Assembly: GCA_024280265.1 (NCBI GenBank)
Contig: JAJRQL010000076.1
Span: 1 to 39,396, forward strand
DNA: 39,396 nucleotides
DNA from: Deltaproteobacteria bacterium
GTDB taxonomy: Bacteria; Desulfobacterota; Desulfobulbia; Desulfobulbales; Desulfocapsaceae
Direction of reading: 5' to 3'
This document shows, piece after piece, positions 1-39,396 of this stretch. Position 1 is the first letter of the stretch; each line of letters opens with the position of its first letter. Made by a program: the position numbers and the translations under genes. The notes beneath the pieces are model-generated. The model was not told the DNA's origin. It worked only from the letters and a program-made list of their open reading frames with translations, and searched no databases.

Positions 1-1016
1 TGAGCACCCTGTCCTGTTACAATGCCTCTAAACCATTAACGGAGGAGGTATATATGGCTAAAAACACAGTTCAATTCCAACAAGGTTTCAGTTTGCAGGA
101 ATTTATTTCTCAATATGGATCCGAAGGGCAATGTCATCAGGCACTTTTCCAGTGGCGATGGCCAGATGGATTCAAATGTCCAAAGTGTGGTCACGTTCGC
201 TACTGTTCTCTGAAATCAAGAAAACTCTTGCAGTGCAACAGACGCCGTTCTCAGATATCTGTCACAGCCGGAACCATATTTGATTCAACCAAATTGCCAC
301 TGACAACTTGGTTTCTTGCAATCTATCTCGTCACTCAGTCAAAAGTCAGTGTTTCTGCCTTGAGCATGAAAAGAACTCTCGGGGTTTCCTACAACACAGC
401 CCTCTTGATGAAACACAAAATACAACAGGTTATAAAAGAACGTGATGATAGCAAACCTATAGCATCTTATATTATCCAGCTTGACGGTGCATACTGGGGA
501 GGAAAAAAGCGTGATGGCCGTAGAGGACGAGGTACTACAGGCAAACTCCCTTTTGTTGCTGCTGTATCCACTGATGACCAAGGCCATCCAATTGAAATGC
601 GTTTCAGTCAAGTGAGAGCCTTTTCCAAGGATGCCATTATAGAATGGGCAACTCAACACCTTTGCATAGGTGATGAAGTTGTTTCGGATGGTCTTAATTG
701 CTTTAATGGCCTCGATGAAGCAGGTTTCGACCATAGGGTAATAATCACTGGAGGTGGCCCTGAGAGTGTTAAGATGGCAGAATTTAAATGGGTCAACACA
801 ATTATTGGAAATGTGAAAAGATCTCTGCATGGTACTTTTCATGCAATCAGCAAAAAACATTTCTCTCGCTACCTCGCAGGATTTTGTTATCGTTTTAACC
901 GCAGATTTGATCTGCGCCAGTTGCTACCACGGTTTTCTTTTGTTGACCTCAGGACTCCGCCCATCCCGCAGCGGATCCTGAAGGTGGCTGAGCTTTGTGG
1001 ATAATCAGAAAAGTTT
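1..1016 (+). mobile_element. IS1595-family insertion sequence, ends unresolved
   Basis: The region is defined by its transposase gene at 54-1004. I could not find a convincing pair of terminal inverted repeats: the first 50 bases and the reverse complement of the 60 bases ending at the cyclase start do not match. The left end probably lies outside the window. The right end is either lost or falls inside the first bases of the cyclase gene, which starts only 12 bases after the transposase stop. No target-site duplication could be assigned. The element may therefore be an immobile remnant. Confidence 0.5.
54..1004 (+). CDS. IS1595-family (ISXO2-like) transposase
   Basis: A 316-residue transposase that would cut and join DNA at the ends of its own insertion sequence. 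A strong ribosome site (GGAGGAGGT) precedes the ATG. The N-terminus has a zinc ribbon (CPKC at 42-45, then QCNRR at 60-64) followed by TAGTIFDSTK, typical of the family. The ISXO2 catalytic domain follows: first Asp at 144 (QLDGAYWGGKK), second Asp at 212 (VVSDGLNCF), and Asn at 248 (WVNT..GNVKRSLHG), a DD(35)N arrangement as in many IS1595 subgroups. The end (RYLAGFCYRFNRRFDLR) is also typical, so the length is about complete. The fourth zinc-ribbon cysteine, expected at residue 64, is Arg (codon CGC, one transition from TGC), which may impair DNA binding. The stop lies 12 bases before the next gene. Confidence 0.9.
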   Translation: MAKNTVQFQQGFSLQEFISQYGSEGQCHQALFQWRWPDGFKCPKCGHVRYCSLKSRKLLQCNRRRSQISVTAGTIFDSTKLPLTTWFLAIYLVTQSKVSVSALSMKRTLGVSYNTALLMKHKIQQVIKERDDSKPIASYIIQLDGAYWGGKKRDGRRGRGTTGKLPFVAAVSTDDQGHPIEMRFSQVRAFSKDAIIEWATQHLCIGDEVVSDGLNCFNGLDEAGFDHRVIITGGGPESVKMAEFKWVNTIIGNVKRSLHGTFHAISKKHFSRYLAGFCYRFNRRFDLRQLLPRFSFVDLRTPPIPQRILKVAELCG

Positions 1017-2540
1017 ATGACCTATCAACAACCAACAGAGCAGTCTCCACAGACATCACGTCTTCGAAACTTTTTTCAAGGTTTTCGGCCTCAATATATT
1101 CCCATTGCCTATAAACTTGCCTTTGTGCTTGTTGTTCTGATTTCCACTGGAATGATTTCTCTCGGATTGACCATAGTAACAAATCAGACACGGTTGATGC
1201 GAGACCAGATTAACTCCTTTGGGCAGGCTTCGGCAAGTATGTTGGGGGAATCCTCAAAGGAGATTATTTTATCCGATGATCTTTTGGGATTAATGGTGGT
1301 TGTCAAAAATTTCGGTACCAAGGGCAATATTCTTGGTGCTGCTGTCTATTCAGAAAAAGGTGAGCGGCTCACAGAATCAGGTGCCGTTCCAGCACAGGAT
1401 GTCAGTTTGCTGTATGCGAATTCAACTCTTATCGGTGATAGGACATACAGCTATGAATGGAACGAAGAGGGTGATACTGGAACTGGTGCCATTTCCTTTT
1501 TCTCGCCAATATTTTTCAACAATGTGCTCACTGGTCACGCTCTGGTCACCTTCAGTAAGAAAACGATGGGGCAGGCAGTACAGGATACTGTCCGGACTAT
1601 TACTATCAGTACAGTTATCATGGTTCTGGTCAGTGTTGTTATCGCTTTTGTCACAGGAAAACGTCTCAGTAGACCCATAAACGAGTTAATGGATGCAAGC
1701 GTTGCCATTGGAAAAGGGGAGTATCATCATCACATTCCGGAGAGACGTAATGATGAAATCGGTTTTTTAACGGAGGCCTTTAACAAAATGGCCACTGATC
1801 TTTTGGAAAAAGAGCAGGTTGAAAATGCCTTTTCCCGTTTTGTGTCGGTGAGCGTAGCCAAGCAGATTCTGTCAAACCTCAATCATATTCAACTTGGTGG
1901 AAAGCATGTTGAGGGTACAGTTCTCTTTGCTGATATTGTTGGATTTACAAGTTTTTCAGAAAATCATCCTGCCAGTGAAGTGGCAAATCTATTGAACGAA
2001 TATTTCACCTATATATCTGCTGTGAGCAGTCTTCACCATGTCACCATTGATAAATATATGGGCGATTGTGCCATGGTTATATTTGGAATACCTGAGGCTG
2101 ATCATGACCATAAATTTCACGCTCTCACCTGCGCTGTAATGATACAGAAGCTTGTAACAAGGCTTAATAAAGTTCGTGTGGAGCAGGGAAAACCTTCAAT
2201 TCATTTCAGAATCGGTGTCAATAGTGGCACAATGCTGGCGGGAAATATGGGGTCTGTTGACAGAATGCAATTTACTGTCGTGGGGGATACTGTCAACCTT
2301 GCTTCGCGTCTGCACACAGTGGCCACAAAAGATCAGATTGTCATTACTGACTTGCTCTATAATGAAGAAAATATCAGAGGGAGGATTATTGCTGAAAAGT
2401 ATAAATCGCTGAAGCTACGTGGTATCAGTGGAGAAGTCTCCACGTACCTGGTTCAGGATCTGGCTGTGAACTTTCAAGCTGAGATAAATAGTCAGGTAGA
2501 CGAAATTCTTCAACAGATACCGGTATCCTCATCTGTATGA
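1017..2540 (+). CDS. Membrane adenylate cyclase with HAMP domain (class III)
   Basis: A 507-residue class III nucleotidyl cyclase predicted to make cAMP from ATP in response to an extracytoplasmic cue. A first membrane helix (about 33-53) is followed by a periplasmic sensor of about 140 residues, a second helix (about 195-214), a HAMP linker (214-266) and the catalytic domain (about 297-480). Visible catalytic features are the metal-binding Asp306 in FADIVGFTSF, Lys346 and Asp350 in DKYMGD, Asp424 in VVGDTVNLASR, and the transition-state Asn427 and Arg431. Lys346 with Asp424 is the pair expected for ATP rather than GTP. Its stop overlaps the start of the next lipoprotein gene in ATGA, so the two are co-translated. 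The start lies 12 bases after a transposase stop with only a weak ribosome site, so expression may depend on read-through from upstream. Confidence 0.9.
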   Translation: MTYQQPTEQSPQTSRLRNFFQGFRPQYIPIAYKLAFVLVVLISTGMISLGLTIVTNQTRLMRDQINSFGQASASMLGESSKEIILSDDLLGLMVVVKNFGTKGNILGAAVYSEKGERLTESGAVPAQDVSLLYANSTLIGDRTYSYEWNEEGDTGTGAISFFSPIFFNNVLTGHALVTFSKKTMGQAVQDTVRTITISTVIMVLVSVVIAFVTGKRLSRPINELMDASVAIGKGEYHHHIPERRNDEIGFLTEAFNKMATDLLEKEQVENAFSRFVSVSVAKQILSNLNHIQLGGKHVEGTVLFADIVGFTSFSENHPASEVANLLNEYFTYISAVSSLHHVTIDKYMGDCAMVIFGIPEADHDHKFHALTCAVMIQKLVTRLNKVRVEQGKPSIHFRIGVNSGTMLAGNMGSVDRMQFTVVGDTVNLASRLHTVATKDQIVITDLLYNEENIRGRIIAEKYKSLKLRGISGEVSTYLVQDLAVNFQAEINSQVDEILQQIPVSSSV

Positions 2541-3613
2541 AAATAATAAGTTGCTTAGTCATTGTTGTTTTTGGTCTGACACTCTCAAGCTGTGCTTATA
2601 TCAGCTCGTTGCGTACCGATTCTCATGATATCATACAAGAAATGATACTCGAGGAACAGTATGGGCATGCTCTTGATATCCTGGCTTATGCAAAACCTGA
2701 TAAACCGGATTATGAGAAGTTGATGCAACAGAAGAAGAAGCTGCTTGTCCTCATTGATAAACTGGAAAAGCGGACCATTCATGATGCCAGAAACTTTATG
2801 CGGAGAAATAAATGGTACGAGGCTCAGCAAGCGTATGAACAGGCACTTGCAAAGTATCCTGACAGTGTGAACCTGAAAAAAAGTCTGAAGGAATTTTTGC
2901 TGAAACGAGATCTGTATCTCAGTCACCTTGAACGTAAACTTGATCTTAATCGGGCTTACTGGCTCATTGCTAACAGTTCTGTACAGCAGGCAATCATCGG
3001 GGTTTTGTCAGAGGCTGGAGAACAGTATTCGGAACTGCGAGATTATCAGCACCAGAAGGAACAAACTGCTCGCCATTTACTTAAGTATACTTTTCAGGCC
3101 CTTGAGAAAAAAGATTATAGCTCAGCGCATACCATGTTAAATCTTATCGATAACCTCAATGTGGAGACTCTCGATGAAGTGCAGCTGGCAGATGCGAAAA
3201 AACAGCTTAAAAAGGTGAGCCTCAAGCGGCGCCTTGAACAGGAAAAGAAAACCCGGCAGCTGATTTCTGCTCTTACAGAAAGTGTTAGCAATAAAAATCT
3301 GTTAAAGGCAAGAAAACAGCTCGATTTTATAGAGAAAAACAAAAAACAATATAGTTCATCGCAGGAGTTATACAATGAACTTGAGACCCTTTACAGGCAT
3401 GGTGTTGAACAGGGAATGAAGGCTGGTCGGATCTTGTATTCTCTTGGGAAAATAGATGAAGCTTTGGCTATATGGGTGCCGCTTCATAGGGTGGACAAAG
3501 ATAATCAGAAATTGCGGGAACACATCGATCGTGCAAATCGGGTTCTTGAGAAACTTCAGGATCTTGGTGAGGCGGGTAATAGTATTCTGCCGCCACGGGC
3601 GGTGCAAGAATAA
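2537..3613 (+). CDS. TPR-repeat lipoprotein partnered with adenylate cyclase
   Basis: A 358-residue predicted lipoprotein. Residues 1-19 form a type II signal peptide ending in a lipobox (LTLSSC), so Cys19 would be lipidated. The rest is almost wholly helical and charged. Tetratricopeptide-like units are visible: ARNFMRRNKWYEAQQAYEQA (about 84-103, followed by LAKYPDS), a second around HTMLNLIDNLN, and a C-terminal one (LGKIDEALAIW). It overlaps the cyclase gene by four bases (ATGA), which strongly suggests a functional pair, perhaps a periplasmic scaffold or ligand-presenting partner for the cyclase sensor domain. That role is an inference; no enzymatic motif is visible. No clear terminator follows. 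Confidence 0.75.
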   Translation: MKIISCLVIVVFGLTLSSCAYISSLRTDSHDIIQEMILEEQYGHALDILAYAKPDKPDYEKLMQQKKKLLVLIDKLEKRTIHDARNFMRRNKWYEAQQAYEQALAKYPDSVNLKKSLKEFLLKRDLYLSHLERKLDLNRAYWLIANSSVQQAIIGVLSEAGEQYSELRDYQHQKEQTARHLLKYTFQALEKKDYSSAHTMLNLIDNLNVETLDEVQLADAKKQLKKVSLKRRLEQEKKTRQLISALTESVSNKNLLKARKQLDFIEKNKKQYSSSQELYNELETLYRHGVEQGMKAGRILYSLGKIDEALAIWVPLHRVDKDNQKLREHIDRANRVLEKLQDLGEAGNSILPPRAVQE

Positions 3614-3794
3614 TCTGGCACCATTCGCTCTCCTCTGTGGCAGAGGGAGTTCAGGGAATTTATCCAAACAGGGTGTATGCCTGATTCTCATCCTTGTTTT
3701 TCAGTGGTGATAATGGGCTGCTGTCTTCACTCCTCTAAGTGTGGTCATTCTTCCGGGCCACTGATTCTCTTATAATCACTTGCCATCGGATCAG

Positions 3795-3823
3795 TTGCTA
3801 TATATACTTAATCATTCTAATAT
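3795..3823 (+). promoter_or_regulatory. Predicted sigma-70 type promoter
   Basis: A -35 box TTGCTA (3795-3800) and a -10 box TAATAT (3818-3823) are separated by 17 bases, close to consensus. Transcription would begin near 3830, leaving a leader of about 50 bases before the GTG start at 3883. It lies in the 269-base gap after the TPR lipoprotein and would drive the exported OB-fold protein and possibly the genes after it. The rest of that gap holds nothing I recognise. Confidence 0.5.
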
Positions 3824-3882
3824 TAGATACGTCAATCACTGTGTTTATAAAGAACATGCCATAATTTTCAAAGGGTGTTTCG

Positions 3883-4371
3883 GTGAAGATTTCATACCAA
3901 AAGAGGCTTCTGTTTTTCATTCTGTTCATTCCCACATTATTGTGTCAGGTATCTTCTCTTTATGCTGGTGCTGATAACGATATAGCCGGATGGGGAGATG
4001 ATGATGAGTATAACAGATTGTATAACCCTAAAGAGCTTGATAAACTACGGGGTACAGTTCTTAAATTCAAGAAAGTCAAGCCTCTGCCGGGGATGTCAAA
4101 AGCCACTGTTCTGGTACTTGATGATGACGGTGACAAAATTGATGTCCATCTTTGCCCGGTCTGGTTTGCTACTCCTAAAGACACCGGGATTAAGAGGGGT
4201 GACAGGGTGAAGATAAAGGGTAGTTGGGCTGAGATTGATGGCGAAGATGTTTTTATGGCCTCAAAGGTAAAGAAAGGTGACTATTTCGAATTTAAGGTCA
4301 GATTGACTAAAGATGGTACACCATTTTGGAACATGAGCCCGGAACAGCTAGAGTATGAGCGCAACCAGTAA
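3883..4371 (+). CDS. Exported OB-fold-like protein of unknown function
   Basis: A 162-residue protein starting at GTG, chosen because AAGGG lies just upstream and the frame then opens with a clear signal peptide (basic MKISYQKR, hydrophobic LLFFILFIPTLL, cleavage probably near SLYAGA, about residue 29). The mature part is acidic at first (GWGDDDEYNRLYNP) and then has a beta-rich stretch: RGTVLKF, ATVLVLDDDGDKIDVHL, RGDRVKIKGSWAEIDG, VFMASKVKKGD. This alternation, with a GDRVKIKG turn, resembles small periplasmic OB-fold proteins. A conserved-looking Cys sits in VHLCPVWFA. No enzymatic motif is visible and the family was not recognised. A predicted promoter precedes it; the FBPase reading frame begins 31 bases after its stop. 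Confidence 0.65.
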   Translation: MKISYQKRLLFFILFIPTLLCQVSSLYAGADNDIAGWGDDDEYNRLYNPKELDKLRGTVLKFKKVKPLPGMSKATVLVLDDDGDKIDVHLCPVWFATPKDTGIKRGDRVKIKGSWAEIDGEDVFMASKVKKGDYFEFKVRLTKDGTPFWNMSPEQLEYERNQ

Positions 4372-4402
4372 TAACTGGTAGCATTTCTTGTCTGAATAGG
4401 AG

Positions 4403-5752
4403 ATGAGTATGAAGGAAGAACGTTTTCGGCTGCAGACCAGTGAACTTGATAAGCTGGCTCAGCAGTTACTGCATATTGAAAATGAACTGAATTCAAATAT
4501 CCCTGTTACTCTTTGGATCAGTGATCTTCATGGAGAGGGCGACCGGTTCATGGCAATCCTTCGAGGTCGTTTTGGTATGCTTTACCAGACATGCCGTGAA
4601 GCACTCCCCAAAACATTTAGCATCAATAAGGTTCAGTACCTCACTAAAATTATACGGAAAAAGAATTTTTTTGTTGATGAGAACGTCCAGATGGACACTC
4701 AGGATGTAATATTCTGTCTAGTCGAAATTTTGAAATATCGTCTGGCTAATATCAGGCATCGTACTAAAAACATCTTTCCTCCAGAATTCCGAAATACCAT
4801 AAAGAGGTTAATCTCCGGACTACCAGTACCTGATCAGGTGTTTGAGGAACGGGTACTTTCTGAACGACTCATCAGTCATCTTGCCCACAGTATCCGTCAA
4901 GTGCTCCTTGATCGTATTCAGGTACTTGGCGATGTTTTTGACCGCGGTGCACAACCTGATAAGATCATACGTATTCTTTCGTCTCCAGCATACAGGGATA
5001 TGGTTGACTATGTTTTTGGCAATCATGATATATTATGGATGGGGGCGGTTTCAGGTAATAAATCGCTGGTTGCTGAGGCCATCAGGATTACATGTCGCTA
5101 TGACCATTTTGAACTTTTGGAAAGACTTGGGGTTGATAGCTCACGTTTGGCTGCATTTGCTGAGAGAACCTATCCTGTAGAGAGAGTGACTGGTAAAATT
5201 AAGGCCAGGACCAACAAGGGCCGGTGCATGGAAAAGGCGCTGGCTGTTATTCAGTTTAAATTCGAAGAACAGACCATTGGGAAATTCCCCGAATATGGAA
5301 TGCAATCGAGATTGTGGCTGGAACGTCTTGCCGCAATGCTTGCTACTGGTGATACAGCAGGGCTTAATGATACGCATTTTCCAACTGTGGATCTGAAAAA
5401 CCCAGCTGCCTTGACCCATGAAGAACAGGAAATAATAGATGATCTGAGTCGCCAGTTTTCAGAAAATAAAAAAATAAGGAGACTGCTCAGTTATTTTTTC
5501 AAAAATGGAAAAACATACCATATTCATAACAATAGCCTCAATATCCACGCCCTGGTGCCATCAAACGAAGATGGTGAGTTTGAGGCGTTTCTTGGTAAGA
5601 GTGGGCGTGAATTACTTGATTTTGTGCAGGAAACAATAGTGCGTGTCGGGAAAAATATCTTAATGGTGAGGAGCAGGATGAACAGGATCAGGCACTCTTT
5701 TTTTACCTCTGGTGCGGCCCGAAGTCACCCTTTTTTGGCAAACATGCCATGA
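4403..5752 (+). CDS. fbp: Class III fructose-1,6-bisphosphatase, 5' part of a frameshifted gene
   Basis: This frame carries most of a Firmicutes-type (class III) fructose-1,6-bisphosphatase, the gluconeogenic enzyme hydrolysing fructose-1,6-bisphosphate. Metallophosphatase motifs are intact: [11 protein letters not shown] near residue 39, [12 protein letters not shown] near 175, [11 protein letters not shown] near 210, and [15 protein letters not shown] near 372. A better start than the first ATG is probably the second at 4409, six bases after AGGAG. Up to about 5640 the frame aligns with the family. The last 30-35 residues (from about [12 protein letters not shown] on) are foreign, because the true continuation ([23 protein letters not shown]) lies in another frame. 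A loss of one base, or gain of two, between about 5622 and 5690 explains this. As written, the product lacks the C-terminal third of the catalytic core. Confidence 0.85.
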
Positions 5753-6219
5753 AAACCTTTGAGAGATATTTTCTCCTTGACCCTGACAGTCATACAGAAC
5801 GTACTCTTTATTGGAAAAAAAATCTTAACACCCCGCAATTTAAAAAGAAACTTCAGGAAGAATTCGGAATTCAGCGAGTCGTGTATGGTCATACTCCTGT
5901 TGATTACAGCAAGGGAAAATCCATGGCATCTCCCGACGGGGTTGCAATTAATGTTGATGGTGGTTTTGCCGCTGCTTACTATAATCGTGGTCATGCGCTG
6001 GTTCATACTCCATATCAGCTTTTTGGTATTATTCTGCCGACACCTGAAGAGATGCAGGAAGCAGCGCAGAACCTCTAGTCTGCACCACTTGATATTGAAC
6101 TTATTGATGAGTTCAGGCAGGCAATGAAGATAAAGGATACTGCAAAAGGAGTACTTCTTAAGCGGCAGAGCGAAGCTTTGTTGCGTAGAATCAGGGAATT
6201 GACAGATGACTATGCCTGA
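5749..6219 (+). pseudogene. fbp: Class III fructose-1,6-bisphosphatase, 3' part with in-frame TAG
   Basis: This is the missing C-terminal region of the FBPase. The frame is open from about 5622 and reads [19 protein letters not shown], then [20 protein letters not shown] and [21 protein letters not shown], all strongly family-like. The ATG at 5749 (in HAMKTF) is an internal methionine, not a native start; from it 109 codons run to TAG at 6076-6078. After the TAG the same frame stays open for 46 codons to TGA at 6217-6219 and still resembles the family tail (DIELIDEFRQAMKIKDTAKG, then LLRRIRELTDDYA). Adding this tail gives about 605 codons overall, close to class III enzymes at about 640-670. 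The gene thus has two separate lesions and is best called a pseudogene, unless the sequence is in error. Confidence 0.8.
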
Positions 6220-6252
6220 AATTGATTATGATACAGTTATGTTGGGTTGCCG

Positions 6253-7200
6253 ATGAATATTAATTACGGGATGGAAATAGTCAGAGCCACTGAGATTGCA
6301 GCACTTACTGCCGCCAGGATTCAGGGACTCGGTAATCATGGTGATATTCTCAATCAGGCAAGATCGGCAATCATTAAGACCCTCAACCGACTGATGATTA
6401 CTGGTAACGTGGTTAATGATCGCTTCTCTGGAAGAGAGGGAGTGTGTCAGCTGCCAGAGAGACTAGGTGAGGGTGGACCGGATATGGATCTGATGGTTGT
6501 GGCACTGGAGGCTCACCATGCTGCTGCAGATGGTCGCAATAATGCGACGTCGTATACAGTTATTGTAGAGGATGGCTCAATTCAGTCAGTCCCTAATCTG
6601 CATATGTATAAAATTGTTGTCGGACCACAGGTTGGTGAAGTAATAGATATCAATCAATCGCCTACCGCAAATGTGAAGCGGGTAGCCAGAGTGTTACGAA
6701 AATATACTGAAAACGTCACAGTTTGTATTTTAAATCGCAAAAGGCACCTGAATCTTATCAGTGAGGTGCGGAGCTGCGGGGCTCGGATAAAACTGATCGA
6801 AGAGGGTGAAATCTCTGGTTGCCTTGCTGCAATTAATGGTGAGAAGGCTGATATTTATATGGGCTACGGGTTTGCTCCTGAAGGAACTGTTGTTGCTGCC
6901 GCAATCAGTTGCCTTGGAGGGTACCTCGAGGGCAAGATATCATACGAATCTGAGCAGGATAAAAAACAGGCCTGCGAGCATGGTATTCATGATTTTGACA
7001 AGGTGTTCAGAGTGGAAAATCTGATCGATTCGCGGAAGATTTCTTTTGCCGCAACTGGTGTTACGGATGGGGAGTTTCTTGAAGGGGTACGGTTTACTGC
7101 AACGGGTGCTGTGACAAATTCATTTATTGCGAGAAGTGAGACCCGTACCTACAGAAACCTGATCACCAGGCATTTCTTTGATTATAATCCGGTTTTTTAG
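6253..7200 (+). CDS. GlpX-like (class II FBPase) protein lacking key catalytic residues
   Basis: A 315-residue relative of class II fructose-1,6-bisphosphatase (GlpX). The ATG at 6253 (MNINYGMEIVRATEIAALTA) aligns with the family start; an in-frame TTG two codons earlier is less likely. Conserved family blocks are visible: VRATEIAALTAAR, KTLNRLMITGNVV, MYKIVVGP, RKRHLNLISE, YMGYGFAPEGTV, SFAATGVTDGEFLEGVRF. The metal and substrate motifs are altered. The usual GEGExDEAPML is replaced by NDRFSGREGVCQL, and the usual DxAVDPxEGT by MDLMVVALEAH, so the Asp equivalent to E. coli Asp85 and the following Gly-Thr are gone. The Glu of APEG remains. It is probably inactive as an FBPase or has another role. 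It follows the broken FBPase by 33 bases, suggesting a former operon. Confidence 0.75.
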   Translation: MNINYGMEIVRATEIAALTAARIQGLGNHGDILNQARSAIIKTLNRLMITGNVVNDRFSGREGVCQLPERLGEGGPDMDLMVVALEAHHAAADGRNNATSYTVIVEDGSIQSVPNLHMYKIVVGPQVGEVIDINQSPTANVKRVARVLRKYTENVTVCILNRKRHLNLISEVRSCGARIKLIEEGEISGCLAAINGEKADIYMGYGFAPEGTVVAAAISCLGGYLEGKISYESEQDKKQACEHGIHDFDKVFRVENLIDSRKISFAATGVTDGEFLEGVRFTATGAVTNSFIARSETRTYRNLITRHFFDYNPVF

Positions 7201-7290
7201 TGAACCATCAATTTATGATACTGGCTTGGGTTTGAACTGACAACAATTACGGTGCTGGCAGGGAGAGGAAACAATAAGGGGGGGGAGTTG

Positions 7291-7593
7291 GTGCAGGGAC
7301 TGGAATTCATGATTAAGCGGGCTGAATACCGGAAGGTAAAAGAGGCTCATCTGTTTGAAAAGGTTTTGCAGTGGGCACAGAGTGATGATGACGGTCTTGT
7401 TGTGGAAATCGTTGAAAGGGCCTATGCCGATGATAACGCGGAGCGCTGGTTAACTATTCATTCCACCAGTTCTTTCACGGGATTAACTCTCTACTATATG
7501 GATATTGTGGCAGAAGAGAGAGGGCTGCTTGCCAATGAGCGTCGTCTTCTCGTGAAAAAAATGGCTGGCTACACTAAACGTCTTCTGGGCTGA
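7291..7593 (+). CDS. Hypothetical protein, about 100 residues
   Basis: A short, charged, soluble protein that I do not recognise. The frame opens with a GTG at 7252, but a purine-rich ribosome site (GGGGGGGAG, about 7280-7287) lies just before the TTG at 7288 and the GTG at 7291, so I place the start at 7291; an ATG at 7309 is also possible. The sequence contains EFMIKRAEYRKVKEAHLFEK, a WAQSDDDGLVVEIVERAYADD stretch and a C-terminal basic helix (ERRLLVKKMAGYTKRLLG), with no signal peptide or membrane segment. It lies on the same strand about 90 bases after the GlpX-like gene and converges with the YchJ-like gene. No function is proposed. Confidence 0.5.
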   Translation: MQGLEFMIKRAEYRKVKEAHLFEKVLQWAQSDDDGLVVEIVERAYADDNAERWLTIHSTSSFTGLTLYYMDIVAEERGLLANERRLLVKKMAGYTKRLLG

Positions 7594-7616
7594 TTCTCTT
7601 GCAGTATAGGTCCTTT

Positions 7617-8090
7617 TCAGCAGCAACACCTCTTGTATTTCTTACTTGAGCCACAGGGACAAGGTCTGTTTCTTCCTATCTTTTCAGTAGCAGATTCAGT
7701 TTCTCCATCAAGATAATACCAGAGGGTATCTTTTTTTATGAAACGTGATTTCTCATGGAGGTAACAGAGGTGGTCGTTACCCATGAACCTGGCGGTGAAA
7801 CTCACTGTACCTTTGCTGGAATCTTCGTTTCCTGCTTCACAGCCTTCAACCTTCGGGTCAAGCCATCGAATAACTTTGTCATCGCAGCTTATTTCAGCGG
7901 GTCTTGTTTCAGGGGCCCAGCTTTTCAGTAAGAAATCGGAGTTGCCCAGGGTAAATGCGGTGTAACGTGAGCGCATCAGCTGCTCTGCGGTCGTGGCCCG
8001 TTCATGATTCTTTAACACAGGGCCACAGCAGACCCTGAAGGCTCTGTTACTGCAACAGGGACAGTTTTGCAACGGATCGTTAACGTCCAT
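7617..8090 (-). CDS. YchJ-family protein with two SEC-C zinc motifs
   Basis: A 157-residue member of the YchJ (UPF0225) family. The N-terminal SEC-C-like cysteine motif reads CPCCSNRAFRVCCG (about 10-23). A central NTF2-like domain starts with the typical ATTAEQLMRSRYTAFTLGN and continues through FLLKSW..., RWLDPKVEGCEAG and VSFTARF. A canonical SEC-C zinc finger closes the protein (RNRPCPCGSSKKYKRCC). SEC-C motifs bind zinc and can mediate contacts with SecB or nucleic acids, but the role of YchJ is unknown. The full family length is present. It is the last gene of a minus-strand trio with the small membrane protein and PEP synthase regulator. Confidence 0.88.
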   Translation of the reverse strand: MDVNDPLQNCPCCSNRAFRVCCGPVLKNHERATTAEQLMRSRYTAFTLGNSDFLLKSWAPETRPAEISCDDKVIRWLDPKVEGCEAGNEDSSKGTVSFTARFMGNDHLCYLHEKSRFIKKDTLWYYLDGETESATEKIGRNRPCPCGSSKKYKRCCC

Positions 8091-8096
8091 AGTGTC

Positions 8097-8309
8097 TCAG
8101 GATCTCAAGCGGATAAGTTTTAAAACAAGAATTATAAACGGGGCTAAGTGGTAAAACAGGTCGAAGATATCAAGTGGTTTTCTGAGTGTACCCTGTAACA
8201 GCATTCTCGTTTTTTCTACAAGGTGTGGCTCTGGTACAAATGGCGCAAAGCCAAGGAGCAGACAGATTGGGATTAGAATTGAAAACGGTATTTTGTCTAT
8301 AAATTGCAT
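8097..8309 (-). CDS. Small conserved inner-membrane protein
   Basis: A 70-residue protein with two hydrophobic segments (about 9-26, IPFSILIPICLLLGFAPF, and 54-66, LAPFIILVLKLIR) separated by a short loop containing EPHLVEKTRMLLQGTLRKP and DIFDLFYH. Similar short proteins with an EPHLxEKxRML...G core are found in many proteobacteria, sometimes carried under misleading transporter names; the function is unknown. It sits 6 bases from YchJ and 17 bases from the PEP synthase regulator on the same strand, so co-transcription is likely. The ribosome site is weak. Confidence 0.65.
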   Translation of the reverse strand: MQFIDKIPFSILIPICLLLGFAPFVPEPHLVEKTRMLLQGTLRKPLDIFDLFYHLAPFIILVLKLIRLRS

Positions 8310-8326
8310 GGTTTTTTTCTGTTCTA

Positions 8327-9145
8327 TTAGAGACGTGGCAGTCGTTTTAATGAGAGTTGCTGGGCCACTTGAGTTGCGGTTTCCTCAATGGAGCGGCCAT
8401 CGGAAACAATTATTGGGATATTGTAGTTGAGGAAAATCTGATTTGCCTGATTAAGTTCATTGGTGCAGGTGGCGAGCTTGGCGTAGGAGCTGCCTTTGTA
8501 TCGTTTCTCCCGCACGAAATGAAGGGTCTCAGGTGTGGTTGTCAGGCCAATAGCTCTGTTCTTGTTTCGGATTATGGCAGAGGGTAGGCGATAAGAATTA
8601 AGGTCTTCAGCCACAAGTGGGTAGTTTGCTGCTTTTATTCCCATTTGGGTGGCAAGGTAGACAGAGATGGGAGTCTTCCCAGATCGGGAGACACCGAGCA
8701 GAATGACCTCTGCCTCGTCATAATCTTTGAGGCGTGAGCCATCGTCATGGGCGATACAATATTGGATTGCAGTGACCCTGCTTGCCATGGTTGAGTCGTC
8801 TAGGTGCCTGGAAGTGCCTGATATCCTGATGGGCTTAGCTTCCAAAACATTTTCCAGCCGCTCCAGATATTTATCACAGATGTTGAAAAATTCCACCTCA
8901 GGGACATCAAGAATTGTGATCAGTTTCTTGTTCATGATTGTTGAAAAAACAAGGGGGAAGCGGCCGGTTGATTGGGATAGAATATAGTCTATGGCCTTTT
9001 TCGCATCTTCTTCAGTTCTAATAAAAGGAATTTTTTCAGCATTGAAACTGATTTCTGGAAACTGGCAAAGAAGCGATTTCCCAAGGTCTTCAGCAAGAAT
9101 TCCTGTGCTCCCTGACAGGTAGTATACATCTTTTGAGTGCCACAT
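8327..9145 (-). CDS. ppsR: PEP synthase regulatory protein (kinase/pyrophosphorylase)
   Basis: A 272-residue DUF299-family protein. Members reversibly phosphorylate a Thr in phosphoenolpyruvate synthase (or pyruvate, phosphate dikinase), using ADP for inactivation and phosphate for reactivation, and so switch the gluconeogenic step. Visible hallmarks are the start VYYLSGSTGILAEDLGKSLL, the central RxxAIQYCIAHDDG region, the P-loop GVSRSGKT at 151-158, and the later segments YPLVAEDL and KRYKGSSYA. The start is supported by GGAGA nine bases upstream. It is transcribed away from the divergent Cys-cluster gene at 9259. The fit to the family is close and full length. Its target gene is not in the window. 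Confidence 0.9.
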   Translation of the reverse strand: MWHSKDVYYLSGSTGILAEDLGKSLLCQFPEISFNAEKIPFIRTEEDAKKAIDYILSQSTGRFPLVFSTIMNKKLITILDVPEVEFFNICDKYLERLENVLEAKPIRISGTSRHLDDSTMASRVTAIQYCIAHDDGSRLKDYDEAEVILLGVSRSGKTPISVYLATQMGIKAANYPLVAEDLNSYRLPSAIIRNKNRAIGLTTTPETLHFVREKRYKGSSYAKLATCTNELNQANQIFLNYNIPIIVSDGRSIEETATQVAQQLSLKRLPRL

Positions 9146-9258
9146 CTGCTTGTCTCCTGGAATACTTTGTTCTATAACTCTTGTAGCTCTGTCTCTTTGT
9201 AGCAGAAAATGAATTATCCTTAAAGTATTCTTATGCGTTTACAGGTTTCAACAGGCCG

Positions 9259-9711
9259 ATGATCAGATTTTTCAGAATCCTTTCAACATATTCGCCACTT
9301 GGGCTTATCCGGTATTTTCGGATGCGCCTTATGGGAAGAGAGCTCCTGGTGACTGGAAGCTGTAACTGCTGTGGCGACTGTTGCAGGAAGATAAATCTTG
9401 AGGGCGCAAGGGGGTGGCTGAGGTCTGACAGGGAATTTGCAGATATGGTAAATGATTTTCCTGAATATGAGAGGTTTGTGGTTTCCGGCAAGGACAGCCA
9501 GGGCTTTCTGCAATTTTCGTGTACCTGGCTTACCGAAAAAGGCGGCTGCCAGAACCATGATAACAGGCTGCCACTCTGTAGAAAATTTCCCGACAAGAGT
9601 CTTCATTTTTGTGGTGGAATGTTACCTGACGGATGTGGGTATTCTATCAGTGAAGTCAAGCCATTCAAAAAATACCTGGATGATTTCACAGGAATTGAAG
9701 GTGAACAGTGA
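9259..9711 (+). CDS. YkgJ-type Cys-cluster protein
   Basis: A 150-residue protein of the YkgJ/CxxCxxCC family. The signature cluster SCNCCGDCCRKI is at about 34-45, followed by more cysteines in FSCTWL, GGCQNHDNRLPLCRKFP and FCGG...DGCGYSI. This pattern suggests a bound zinc or iron-sulfur cofactor; the biochemical role of the family is not established. The region before the cluster is basic and aromatic (RFFRILSTYSPLGLIRYFRMRLMG). The start could instead be the internal ATG at 9322 or 9331. The stop overlaps the start of the glycosyltransferase gene by four bases (GTGA), so the two are co-translated. Confidence 0.82.
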   Translation: MIRFFRILSTYSPLGLIRYFRMRLMGRELLVTGSCNCCGDCCRKINLEGARGWLRSDREFADMVNDFPEYERFVVSGKDSQGFLQFSCTWLTEKGGCQNHDNRLPLCRKFPDKSLHFCGGMLPDGCGYSISEVKPFKKYLDDFTGIEGEQ

Positions 9712-10820
9712 AACGGGTATTAATTCTTGAGCCCTATTTTGGCGGATCCCATAAAGCGTTTCTAGAGGGTTTACAGCAGGCAGTTTCTGCCGAATTCACC
9801 TTGCTGACCCTTCCGGCCAGAAAGTGGAAAATGAGGATGCAACTCTCTGCGTATTGGTTTGCACAGGAAATTGAGAAATATGCAGTGAGACAGAGGTCCT
9901 TTGATACAGTTCTCTGTTCAACATTTGTAGATGTGGCAGCATTGCGATCTCTTTTGGCACAGATAGCTGGCTGGAACCAGCACGCGAAAGTCATAACCTA
10001 CTTTCATGAAAATCAGTTCGCTTACCCGGCTCAGAAGAATGCGCCTGATATTCGTCAATTTTCTGCGCTTAATCTGAGTACAGCCATGGCCTCAGATCTC
10101 TGTATATTTAACTCGAAATATAATATGGAATCGTTTTTGGGAGCTATTCAGTCTTTTCTGAAAAAGGCTTCTGATATGAAACCTCTCAACTCTGTTGAGG
10201 TATTACGGGAAAAGAGTATTATTCTTTATCCGGGGATGGATTATTCGGGTATTGATGATGTTGAAGAGCGATCCAGAAAGAAAATGACTGATGTAACAAC
10301 CATCGTCTGGAATCATCGCTGGGAACATGATAAAGGGCCGGAGTTGTTTTTTGAGGCCCTGTATATTATTCAGGAAAAGAGGATTCCTTTTCATCTCATC
10401 GTTCTTGGACAATCGTTTGGGGATCGTCCCGGGTGTTTTTATGAGGCATCTGTGAGGCTGAGTGAAGAGATTGTTCATTTCGGTTATGTTGAAACATCCT
10501 CGGAGTACGCTCAATTGCTGCATCGGGGTGATGTTATTGTCTCAACAGCCCGGCATGAATTTTTTGGGATTTCCGTTGTCGAAGGAATCAGGGCAGGTTG
10601 TTATCCGCTGCTCCCCAATGACCTTTCCTATCCAGAACTGTATCAGGAAGAGTTTTTGTATGAGCCTGGAAGACTCGCTGGAAAACTTCATGATTTTCTG
10701 TTACAGCCCGCCACATTAAGCTGGGAAGATATTAAAAAAATAACTGAACCTTTTGCCTGGGTGTGTTGTGGCAGGCAATATGAAGAATGCTTGCTGGAAC
10801 CCCGAATGGAGAAAGTATGA
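9708..10820 (+). CDS. QTMAN/GTDC1-like glycosyltransferase (tRNA-queuosine mannosyltransferase homologue)
   Basis: A 370-residue GT-B fold glycosyltransferase most like animal GTDC1/QTMAN, which adds mannose to queuosine in the anticodon of tRNA-Asp. Segments resembling that family occur in order: LILEPYFGGSHKAFLEGL (about 5-22), LTLPARKWKMRM, STFVDVAALRSL, ITYFHENQFAYP (about 97-108), DLCIFNSKYNMESFL, the hinge with WNHRWEHDKGPELFF, and near the end VIVSTARHEFFGISVVEGI with CYPLLPNDLSYPELY. The EFFGISVVE block is the usual donor-site motif. It overlaps the Cys-cluster gene upstream and the shikimate kinase gene downstream, each by four bases. That it acts on bacterial queuosine tRNA is an inference from homology alone; another nucleotide-mannose acceptor remains possible. 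No queuosine synthesis gene is in the window. Confidence 0.78.
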   Translation: MKRVLILEPYFGGSHKAFLEGLQQAVSAEFTLLTLPARKWKMRMQLSAYWFAQEIEKYAVRQRSFDTVLCSTFVDVAALRSLLAQIAGWNQHAKVITYFHENQFAYPAQKNAPDIRQFSALNLSTAMASDLCIFNSKYNMESFLGAIQSFLKKASDMKPLNSVEVLREKSIILYPGMDYSGIDDVEERSRKKMTDVTTIVWNHRWEHDKGPELFFEALYIIQEKRIPFHLIVLGQSFGDRPGCFYEASVRLSEEIVHFGYVETSSEYAQLLHRGDVIVSTARHEFFGISVVEGIRAGCYPLLPNDLSYPELYQEEFLYEPGRLAGKLHDFLLQPATLSWEDIKKITEPFAWVCCGRQYEECLLEPRMEKV

Positions 10821-11350
10821 CTGGAAATATTGTGTTGATTGGATTCATGGGAGTTGGAAAGGGAAGGACTGCCCGGATGCTTGCCCGGAAGAGTGGTATG
10901 TTTGGGGTTGACTGCGATGATCTCATAGAGAGTTTTTCCAACAAAAGGGTGAAAAAGATTTTTTCAAAGATGGGTGAACCATGGTTCCGGGAACTTGAAC
11001 GCCAGGTTGCAGTGTGGCTGGAACAAAAGGTTTCTGATACCATTATTTCCACTGGAGGTGGTTTTTTTAATGTCCCCAATATCAAAAAAATAGGGACAGT
11101 GGTATATCTCCATTCCGATTTTGACGTAATTATTGAGGCCCTTTCTTCACATCCCAATGCAAAGAAGAAGCTTAAAAAGCGACCACTGTTAAAAGACTTG
11201 GGCAGCGCCAGGCAACTATATGAAAAGAGGTTACCTCTATACCGGAAAACAGCTTCTGTGGAAGTCCAGGTGGGTGGTCGCAGTATTGAGGAGGTAGCCG
11301 ATGAAATCATAGCCCTGACAGGAATCAGGTTTTTTAATTCAAATTATTGA
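10817..11350 (+). CDS. aroK: Shikimate kinase
   Basis: A 177-residue shikimate kinase, which phosphorylates shikimate at the 3-OH in aromatic amino-acid synthesis. The ATG at 10817 overlaps the previous stop and is preceded by GGAG, so it is preferred to an in-frame ATG 30 bases upstream. Motifs: P-loop GFMGVGKG (9-16), DCDD (32-35) for Mg and shikimate, FRELE with Arg58, TGGGFF (79-84), lid region KKRPLL (120-125) and YEKRLPLYRKTA. The P-loop is unusual: the Thr/Ser that normally follows GK and binds Mg is Gly16, then RT. The rest is canonical. It is followed after 7 bases by gpmI and is part of one plus-strand operon from 9259. Confidence 0.87.
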   Translation: MTGNIVLIGFMGVGKGRTARMLARKSGMFGVDCDDLIESFSNKRVKKIFSKMGEPWFRELERQVAVWLEQKVSDTIISTGGGFFNVPNIKKIGTVVYLHSDFDVIIEALSSHPNAKKKLKKRPLLKDLGSARQLYEKRLPLYRKTASVEVQVGGRSIEEVADEIIALTGIRFFNSNY

Positions 11351-11357
11351 GGAATAT

Positions 11358-12986
11358 ATGTCTGATTTATCACTTCAGGAGTTACCTGGTCATAAAGAGA
11401 TTGCGGGACCAGTGGTTACGGTGATCATGGATGGGGTCGGGCTTGGTGCTGACGAAGAATTCAATGGGGTGCATATGGCTTATACCCCTGTGTTGGATGA
11501 ACTGCTGCAGGGAAGTCTTGTGACAAGTATCAAAGCTCATGGAACTGCCGTGGGGTTACCAACTGACGGGGATATGGGAAATTCAGAAGTTGGGCATAAT
11601 GCGCTGGGAGCAGGCAGAATCTTTTCTCAGGGGGCAAAGCTTGTTAATGAAGCCCTGTATTCCGGAGATCTTTTCAGTGGTGAATCCTGGAAAGAAATTA
11701 TAAGGAGGGCAGCAGCGGGTGGTACGGTGCATTTTATAGGTCTTGTCTCAGATGGAAATGTGCACAGTCACATTGATCAATTAACTCAGATGATTGAGAG
11801 GTGCAGAAAGGACGGCGTGAAGCGATTGAGGGTTCATGGTCTTCTGGATGGTCGTGATGTTGCTCCAAAGAGCGGTCTTGATTTTTTTGCACCTCTGGAA
11901 GCAGAACTCACCGAACTATCAAAAGAAGGTAGGGATTACTGTATCGCATCGGGCGGTGGTCGGATGCTTGTGACAATGGATCGCTACGGAGCCGATTGGA
12001 GTATAGTTGAAAGGGGGTGGCAGGCGCATGTTCTTGGGATTGGTCAGGCCTTTGGTTCAGCCACGGAAGCCATAAAGACCTTTTATCGTGAAGATCCTGA
12101 AATGACAGATCAGTATATGGATAGTTTTGTGATACATCGTGACGGGAAAGCAGTAGGAACGATAGAGGATGGTGATGCGGTGGTTCTTTTTAATTTTCGC
12201 GGTGATCGCTCCATCGAGATCTCCAGGGCATTCGATGATGATGAATTTGAATGGTTTGACCGGGTGCGCAGGCCTGAAGTTTTTTTCGCGGGAATGATGC
12301 AGTATGATGGTGATGCCATGATACCAAAGAACTACCTGGTTGAGCCACCAGTCATAGATCGAACCCTTGGCGAATATCTTTGTGGTAATGGAATTACCTC
12401 CTATGCTATTTCAGAGACTCAGAAATTTGGGCATGTAACCTATTTCTGGAATGGCAACAAGTCTGGATACCTTGATGAAACGTTGGAAAAATATGTTGAG
12501 ATAGAGTCTGATCGGGTGACTTTTGATCTGCGCCCATGGATGAAAGCTTCTGAGATTACGGATAATGTTATTGAAGCTATTAAGAGTGGAAAGTTCAGGT
12601 TCATACGTCTTAACTATGCCAATGGTGATATGGTCGGTCATACTGGTGTCCCGATTTCTGTGAGAATTGCGGTGGAAACTGTCGATCTGATGCTTAAGAG
12701 AGTACTGCCTGAACTGAAAAAGGCACAGGGTATTGCAGTTATTACCGCAGATCATGGTAATGCCGACTGTATGTGGACAGAAAAAGATGGAACCCGAACC
12801 CCCATGGTCGCTCATACAAAAAATCCTGTGCCGTTGATTGTGAAGGATTTTTCTGGGGAAAATGCATTTGTTCTACAAGATGTAAAAGATGCCGGGCTGG
12901 CAAATGTTGCAGCTACTATTATCAATCTCCTGGGGTTTGAAGCCCCGGCGGATTATCAGCCGTCATTGATTAGGTTGCGTTCGTAA
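11358..12986 (+). CDS. gpmI: Cofactor-independent phosphoglycerate mutase
   Basis: A 542-residue 2,3-bisphosphoglycerate-independent phosphoglycerate mutase, interconverting 3- and 2-phosphoglycerate in glycolysis and gluconeogenesis. The alkaline-phosphatase-like metal sites are clear: VIMDGVGLG with Asp25, the phosphoserine Ser76 in DMGNSEVGHNALG, LLDGRDVAPKSG, FNFRGDRSIEI, and C-terminal ITADHGNADCM with MVAHTKNPVPLI. Its length is somewhat above the usual 510-515, because of the N-terminal extension and insertions around NGNKSGYLDE. A GAGGAAT ribosome site precedes the ATG. It is the last gene of the operon 9259-12986. Confidence 0.94.
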   Translation: MSDLSLQELPGHKEIAGPVVTVIMDGVGLGADEEFNGVHMAYTPVLDELLQGSLVTSIKAHGTAVGLPTDGDMGNSEVGHNALGAGRIFSQGAKLVNEALYSGDLFSGESWKEIIRRAAAGGTVHFIGLVSDGNVHSHIDQLTQMIERCRKDGVKRLRVHGLLDGRDVAPKSGLDFFAPLEAELTELSKEGRDYCIASGGGRMLVTMDRYGADWSIVERGWQAHVLGIGQAFGSATEAIKTFYREDPEMTDQYMDSFVIHRDGKAVGTIEDGDAVVLFNFRGDRSIEISRAFDDDEFEWFDRVRRPEVFFAGMMQYDGDAMIPKNYLVEPPVIDRTLGEYLCGNGITSYAISETQKFGHVTYFWNGNKSGYLDETLEKYVEIESDRVTFDLRPWMKASEITDNVIEAIKSGKFRFIRLNYANGDMVGHTGVPISVRIAVETVDLMLKRVLPELKKAQGIAVITADHGNADCMWTEKDGTRTPMVAHTKNPVPLIVKDFSGENAFVLQDVKDAGLANVAATIINLLGFEAPADYQPSLIRLRS

Positions 12987-13323
12987 GCGTAAAATCAAGA
13001 TTAATTAAGGTGGCTGGTTAAAGGGGATAAAAAAAAGACATTTTTAATGTGGGAATTATTTCCTCTGCTCCCTGATATTAAAGGATGTTAGGCGAATTAC
13101 TTTTCGCTTGACAGCGATTAGTTTCGTGAAAGTGATTATTTCTCTGGTATTTTGAGTAGATTGCAGTTAATATATGTTTACGTATGAATTGTGTGGGGTA
13201 ATGAATTTACGACTCAAAAAGATAAAAGAGTTATTTTTTCCGCTTGTTTCGGGAAGAATGTTAAACCGCACAGCAAAAAAAGCACGATCACGTAGTTGAT
13301 CAGTACTAAGGACAAGGTTTATT
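12987..13323. other. 337-base intergenic region ahead of the cold-shock gene
   Basis: AT-rich non-coding stretch. I see no convincing terminator for gpmI, only short runs of A. A TTGACA is present at 13108-13113 but without a good -10 box at normal spacing (AGTGAT at 17). A better pair is given separately at 13161-13188. A minus-strand frame at 13167-13394 overlaps the cold-shock gene and is not credible. The distance fits the long 5' leader common in cspA-type genes. Confidence 0.4.
13161..13188 (+). promoter_or_regulatory. Possible promoter of the cold-shock gene
   Basis: TTGCAG (13161-13166) and TATGAA (13183-13188) are separated by 16 bases. A transcript from here would have a leader of about 130 bases before the cold-shock ATG, in the range of regulated cspA leaders. 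The match is modest and the region is AT-rich, so a chance match is quite possible. Confidence 0.25.
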
Positions 13324-13524
13324 ATGTTAGAAGGCACAGTGAAATGGTTTAATGAGGCTAAAGGTTTTGGTTTTTTGGAGCAGGAAGGTGGCAAAGATGT
13401 ATTTGTTCATTATTCTGCTATTGTCAGTGATGGTTTCAAAACCTTAAACGAAGGTGATAGAGTGCAGTTTGAAATCACCGAGGGTCCTAAAGGTCCTGCT
13501 GCAGCAAACGTGAGTAAAATATAA
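13324..13524 (+). CDS. Cold-shock domain protein (CspA family)
   Basis: A 66-residue single cold-shock domain, a five-stranded OB fold that binds single-stranded RNA and DNA and melts RNA structure. RNP1 (KGFGFLEQ, about 13-20) and RNP2 (DVFVHYSAI, about 25-33) are intact, with the standard start [15 protein letters not shown] and end [10 protein letters not shown]. The length is typical. The ribosome site AAGGACAAGG precedes the ATG. The gene is monocistronic: a strong terminator lies 30 bases after its stop. Whether it is cold-induced cannot be told from the sequence, though the long upstream gap would suit leader-based control. Confidence 0.95.
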
Positions 13525-13553
13525 TCTGAGACACTAGTCTTATGATGCCTTAA

Positions 13554-13594
13554 GGGGCTGAGCTGTTTTTTTTACCGCTTAGCCCCTTTTTTTT
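13554..13594 (+). terminator. Rho-independent terminator of the cold-shock gene
   Basis: A 10-base-pair stem (GGGGCTGAGC at 13554-13563 with GCTTAGCCCC at 13577-13586, one G-U pair) closes a 13-base T-rich loop and is followed at once by eight T residues. This is the clearest terminator in the window and ends the cold-shock transcript. Confidence 0.92.
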
Positions 13595-13974
13595 GTTTTT
13601 CACTCTTCAAGATATCTTTGTCACCGTCTCTTTTTTTTTCTGTACAATTCTTTTCTCCTCCAGTTGGTGTTTCATTGCTTTTAGCAATTATTGCAGTACT
13701 GCTTGTGTATCCATGGTCAGTGTCCCTGTAAATTTCTGTTTTCTGAAAAGCTTGCTGGTATCCAGAACTATTATACGTTATTCTTCTATATAATACCCGA
13801 ACCCGTTGGTGTTTGACGGTGAACAAGACGGAAATTGCTGAACGATTTGAGGTTTCTGTCAGTTTGTCTTGTTTGATGATGCATAAATGAAGATGCTGAA
13901 TCGTTGGATCTGCCAAGTTGCCAGGACTCTCGCTAATTGTTAGAGTCTCGCCTAATTGTATACAGGAGTATAAT
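13595..13974. other. 380-base intergenic region before the unknown 569-residue gene
   Basis: No credible gene: open frames on both strands here have no family-like sequence. A perfect -10 like TATAAT is present at 13789-13794, but no good -35 box lies 16-18 bases upstream. A pair of near-identical direct repeats lies at 13928-13959, reported separately. Confidence 0.4.
13928..13959 (+). repeat. Tandem direct repeat upstream of the 569-residue gene
   Basis: TCTCGCTAATTGT (13928-13940) recurs as TCTCGCCTAATTGT (13946-13959), differing by one inserted C, with starts 18 bases apart. The second copy ends 15 bases before the ATG. A GACTCT/AGAGTC inverted pair (13925-13930, 13942-13947) overlaps the first copy. 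Placement just before the ribosome site suggests an operator or translational control site, but a chance duplication cannot be excluded. Confidence 0.35.
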
Positions 13975-15684
13975 ATGGAAGAACTTTCCAAATCTCAACG
14001 AGCCCGACTTGCAATCAGAACTTTTAAGACCATCGCCGATGCGTTGATTCTTCGTGGTTATTATAAACCCTCAGGGCGATCTGGTGAGAAATTATCAGAA
14101 TCTCTGCAGCAGTTTGACCCTGAAATATATGGTTCCATGAGTGATCACCGCATTGTGGAATTAAAAGGGCTTGAGTATGTTATGGACAGGATGCCGCGTG
14201 GCATTGAAAAATGTAATCGTATTATTATGACTGCTGATGAAGATTTTCGTGAGACCTCTTTTGAGAAAATCACCCCCCTCAAGAGAAGAAGACATTCCTA
14301 TATTGTCTCCGATAAGGAAATCTGTTTTGTGATCACCCGCGGCCTCACCGAGATTTACGATATCATAACCAATATTACCTTTCTGAATATCGAATCCCAG
14401 AAAATTCACAGACAGATATGCCATAAGGAGGTGGGGACCTGTTCCGAGTGGCGTGAACTGGAAAACATTGTTCAGAATGAAATAGATTTTAAAGGTCCTG
14501 CCCTTGACCAGGCAATATGGAATCTTTCAATTATACTTGGCAGAACGTACCGCGAAACTCGTGAAACTTATGAAAACTTTGAGATACACCATAAAAAGAA
14601 CGGAAACTACAATAATGGTCTGTTCGGTATTATTTATGGGATGGGAAACAGGATAATAGAAGAGGCTAAATCTAAAGACACTCTGCTTACCATCTATTTC
14701 ACTCCTTCACTTCATGAGATGATAGGACGGCACAAGTATGCAACGCTTTGGGCAAAAAATATTAAACGTAATCTGCATACTTTGGGATTTAGAAAGCGCA
14801 GCATTCATGTGGTCAGCGCTAATATGCATTCAATGAAAAATATCTTTTATGGAGCCGGGTATTTAAAAAACAAAGGGAAGGAAGCACCAGGAGACCTCTA
14901 TGTTATGGCCGCAGAGTTGAGATACCTTGAGGATGAAGTCAGTGATTATGCCTCTGCGTTCGGTTTTACTTACCTTAGTGACACTTCGGAATCGAATATT
15001 GATGTCATGATATTTGACACCTCAAAAATCACCAAATATAATCTCCACGAATCCATCAAATGTGATTATGATTATGTTAAAAAAGAGAAACCGGTAATAG
15101 TTGTCATAGACTATGCTTTTGGTGCTCAGGCTTATGATATTCTGGATGAACTACTCTGTCCCTGTCATTTTGACGATCAGACGGTATCGTTCAAGATAGA
15201 TTCGGTCAATATTATGGGGAAAGCAGGTACGTTACCTGGTGAAAAGGGTGATATTATGCTTGCCACAGCCCATGTGATGGAGGGCACTGCCAACAACTAC
15301 ATCGTTGACAATGATCTTGATGTCGATGATTTTGATAAAGGCTATCCGATCCATGTTGGCCCAATGGTTACTGTCCTTGGAACATCACTGCAAAACAGGC
15401 ATGTTCTGGCGCGATTCCACACTTCAAACTGGAAGGCAGTTGGGCTTGAAATGGAGGGAGGGCATTATCAACGAGCAATCAGCGCAGCTATAATCCAGGG
15501 GCACATTTCAAGGGATATAAAAACCCGCTATGCTTATTATGCCTCAGACAACCCTCTTCATATCGGTGAAACTCTGGCATCAGGCTCACTTGGTGATGAT
15601 GGAATTACCCCAACTTATATGATTACCAAAGTCCTGTTGCATAAAATAATCAACCCTCCCACTGCCAATACATGCGAATTGTAA
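13975..15684 (+). CDS. Large uncharacterised protein (DUF6909-like), nucleosidase-like motifs near C-terminus
   Basis: A 569-residue soluble protein. The ATG at 13975 is preceded by CAGGAG and fits better than an upstream in-frame ATG at 13918. I believe it belongs to the uncharacterised DUF6909 family, but this rests on memory of the family and is tentative. The N-terminal half is helical and charged (SKSQRARLAIRTFKTIADAL, then SHRIVELKGLEYVMDRMPRG-like text). The C-terminal part has alternating beta strands (PVIVVIDYAFGAQAYDILDE, GPMVTVLGTSL) and, at about 490-494 and 524-525, GLEMEGGHY followed by YASDNPL. A Met-Glu then Ser-Asp order is typical of the nucleoside phosphorylase superfamily, so a nucleotide- or nucleoside-binding role is possible. 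The gene overlaps the following histidine kinase by 13 bases. Confidence 0.7.
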   Translation: MEELSKSQRARLAIRTFKTIADALILRGYYKPSGRSGEKLSESLQQFDPEIYGSMSDHRIVELKGLEYVMDRMPRGIEKCNRIIMTADEDFRETSFEKITPLKRRRHSYIVSDKEICFVITRGLTEIYDIITNITFLNIESQKIHRQICHKEVGTCSEWRELENIVQNEIDFKGPALDQAIWNLSIILGRTYRETRETYENFEIHHKKNGNYNNGLFGIIYGMGNRIIEEAKSKDTLLTIYFTPSLHEMIGRHKYATLWAKNIKRNLHTLGFRKRSIHVVSANMHSMKNIFYGAGYLKNKGKEAPGDLYVMAAELRYLEDEVSDYASAFGFTYLSDTSESNIDVMIFDTSKITKYNLHESIKCDYDYVKKEKPVIVVIDYAFGAQAYDILDELLCPCHFDDQTVSFKIDSVNIMGKAGTLPGEKGDIMLATAHVMEGTANNYIVDNDLDVDDFDKGYPIHVGPMVTVLGTSLQNRHVLARFHTSNWKAVGLEMEGGHYQRAISAAIIQGHISRDIKTRYAYYASDNPLHIGETLASGSLGDDGITPTYMITKVLLHKIINPPTANTCEL

Positions 15685-17504
15685 GGAAACAACGCCTGGC
15701 CAGAGTTTCTCCCTGGGTTCTTGCAGCGGCCTGTGGGTTGCTCGCTGTTATCATAGCTGTCTTTGCGGTAAATAACTATCGCCGTGATAAGGTATTGATG
15801 ACTGATATTCTTCTTGAGAAAGGCGTCACCCTGATACGTTTTGTCGCCTCCAGTGCCAGGAGTTCTATCTACTCAAGTATCCGCTCCGGACAGGATGTTG
15901 CTTCATTGTGGACTAATAATGTTCAGCGTGTCTTTGAGCATGCCTCAGGACATCCAGGGGTTCGCTTCCTCGGTCTTGTTGATAGTGAAGGTGTGATACT
16001 TGCTAACTCAGTTCCGGAATCTCGACTCCGCAAGGTACCAGATGAAACCAGAGACTTTCTTCGCGCAATAGAGGGTGCTGAAGATAACACGATCACCTTC
16101 AGTTATCGAATAAGCAAGGAGGATAAGGGTACATTTTTTCAGGTAGCTGCCTTTTTCACCCCTGTCGGAGATCGTTTTATCAAGCGGCTCGGTCCTGTTG
16201 GTAGCCAACAGGGTGAACGTAGTGAAATTGTAAGGAAAATGATGCGTCTCCACGGCACTGATCTACAGTGGATGCATAGAATAGAGGGACTCGCCAGACA
16301 AAAGTATGCAATCATTGTTGAGCTTGACATGAAGCAATATAAACAACGCCTGCAAAGACAGAAACTTGAGATAATTATCCTGTCAATTGTTCTTCTCCTC
16401 GTTGGGTTTGGTGGCTGGCTCTCAATGTTAACTCTCGAAGGTCTCAAGGGATCTCAAAGCAGGTTGCGCCGAGTTGAAGCATTTCGTGATATCTTAATCT
16501 CCTCACTGCCTGTCGGTCTGATTGCCATTGACAGCAAAGGGCAAATTATTTTGTATAATCGGTTTTCCCAGGATTTGACAGGCATCAGTGAAAAATTTGC
16601 ACTTGGAAACAATTCTTTGATATTTAATGATATCCCTGAGATAAAAGAAGCGTTTGAAGGCAGTTCAGTGAGGGCTGGTTTTGATTTCCAAAAAGAGGTG
16701 CAGCTGGTTACAGAATCTGGAGTCTGCCATACTGTACAGTTGAACAGGATGGCAATCATCGATCGAGATGGTACTTTTGTCGGAACACTCCTTATGATTC
16801 AGGATTTAAGTCAGGTGAAAAACCTTGAAGAAGACCTGAGAAGAAGCGAAAGACTGGCCGCACTAGGGAAAATGGCTGCAGGAGTGGCCCATGAACTGCG
16901 CAATCCGCTCAGCTCCATAAAAGGTCTTGCTCTGGTTTTACGCTCAAAATCCTGCAATGAAAACCATGACAGAGAGGCAGCAGATATTCTGGTTCAGGAG
17001 GTTGAGCGGTTGAATAGAAGTATCTCTGAACTTCTGGATTACGCAAGACCGCAAAAACTTCAGAAAAATAAAGTTGATATCCAGAAACTACTCAAAAAAG
17101 CGGTGTCTCTTTTGAGTATGGATGCGGAAGCCTCCGGGGTTCAGATGGTGACAGATTTTCCAGAAGTACTGCCCATGCTCAATGCTGATGAGGATAAGTT
17201 GAACCAGGTGTTCTTAAACCTGTTTTTAAATTCCATCCAGGCAATGACTGGAGGTGGTACCTTAACCGTTTCCACAGAAAAGACTGATGAGGAGAGTATC
17301 AAGGTTGTGGTGACTGATACAGGATGTGGTATTTCCGCTGAAAATATCAGCAGAGTGTTTGATCCATATTTCACAACGAAACCTGAAGGAACAGGTCTCG
17401 GGATGGCCATGTCTGCTAAGATTGTGGAAGAGCATGGCGGGTCAATCACTTTTGAATCGGAAGAGGGTAAGGGAGCTTCTGTGATTGTAGAAATTCCCTA
17501 CTGA
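15672..17504 (+). CDS. Orphan membrane histidine kinase (NtrB/ZraS-like, PAS domain)
   Basis: A 610-residue sensor histidine kinase. Two membrane helices (about 14-33 and 233-254) flank a periplasmic sensor of about 200 residues. A PAS domain follows (about 268-380, including LPVGLIAIDSKGQIILYN), then HisKA with the phospho-acceptor His407 in AAGVAHELRNPLSSIKG, and the ATPase domain with N box (NQVFLNLFLNSIQAM), G1 (DTGCGIS), F (DPYFTTKPEG) and G2 (GTGLGMAMS). HELRNPL with a compact ATPase is typical of NtrB/ZraS kinases that phosphorylate NtrC-type sigma-54 activators. No response regulator adjoins it. The gene starts 13 bases inside the upstream unknown gene, so the two proteins are likely made together. 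Confidence 0.9.
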   Translation: MRIVRKQRLARVSPWVLAAACGLLAVIIAVFAVNNYRRDKVLMTDILLEKGVTLIRFVASSARSSIYSSIRSGQDVASLWTNNVQRVFEHASGHPGVRFLGLVDSEGVILANSVPESRLRKVPDETRDFLRAIEGAEDNTITFSYRISKEDKGTFFQVAAFFTPVGDRFIKRLGPVGSQQGERSEIVRKMMRLHGTDLQWMHRIEGLARQKYAIIVELDMKQYKQRLQRQKLEIIILSIVLLLVGFGGWLSMLTLEGLKGSQSRLRRVEAFRDILISSLPVGLIAIDSKGQIILYNRFSQDLTGISEKFALGNNSLIFNDIPEIKEAFEGSSVRAGFDFQKEVQLVTESGVCHTVQLNRMAIIDRDGTFVGTLLMIQDLSQVKNLEEDLRRSERLAALGKMAAGVAHELRNPLSSIKGLALVLRSKSCNENHDREAADILVQEVERLNRSISELLDYARPQKLQKNKVDIQKLLKKAVSLLSMDAEASGVQMVTDFPEVLPMLNADEDKLNQVFLNLFLNSIQAMTGGGTLTVSTEKTDEESIKVVVTDTGCGISAENISRVFDPYFTTKPEGTGLGMAMSAKIVEEHGGSITFESEEGKGASVIVEIPY

Positions 17505-17565
17505 GTCTCTTTTTATTTAGTGCTGGTGAAGGACCGGACCGGGACCGATTCACATTGCTTTTGGC

Positions 17566-18228
17566 TCACAGGGGCAGTTCTTTTGGTTCCTGCTCCGGTT
17601 CTTTTGGAGGAACGGGTGAGTTCTTTCCTGAAAATATTTTACAGAGAGACTGGAATAGTATTTTAACCCCACTCCATATTTTGGGTAAAATCCATATTGC
17701 AGTCAAAAGAAAGGCTACAAAAAAGATAAGAAATGCCAGAGGGTAATGGAGCATGGCCCATATACCACTGATAACTGCAATATCTTCAAGTACTGATGCA
17801 GTCCAGTTGCTAAAAGGTTCCGGTGATGTGTTGATCAATACCCGGGTCCCTGCTTTAATGGTGTGCGTGGTGGCGGCAATTCCTCCTCCCAGTATCCCTG
17901 CGGTGATAACCACAGCTGAATTAACATCTCCGACAGCACCTGCAGCAAGGAGAACTCCTGCAGGAATACGGATAAAAGAGTGGATTGTGTCCCATCCTGT
18001 ATCAACACCAGGAGTTTTGTCCACAAAAAACTCTATTAAATACATTAGAGCGGCGGCCCCTATGACCATGGGATTTTGTAAAACTATCAGTTGCTCAGGG
18101 AGGACGATGTTTCCTGTAAGACCGAGCCCGCCAAGTACCGCAATGGTTGCATAGAGATTTATACCAGCGGCCCAGGCGGTACCCATTGTGAGGGCAAGGG
18201 TTGCTATCAGTTGTTGATAGGCATCCAT
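17566..18228 (-). CDS. DUF4126-family membrane protein
   Basis: A 220-residue integral membrane protein of the DUF4126 family, whose function is unknown. About five or six hydrophobic segments are visible, including ALTMGTAWAAGINLYATIAV (about 11-30), PMVIGAAALMYLIEFFVDK (53-71), a glycine-rich stretch SAVVITAGILGGGIAATTH (about 104-122) and a C-terminal pair ending near IWILPKI. The motif FFVDKTPGVDTGWDTIHSFIR is typical. The C-terminus is a Pro/Glu-rich cytoplasmic tail (PVPPKEPEQEPKELPL). It converges with the histidine kinase gene; the 61 bases between hold no clear terminator. Confidence 0.85.
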   Translation of the reverse strand: MDAYQQLIATLALTMGTAWAAGINLYATIAVLGGLGLTGNIVLPEQLIVLQNPMVIGAAALMYLIEFFVDKTPGVDTGWDTIHSFIRIPAGVLLAAGAVGDVNSAVVITAGILGGGIAATTHTIKAGTRVLINTSPEPFSNWTASVLEDIAVISGIWAMLHYPLAFLIFFVAFLLTAIWILPKIWSGVKILFQSLCKIFSGKNSPVPPKEPEQEPKELPL

Positions 18229-18330
18229 TTCTCTTCCCTTTTGTGATGTTCTTTCACAGCTTTGTTGAGAACCTCAGTCTCGCAAATCCGTTTAAACAAT
18301 AATCAGCTTCGGGAGTGGTGGCAAGTGTTG

Positions 18331-18516
18331 CTACGGATTTTGAAAGTTTCTGCGAAGAAATTCGCACTCAGCAGGGGTAAGATCATATTTCATTTCAACC
18401 TGTTGCAGTAAGCTTTGACGGCTTTTATCAGGATGTTTCTCCAGGAGCAGGCAGAGCTCTGCAAGTGCCTGCTTTTTCCGATCTCCTTTTAAACGGGTGG
18501 GTTGTTCTGCTGACAT
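18331..18516 (-). CDS. Small charged protein between glgB and the DUF4126 gene
   Basis: A 61-residue soluble ORF I do not recognise. AAAAGGAAA lies about 9-10 bases before the ATG, and the frame reads as a compact helical protein (RKKQALAELCLLLEKHPDKS, then LLQQVEMKYDLTPAECEFLRRNF), more protein-like than the shadow frames around it. It starts 38 bases after the glgB stop and would be co-transcribed with it. The LTPAECEFLRR end suggests a helix-turn-helix-like fold, but this is weak. Confidence 0.5.
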   Translation of the reverse strand: MSAEQPTRLKGDRKKQALAELCLLLEKHPDKSRQSLLQQVEMKYDLTPAECEFLRRNFQNP

Positions 18517-18554
18517 GCTGTAATTTCCTTTTTATGTATTGCTGGAGAATGTTT

Positions 18555-20765
18555 TTACTTACATGGTTTCAGAATTATACCAGCCAGTGGTGGAACTGTC
18601 ACGTGAGCATGGTATTGGGCCTGGGCATAGGGTTTTGCTATGGATTTATAGATTGTTTTGTTTGAGGCATTGCTCCCTCCAAACCTGGATTGGTCGGAGC
18701 AGAACACCTGCTCATAGTTTTGTCCACTTGGCAACCCTATCTTGTAGTTATAGAAGGTCTGTGGAGTGTAGTTGAAGAGGCATACCAGGTGATCATCCCG
18801 GTCTTTGGCAAACCTGGCATATGAGATGATTGAGTTTGCACGATCCTCCAGATCCATCCACTGGAATCCCTGCTGCTCAAAATCCTGTTCCCAGAGGCTG
18901 GGGTTGTCTTTATAGACTGTATTGAGCTCTTTGAAAAAATTGAGCATTTCACGATGCAGTTCACTCTCATGAAGTAAGTGGAAATCCAGGCTTTGTTTAC
19001 AGTTCCACTCACGCCACTGGCCAAATTCACAGCCCATAAAAAGAAGTTTTTTACCAGGGTGCATCCACATGGTCATAAAAAGAAGGCGCAGGTTGACAAA
19101 TTTCTGCCAGAGATCCCCAGGCATTTTGTCAATAAGTGAACGTTTCCCGTGGACCACCTCATCATGGGAAAATGGCAGGATGAAATTTTCCGAAAATGCA
19201 TACATCATGGAAAAGGTAAGGTTGTTGTGGTGATATTGGCGGAAGATTGGTTCTTTTTGGAAATAGTCGAGGATGTCATTCATCCAGCCCATGTTCCATT
19301 TAAAGCCAAAACCAAGTCCTCCCTGATCAGCAGGTTTGGAAACGCCGTAAAAACTGGTGGATTCCTCTGCTATCATCAGTGTTCCCGGATGCAGGTCGTA
19401 GACAATTGAATTGAGGTGCTTTATAAACTCGATCGCTTCCAGGTTTTCCCTGCCTCCATAGCAGTTTGGAACCCATTCCCCGTCTTTTCTTGAGTAGTCA
19501 AGGTAAAGCATTGATGCTACTGCATCCACCCGGAGCCCGTCAATATGATATTTATCCAACCAGAACAGCGCATTGGCGATGAGAAAGTTAGATACCTCTT
19601 TCCTGCCATAGTTGTAAATATACGTTCCCCATTCAGGATGATCACCTTTTCTCGGATCTTCGTGCTCAAAGAGGGCGGTACCATCGAAACGAGCCAAGCT
19701 GTGGGAATCTTTAGGGAAATGCGCTGGAACCCAGTCGAGGATTACACCTATGCCCTCCTGGTGACAGCTGTCCACAAAATACATGAAATCCTCAGGTACA
19801 CCGTATCTGCTGGACATGCTGAACGGACCTGTTATCTGGTACCCCCATGACTCATCAAGGGGATGTTCCATTATGGGCATGAGCTCAATATGGGTAAAAC
19901 CAAGATCTTTAACGTATGGAATGAGTTTGGCAGCAAGTTCTCTGAACGTCAGAAACCGGTCAGGGTTTGCAGGATCACGTTGCCATGATCCTGCATGAAC
20001 CTCATATATTGCCATGGGGCTGTCATAGGGATTGACCCGCTGTTTCTCTTTCTGCCAGTTATCGTCATGCCATTGATAATGGTCAAGATAACGAATCATT
20101 GAGGCAGTTTTTGGCCGGTGTTCTCCAAAAAACTGGAAAGGATCAGATTTTTCGAGAATATCTCCACGAGTGGTGCGGATCTCAAATTTATATATTTCAT
20201 CCTCTCCAATCCCCGGAAGGAACAACTCCCATACTCCTGAACTGCCAAGACATCGCATGGGGTGAACTCTACCGTCCCAACTGTTGAAACAACCTATTAC
20301 AGATACCCGGGTGGCGGAAGGCGCCCAAACGCGGAAGATGGTTCCTTGTATTTGCGAGTACATCCCTGGATGTGCCCCGATATGTTCATACAACTTATAA
20401 TTGGTTCCGAAGTTAAAGAGAAAACGATCTTTCTCACTTAAAATCGGCATAAAACGGTACGGGTCATTGATCGTGCTTTCCACACCATCCTTATATATGA
20501 TTTTATATTGATAGGTGTACGGGTCCAGGTCAGTGTCTGCGACATCACCACGATCGATGGTAACTTCGTAAATTCCCTGTTCACGAACCCTGTCCATGGG
20601 GATTTCCTGCCCGTTAATAAGGAGAGAGACAGTTCTTGCGTGGGGTTGGAAACAGCGTATCAGGGCGGATTTTTCATCCTGCCCTGTAAAGTGTACGCCC
20701 AGGACTTGAAAGGGATCGTAGTGTTCTGCACGGAGGAGGCGGTCAATCGGTTCGTTCATACCCAT
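18555..20765 (-). CDS. glgB: 1,4-alpha-glucan (glycogen) branching enzyme
   Basis: A 736-residue GH13 branching enzyme that transfers alpha-1,4 glucan segments to the 6 position in glycogen synthesis. Order: N-terminal CBM48-like domain (DPFQVLGVH at about 17-25), a second CBM48 domain (AHPGMYSQIQGTIFRVWAPSA, about 131-151), the catalytic barrel with IELMPIMEHP, nucleophile Asp414 in DGLRVDAVASMLYLD, acid/base Glu467 in LMIAEESTS, and Asp535 in PFSHDEVVHGKRS, then a C-terminal beta domain. Length and motifs are canonical. AGGGGAT lies just before the first ATG; an in-frame ATG two codons on (20759) is equally possible. No other glg gene is nearby. A hairpin with a T tract lies about 170 bases upstream in the likely leader. 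Confidence 0.96.
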   Translation of the reverse strand: MGMNEPIDRLLRAEHYDPFQVLGVHFTGQDEKSALIRCFQPHARTVSLLINGQEIPMDRVREQGIYEVTIDRGDVADTDLDPYTYQYKIIYKDGVESTINDPYRFMPILSEKDRFLFNFGTNYKLYEHIGAHPGMYSQIQGTIFRVWAPSATRVSVIGCFNSWDGRVHPMRCLGSSGVWELFLPGIGEDEIYKFEIRTTRGDILEKSDPFQFFGEHRPKTASMIRYLDHYQWHDDNWQKEKQRVNPYDSPMAIYEVHAGSWQRDPANPDRFLTFRELAAKLIPYVKDLGFTHIELMPIMEHPLDESWGYQITGPFSMSSRYGVPEDFMYFVDSCHQEGIGVILDWVPAHFPKDSHSLARFDGTALFEHEDPRKGDHPEWGTYIYNYGRKEVSNFLIANALFWLDKYHIDGLRVDAVASMLYLDYSRKDGEWVPNCYGGRENLEAIEFIKHLNSIVYDLHPGTLMIAEESTSFYGVSKPADQGGLGFGFKWNMGWMNDILDYFQKEPIFRQYHHNNLTFSMMYAFSENFILPFSHDEVVHGKRSLIDKMPGDLWQKFVNLRLLFMTMWMHPGKKLLFMGCEFGQWREWNCKQSLDFHLLHESELHREMLNFFKELNTVYKDNPSLWEQDFEQQGFQWMDLEDRANSIISYARFAKDRDDHLVCLFNYTPQTFYNYKIGLPSGQNYEQVFCSDQSRFGGSNASNKTIYKSIAKPYAQAQYHAHVTVPPLAGIILKPCK

Positions 20766-20926
20766 GGGAATCCCCTAAGCTAAAGAGAGCAATGTTAGTA
20801 CATTACTCCATAAAAACCGTAATAACAAAAAAGCAGGTAAGCAAGGTACGAGACTCCGAGAAGCCGTGAGAACTTTTTGAAATCAGAAATTTAGAGCTGC
20901 CAGCAAGGCACTTATCCAGCGATTCT

Positions 20927-20949
20927 AAAAAAAATCCCGACTTGTCGGG
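20927..20949 (-). terminator. Terminator-like hairpin in the presumed glgB leader
   Basis: Read on the minus strand, CCCGAC-AA-GTCGGG (20949-20936) is followed by A and then eight T residues (20934-20927), the form of an intrinsic terminator, although with a tight 2-base loop. It lies about 160 bases before the glgB start and no gene ends here, so it may act as an attenuator or end a short RNA. Confidence 0.45.
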
Positions 20950-20992
20950 TTAGATTCTTACCTATGTACAGATTAGCAAATCCTGGTGGGAA

Positions 20993-21021
20993 AACATAGG
21001 CTAAAATGTGCTTGAAAACAA
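20993..21021 (-). promoter_or_regulatory. Possible minus-strand promoter upstream of glgB
   Basis: On the minus strand, TTGTTT (21021-21016) and TATGTT (20998-20993) are separated by 17 bases. Transcription would begin near 20986 and meet the terminator-like hairpin about 40 bases later, then reach glgB if it reads through. Confidence 0.35.
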
Positions 21022-21070
21022 ATAATTCAGTTACTGTCGATTCGTTAAGGTACGTGGTCAGGAACACTGC

Positions 21071-21100
21071 TTGACCCCAACTGAAGAGATCTGTTATTGT
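21071..21100 (+). promoter_or_regulatory. Possible promoter of yqgE and following genes
   Basis: TTGACC (21071-21076) and TATTGT (21095-21100) are separated by 18 bases. A TATGAT at 21103-21108 is an alternative -10 box but is too far from this -35 box. A transcript would have a leader of about 125 bases. Confidence 0.4.
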
Positions 21101-21232
21101 AGTATGATATAGAGCAGTGAAAGAGAATTTTTTCGTACTCTTTAAATCCGTGACGGTCTTGTGAGTATCAACATCGCCTGCCTACGGGTTCATAGTACTT
21201 ACCGGTAAACATTGGCAAAGATCTTCAAGAAT

Positions 21233-21802
21233 ATGACAGAAAAACCCCTCATTGACAGTCTGACAGGCTCTTTTCTCCTGTCAACTGCCCAGATGCCAGA
21301 TCCACGTTTTGCTGAACAGGTTATTTATATTTGCTCCCATGGATATGAAGGAGCTGTGGGGATTGCCATTAATAAGCCTAATCCACTGCTGAGCCTTGAA
21401 GAGGTACTTCGCAGTAATAACCTTCCCGTTCCGGACAATCTCCATGCACCTGTGTATCTGGGAGGGCCGGTTGAACAGACTTCTGCTTTTATTCTCTACT
21501 CTTCAGATTATGTCACAGAGCAGCAGATTGAGGTGAGTTCATCAGTTTATTTGTCACGCAACACACAGGTTCTGGAGGATATCGCAAATGGTTGCGGGCC
21601 AGAAAAATTTATTTTTGTGGTTGGCTATGCTGGATGGGGGCCTGGTCAGCTTGAACAGGAGTTAGTTTCCCAGGGATGGCTCACCATTCCCGGACTGGAT
21701 TCGATAATTTTTGATGTACCGGATGAAGATAAATGGCGCGAGGCAGCAGCAATTTATGGTATAGATATTTCAACATATCAAGATCTTATTGGCAATGCCT
21801 GA
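21233..21802 (+). CDS. YqgE/AlgH family protein (UPF0301)
   Basis: A 189-residue member of the YqgE/AlgH family, a widespread protein of uncertain function once linked to alginate regulation in Pseudomonas. Family blocks are clear: GSFLLSTAQMPDPRFAEQVIYIC, GAVGIAINKP, VYLGGPVEQTSAFILYS, FVVGYAGWGPGQLEQEL and WLTIPGLDSIIFD. The ATG at 21233 gives the usual N-terminus; an in-frame TTG seven codons upstream is less likely. It is followed by a Cys-cluster gene after 59 bases and probably shares its transcript. Confidence 0.9.
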   Translation: MTEKPLIDSLTGSFLLSTAQMPDPRFAEQVIYICSHGYEGAVGIAINKPNPLLSLEEVLRSNNLPVPDNLHAPVYLGGPVEQTSAFILYSSDYVTEQQIEVSSSVYLSRNTQVLEDIANGCGPEKFIFVVGYAGWGPGQLEQELVSQGWLTIPGLDSIIFDVPDEDKWREAAAIYGIDISTYQDLIGNA

Positions 21803-21861
21803 TGTTTTTTTTACGGTCAAGGTCAAACTTTATAATAAAAACAGTAGCGTGAATATCATAA

Positions 21862-22263
21862 ATGGCTGATGTAAGGGATATATTTGAATGTTCCCAGTGT
21901 GGTTACTGTTGTCAGGGGGAGACAACTGTATCCCTTGATGAAGCAGATCAGAAAAGAATGGTAGCGGCACTTGGCATTCCAGAAGTAGAAGTGCGAAGCA
22001 GGTATTGGCGTGTCAGCGGAAACGTGGTGCAGATGAAAATAGTAGATGGCCATTGTATCTTTTATGATAACGGCTGTACTATCCACCAGGGTCGTCCCTG
22101 GCGTTGTGCCCAGTGGCCGTTACATCCTTCCATGCTCAGTGATAAGAACAACTATGACACTATTTCCAAGTCTTGTCCTGGAATCAATACCGCTATCTCC
22201 TATGATGAGTTCTGTCGAATTTTACAAGAGTTGATTGATGAACAGACCACCATTCACTGTTAA
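21862..22263 (+). CDS. YkgJ-type Cys-cluster protein
   Basis: A 133-residue protein of the same zinc/iron-sulfur Cys-cluster family as the one at 9259 but only distantly alike. It begins ECSQCGYCCQGE (about 9-20), then has GHCIFYDNGCTIHQGRPWRCAQWPLHP, in which spaced Cys residues and the RPxxCxxWPLHP block are typical. Another Cys lies in SKSCPGIN. It probably binds a metal through 8 or so cysteines; its substrate is unknown. It is 5 bases upstream of rlmH, so the genes are likely co-transcribed. Confidence 0.85.
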   Translation: MADVRDIFECSQCGYCCQGETTVSLDEADQKRMVAALGIPEVEVRSRYWRVSGNVVQMKIVDGHCIFYDNGCTIHQGRPWRCAQWPLHPSMLSDKNNYDTISKSCPGINTAISYDEFCRILQELIDEQTTIHC

Positions 22264-22268
22264 TTCAC

Positions 22269-22736
22269 ATGAGAATTGAATTACCATTTCTTGGTAAGAC
22301 AAAAAAAACGTTTATCGAGCAGGGAATTAAAGAATATAGCAATCGACTCAAGCATTATAGCTCACTGCACATTCATATCCTTAAAATAAAAAAGATAAAG
22401 GGGTGGACAGAAGAGCAGCAGCGATGTGAAGAGGGTCGTCTGCTGCTGACATCCCTGCCGCAGGCGACGGTTAAAGTTGTTCTTGACGCTAGTGGCAGGC
22501 AACTCTCTTCGGAGGGGTTTTCCGAATTGATCTCCCGCTTTGAACAGAATGGTCAAAAGCATGTCGCCTTTCTAATAGGCGGGCCGACAGGACACGCCAC
22601 TGAGGTTTTTGATGCTGCAGACCATTTGATCTCTTTTTCAAAAATGACGTTTACCCATGACATGGTACGGCTCTTTCTGGTGGAACAGTTGTACCGGGCC
22701 TACACAATCAAAGCCGGCGAAAAATATCACAAGTAA
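22269..22736 (+). CDS. rlmH: 23S rRNA pseudouridine-1915 N3-methyltransferase
   Basis: A 155-residue SPOUT-class methyltransferase that methylates the N3 of pseudouridine 1915 in helix 69 of 23S rRNA, on the assembled ribosome, using S-adenosylmethionine. The trefoil-knot signatures are present: FLIGGPTGH (about 100-108), and the C-terminal SFSKMTFTHDMVRLFLVEQL with YRAYTIKAGEKYHK. The length is as usual for the family. The gene ends 39 bases before the convergent hybrid kinase gene. No clear terminator separates them. Confidence 0.95.
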   Translation: MRIELPFLGKTKKTFIEQGIKEYSNRLKHYSSLHIHILKIKKIKGWTEEQQRCEEGRLLLTSLPQATVKVVLDASGRQLSSEGFSELISRFEQNGQKHVAFLIGGPTGHATEVFDAADHLISFSKMTFTHDMVRLFLVEQLYRAYTIKAGEKYHK

Positions 22737-22775
22737 TTAACAGGTACTGGAGCTCGCGGGGACATGGTTTCTGGG

Positions 22776-25700
22776 TCAGGGAGCATCACGTAAGTGTGCA
22801 AGAAAACTGGCAACCAGTTTCCTGGCCTTTTTAAAATCAAAACGTGTCACGCAGCTGTCTATTTCAGTAACCTCTTTACTCCAGGTACTGTTTAGAAAAT
22901 GAGGTTTTATTTGTTGCCAGCGTTGTGCAGCCTGGAAGTCCATCTGTTTTAGTTGTTGAAGCAACTCTTGGAGAAGGTGGATTGCTTCGTCTGGGGTTGA
23001 GGGTGAATGTGAGGTATCTTCCCGGATATGAAAACAGCCGCGCGTTTCAAGGGAAATGAGTGACTGTTGCAGTTCTTCCCAGGCAATAGCAAAATTATTT
23101 AACAGAGATTCTGTGTCCGACCCATTGGATATGGCATTTTCGAGCTTGCTGGCGACATCCTGGATCCTGTAAGTACACAAATTTCCGGCTATACCTTTGA
23201 TGGTGTGGAAAAGATGCTTGACGGTCTCCAGGTCTTTATGGTGCAGAAGTTCGATTGCATCGGCATAACAGGAACCGTATTCAGTTGTAAAATCTTTTAA
23301 AAGGCGCAGGTAGAGTGTGCTGTTCCCATCAAGACGGGTAATACCACTTTGGAGGTTTATTCCCGGCAGTGCATTTGGAAGGCTTCCTCCTGCTGTTGTT
23401 TCAGGTACATGGTGTTGTTTTTGTGCCTGGGAAATGTGGATGCTTGCCTCACCAGTCTTTTTTCCAATCCATTGAGCGAGGGTGGTAAATAATTCGGTAA
23501 TGTTTATGGGTTTTCCTATGTAGTCATCCATTCCAGTCGCTAGGCTTTTTTCACGATCACCGTTCATGGTATGTGCCGTCATGGCAATAATTGGGATCTT
23601 TGAAGAAGGTGTCTTCCAGGTTGCTTCAATCTCACGTATTTGTTTTGTCGCCTCATATCCGTCCAGTACAGGCATTTGGATATCCATTAGAATGGCAGAA
23701 TAGTGGCTGTTGTTTGCAAGGCTTGATTTGAATTTATCAACAGCCACAGCACCATTTTCAGCAATATCCACAGTGATTCTTGCTTTAGCCAGTATTTCGA
23801 CAGAAATCTGCTGGTTAATGGCATTATCTTCAACAAGAAGAATGTGTGCACCATCAACAAAATGCATGGCCTCAAGCCTTTGATTTTCCTGCCTGTGTTC
23901 AAGTGACAGTGGGTGTTTTCTGGCAGTTGTTTCATTCTGAAACTTTAGAATGAAGGAAAACGTACTTCCTGCTTCCGGATTGTTAGTAACCTTAATGGTA
24001 CCACCCATCATCTCGACAAGTTCTTTGGAAATGGCGAGTCCAAGTCCGGTCCCGCCATATTTACGGGTGTGGGAGGTGTCGATCTGGTTGAAGGCTTCAA
24101 AAAGTGACGAAAGTTTATCCGAAGGGATACCTATACCACTGTCTGTTATGGTGAACTTTATACGGGAGAGGGACTTACTTTTATGTATCAGTGACACGGT
24201 AACAGTGACTCCACCCCGTTCAGTGAATTTAATTCCATTACCAATGAGATTGGTCAGAACCTGGCGTAACCGAGTCTGGTCTCCATATATAAACGATGGG
24301 ACATTATCGTCCATGTGTAACTGTAAGGATAGTTTCTTTTTCAGGGCTTGATGAGCGAAAAGATCTTCAAGTTGAACCAGAAGGTCGGATAATGAGAACA
24401 GACTGTTTTCAAGGTTAAGCTTACCGGCCTCAATTTTTGAATAGTCAAGAATATCATTAATTACTTTGAGGAGCCCCCTTGCAGAAGAATGAATTTTAGT
24501 AAGATAATCAAACTGGCGATCAGTAAGAGTTGTCTCCAGAGCCAGTTCAGAAAGGCCTATCAAGGCATTCATGGGAGTCCGTATTTCATGGCTCATGTTT
24601 GCAAGGAAAAGACTTTTCTGCCTACTGGCTTCTTCAGCTTTCTGTTGTGCGCTTTGCAGCTCAGCCTCTGTTAATTTTCGCTCAGTGATATCTTCTTTTA
24701 CGGCAACAAAATGGCGGATATTGCCGTTGTCATCCAGAATGGGGGAGATCGATGCGAGTTCCCAGAAGAGTTCACCATTTTTTTTGCGGTTGCAGAATTC
24801 TCCGTGCCAGTCCTGGACGGCCATAATGGTATCCCACATTTCTTTGAAATGAAGATTTGATTGCAGTCCGGCATTTAATATTCGTGGGTTTTGTCCAATG
24901 GCCTCTTCCGGACTGTAAAGGGTCAGTTCTGAGAATTTAGGGTTCACATATTCGATTGTGCCTTCCCTGTCTGTAATGACGATGGAAACCGGACTGTTTT
25001 TAACAGCCTCCGCAAGTTGTTTCATCTCTTCCCGGGCATGACGACGCTCGGTTTTTTCTCGATCAAGGTCCCTGTTTCTTGCGGTAAGAGTCTCATTTAT
25101 TTCAATGAGCTCCCTGGTTCGGTTTGCAACTGTCTGTTCAAGACTGTCACGTTGGACGTTAAGTTGATCAAGGATCTGTTGCCGTTGCGCCATTTCCTCT
25201 AATAGGTGTTCCGTGGTTTCCTTGAGACCATGGACAGTGTCTGTCATGACCCTGCCAATCTGATTGAACTCATAGATTGGACCCGGCTGGTAGCAGGCTT
25301 CCTCTTTTTTGCCAACCTGGGTCGCAAACGAGGAGAGGTTAGTAAGTGGCGCTATAAGGAAACGTCTTACCAGGAAGAGGGTCAGTGCTGAAAGGCCAGT
25401 TGCAATAAACAACAGGTACATGATTTTGCTTTGGTAGGCAGCGTCAATATCAGCAAATATGGATTCATGAATAATGAATAGAAGTGTTAGAGGGCTCTCC
25501 TGATCATAAATGCTGAGTTTTTTGAGGTGAGCCACATAACCATCATTGAGAAGTTTAAATGATGCACCGGAAGAACCCAGATCTTGAATTAACGATTCCT
25601 GCATAAGAGACGTATCGTGTTTGGTGGACGTGATGATCTCACCCCTATGAACCAGTAACAGCACATCAGCATGTATTTTGTTACGAAGGTTTTCAGCCAG

Positions 25701-26306
25701 CGAGGTGTTGTTGTTGAGAACCGTTACGCCAAAAAGACGGCCTGTTATTTTTCCTGTAACATTGTCGATCAGTGGAAAATATTTCCCAGCAATGACCAGG
25801 TTGGAAACTTCTTCCGGGAACGTGAAAAGGGTGGTAGGTCTGTCGGGATCCAAACTGCTTTCCGCCAAAATGGGAAGAACAGCTTTCAGATCGATAAAAG
25901 GTGAACTGGCATCAACCAGTATCTTGTTATCATTTCTTTTGATAAAGAGAACATTTAGACGGTCGTGAATATCTGCTGAGGAAAGGCAGTTCTGGAGAAT
26001 TGTATCTGTATTGGCATTGCCAGGATCGCTAAGCGCTTTCTTTAACAGGGGGTTGGCTGAAATGTATTTAGTAGCGAGTTCCAGATTCTCAAGAATAGAG
26101 TTTAGACTGGTTTCGGCGTTACTATGTTTTTGAGATACGTTATCTTTCAACAGTTCGGTAATAAGCTCATTGTCGGACTGGTGGGTCCAGTAGAGGATGG
26201 GCGCGATAAACAGTAGAAAAAGAACTACTACGTAGATTGGGAATACCTGTGAAAGTCGTCTCTCTCCATGGCGATTTTGAGTTATGGATTGTGGTTTGAG
26301 TGTCAT
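22776..26306 (-). CDS. Hybrid sensor histidine kinase (HAMP, PAS, HisKA, HATPase, REC, HPt)
   Basis: A 1176-residue membrane phosphorelay kinase. A helix at about 22-40 and another at 294-314 flank a periplasmic sensor of about 250 residues, possibly CACHE-like. HAMP and a long coiled coil follow (about 315-430), then PAS (about 428-542, SIVITDREGTIEYVN), HisKA with His573 (LANMSHEIRTPMNALIG), the ATPase domain (NLIGNGIKFTE, DSGIGIP, GGTGLGLAIS), a receiver with Asp875 (LMDIQMPVLDGYEA) and Lys932 (GKP), an HPt domain with His1034 (HLFHTIKGIAGN), and a C-terminal helical tail of about 65 residues from 1105. That tail resembles the end of the 714-residue kinase upstream. The gene is the last of the signalling operon and overlaps the receiver-like ORF by four bases. 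No DNA-binding output is present, so the phosphoryl target is elsewhere. Confidence 0.93.
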   Translation of the reverse strand: MTLKPQSITQNRHGERRLSQVFPIYVVVLFLLFIAPILYWTHQSDNELITELLKDNVSQKHSNAETSLNSILENLELATKYISANPLLKKALSDPGNANTDTILQNCLSSADIHDRLNVLFIKRNDNKILVDASSPFIDLKAVLPILAESSLDPDRPTTLFTFPEEVSNLVIAGKYFPLIDNVTGKITGRLFGVTVLNNNTSLAENLRNKIHADVLLLVHRGEIITSTKHDTSLMQESLIQDLGSSGASFKLLNDGYVAHLKKLSIYDQESPLTLLFIIHESIFADIDAAYQSKIMYLLFIATGLSALTLFLVRRFLIAPLTNLSSFATQVGKKEEACYQPGPIYEFNQIGRVMTDTVHGLKETTEHLLEEMAQRQQILDQLNVQRDSLEQTVANRTRELIEINETLTARNRDLDREKTERRHAREEMKQLAEAVKNSPVSIVITDREGTIEYVNPKFSELTLYSPEEAIGQNPRILNAGLQSNLHFKEMWDTIMAVQDWHGEFCNRKKNGELFWELASISPILDDNGNIRHFVAVKEDITERKLTEAELQSAQQKAEEASRQKSLFLANMSHEIRTPMNALIGLSELALETTLTDRQFDYLTKIHSSARGLLKVINDILDYSKIEAGKLNLENSLFSLSDLLVQLEDLFAHQALKKKLSLQLHMDDNVPSFIYGDQTRLRQVLTNLIGNGIKFTERGGVTVTVSLIHKSKSLSRIKFTITDSGIGIPSDKLSSLFEAFNQIDTSHTRKYGGTGLGLAISKELVEMMGGTIKVTNNPEAGSTFSFILKFQNETTARKHPLSLEHRQENQRLEAMHFVDGAHILLVEDNAINQQISVEILAKARITVDIAENGAVAVDKFKSSLANNSHYSAILMDIQMPVLDGYEATKQIREIEATWKTPSSKIPIIAMTAHTMNGDREKSLATGMDDYIGKPINITELFTTLAQWIGKKTGEASIHISQAQKQHHVPETTAGGSLPNALPGINLQSGITRLDGNSTLYLRLLKDFTTEYGSCYADAIELLHHKDLETVKHLFHTIKGIAGNLCTYRIQDVASKLENAISNGSDTESLLNNFAIAWEELQQSLISLETRGCFHIREDTSHSPSTPDEAIHLLQELLQQLKQMDFQAAQRWQQIKPHFLNSTWSKEVTEIDSCVTRFDFKKARKLVASFLAHLRDAP

Positions 26307-26578
26307 TGGTGAATATGAGTACTGCGAAGTGGTGATATTTTCATTGTGATATAACAGTTCGGGTCATTCTTCGGAACATAATCAACAACCTGTTTAGACC
26401 AGACGAAATCCCTGCCTTCATCGGCGATGTATCCTGTGGAAATAACAGACAGGATACCAAGCCTTGCAACCTCATCAATAACTTTTCCTTTGGGTGTGTC
26501 TGGAAGATTGTAGTCTACAAGGGCGACATCGAAGCGAGCCGAGTATTGTACTATCTTCAACAATAGAACTGGGATCAT
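26303..26578 (-). pseudogene. Receiver-domain remnant, N-terminus lost
   Basis: A 91-codon frame joined to both neighbours by 4-base ATGA overlaps. Residues from about 15 on match a receiver domain: FDVALVDYNLPDTPKGKVID with the phosphorylatable Asp, LSVISTGYIADEGRD, and VDYVPKNDPN with the conserved Lys. The preceding part, strand 1 and helix 1, is missing: the frame gives only MIPVLLLKIVQYSAR. In the +1 frame the same DNA (26570-26547) encodes SSIVEDST, a normal receiver start with the acidic pair. The simplest reading is an N-terminal frameshift plus loss of roughly 100 bases between strand 1 and strand 3. The preserved overlaps show it once was, or still is, translated with the kinases. 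A truncated functional protein is possible but less likely. Confidence 0.6.
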
Positions 26579-28719
26579 GTGAGGTTCCCCTTTGATTCGT
26601 CCTTCGGTATTAGCTGTAAAATTTCTGAGAGTAAGGCGGCAGCTTCTTTGAACTGGTATTGTGATATATAAGCATCTATTTTGTCGATAATGTAGGACTT
26701 ATTATTTGGGAGCAGGTCTTTGAGATCAGACCATTTCTCTGTTGAGTCGAATTGGTTTGACTCTAACTTCTCAAGAAGTTCCTGAATAATAGCCACTGTT
26801 TTTTTATCGCAATCAGAGAATTCAGATTGGAATGATCCACGGCTCTGCTGTTGTGGATTGTTGCTGATATCATTTTCTGAGGAAGGCTGAGGTGACCTGT
26901 GATCATATAACTCGTTAGCCTGTAAAGACGGTTTGTGGGAATTGTGGTGTCCTGTGGTTTTCACATAGTGAAATGGGATTGAAAAGCTGAAGGTGCTCCC
27001 CCGACCGAGTTCACTGTCAATCTGAAGTTTTCCGCCCATAAGTTCGATCTGGTGTTTGCATATAGCAAGTCCCAGTCCGATACCGCCAAATTCTCTGGTA
27101 TTGGACTCATCAGCCTGAGAAAAGGGACTGAAGAGTGTTTTTTGTTGATCGTTACTGACACCGATACCGGTATCGGAAATAGAAAATTCCATGGTGGCCA
27201 GTTGGTTGGAGAGTTGGCTCAGATGAACAGATATACTTATGGATCCCTGCTCAGTAAATTTAATACTGTTGCCAAGCAGCTGACTAAGAATCTGCCGCAG
27301 TTGTTTGCCATCACTTAAAATTGTATCCGGCAACGCAGGGTCAACGTGGGTGATAAGGGATATGTCCTTTTGTGCAGCCTGGTCTTCAAAAAGACACACC
27401 AAACCTTCTATTATTTCTCGAATGTTGAAATCTTCTTTTTGAAGTGCAATGCTGCCAGTTTCAAGTTTAGAGAAGGATAGAATCTGGTCAAAAATTTTCA
27501 GTAAAAAACGTGAAGAATGTTTTATGTTGTTCAGATATTCTGTTTGTGTATTGTCAAGAGCAGTCTCAAGGGTTAAATCACTGAAACCGATTATAGCGTT
27601 CATTGGAGTGCGGATCTCGTGACTGATATTGGCCAGAAATCTCGATTTTGCCATACTTGCTCGATCTGCGTCCTCTTTTGCCTTTCTGAGGAATGCCTCT
27701 GTCTTTTGTTGTTCAGTTATGTCTTGAAAGGTATGCAGCAGGGCTTTCTCGCCCTTGAACATGATGTGGAGGTGGCTGATTTCAACAACTATACCAGGGC
27801 CGAGTTTGTCAAAAAGAGCTATGCACTTTGTACCAGGATCCTGGTTTTGAGTTGAAATCGGGCAGGCATCACAAAGCGTTGGCTTGCTTGCATATGCGTT
27901 GAAACATTTTTGACCAATGGCTGCTCCACCCTGTAAATCAATGAGATATTTACTTTGGTATAAAATGGTGCCATTGGTACTCACTATATCCATAAGTATT
28001 GGAATCGAATCAAGAATAGAGTTGAGCATGTTTTCATTTTCAACGACCACATTTACCATGGGACGGAATCCAAATATGATGAGTGCAACCAACAGGACAA
28101 TCATGAGAAAAAAAGTAAGGATGGCGCTGTGTTTCAGTATCTCAGTGTACCTGTTACTTTCTCTTTCATATTGTTGAACAACCGCATGCAAAGCGGTTAA
28201 CAATGGTCCCCTTGCATAGACAGAGAGATTCTCGAGGCTGACTTTACGGTCACTGGTTGCTGGCATCGTGAGAAAATTTGTTACGCTCTCGATGTACTCA
28301 GTAACTTTCTGATCCACTGAAAAGGGGTCCTCAAAATACATTTTGTGGAGTGTGGCACTCAGGCTAACCATTGCATTATTGCCAGTCTCTCCTGAGATAA
28401 GATGTTTATGGGATGTTTCCAGGAGTCGGAGGGCACTGTTAAGTCGTTCTCTCAATTGGAGATATTTCTCATTTGAACTGCACTCAAACAGTTCATGGCT
28501 GAGGAGGGCAATTTGCTGTGACAGCATGCGCTGCCTACCCGATACATTAATGACGGAACTGTAACCATCCTGTAGCTTAATGATATATTCAAGGACAATC
28601 AGGGAGGAGAGTGAAAGACAAAACACCAGTGTCACAGCCAGCATATAGCGCATGGTAAGCTGTCTTTTCCGATGTGTTTTATGGTTATTAAAGTCTTTCA
28701 TCACTATTAAGGCTGACAA
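26575..28719 (-). CDS. Sensor histidine kinase with PilJ-type periplasmic domain and Cys-rich PAS
   Basis: A 714-residue membrane kinase. Helices at about 25-47 and 199-218 flank a PilJ/NarX-like sensor with the signature VINVSGRQRMLSQQIALLSHEL (57-78, read here as two parts around GRQRMLSQQ). A PAS-like domain (about 228-335) has Cys at 272, 283, 286 and 299 (CFNAY.., CDAC), a pattern of Cys-containing PAS domains that may bind metal or sense redox. HisKA has His367 (LANISHEIRTPMNAIIG), then ATPase motifs (LLGNSIKFTE, DTGIGV, GGIGLGLAIC). It has no receiver; a Gln/Ser-rich linker leads to a helical tail (about 645-710) like that of the hybrid kinase. The start is a TTG just after the upstream stop; ATG 28701 is an alternative. 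Confidence 0.9.
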   Translation of the reverse strand: MSALIVMKDFNNHKTHRKRQLTMRYMLAVTLVFCLSLSSLIVLEYIIKLQDGYSSVINVSGRQRMLSQQIALLSHELFECSSNEKYLQLRERLNSALRLLETSHKHLISGETGNNAMVSLSATLHKMYFEDPFSVDQKVTEYIESVTNFLTMPATSDRKVSLENLSVYARGPLLTALHAVVQQYERESNRYTEILKHSAILTFFLMIVLLVALIIFGFRPMVNVVVENENMLNSILDSIPILMDIVSTNGTILYQSKYLIDLQGGAAIGQKCFNAYASKPTLCDACPISTQNQDPGTKCIALFDKLGPGIVVEISHLHIMFKGEKALLHTFQDITEQQKTEAFLRKAKEDADRASMAKSRFLANISHEIRTPMNAIIGFSDLTLETALDNTQTEYLNNIKHSSRFLLKIFDQILSFSKLETGSIALQKEDFNIREIIEGLVCLFEDQAAQKDISLITHVDPALPDTILSDGKQLRQILSQLLGNSIKFTEQGSISISVHLSQLSNQLATMEFSISDTGIGVSNDQQKTLFSPFSQADESNTREFGGIGLGLAICKHQIELMGGKLQIDSELGRGSTFSFSIPFHYVKTTGHHNSHKPSLQANELYDHRSPQPSSENDISNNPQQQSRGSFQSEFSDCDKKTVAIIQELLEKLESNQFDSTEKWSDLKDLLPNNKSYIIDKIDAYISQYQFKEAAALLSEILQLIPKDESKGNLT

Positions 28720-28721
28720 TC

Positions 28722-31700
28722 TCAGGAGGTCTGGAAGTGGTTTTTGTATTTTTCACTGGATTTCCAGGACTTCAAGATAAGAAATAATTCCTCTGCAGGC
28801 ACCGGAGGACTAATCAGATATCCTTGTATTTCATCACAGTCAATGGAGCTGAGAATTGAAAGTTGTTTGATGGTTTCGACTCCTTCGGCTATGACTACCA
28901 TCTTTAATTGGATTGCCAGGGAGACAATGGCTTTCACAACGGCACAGTCATTGGCATCTTCCGTAATGTCTTTGATAAATGAGCGATCTACCTTCAGAAT
29001 GTCTATGGGAAATTTCTTCAGATAACTGAGTGAAGAGTAGCCCGTGCCAAAATCATCAACAGAGAGGATTACTCCAAGCTGTTTAAGATCCCACAGGCTG
29101 GCTATGGTCTTGGCTACATCATCCATGATCACTGTTTCCGTAATCTCCAGTTCCAGGAGATGCGGTGGAACACCAGTTTTCTGAAGAACGGTACTTATCA
29201 TATTCACAAGTCCGTCATTGGAAAACTGTCTTCCTGAGAGGTTGACAGAAACTCTGAGATCCGGAAAATCCGAATGCCATTTCCTGGCTTGGATACAGGC
29301 CTCCCTGAGGACCCATTCTCCAATTTCATTTATTAACCCGGTGTCTTCTGCAATAGGAATAAAATCATTGGGAGGGATTATTTTACCATGGTGCAGCCAG
29401 CGAACAAGGGCCTCCACGCCAACGATTGTCCCCTTGATGATAGAAACCTTTGGCTGATAGTATACTTGAAACTCTTCATTTTCTATGGCCCTGCGGAGGT
29501 CTGCAGCCAACCTGAAACGGAGGTTGGCGTTCTCTGTCATTGCTTTGGTGTAGAATTGAATCTGATTCTTTCCGGCGGCCTTTGCGTGGTACATGGCTGT
29601 ATCTGCATTTTTAAGGAGCAGGGTAGCTTCAGTGCCATCTTCAGGACAGAGGGTTACCCCAAGGCTTGCTGTAATATTGACCTGTTCGTTGCCAATGGTA
29701 TAGGGGGTACTGAGAGTTGCCAGAATTTTCCGGGCGAGGAGTGCCAGATTGTTTTCCTGCTTAATGTTGGTGAGAATGATTACAAACTCATCTCCACCAA
29801 GGCGGGCGACAGTATCACTTTCTCGTATACTGTCCTGGAGTCGTTGCCCCACCTGGACCAGGAGCTGGTCACCTGCAGGATGGCCCAGGCTGTCATTCAC
29901 CTCTTTGAAACCGTCAAGATCAAGAAGTATGAGGCCTAGGTCCTTTTGTTCCCGTTTACTCACAGCAAGATCATGTTGCAGGCGGTTGTGAAAAAGAAGG
30001 CGGTTGGTCAAACCGGTTAAAGGATCATAATGGGCCAGTTTTTCCAACTTTTCTTCTGTATCTTTAATAGTGGTAATGTCGGTTGATAGAGCAATATAGT
30101 TCGTCGTTTTGTTGTTGTTATCTTTAACAGCAGAGATGGAAAGCCATTTAGGGTATATATTACCATTTTTTCGCCTATCCCATATCTCGCCCTGCCAGTG
30201 CCCCTTGGAAAGAAGATTTTCCCACATTTTAAGGTAAAACTTTTGATCATGCTTGCCTGATTTCAGTATTTTGGGATTTTGTCCTACAATTTCATCTCGC
30301 GTATACCCTGCCATGGTGACAAAGGCATCGTTGACTTCAAGGATAGTGCCTTCAGGATCAGTTATGACCAAGGCTTCCTGGGTGATTTCCAGATATTTCG
30401 ACGCCAGCCGCAGGTCTTGCTCAACTTTCTTCCGTTCTCGAATCTCATCTTTCAATTCATCGTTAAGGAGGGCAAGATCATGGGTTCGTTCCAACACCTT
30501 GTCTTCGAGTGAATGGGCGAGATCCAGCACTTCTTGTCTGGAATTGGTAAGATGGTGGAGCATGGTTTGCATGGAACTGGCCAGTCTGCTAACCTCATCA
30601 CTGCCCTGGACTGGAAGATCAATTTCTTCGCCATTTGCTATTCTGTCAGCGGCCCTGGTTAATTCCTTCAATGGCCTGGTAACAAGGAAGGCCAGCAGTG
30701 AAGAGATCAGTGATATAATAAATACTGCACCGAACAGGATAAGTATGAGTTTATTGCGAAAAGCAAGAGATTGCTGGTGCAGAATGGCATGTGATACTTC
30801 GACACCGAGTATTATGCAGCGTTCAGGATTGAGTGAATCAAAATGAAATTTTCGCAGGGCCAGTCCAACTTCTGCGTCCATCCGGTCAATACTGAGAGTG
30901 TCTTTGGTATCGTTGCTCTCTATGAAACCCTTGACGGGATAATCATCCTGAATCCGTTGTGGACGATTAAATTCAAAGCCAAAGGTTCGATCCCTGTCAC
31001 GATGAAAAAGATAATCTCCGTATTGATTTGTCATCATATATCGGGTGCTGGTGTGACCCTGGCTGAAAGATTTGGCAATAATCTGAAAATCAGCGTTGAT
31101 GGTGAGGATTCCTGTGGCTTGACCGTTCTTGTCAAAGATTGGAGTCGCAAAGCGGATGACAGGTTGCAGGGGGAGGGTAATCTGATCATGCTCACGGTTC
31201 AGTTTGACTGGTGAAAAGTAGACTTGCCCCCGTTGCAGGGCTATGGTTTGCTGATAGTAGTTGCGTTGCCCTTTACGCTGCAGGCGTCCTTCCTCTACCG
31301 CAACAATGTTGCCGGCAATTTTATCGAGCCTGACATATTCACGCCCGCCATCTTGATCTAGGATAAGCCGAATACTTAAATAGGCGGCTCGTTGCTGCAA
31401 AACGGTACTGAGTAGGGTGGAGAGGCTCTGTTTCCAGATCCCCTCTGTTGTATTCTCCTGTTCATCGTAACCGCCACCACTGGAAATACTGCGTAGTATT
31501 CCTTGTACTACTGGAGATTCTGCAAGGAATAACACATCCTTGTGGAAGAGTTGAAAACTGGTTTCCATGCGGACCGCTTCTCGCTGCAAGGAGTCCTGAA
31601 GACGAACCATGGACTCTTGACGAAGGATGTTGTCGGCATTCCTGTAAGCGAGAAATCCAATGAGGATAACCCCCAGTCCGGCAACAAAAAATGAGAGCAG

Positions 31701-31736
31701 AGCAATTTTCACAGGCATTGTCTGAAAAAATCTCAT
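28722..31736 (-). CDS. Membrane GGDEF-EAL protein (CACHE-like, HAMP, PAS)
   Basis: A 1004-residue cyclic-di-GMP enzyme. A helix at about 8-30 and one at 328-350 flank a 300-residue periplasmic CACHE-like sensor (NADFQIIAKSFS, MMTNQYGDYLFHRD). HAMP (about 351-403), a PAS domain (about 442-557, ALVITDPEGTILEVND), GGDEF and EAL follow. GGDEF is intact (RLGGDEF at 645-651) and has an inhibitory-site RESD at 638-641, so product feedback is expected. EAL is intact too (VEALVRW at 774-780, DDFGTGYSSLSYL, IAEGVET), so both synthesis and hydrolysis are chemically possible. It overlaps the exported unknown gene upstream by four bases (ATGA). It is probably the main diguanylate cyclase of the operon, tuned by periplasmic and cytoplasmic sensors. 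Confidence 0.95.
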   Translation of the reverse strand: MRFFQTMPVKIALLSFFVAGLGVILIGFLAYRNADNILRQESMVRLQDSLQREAVRMETSFQLFHKDVLFLAESPVVQGILRSISSGGGYDEQENTTEGIWKQSLSTLLSTVLQQRAAYLSIRLILDQDGGREYVRLDKIAGNIVAVEEGRLQRKGQRNYYQQTIALQRGQVYFSPVKLNREHDQITLPLQPVIRFATPIFDKNGQATGILTINADFQIIAKSFSQGHTSTRYMMTNQYGDYLFHRDRDRTFGFEFNRPQRIQDDYPVKGFIESNDTKDTLSIDRMDAEVGLALRKFHFDSLNPERCIILGVEVSHAILHQQSLAFRNKLILILFGAVFIISLISSLLAFLVTRPLKELTRAADRIANGEEIDLPVQGSDEVSRLASSMQTMLHHLTNSRQEVLDLAHSLEDKVLERTHDLALLNDELKDEIRERKKVEQDLRLASKYLEITQEALVITDPEGTILEVNDAFVTMAGYTRDEIVGQNPKILKSGKHDQKFYLKMWENLLSKGHWQGEIWDRRKNGNIYPKWLSISAVKDNNNKTTNYIALSTDITTIKDTEEKLEKLAHYDPLTGLTNRLLFHNRLQHDLAVSKREQKDLGLILLDLDGFKEVNDSLGHPAGDQLLVQVGQRLQDSIRESDTVARLGGDEFVIILTNIKQENNLALLARKILATLSTPYTIGNEQVNITASLGVTLCPEDGTEATLLLKNADTAMYHAKAAGKNQIQFYTKAMTENANLRFRLAADLRRAIENEEFQVYYQPKVSIIKGTIVGVEALVRWLHHGKIIPPNDFIPIAEDTGLINEIGEWVLREACIQARKWHSDFPDLRVSVNLSGRQFSNDGLVNMISTVLQKTGVPPHLLELEITETVIMDDVAKTIASLWDLKQLGVILSVDDFGTGYSSLSYLKKFPIDILKVDRSFIKDITEDANDCAVVKAIVSLAIQLKMVVIAEGVETIKQLSILSSIDCDEIQGYLISPPVPAEELFLILKSWKSSEKYKNHFQTS

Positions 31737-32197
31737 CCCAGTGCCTCCCCGGATGCTGCTATACCAAGTATCTGTTGCAGCAGGAAGATTGATTGCTTGA
31801 GGTTTTGTTCGACATCACTGAAGTTTTTTCCATGAACTCTGGAAAGTGGAGCAGGAAAAACGATCACTTTCAGATGTAGTTTCAGACCCCGGATTTCAGT
31901 AAGTATTAATTGCAGTTTATTATACACAGCAGTGGTGGTTGTCATGCTATTGGGTAACGAAATCGGAGTGAACGGAGATTTTATACCTGCCCTGCGCTGC
32001 ACCAGATCATAGACCTCCCGAAGGGTAATATGTCGTGCCGGATTGGAGGGGGGAGTAATTGCGTAGACATCATCTGGGGTTCGTTGTGCTGCCCATAGAG
32101 CGGGCACGCAGCCTAACAACAGGAGGATGAGAGCGGACATTGTGGTAGTGGTGTGAAAGTGCCGCAACTTGAGCGGAGTACAGGAAATAGTTGTCAT
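31733..32197 (-). CDS. Exported unknown protein in the c-di-GMP operon
   Basis: A 154-residue protein with an N-terminal hydrophobic segment (TMSALILLLLGCVPALWAA, about 19-37) that looks like a signal peptide, perhaps with a lipobox-like LLGC. The mature region begins QRTPDDVYAITPPSNPA and is helical, with HITLREVYDLVQRRAG and a C-terminal LKQSIFLLQQILGIA. I do not recognise the family. It starts 11 bases after the HD-GYP gene and its stop overlaps the GGDEF-EAL start in ATGA, so its product is coupled to both. A natural guess is a periplasmic partner for the GGDEF-EAL sensor domain. An internal ATG at about residue 20 is an alternative start. Confidence 0.65.
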   Translation of the reverse strand: MTTISCTPLKLRHFHTTTTMSALILLLLGCVPALWAAQRTPDDVYAITPPSNPARHITLREVYDLVQRRAGIKSPFTPISLPNSMTTTTAVYNKLQLILTEIRGLKLHLKVIVFPAPLSRVHGKNFSDVEQNLKQSIFLLQQILGIAASGEALG

Positions 32198-32208
32198 TAT
32201 CTGAAAAT

Positions 32209-33300
32209 TCAGGTGTTCTCTTCCGGATCTGTATACTTCCGAGCTATGTTTTTGAATCTATCCTGAATTGTAGAAAAGGTATCAACCAGCAACGGATCAA
32301 AGTGTTCTCCTCTTCCTTTGAGGATGATATCTACTGCTTTATTATGGGGAAATGCCGGTTTATAGATACGTTTTGAGATCAGTGCATCATACACATCTGC
32401 AATGGCCATAAGTCGTCCTGAAAGTGGGATATCCTCACCGGAAATCCCCTCAGGGTAGCCACTCCCATTCCATTTTTCATGGTGGGGGTAGGCAATTTCT
32501 CTGGCAAGGGTGAGAAATGTAGTGGTGTTTTTGCTGCCAAGTGCTATCTCTGATTTTACGATGGCATCACGGCCATAAGTAGTGTGTTTCTTCATCTCTT
32601 TAAATTCTTCCTCTGTAAGTTTGCCGGGTTTCAGGAGGATTCTGTCGGCAATCCCAACTTTGCCAATATCATGAAGAGGGGCGGACTTAAAAAGAAGATT
32701 AATTCTTGAGTGGTCAAGGTAATCTCGGTACTTTTTACTGTGCATCAGATGTTCGGCGAGGGTTTTTACATAATGTTGGGTGCGCATGATGTGTTTTCCA
32801 GTTTCATTGTCACGGGTTTCCGCAAGAACGGCCATTCCGTAAATGGTTACTTCCTGGGTATGGACAATTTCCCTGGTACGTTCTGCAGCTTTTTTTTCAA
32901 GCTCACGGTTCTGGTCGTAGAGAGCCAGGTGGGTCTGAACTCTGGCACGGACAATGGTTGGGCTGATTGGTTTGGTTATGTAATCAACTCCCCCAACCTC
33001 GAAGCCTTTGGCTTCGTCTTCGTTTTCACCCATGGCGGTTATAAAAATGACCGGTATTTTTTTTGTGATAACACTCTGCTTGAGACGACTGCATACCTCG
33101 TAGCCATTGAGACCCGGCATCATAATATCCAGTAAAATAAGATCTGGCAGAGGCTGCTTCTGAGCCAGGCGAATGGCGTCATGACCATTGGTAGCCACAA
33201 GGATATCGTATTTGTTCTGCAGGGACTGCCCTAACAGGCTGATATTAGCGGGGACATCATCTACTATGAGAATTTTTTGTCTTGTTAGCGGTACTGCCAT
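32209..33300 (-). CDS. Response regulator with HD-GYP c-di-GMP phosphodiesterase
   Basis: A 363-residue response regulator, first gene of the operon. The receiver domain (about 8-125) has DD at 14-15, phospho-acceptor Asp58 in LLLDIMMPGLNGYEV and Lys110 (TKP). A coiled linker (about 128-150) leads to an HD-GYP domain: HDIGKVGI (210-217), KKHTTYGRDAI, HH at 273-274 in YPHHEKWNGSGYPEG, with the canonical GYP, and IADVYDAL. Metal-binding His/Asp residues are intact, so it should hydrolyse c-di-GMP when phosphorylated. The kinases downstream in the operon (714 and 1176 residues) are the obvious candidate donors. GGAGAAG precedes the ATG. Confidence 0.93.
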   Translation of the reverse strand: MAVPLTRQKILIVDDVPANISLLGQSLQNKYDILVATNGHDAIRLAQKQPLPDLILLDIMMPGLNGYEVCSRLKQSVITKKIPVIFITAMGENEDEAKGFEVGGVDYITKPISPTIVRARVQTHLALYDQNRELEKKAAERTREIVHTQEVTIYGMAVLAETRDNETGKHIMRTQHYVKTLAEHLMHSKKYRDYLDHSRINLLFKSAPLHDIGKVGIADRILLKPGKLTEEEFKEMKKHTTYGRDAIVKSEIALGSKNTTTFLTLAREIAYPHHEKWNGSGYPEGISGEDIPLSGRLMAIADVYDALISKRIYKPAFPHNKAVDIILKGRGEHFDPLLVDTFSTIQDRFKNIARKYTDPEENT

Positions 33301-33439
33301 CTCTTTTCTTCTCCGAAATAGTATCTTTTAATTCCTACTATGCACTTCAGAATGTTTTTTTAAGTTCTCAATTTACGATATCAGCTCTTCCGGGAAAAGT
33401 GAAATATTATGTCCATCATTTTTTATTATCAGAAGGGAA

Positions 33440-33580
33440 ATGACTGTGAATATGAAAACTGATACTATGAGCATGTTTACAGTTGCACATCTCTTTTATG
33501 AAAATGGGGACATCAGATTGGGGACAACTAAGGCGTGGTTTATCTGTTCTGAAGAGGGTATGGATAGTCAGATCATGTAA
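33440..33580 (+). CDS. Candidate small ORF, 46 residues
   Basis: In the 267-base gap between the HD-GYP operon and rsmJ a small plus-strand frame starts at ATG 33440, just after AGAAGGG, and ends at TAA 33580, overlapping the rsmJ 3' end by 13 bases on the opposite strand. It encodes MTVNMKTDTMSMFTVAHLFY and then ENGDIRLGTTKAWFICSEEG. No family is recognised and the ribosome site is very close to the ATG. It could be a chance frame. Confidence 0.25.
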   Translation: MTVNMKTDTMSMFTVAHLFYENGDIRLGTTKAWFICSEEGMDSQIM

Positions 33581-34374
33581 ACATCATAGCGACTGTTTTT
33601 CATTGTAATGACATGGCTTGGAGTAATTCCGCTGAGTGTTGGTGCTCCTTTTGGTCTTTTAACGACCACACGATTGCTTGCATATTCAAGTGCTGTGTCG
33701 AGAAGTTTTGCCGCATCAAGGTCATCACCTACAAGGAAACGGATCATGCGCATTTCCAGTTTGTTCAATGCAGATTTGGAGCTGTGGGGGTACATGGGGT
33801 CAAGGTATATGGTATGGGCAGCGGTGGTCTCTCTTATGATTTTTGCCGCGTCGCCTTTTACAAGAGTCATCATCTCTTTGACAGAGAATGGGAGGGATTG
33901 GCCCTGGATTGCTCGTTCAAGGCCGTCCACTAACAGAGCGGCAAGGACAGGGGATCGTTCGATCATCGTAACCTTGCAGCCGAGTGAGCTAAGTAAAAAG
34001 CTGTCTTTTCCGAGCCCTGCTGTGGCGTCTATGATATGTGGTCGAAACCCTGGTTTGATTCCTATTGCCCTGGCAATTGCCTGTTTAATCCCTCCACCGT
34101 GTTGCCTCCGGTAGTTGAGCGCATCTGAGAGAAAATCCACATGAAGGTTTGAGGTGTTATGGCGTTTACCGTCTTGTTTCAGTTGTATTTGTAGTCCTTT
34201 TTCCGTATATAGTAGGAGCGGATTGTATTTATGTCGCCTGTGTGCGTCTACGAGCTTTATCTGTAGCAATTCAGCAAGATGTGCCGCCTTCTTGTGGAGT
34301 ATGCCGGAGTAGTTGCTGTCGGCTGGGATGGCAGTAATGGCGGTGTTACTGCATGTGCTGAAGTTGTCTTTCAT
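33568..34374 (-). CDS. rsmJ: 16S rRNA guanine-1516 N2-methyltransferase
   Basis: A 268-residue S-adenosylmethionine-dependent enzyme that methylates N2 of G1516 in 16S rRNA. Family blocks: HVDFLSDALNYRRQHGGGI (about 78-96), the AdoMet site IIDATAGLGKDSFLLSSLG (114-132), MIERSPVLAALLVDGLERA, the catalytic LDPMYPHSSKSAL (191-203) in the manner of N2-guanine methylases, and VVVKRPKGAPTL. The ATG at 34374 is chosen because its N-terminus is near the usual family length; the frame opens further upstream at a TTG (34428). No good ribosome site is seen for either. It is divergent from kdsB. Confidence 0.88.
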   Translation of the reverse strand: MKDNFSTCSNTAITAIPADSNYSGILHKKAAHLAELLQIKLVDAHRRHKYNPLLLYTEKGLQIQLKQDGKRHNTSNLHVDFLSDALNYRRQHGGGIKQAIARAIGIKPGFRPHIIDATAGLGKDSFLLSSLGCKVTMIERSPVLAALLVDGLERAIQGQSLPFSVKEMMTLVKGDAAKIIRETTAAHTIYLDPMYPHSSKSALNKLEMRMIRFLVGDDLDAAKLLDTALEYASNRVVVKRPKGAPTLSGITPSHVITMKNSRYDVYMI

Positions 34375-34539
34375 GATACGGTAAGAAAATTTGTGGCAGA
34401 AGTTATTACATCTCAGAAAAACAAACAAATCTCTTTTGTAAGTCTTTACAGTAAGGAATGTGTTTGCTACGGATCGGCATTTTTCAGCTCAGCTGCGGTA
34501 GACCAACACTATTTTAATAATTACTTAAAACAGATCAAG

Positions 34540-35313
34540 ATGGAAACAGAAAAAGAACATAAGGTGGAAGTTGTGGCGATTATTCCGGCACGCTATCATT
34601 CCAATAGATTTGAGGGGAAGCCGCTGGCTTTGATTAATGGGAAGCCGATGATACAACACGTGGTTGAGAGGGCTCAGACTGTATCCTTGTTGAGCAGGGT
34701 GGTTGTTGCCACTGACGATCAGAGGATTGCTGACTGTGTGGCTGAATTTGGAGGGGAATGTGTTATAACCCGAAATGATCATGTATCCGGGTCAGACAGG
34801 CTTGCAGAAGCTGCAGAACTCCTCGACATTTCGGAGCATGATGTTGTGGTAAACATTCAGGGAGATCAGCCGCTGTTTGATGCAGAAGTTATTGAACAGG
34901 TGGCAGGTCCATTAATTCATGACCCTTCACTTCCCATGGCCACATTGATTTATAAGATTGTACGGCCTGAGGAAATTGATGATCCCAACCATGTCAAGAC
35001 CGTATTTGACCATGAAAACAATGCCCTCTATTTCTCCAGATCACCGATACCGTTTCAACGGAATCCTGAGGAGGAGGTGACGCCCACATATTATAAACAT
35101 CTTGGGTTTTATGCCTACCGGAAGGGGTTTTTGCTTACTTTTGTGGCTCTTCCTGAAGGGGAGTGGGAACGTTTTGAAAAACTGGAGCAACTTCGTGTCC
35201 TGGAATATGGCTACAGGATTAAAGTCGTACTCACGGAGCATGATTCCATTGAAGTGGATACCCCTGAAGATTTGAAAAGGGTTGAAGAATTTATTATAAG
35301 CAAAAACAGATAA
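34540..35313 (+). CDS. kdsB: 3-deoxy-manno-octulosonate cytidylyltransferase
   Basis: A 257-residue CMP-Kdo synthetase, which activates Kdo with CTP for lipid A-core lipopolysaccharide. Motifs: AIIPARYHSNRFEGKPLALI (about 13-32), VVVATDDQRIADCV, VSGSDRLAEAA, VNIQGDQPLFD with the metal-binding Asp, YFSRSPIPF, GFYAYRKGFLLTF, EQLRVLEYGYRIKV and the end IEVDTPEDLKRVE. The start at 34540 gives the usual length; the frame continues open upstream but that part is not family-like. Its presence implies a Gram-negative envelope. The next gene, mdh, is about 200 bases away, with no obvious terminator between. Confidence 0.94.
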   Translation: METEKEHKVEVVAIIPARYHSNRFEGKPLALINGKPMIQHVVERAQTVSLLSRVVVATDDQRIADCVAEFGGECVITRNDHVSGSDRLAEAAELLDISEHDVVVNIQGDQPLFDAEVIEQVAGPLIHDPSLPMATLIYKIVRPEEIDDPNHVKTVFDHENNALYFSRSPIPFQRNPEEEVTPTYYKHLGFYAYRKGFLLTFVALPEGEWERFEKLEQLRVLEYGYRIKVVLTEHDSIEVDTPEDLKRVEEFIISKNR

Positions 35314-35407
35314 AAGTATTCCTGTCAGGCAGGATAGAAAAAGTAACTGATGCCTGTTCAGAAATGGCCTTTTCCTCCTAACTCTTCGTTGCTTTAAAGA
35401 TTTTATC

Positions 35408-35422
35408 ATTGGAATATCCAAT
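35408..35422. repeat. Palindrome upstream of mdh
   Basis: ATTGGA (35408-35413), ATA, then TCCAAT (35417-35422) form a perfect inverted repeat with a 3-base centre, about 90 bases before the mdh start. Short symmetrical arms like this suit a dimeric regulator, but no regulator can be named and a chance palindrome of this size is plausible in AT-rich DNA. Confidence 0.3.
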
Positions 35423-35510
35423 ATATGCCTACGGTAAAATTTCTTCTGCGCCTCGATTTAGAAGAAAAAATCTCATTTCTGGGCGGACACTAACTGAAAA
35501 AGGATATTAA

Positions 35511-36437
35511 ATGCGAAAGAAAATAACAATTATCGGTGCTGGTAATGTGGGTGCTACTGCAGCTCACTGGGCTGCTACAAAAAATCTTGGTGATATTGTA
35601 CTGCTTGATGTGGCTGAAGGAATTCCACAGGGTAAGGCACTCGACCTGTCACAGTCCGGCCCGATTGAAGGGTTTTATTTTAAGGTTACAGGCAGCAACG
35701 ATTACGCCGATACCGCTGATTCTGATGTTGTAATTATCTCAGCGGGACTTGCCCGGAAACCTGGAATGTCCAGAGATGACCTTCTTGCCAAAAATGTGGC
35801 CATTGTGAAATCCTGTGCTGAAGAGGCAGTTAAACACTCACCTGACTGTGTACTTATAGTGGTAACCAATCCCATTGATGCCATGGTTCACACTGCCTTC
35901 AAGGTAACGGGACATCCCAAAGAGAAGGTTATTGGTATGGCTGGCGTTCTTGATTCCGCACGTTATCGCACTTTTCTTGCTGAGGCCATCGGAGTGGCGC
36001 CTAAAGACGTGAACGCCCTGGTACTTGGTATCCATGGTGATAATATGATGCCCATGGTTCGTCTTGCAAATGTTGCCGGTGTTCCCGTAACCGATCTCCT
36101 TTCAATTGAAGAGATTGACGCCATTGTTCACAGGACCCAGACCGGTGGGCTTGAAATCGTCAACCACTTGAAAACTGGTTCTGCATTTTACACTCCAGGG
36201 CTTGCAGCAGTGGAGATGGCGGAGGCTGTTCTTACGGATTCCAAGCGTGTTTTGCCATGTGCAGCATACCTGGAAGGTGAATTTGGAGTTTCCGGATATT
36301 TTCTTGGAGTTCCTGTTGTTATTGGTGAGAAGGGTGTTGAAAAAATACTTGAGTTTGAACTCACTGATGAAGAAAAAGAAGCCTTGCAGCTCTCTGTCAA
36401 GGCTGTTGCAGGCCAGATGGAAGCTACAGGATTATAA
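35511..36437 (+). CDS. mdh: Malate dehydrogenase
   Basis: A 308-residue NAD-dependent malate dehydrogenase of the lactate-dehydrogenase-like group, interconverting malate and oxaloacetate. The Rossmann motif is [14 protein letters not shown] (about 7-20), with Asp33 (LLDVAEG) selecting NAD. The substrate loop [12 protein letters not shown] carries Arg82 and Arg88, the pair expected for malate rather than lactate. Arg151 (VLDSARYR) and catalytic His175 (GIHGDNMMP) are present. A GGATATTAA site precedes the ATG. It is followed after 5 bases by the YvcK-like gene, whose TTG start suggests translational coupling. Confidence 0.95.
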
Positions 36438-36442
36438 GAGCC

Positions 36443-38764
36443 TTGGAAAAGGATAAAAACAGGTGCTCAGCTCTGTCTGGTGTTGCCGCAGGTCTGGAAC
36501 GTATAGATAGAAAGGCTCTATCGCCTCTGGATCTGCTGCCTCACACGGATATCCATGAAAAGCTTGTGGAACTGGTACTGAGTGGTGTACCTGATGGCGT
36601 ACCACCTGAAACGGCCGCAGAACTTGAACAGATACGTGGTGAGCTTTCCAGGGAGCCGGTCAGCGATCTCAATGTTGTCGTATTTGGTGGAGGGACAGGG
36701 CTTTCAACCATTATCGGCGGAGACAGTCGGGCCAAATCCTGGATAAAAGATCCTTTTTCCGGGCTGAAGTGTCTTTTCCCAAAAACCAGATCCATTATCT
36801 GTATAACCGATGACGGAGGCTCAACGGGTGAGCTGCTCAAAGACTTTCCACTCATTGCTCTTGGTGATATTCGCCATGTCCTGCTCTCTTCTATTCAGTT
36901 GGCAAAGCTTCAGGATCTGTATGGTCTGTCCGAGAGGCAGTCGGCGCGATGTGTCCGGGTACTGGCCGAAATGTTCAATTATCGATTTGTCTCCGCACCT
37001 GTCAACAGCAGGCAGCTCCTCGATGATTGTGGACTTAGCAAAAGTGGAAATGAACTTCCGGAGCTTATTCGGGGGATGCTTGAGCGTATTATTGAAAACC
37101 TTTTCGTTGATAAAAGGCTCCTGGTAACCCTGAAAAGACCTCATTGTCTTGGTAATCTTATCCTTGTGTCCTCAATTTATGAACAGATTCCAGTTCAGTA
37201 TAGTAACGAACAACTCCTCAAAGAATCTGATCTTATTCGACAAAATCTCCACCGTGGAATCGGCGCACTCTGTGTAATTCTTGGTGCCGATGAAGAGGCA
37301 GTCATACCATGTACCTATGTTCCGGCAGAACTCAGTCTACGATACAGCAACGGGGTTCAGGTTACAGGTGAACATAAATCTGGACATGCCAGACGAGGCT
37401 ATCCTGTGGAGAGTGTCCATATAAACTTCTGTAAAGAACCAGAGGTGAGTGATGAAGTACTTGCTTTGATTGATACAGCCGATGTCATGATTATGGCGCC
37501 GGGGAGTTTGTACAGTTCACTTATCCCTATCTTTCAAGTTCCCGGAATCGCGGAGGCTGTAAAAAATAACAGCCATGCGTTGAAAATCCTGGTTTCAAAT
37601 CTATGGGTTCAAGCAGGTGAAACGGATCACAGTATATCTGAACCCGATCGTAAGTTTCACCTCTCAGACCTGTTAAAAGCCTATGAGCGCAATATCCCGG
37701 GAGGGACCGAGGGGCTGTTCAGCAAGGTACTCTGCCTTTCCTTTAAAGATGTTCCGGCAACCATTATTCAAAATTATGCGGTGGAGGGTAAAATCCCTAT
37801 TTATCTTGACCGGGAAGAGGTGCTGCAGCAGGGAATGTTTCCACTGGAATGCGGTATCTATTCAACAGGCTCTCTGAGAGAGCAAGGAGTGATACGGCAC
37901 GATCCGAGGCAGTTCTCTTTTGTTGTCAGGACGTTATGGTCAATTTTTTCCAGTGGCCGTGAGCGCGCCGATCCAATCAGGAAGACTCTCTGCCAGGTTG
38001 ATAATGGGAATAAATATCTAACTTCAATGGAAATCCCCTGTCTCAGATACCTGGAAATTCAGGAATATCTGGCTGGTATCAGCATTAAACTCGAAGGTGT
38101 GTCCCAGGAAAAGACGGATGAAATACGAGAAACCATAAAGAACATTCTCTGGAATCATAAGGACATCCCTCTTGACCATCTACAATTTGTGAAGGGTGTT
38201 CAGTGTGTTGCCACCAGGCACTGGAAGCGTAATCAGAACTGGGATAAAGTCTTTTCCTTCTATGACCCGAACGATTCGCTGTTAAAAATACGCCAGGATC
38301 AGTTTGATTCTGCAGCCAGGCTTGAAGTTGCTTTTCTGGTGGCCTTAGGTCAGGGGTTGTTGGGGAATTATGCTGCCCACAAAGAGATTCATCCGGTGAA
38401 GTCTAATGATATTTTGCTCGGAAAATCCTACCATCTTCATCTCAAACCGATTACAGAGAGGAAATGTTATTTCACGCCAGAGGATCTCGCGTCCTACTTA
38501 AAACTTGCCAGAATGGTCCCGGATCCCGCGAATGAAAATCATTTTACCCGGTTGGTTAACGGTGATGAGGGTTTCACTCCTCCCGGCTTACTCATGGGCT
38601 TGACCTATGCCTGGTACCTTGATAACCGTTTTGCCTCTCATATTGAATATAAAATGGCAGTCTTGAAAATTGATCATTCTGACCTCATCCCAGAACAGGT
38701 TCGCATGAAGAGCAGAAGGGAGAAGTTGACCGTTTTTTTCAGAGAAGTGGTTTTTGGTCATTGA
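36443..38764 (+). CDS. YvcK/CofD-like protein with long C-terminal extension
   Basis: A 773-residue protein. The start is a TTG five bases after the mdh stop. After a leader of about 75 residues comes a domain of the YvcK/CofD superfamily: VVVFGGGTGLSTII (78-91), ITDDGGSTGELLKDFPLIALGDIRHVLL (121-148, as two motifs, DDGGSTG and GDIRHVLL), then VMIMAPGSLYSSLIPIFQVPGI and NLWVQAGETD. In YvcK this fold binds UDP-sugars and controls carbon flux and cell shape; in CofD it binds the lactyl-phosphate acceptor. The catalytic role here is unknown. From about 480 onward (some 290 residues) there is an extra domain not in normal YvcK, with ECGIYSTGSLRE, VQCVATRHWKRNQNWDK and LLMGLTYAWYLDNRF. It may relate to the CofD-like proteins of the GAK gene set, but I am not sure. 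Confidence 0.78.
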   Translation: MEKDKNRCSALSGVAAGLERIDRKALSPLDLLPHTDIHEKLVELVLSGVPDGVPPETAAELEQIRGELSREPVSDLNVVVFGGGTGLSTIIGGDSRAKSWIKDPFSGLKCLFPKTRSIICITDDGGSTGELLKDFPLIALGDIRHVLLSSIQLAKLQDLYGLSERQSARCVRVLAEMFNYRFVSAPVNSRQLLDDCGLSKSGNELPELIRGMLERIIENLFVDKRLLVTLKRPHCLGNLILVSSIYEQIPVQYSNEQLLKESDLIRQNLHRGIGALCVILGADEEAVIPCTYVPAELSLRYSNGVQVTGEHKSGHARRGYPVESVHINFCKEPEVSDEVLALIDTADVMIMAPGSLYSSLIPIFQVPGIAEAVKNNSHALKILVSNLWVQAGETDHSISEPDRKFHLSDLLKAYERNIPGGTEGLFSKVLCLSFKDVPATIIQNYAVEGKIPIYLDREEVLQQGMFPLECGIYSTGSLREQGVIRHDPRQFSFVVRTLWSIFSSGRERADPIRKTLCQVDNGNKYLTSMEIPCLRYLEIQEYLAGISIKLEGVSQEKTDEIRETIKNILWNHKDIPLDHLQFVKGVQCVATRHWKRNQNWDKVFSFYDPNDSLLKIRQDQFDSAARLEVAFLVALGQGLLGNYAAHKEIHPVKSNDILLGKSYHLHLKPITERKCYFTPEDLASYLKLARMVPDPANENHFTRLVNGDEGFTPPGLLMGLTYAWYLDNRFASHIEYKMAVLKIDHSDLIPEQVRMKSRREKLTVFFREVVFGH

Positions 38765-38797
38765 AACCCATTTTACCAGATCTGCAGTCAGGCCAGC

Positions 38798-39396
38798 CTA
38801 TTCCTTCCCAAGACATCCACGGCCATTATATATGGCCACTCCATTTTTAAGGGTCAGCATCACTTTTGGCACGTATCTATCATCAATGGCAATGATATCA
38901 GCCAGTTTGCCTGCATGTATGTCACCCCTGTCGTCCAAACCTGCAAGTGCTGCCGGGTTGGATGTGATCATGGCAAAACCATGCTCAAGTGGCATATTAA
39001 GAGCATCCTGCATCACATAGGGTGCCTGCAGCATTGAGCTTGGATGGTAATCTGAACAGAGAAAGTCACACACCTCATTCTTAACAAGATCCCTGGCAGA
39101 GACATTTCCACTCTGACTCTTGCCTCTGACAATATTTGGGGCTCCCATTCCTGTTGCTATGTTTTTTTCCTTTGCGTAGGTTGCAACCTCGATATCCAAC
39201 GGAAATTCAGAAACCCTGATACCCATCTCAGCCACCATGTCAATCTTCTCTCTGCTGTTGTCGTCATGGGAGAGTGAAATTATTTCCTGTTTCATTACAA
39301 AATCGTAAGCGCCACATTAAGCACATTCCACCACTACCGGTGAATCCAGTTGTTCCCGGGTAATATTCCCTGGCAATAGGGCTTCGTAGTCTTCCA
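38798..39396 (-). pseudogene. PhnM-type phosphonate amidohydrolase, internal stop, cut by window edge
   Basis: From ATG 39295 downward 165 codons encode the C-terminal half of a PhnM-like amidohydrolase (family member that removes pyrophosphate from ribose methylphosphonate triphosphate). Family blocks: IISLSHDDNSREKI, AEMGIRVSEFPLDIE, MGAPNIVRGKSQSGNVSA, FLCSDYHPSSMLQAPYV, ITSNPAALAGLDDRGDI and GKLADIIAI. The metal-binding His-Asp and SDYHP are intact. The same frame continues upstream to the window edge (TREQLDSPVVVECA, then TAA at 39319-39317, then CGAYDFV), and is family-like on both sides of the TAA. The ATG is an internal Met, so a full-length enzyme cannot be made as written. Sequencing error remains possible. 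Confidence 0.65.

Follow-up and report, generated by a model that had tools for sequence, protein, structure and literature searches.

A QTMAN-family glycosyltransferase gene in a Desulfocapsaceae genome and its possible role in sugar modification of tRNA queuosine in bacteria

The closest described counterpart of the protein discussed here is the animal tRNA-queuosine mannosyltransferase QTMAN (GTDC1), which was reportedly described by Zhao et al. in 2023 (in Cell). QTGAL (B3GNTL1) belongs to a different glycosyltransferase family, and GluQRS, the bacterial glutamyl-Q tRNA-Asp synthetase, is an unrelated protein which adds glutamate and not a sugar. Its target is likewise queuosine at position 34 (Q34), in tRNA-Asp. 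Published work cites Zhao et al. 2023 for the animal enzyme (PMC12313893), gives the linkage of mannosyl-queuosine (manQ) as an alpha-mannoside (PMC8654956, PMC12518689), and states that QTGAL, which acts on tRNA-Tyr, likewise places a sugar on Q34 (PMC12313893, PMC12518689), as a beta-galactose on the other hydroxyl (PMC12518689). A 2020 review excludes ManQ and GalQ from bacteria and places glutamyl-Q there (PMC7694415), and a 2024 review describes sugar-modified Q in vertebrates, with glutamyl-Q only known in bacteria (PMC12710937). No paper on a bacterial QTMAN was found by title or by the start of the abstract in a body of literature with few subscription papers or preprints.

The DNA analysed here (the window) is a stretch of 39,396 nucleotides from the genome of a sulfur-metabolising deltaproteobacterium of the Desulfocapsaceae. 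At 9708-10820 on the forward strand it contains a 370 amino acid open reading frame with a GTG start, whose product, judged by its sequence, is a further member of the already known QTMAN family. The Pfam model QTMAN_N (PF12038) matched residues 3-177 (9714-10238, forward strand) over model positions 1-168 of 168, with 191.3 bits against a cut-off of 25; at E = 1.4e-56 this match is therefore far beyond chance. Glycos_transf_1 matched residues 191-320 (10278-10667, forward strand) with 41.8 bits (cut-off 26.4). The first half would be the acceptor half, and the second, GT4 half, for which profile matches in the PDB include PimA, is the sugar-nucleotide half. An earlier note on this DNA had proposed a homologue of the animal mannosyltransferase on the strength of four blocks (FGGSHK, FHENQ, WNHRWEHDK and TARHEFFG), all of which are present in this reading frame in the order given, and the proposal is borne out by QTMAN_N being the best family, with no curated GT4 equivalog over its cut-off (the best NCBIfam score was 26.3 bits, the cut-offs being 400 and 550). 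The note had also raised the prospect of an ordinary GT4 family as best match; this applies to the C-terminal half, where the match is generic GT4, and not to the N-terminal half, where QTMAN_N is best. All 94 members of our protein alignment (A2, window included) matched QTMAN_N, 30 of these being the window or sequences fetched with that model and only 64 independent of it. With animal QTMAN the protein shares the whole-length N-terminal model match, the GT4 C-terminal half and the EX7E retaining motif (a likeness judged through the Pfam model and not pairwise against an animal sequence), and it differs in being bacterial, its activity, sugar and tRNA being predictions only. Membership in the QTMAN family is thus well supported, and because Pfam names the family after QTMAN, annotation pipelines may already give the gene that name.

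We consider it probable that this protein is a retaining GT4 enzyme of the GT-B fold which glycosylates Q34 of tRNA, with mannose as the likeliest sugar. It would take a hexose, mannose (from GDP-mannose) being the likeliest, and attach it to one of the cyclopentene-ring hydroxyls of queuosine (or of epoxyqueuosine, oQ) at position 34 of a tRNA with a GUN anticodon, most likely tRNA-Asp. We infer for it the queuosine-tRNA acceptor, the identity of sugar and tRNA and any influence on NAU/NAC decoding, and bacterial mannosyl-queuosine is a prediction.

An AlphaFold2 model made with the 94-sequence alignment (pLDDT 95.0, pTM 0.92) has a predicted GT-B fold, and its top structural matches were GT4-type enzymes of several donor kinds, aligned over the whole length. 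Mannosyltransferases stood among these top matches (7qsg, Z 29.1; PimB' with GDP-Man, 3oka, Z 27.2; PimA, 2gej, Z 24.6), and because many of the others use other sugar nucleotides, including UDP-sugars, the donor cannot be read from the fold. PimB' is a GDP-mannose-dependent mannosyltransferase with phosphatidylinositol as its acceptor. PimA and PimB' share the fold with the window protein and differ from it by their 14-17% identity to it and their lipid acceptor, phosphatidylinositol. In the profile alignment with PimA, R204 and K209 of the window protein fall upon an Arg and a Lys, and E284-x7-E292 upon the EX7E motif; in PimA these residues bind the sugar nucleotide. No solved QTMAN structure was found by sequence profile or among the fold matches listed; one may still exist.

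Residues S14, H15, R43, H100, E101, Q103, P107, R204, W205, D208, K209, G234, Y267, G287, E292, L306 and Y308 are invariant in the alignment. They include S14 and H15 of a GGSH motif (residues 12-15; 9741-9752), H100, E101 and Q103 of an FHENQ motif (residues 99-103; 10002-10016) and R204 and K209 of an NHRWEHDK motif (residues 202-209; 10311-10334), each conserved in 94 of 94 sequences, and also E292 of the retaining GT4 EX7E motif (10557-10583), whose residue 284 is Glu in 86 sequences and Asp in 8, all four motifs lying on the forward strand. A retaining enzyme with EX7E would fit the alpha linkage of manQ.

The best-surviving alternative keeps the family and the Q34 acceptor class and supposes a sugar or tRNA other than that of the animal enzyme: the sugar might for instance be glucose, galactose or a hexosamine, and the acceptor the Q of tRNA-Tyr, tRNA-His or tRNA-Asn, or epoxyqueuosine. 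The fold matches to enzymes that use UDP-sugars, alongside those that use GDP-mannose, are in its favour, as is the identity of only 31-50% between the window protein and most of the 93 other alignment members, and the window's own genome has queA and yielded no oQ reductase (see below), so that oQ could be the acceptor. We nevertheless hold this alternative to be unlikely, as PimA, which uses GDP-mannose, was the first of the profile matches in the PDB whose title names the donor, though this match was weak (E 2e-5).

Going by sequence matches, the QTMAN family is widespread in bacteria and not rare. QTMAN_N was found in 39 of 58 sampled genomes of the window's order, in 19 of 148 from its phylum and in 16 of 296 from the phylum of genome G226 (called Actinomycetota here after a locus in G226, L077, whose record title says Aeromicrobium, and after the tree position of some members), and in none of 14 control genomes. 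Named genomes contained at least 574 confirmed relatives, and the titles of the best 80 of these include Desulfobulbaceae/Desulfocapsa, Nitrospirota, Planctomycetota, Zixibacteria, Saprospiraceae, Balneola, Spirochaetales, Chloroflexi, Actinobacteria and Cloacimonadota. In a tree of 76 sequences the window protein stands with L020, the relative closest to it (82% identity), and the two lie within a group of Desulfocapsa sequences (a set of six, 100/98). Phylum labels clustered on this tree (17 changes compared to a shuffled mean of 36.2). Among phages, 7 matched records covered 15-36% of the protein, all in the C-terminal half; none of 24 pattern-matching viral stretches encoded a relative (tblastn), and plasmids gave no match at 1e-10. 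The listed BFVD structural matches comprised glycosyltransferases, proteins without a name and proteins of other kinds.

In the phylum of G226, queA scored over its cut-off in 158 of 296 genomes, including all 16 of the QTMAN-positive ones (Fisher p = 3.3e-5, rising to 6.3e-5 once the centre genome is left out; these values treat genomes as independent, which fails for the near-copy sets G374/G404/G423 and G290/G474). Eleven of the 16 are in the tree, at five places as drawn with some forks weak, and the two largest sets of those 11 lie on either side of a starred branch (100/95), with other phyla between them, which argues against one recent inheritance. This pairing with queA, in a single phylum where queA is patchy, ties QTMAN occurrence to the Q pathway. 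A QueA-like match below the cut-off only, often near E 1e-22 to 1e-45 and perhaps to a QueA paralogue, was seen in 46 of the same 296 genomes. Of the named genomes carrying QTMAN, 50 were tested, most of them from other phyla; queA was present in 45 at E <= 1e-3 (41 of them over cut-off) and was not found in the other five (L020, L048, L083, L090 and L097, all metagenome-assembled by title). One of the carriers with queA is the cultured Desulfopila aestuarii DSM 18488 (L025). In the window's phylum tgt and queA are near-universal (146 of 148 genomes each) and co-occurrence is therefore uninformative; QueH was found there in 126 of 148 genomes and in 18 of the 19 QTMAN-positive ones, and within the window's order in 33 of 39 genomes with the glycosyltransferase gene versus 17 of 19 without it, giving no positive link.

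The earlier note had pointed to the genome's queuosine genes as a check, and this was borne out for the early steps and not for the last: the window's genome (G000; 95.97% complete, 281 contigs) contains tgt and queA, and neither QueH nor QueG was found in it (for QueG, 13 of 40 first-look candidates were scored), so that completion of Q itself is not supported there. To our knowledge QueG and QueH are the two known oQ reductases, which carry out the last step to Q. The Tgt of this genome reads ...CLDTCIPYP... and ...GGLSVGED... and keeps the Cys and Val which mark preQ1-type enzymes. QueH is present in G183, of the same genus, and absent from the congener G157 (99% complete), and a search run without a positive control did not find RdgB (Ham1p_like), which is encoded next to QueH in G183, in either G000 or G157. 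A linked loss of QueH and RdgB, an assembly gap or a novel oQ reductase are possible explanations for G000 and G157. The Cys-cluster protein encoded next to the glycosyltransferase was considered as a stand-in for QueH and ruled out, as G183 has both. The genome of L020 is apparently that of G157, and queA was not found in it; a genome of this type could depend upon queuine salvage or novel enzymes, could have these genes in assembly gaps, or could use the glycosyltransferase on another acceptor. For Q34 glycosylation, then, speak the co-occurrence with queA, tgt and queA in the window's genome and its preQ1-type Tgt residues; against it weigh the reductases not found there, the G157/L020 genome, the five named genomes with no queA match, QueH being no more frequent alongside the gene within the order, and the lack of queuosine-gene matches in its neighbourhood.

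We lean slightly towards the view that Q34 is glycosylated by QTMAN-family enzymes in no fewer than nine bacterial phyla, which would be an alternative to glutamyl-Q, the window's lineage perhaps doing so on epoxyqueuosine because no known oQ reductase was found there. If true, bacterial hexosyl-Q would represent a known modification in a new setting, would change the assignment of manQ and galQ outside bacteria made in the two reviews (PMC7694415, PMC12710937), and would mean that sugar-modified queuosine is not an animal speciality. It would also offer simple bacterial systems for studying the role of the sugar in decoding and would bear on the origin of the animal enzyme.

The glycosyltransferase gene overlaps both of its neighbours by 4 nucleotides. 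Upstream (GTGA at 9708) lies a gene for a 150 amino acid CxxCxxCC (PF03692) Cys-cluster protein (9259-9711, forward strand; just over the Pfam cut-off), and downstream (ATGA at 10817) one for a shikimate-kinase-family protein (10817-11350, forward strand; Pfam and NCBIfam), followed by one for a 2,3-bisphosphoglycerate-independent phosphoglycerate mutase (11358-12986, forward strand; Pfam and NCBIfam). The operon of these genes described in the earlier note agrees with the Pfam and NCBIfam assignments and with the overlap of the first two junctions. In a survey of 81 loci (up to 8 kb on each side, many ended by contig edges) the CxxCxxCC family occurred in 7 neighbourhoods, those of L020-L025 and of the window itself. 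Counting the window, the shikimate-kinase-like family occurred in 9 and the phosphoglycerate mutase in 8, and nearly all neighbourhoods sharing these partners belong to what title or tree marks as close relatives. Another group of loci, most of them titled Deltaproteobacteria, had an SRP54-type GTPase (11), TerB/DnaJ (10), LytB (9) and Lon (4). The SRP54-type GTPase genes, within 8 kb of the QTMAN gene, were at L030, L036, L038, L040-L042, L046, L057, L059, L088 and L091, of which L088 and L091 are from Chloroflexi. Neither set of neighbours points to tRNA, and the operon was dropped as a functional clue; a cluster of neighbours from 48 loci, which includes an antisense frame inside the window glycosyltransferase gene, was discounted as a shadow reading frame.

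The neighbourhood bears upon a second alternative, in which a GT4 enzyme with a QTMAN-like acceptor half acts on a lipid, glycan, protein or small metabolite and not on tRNA. Matches to Tgt and QueA of the window's genome and to QueH of G183 were not found near the glycosyltransferase genes (tblastn, E 1e-4, within 8 kb on each side and many stretches shorter), the operon partners look metabolic, and the G157/L020 genome has the glycosyltransferase with QueH and queA not found, all of which would suit such an acceptor. Against this, the 19 window reading frames scanned with Pfam are metabolic and signalling genes with no recognisable polysaccharide cluster among them (about ten more lay outside the scan), and their few sugar genes, a glycogen branching enzyme and a cytidylyltransferase only, are both far from the glycosyltransferase. 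As residues of the N-terminal half are invariant across at least nine phyla and queA accompanied QTMAN in 16 of 16 genomes of the phylum where queA is patchy, we think a non-tRNA acceptor improbable, somewhat more so than another sugar or tRNA.

Over 365 codons the window gene and that of L020 differ at 57, 34 and 118 first, second and third codon positions respectively, and the QTMAN-family protein is thus under purifying selection. That the reading frame is spurious or non-functional is hardly credible, being contradicted by this selection, by the confident AlphaFold fold and by the gene being intact, in the same gene order as in the window, in both congeners (G183 and G157).

ARAGORN called 9 tRNAs in the glycosyltransferase loci and none in the window, and these calls were not taken as functional evidence; a tRNA-Asp(GTC) in L057 lies inside the glycosyltransferase gene and is likely to be a false call. 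A tRNA-Asp(GTC) was called at 8775-8850 on the reverse strand of L055, approximately 2.2 kb downstream of the QTMAN gene of a Spirochaetales metagenome-assembled genome.

Elsewhere in the window, a class-3 fructose-1,6-bisphosphatase gene (FBPase_2; 4403-6078) is split into two overlapping frames of 449 and 109 amino acids, the FBPase_2 at the same place in G183 and G157 being a single open frame of 603 amino acids. A GlpX-type fructose-bisphosphatase gene (6253-7197) follows directly after the broken class-3 gene, and the same order was seen by eye in L103 and L104. An IS1595-type transposase gene (54-1004) lies at the contig edge, and a DUF6909 protein is encoded at 13918-15684, with a similar one at the same position in G183 and G157 (by eye). 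At 34279-38764 a CTP_transf_3 cytidylyltransferase gene is followed by one further gene and then by that for a 773 amino acid CofD-domain protein.
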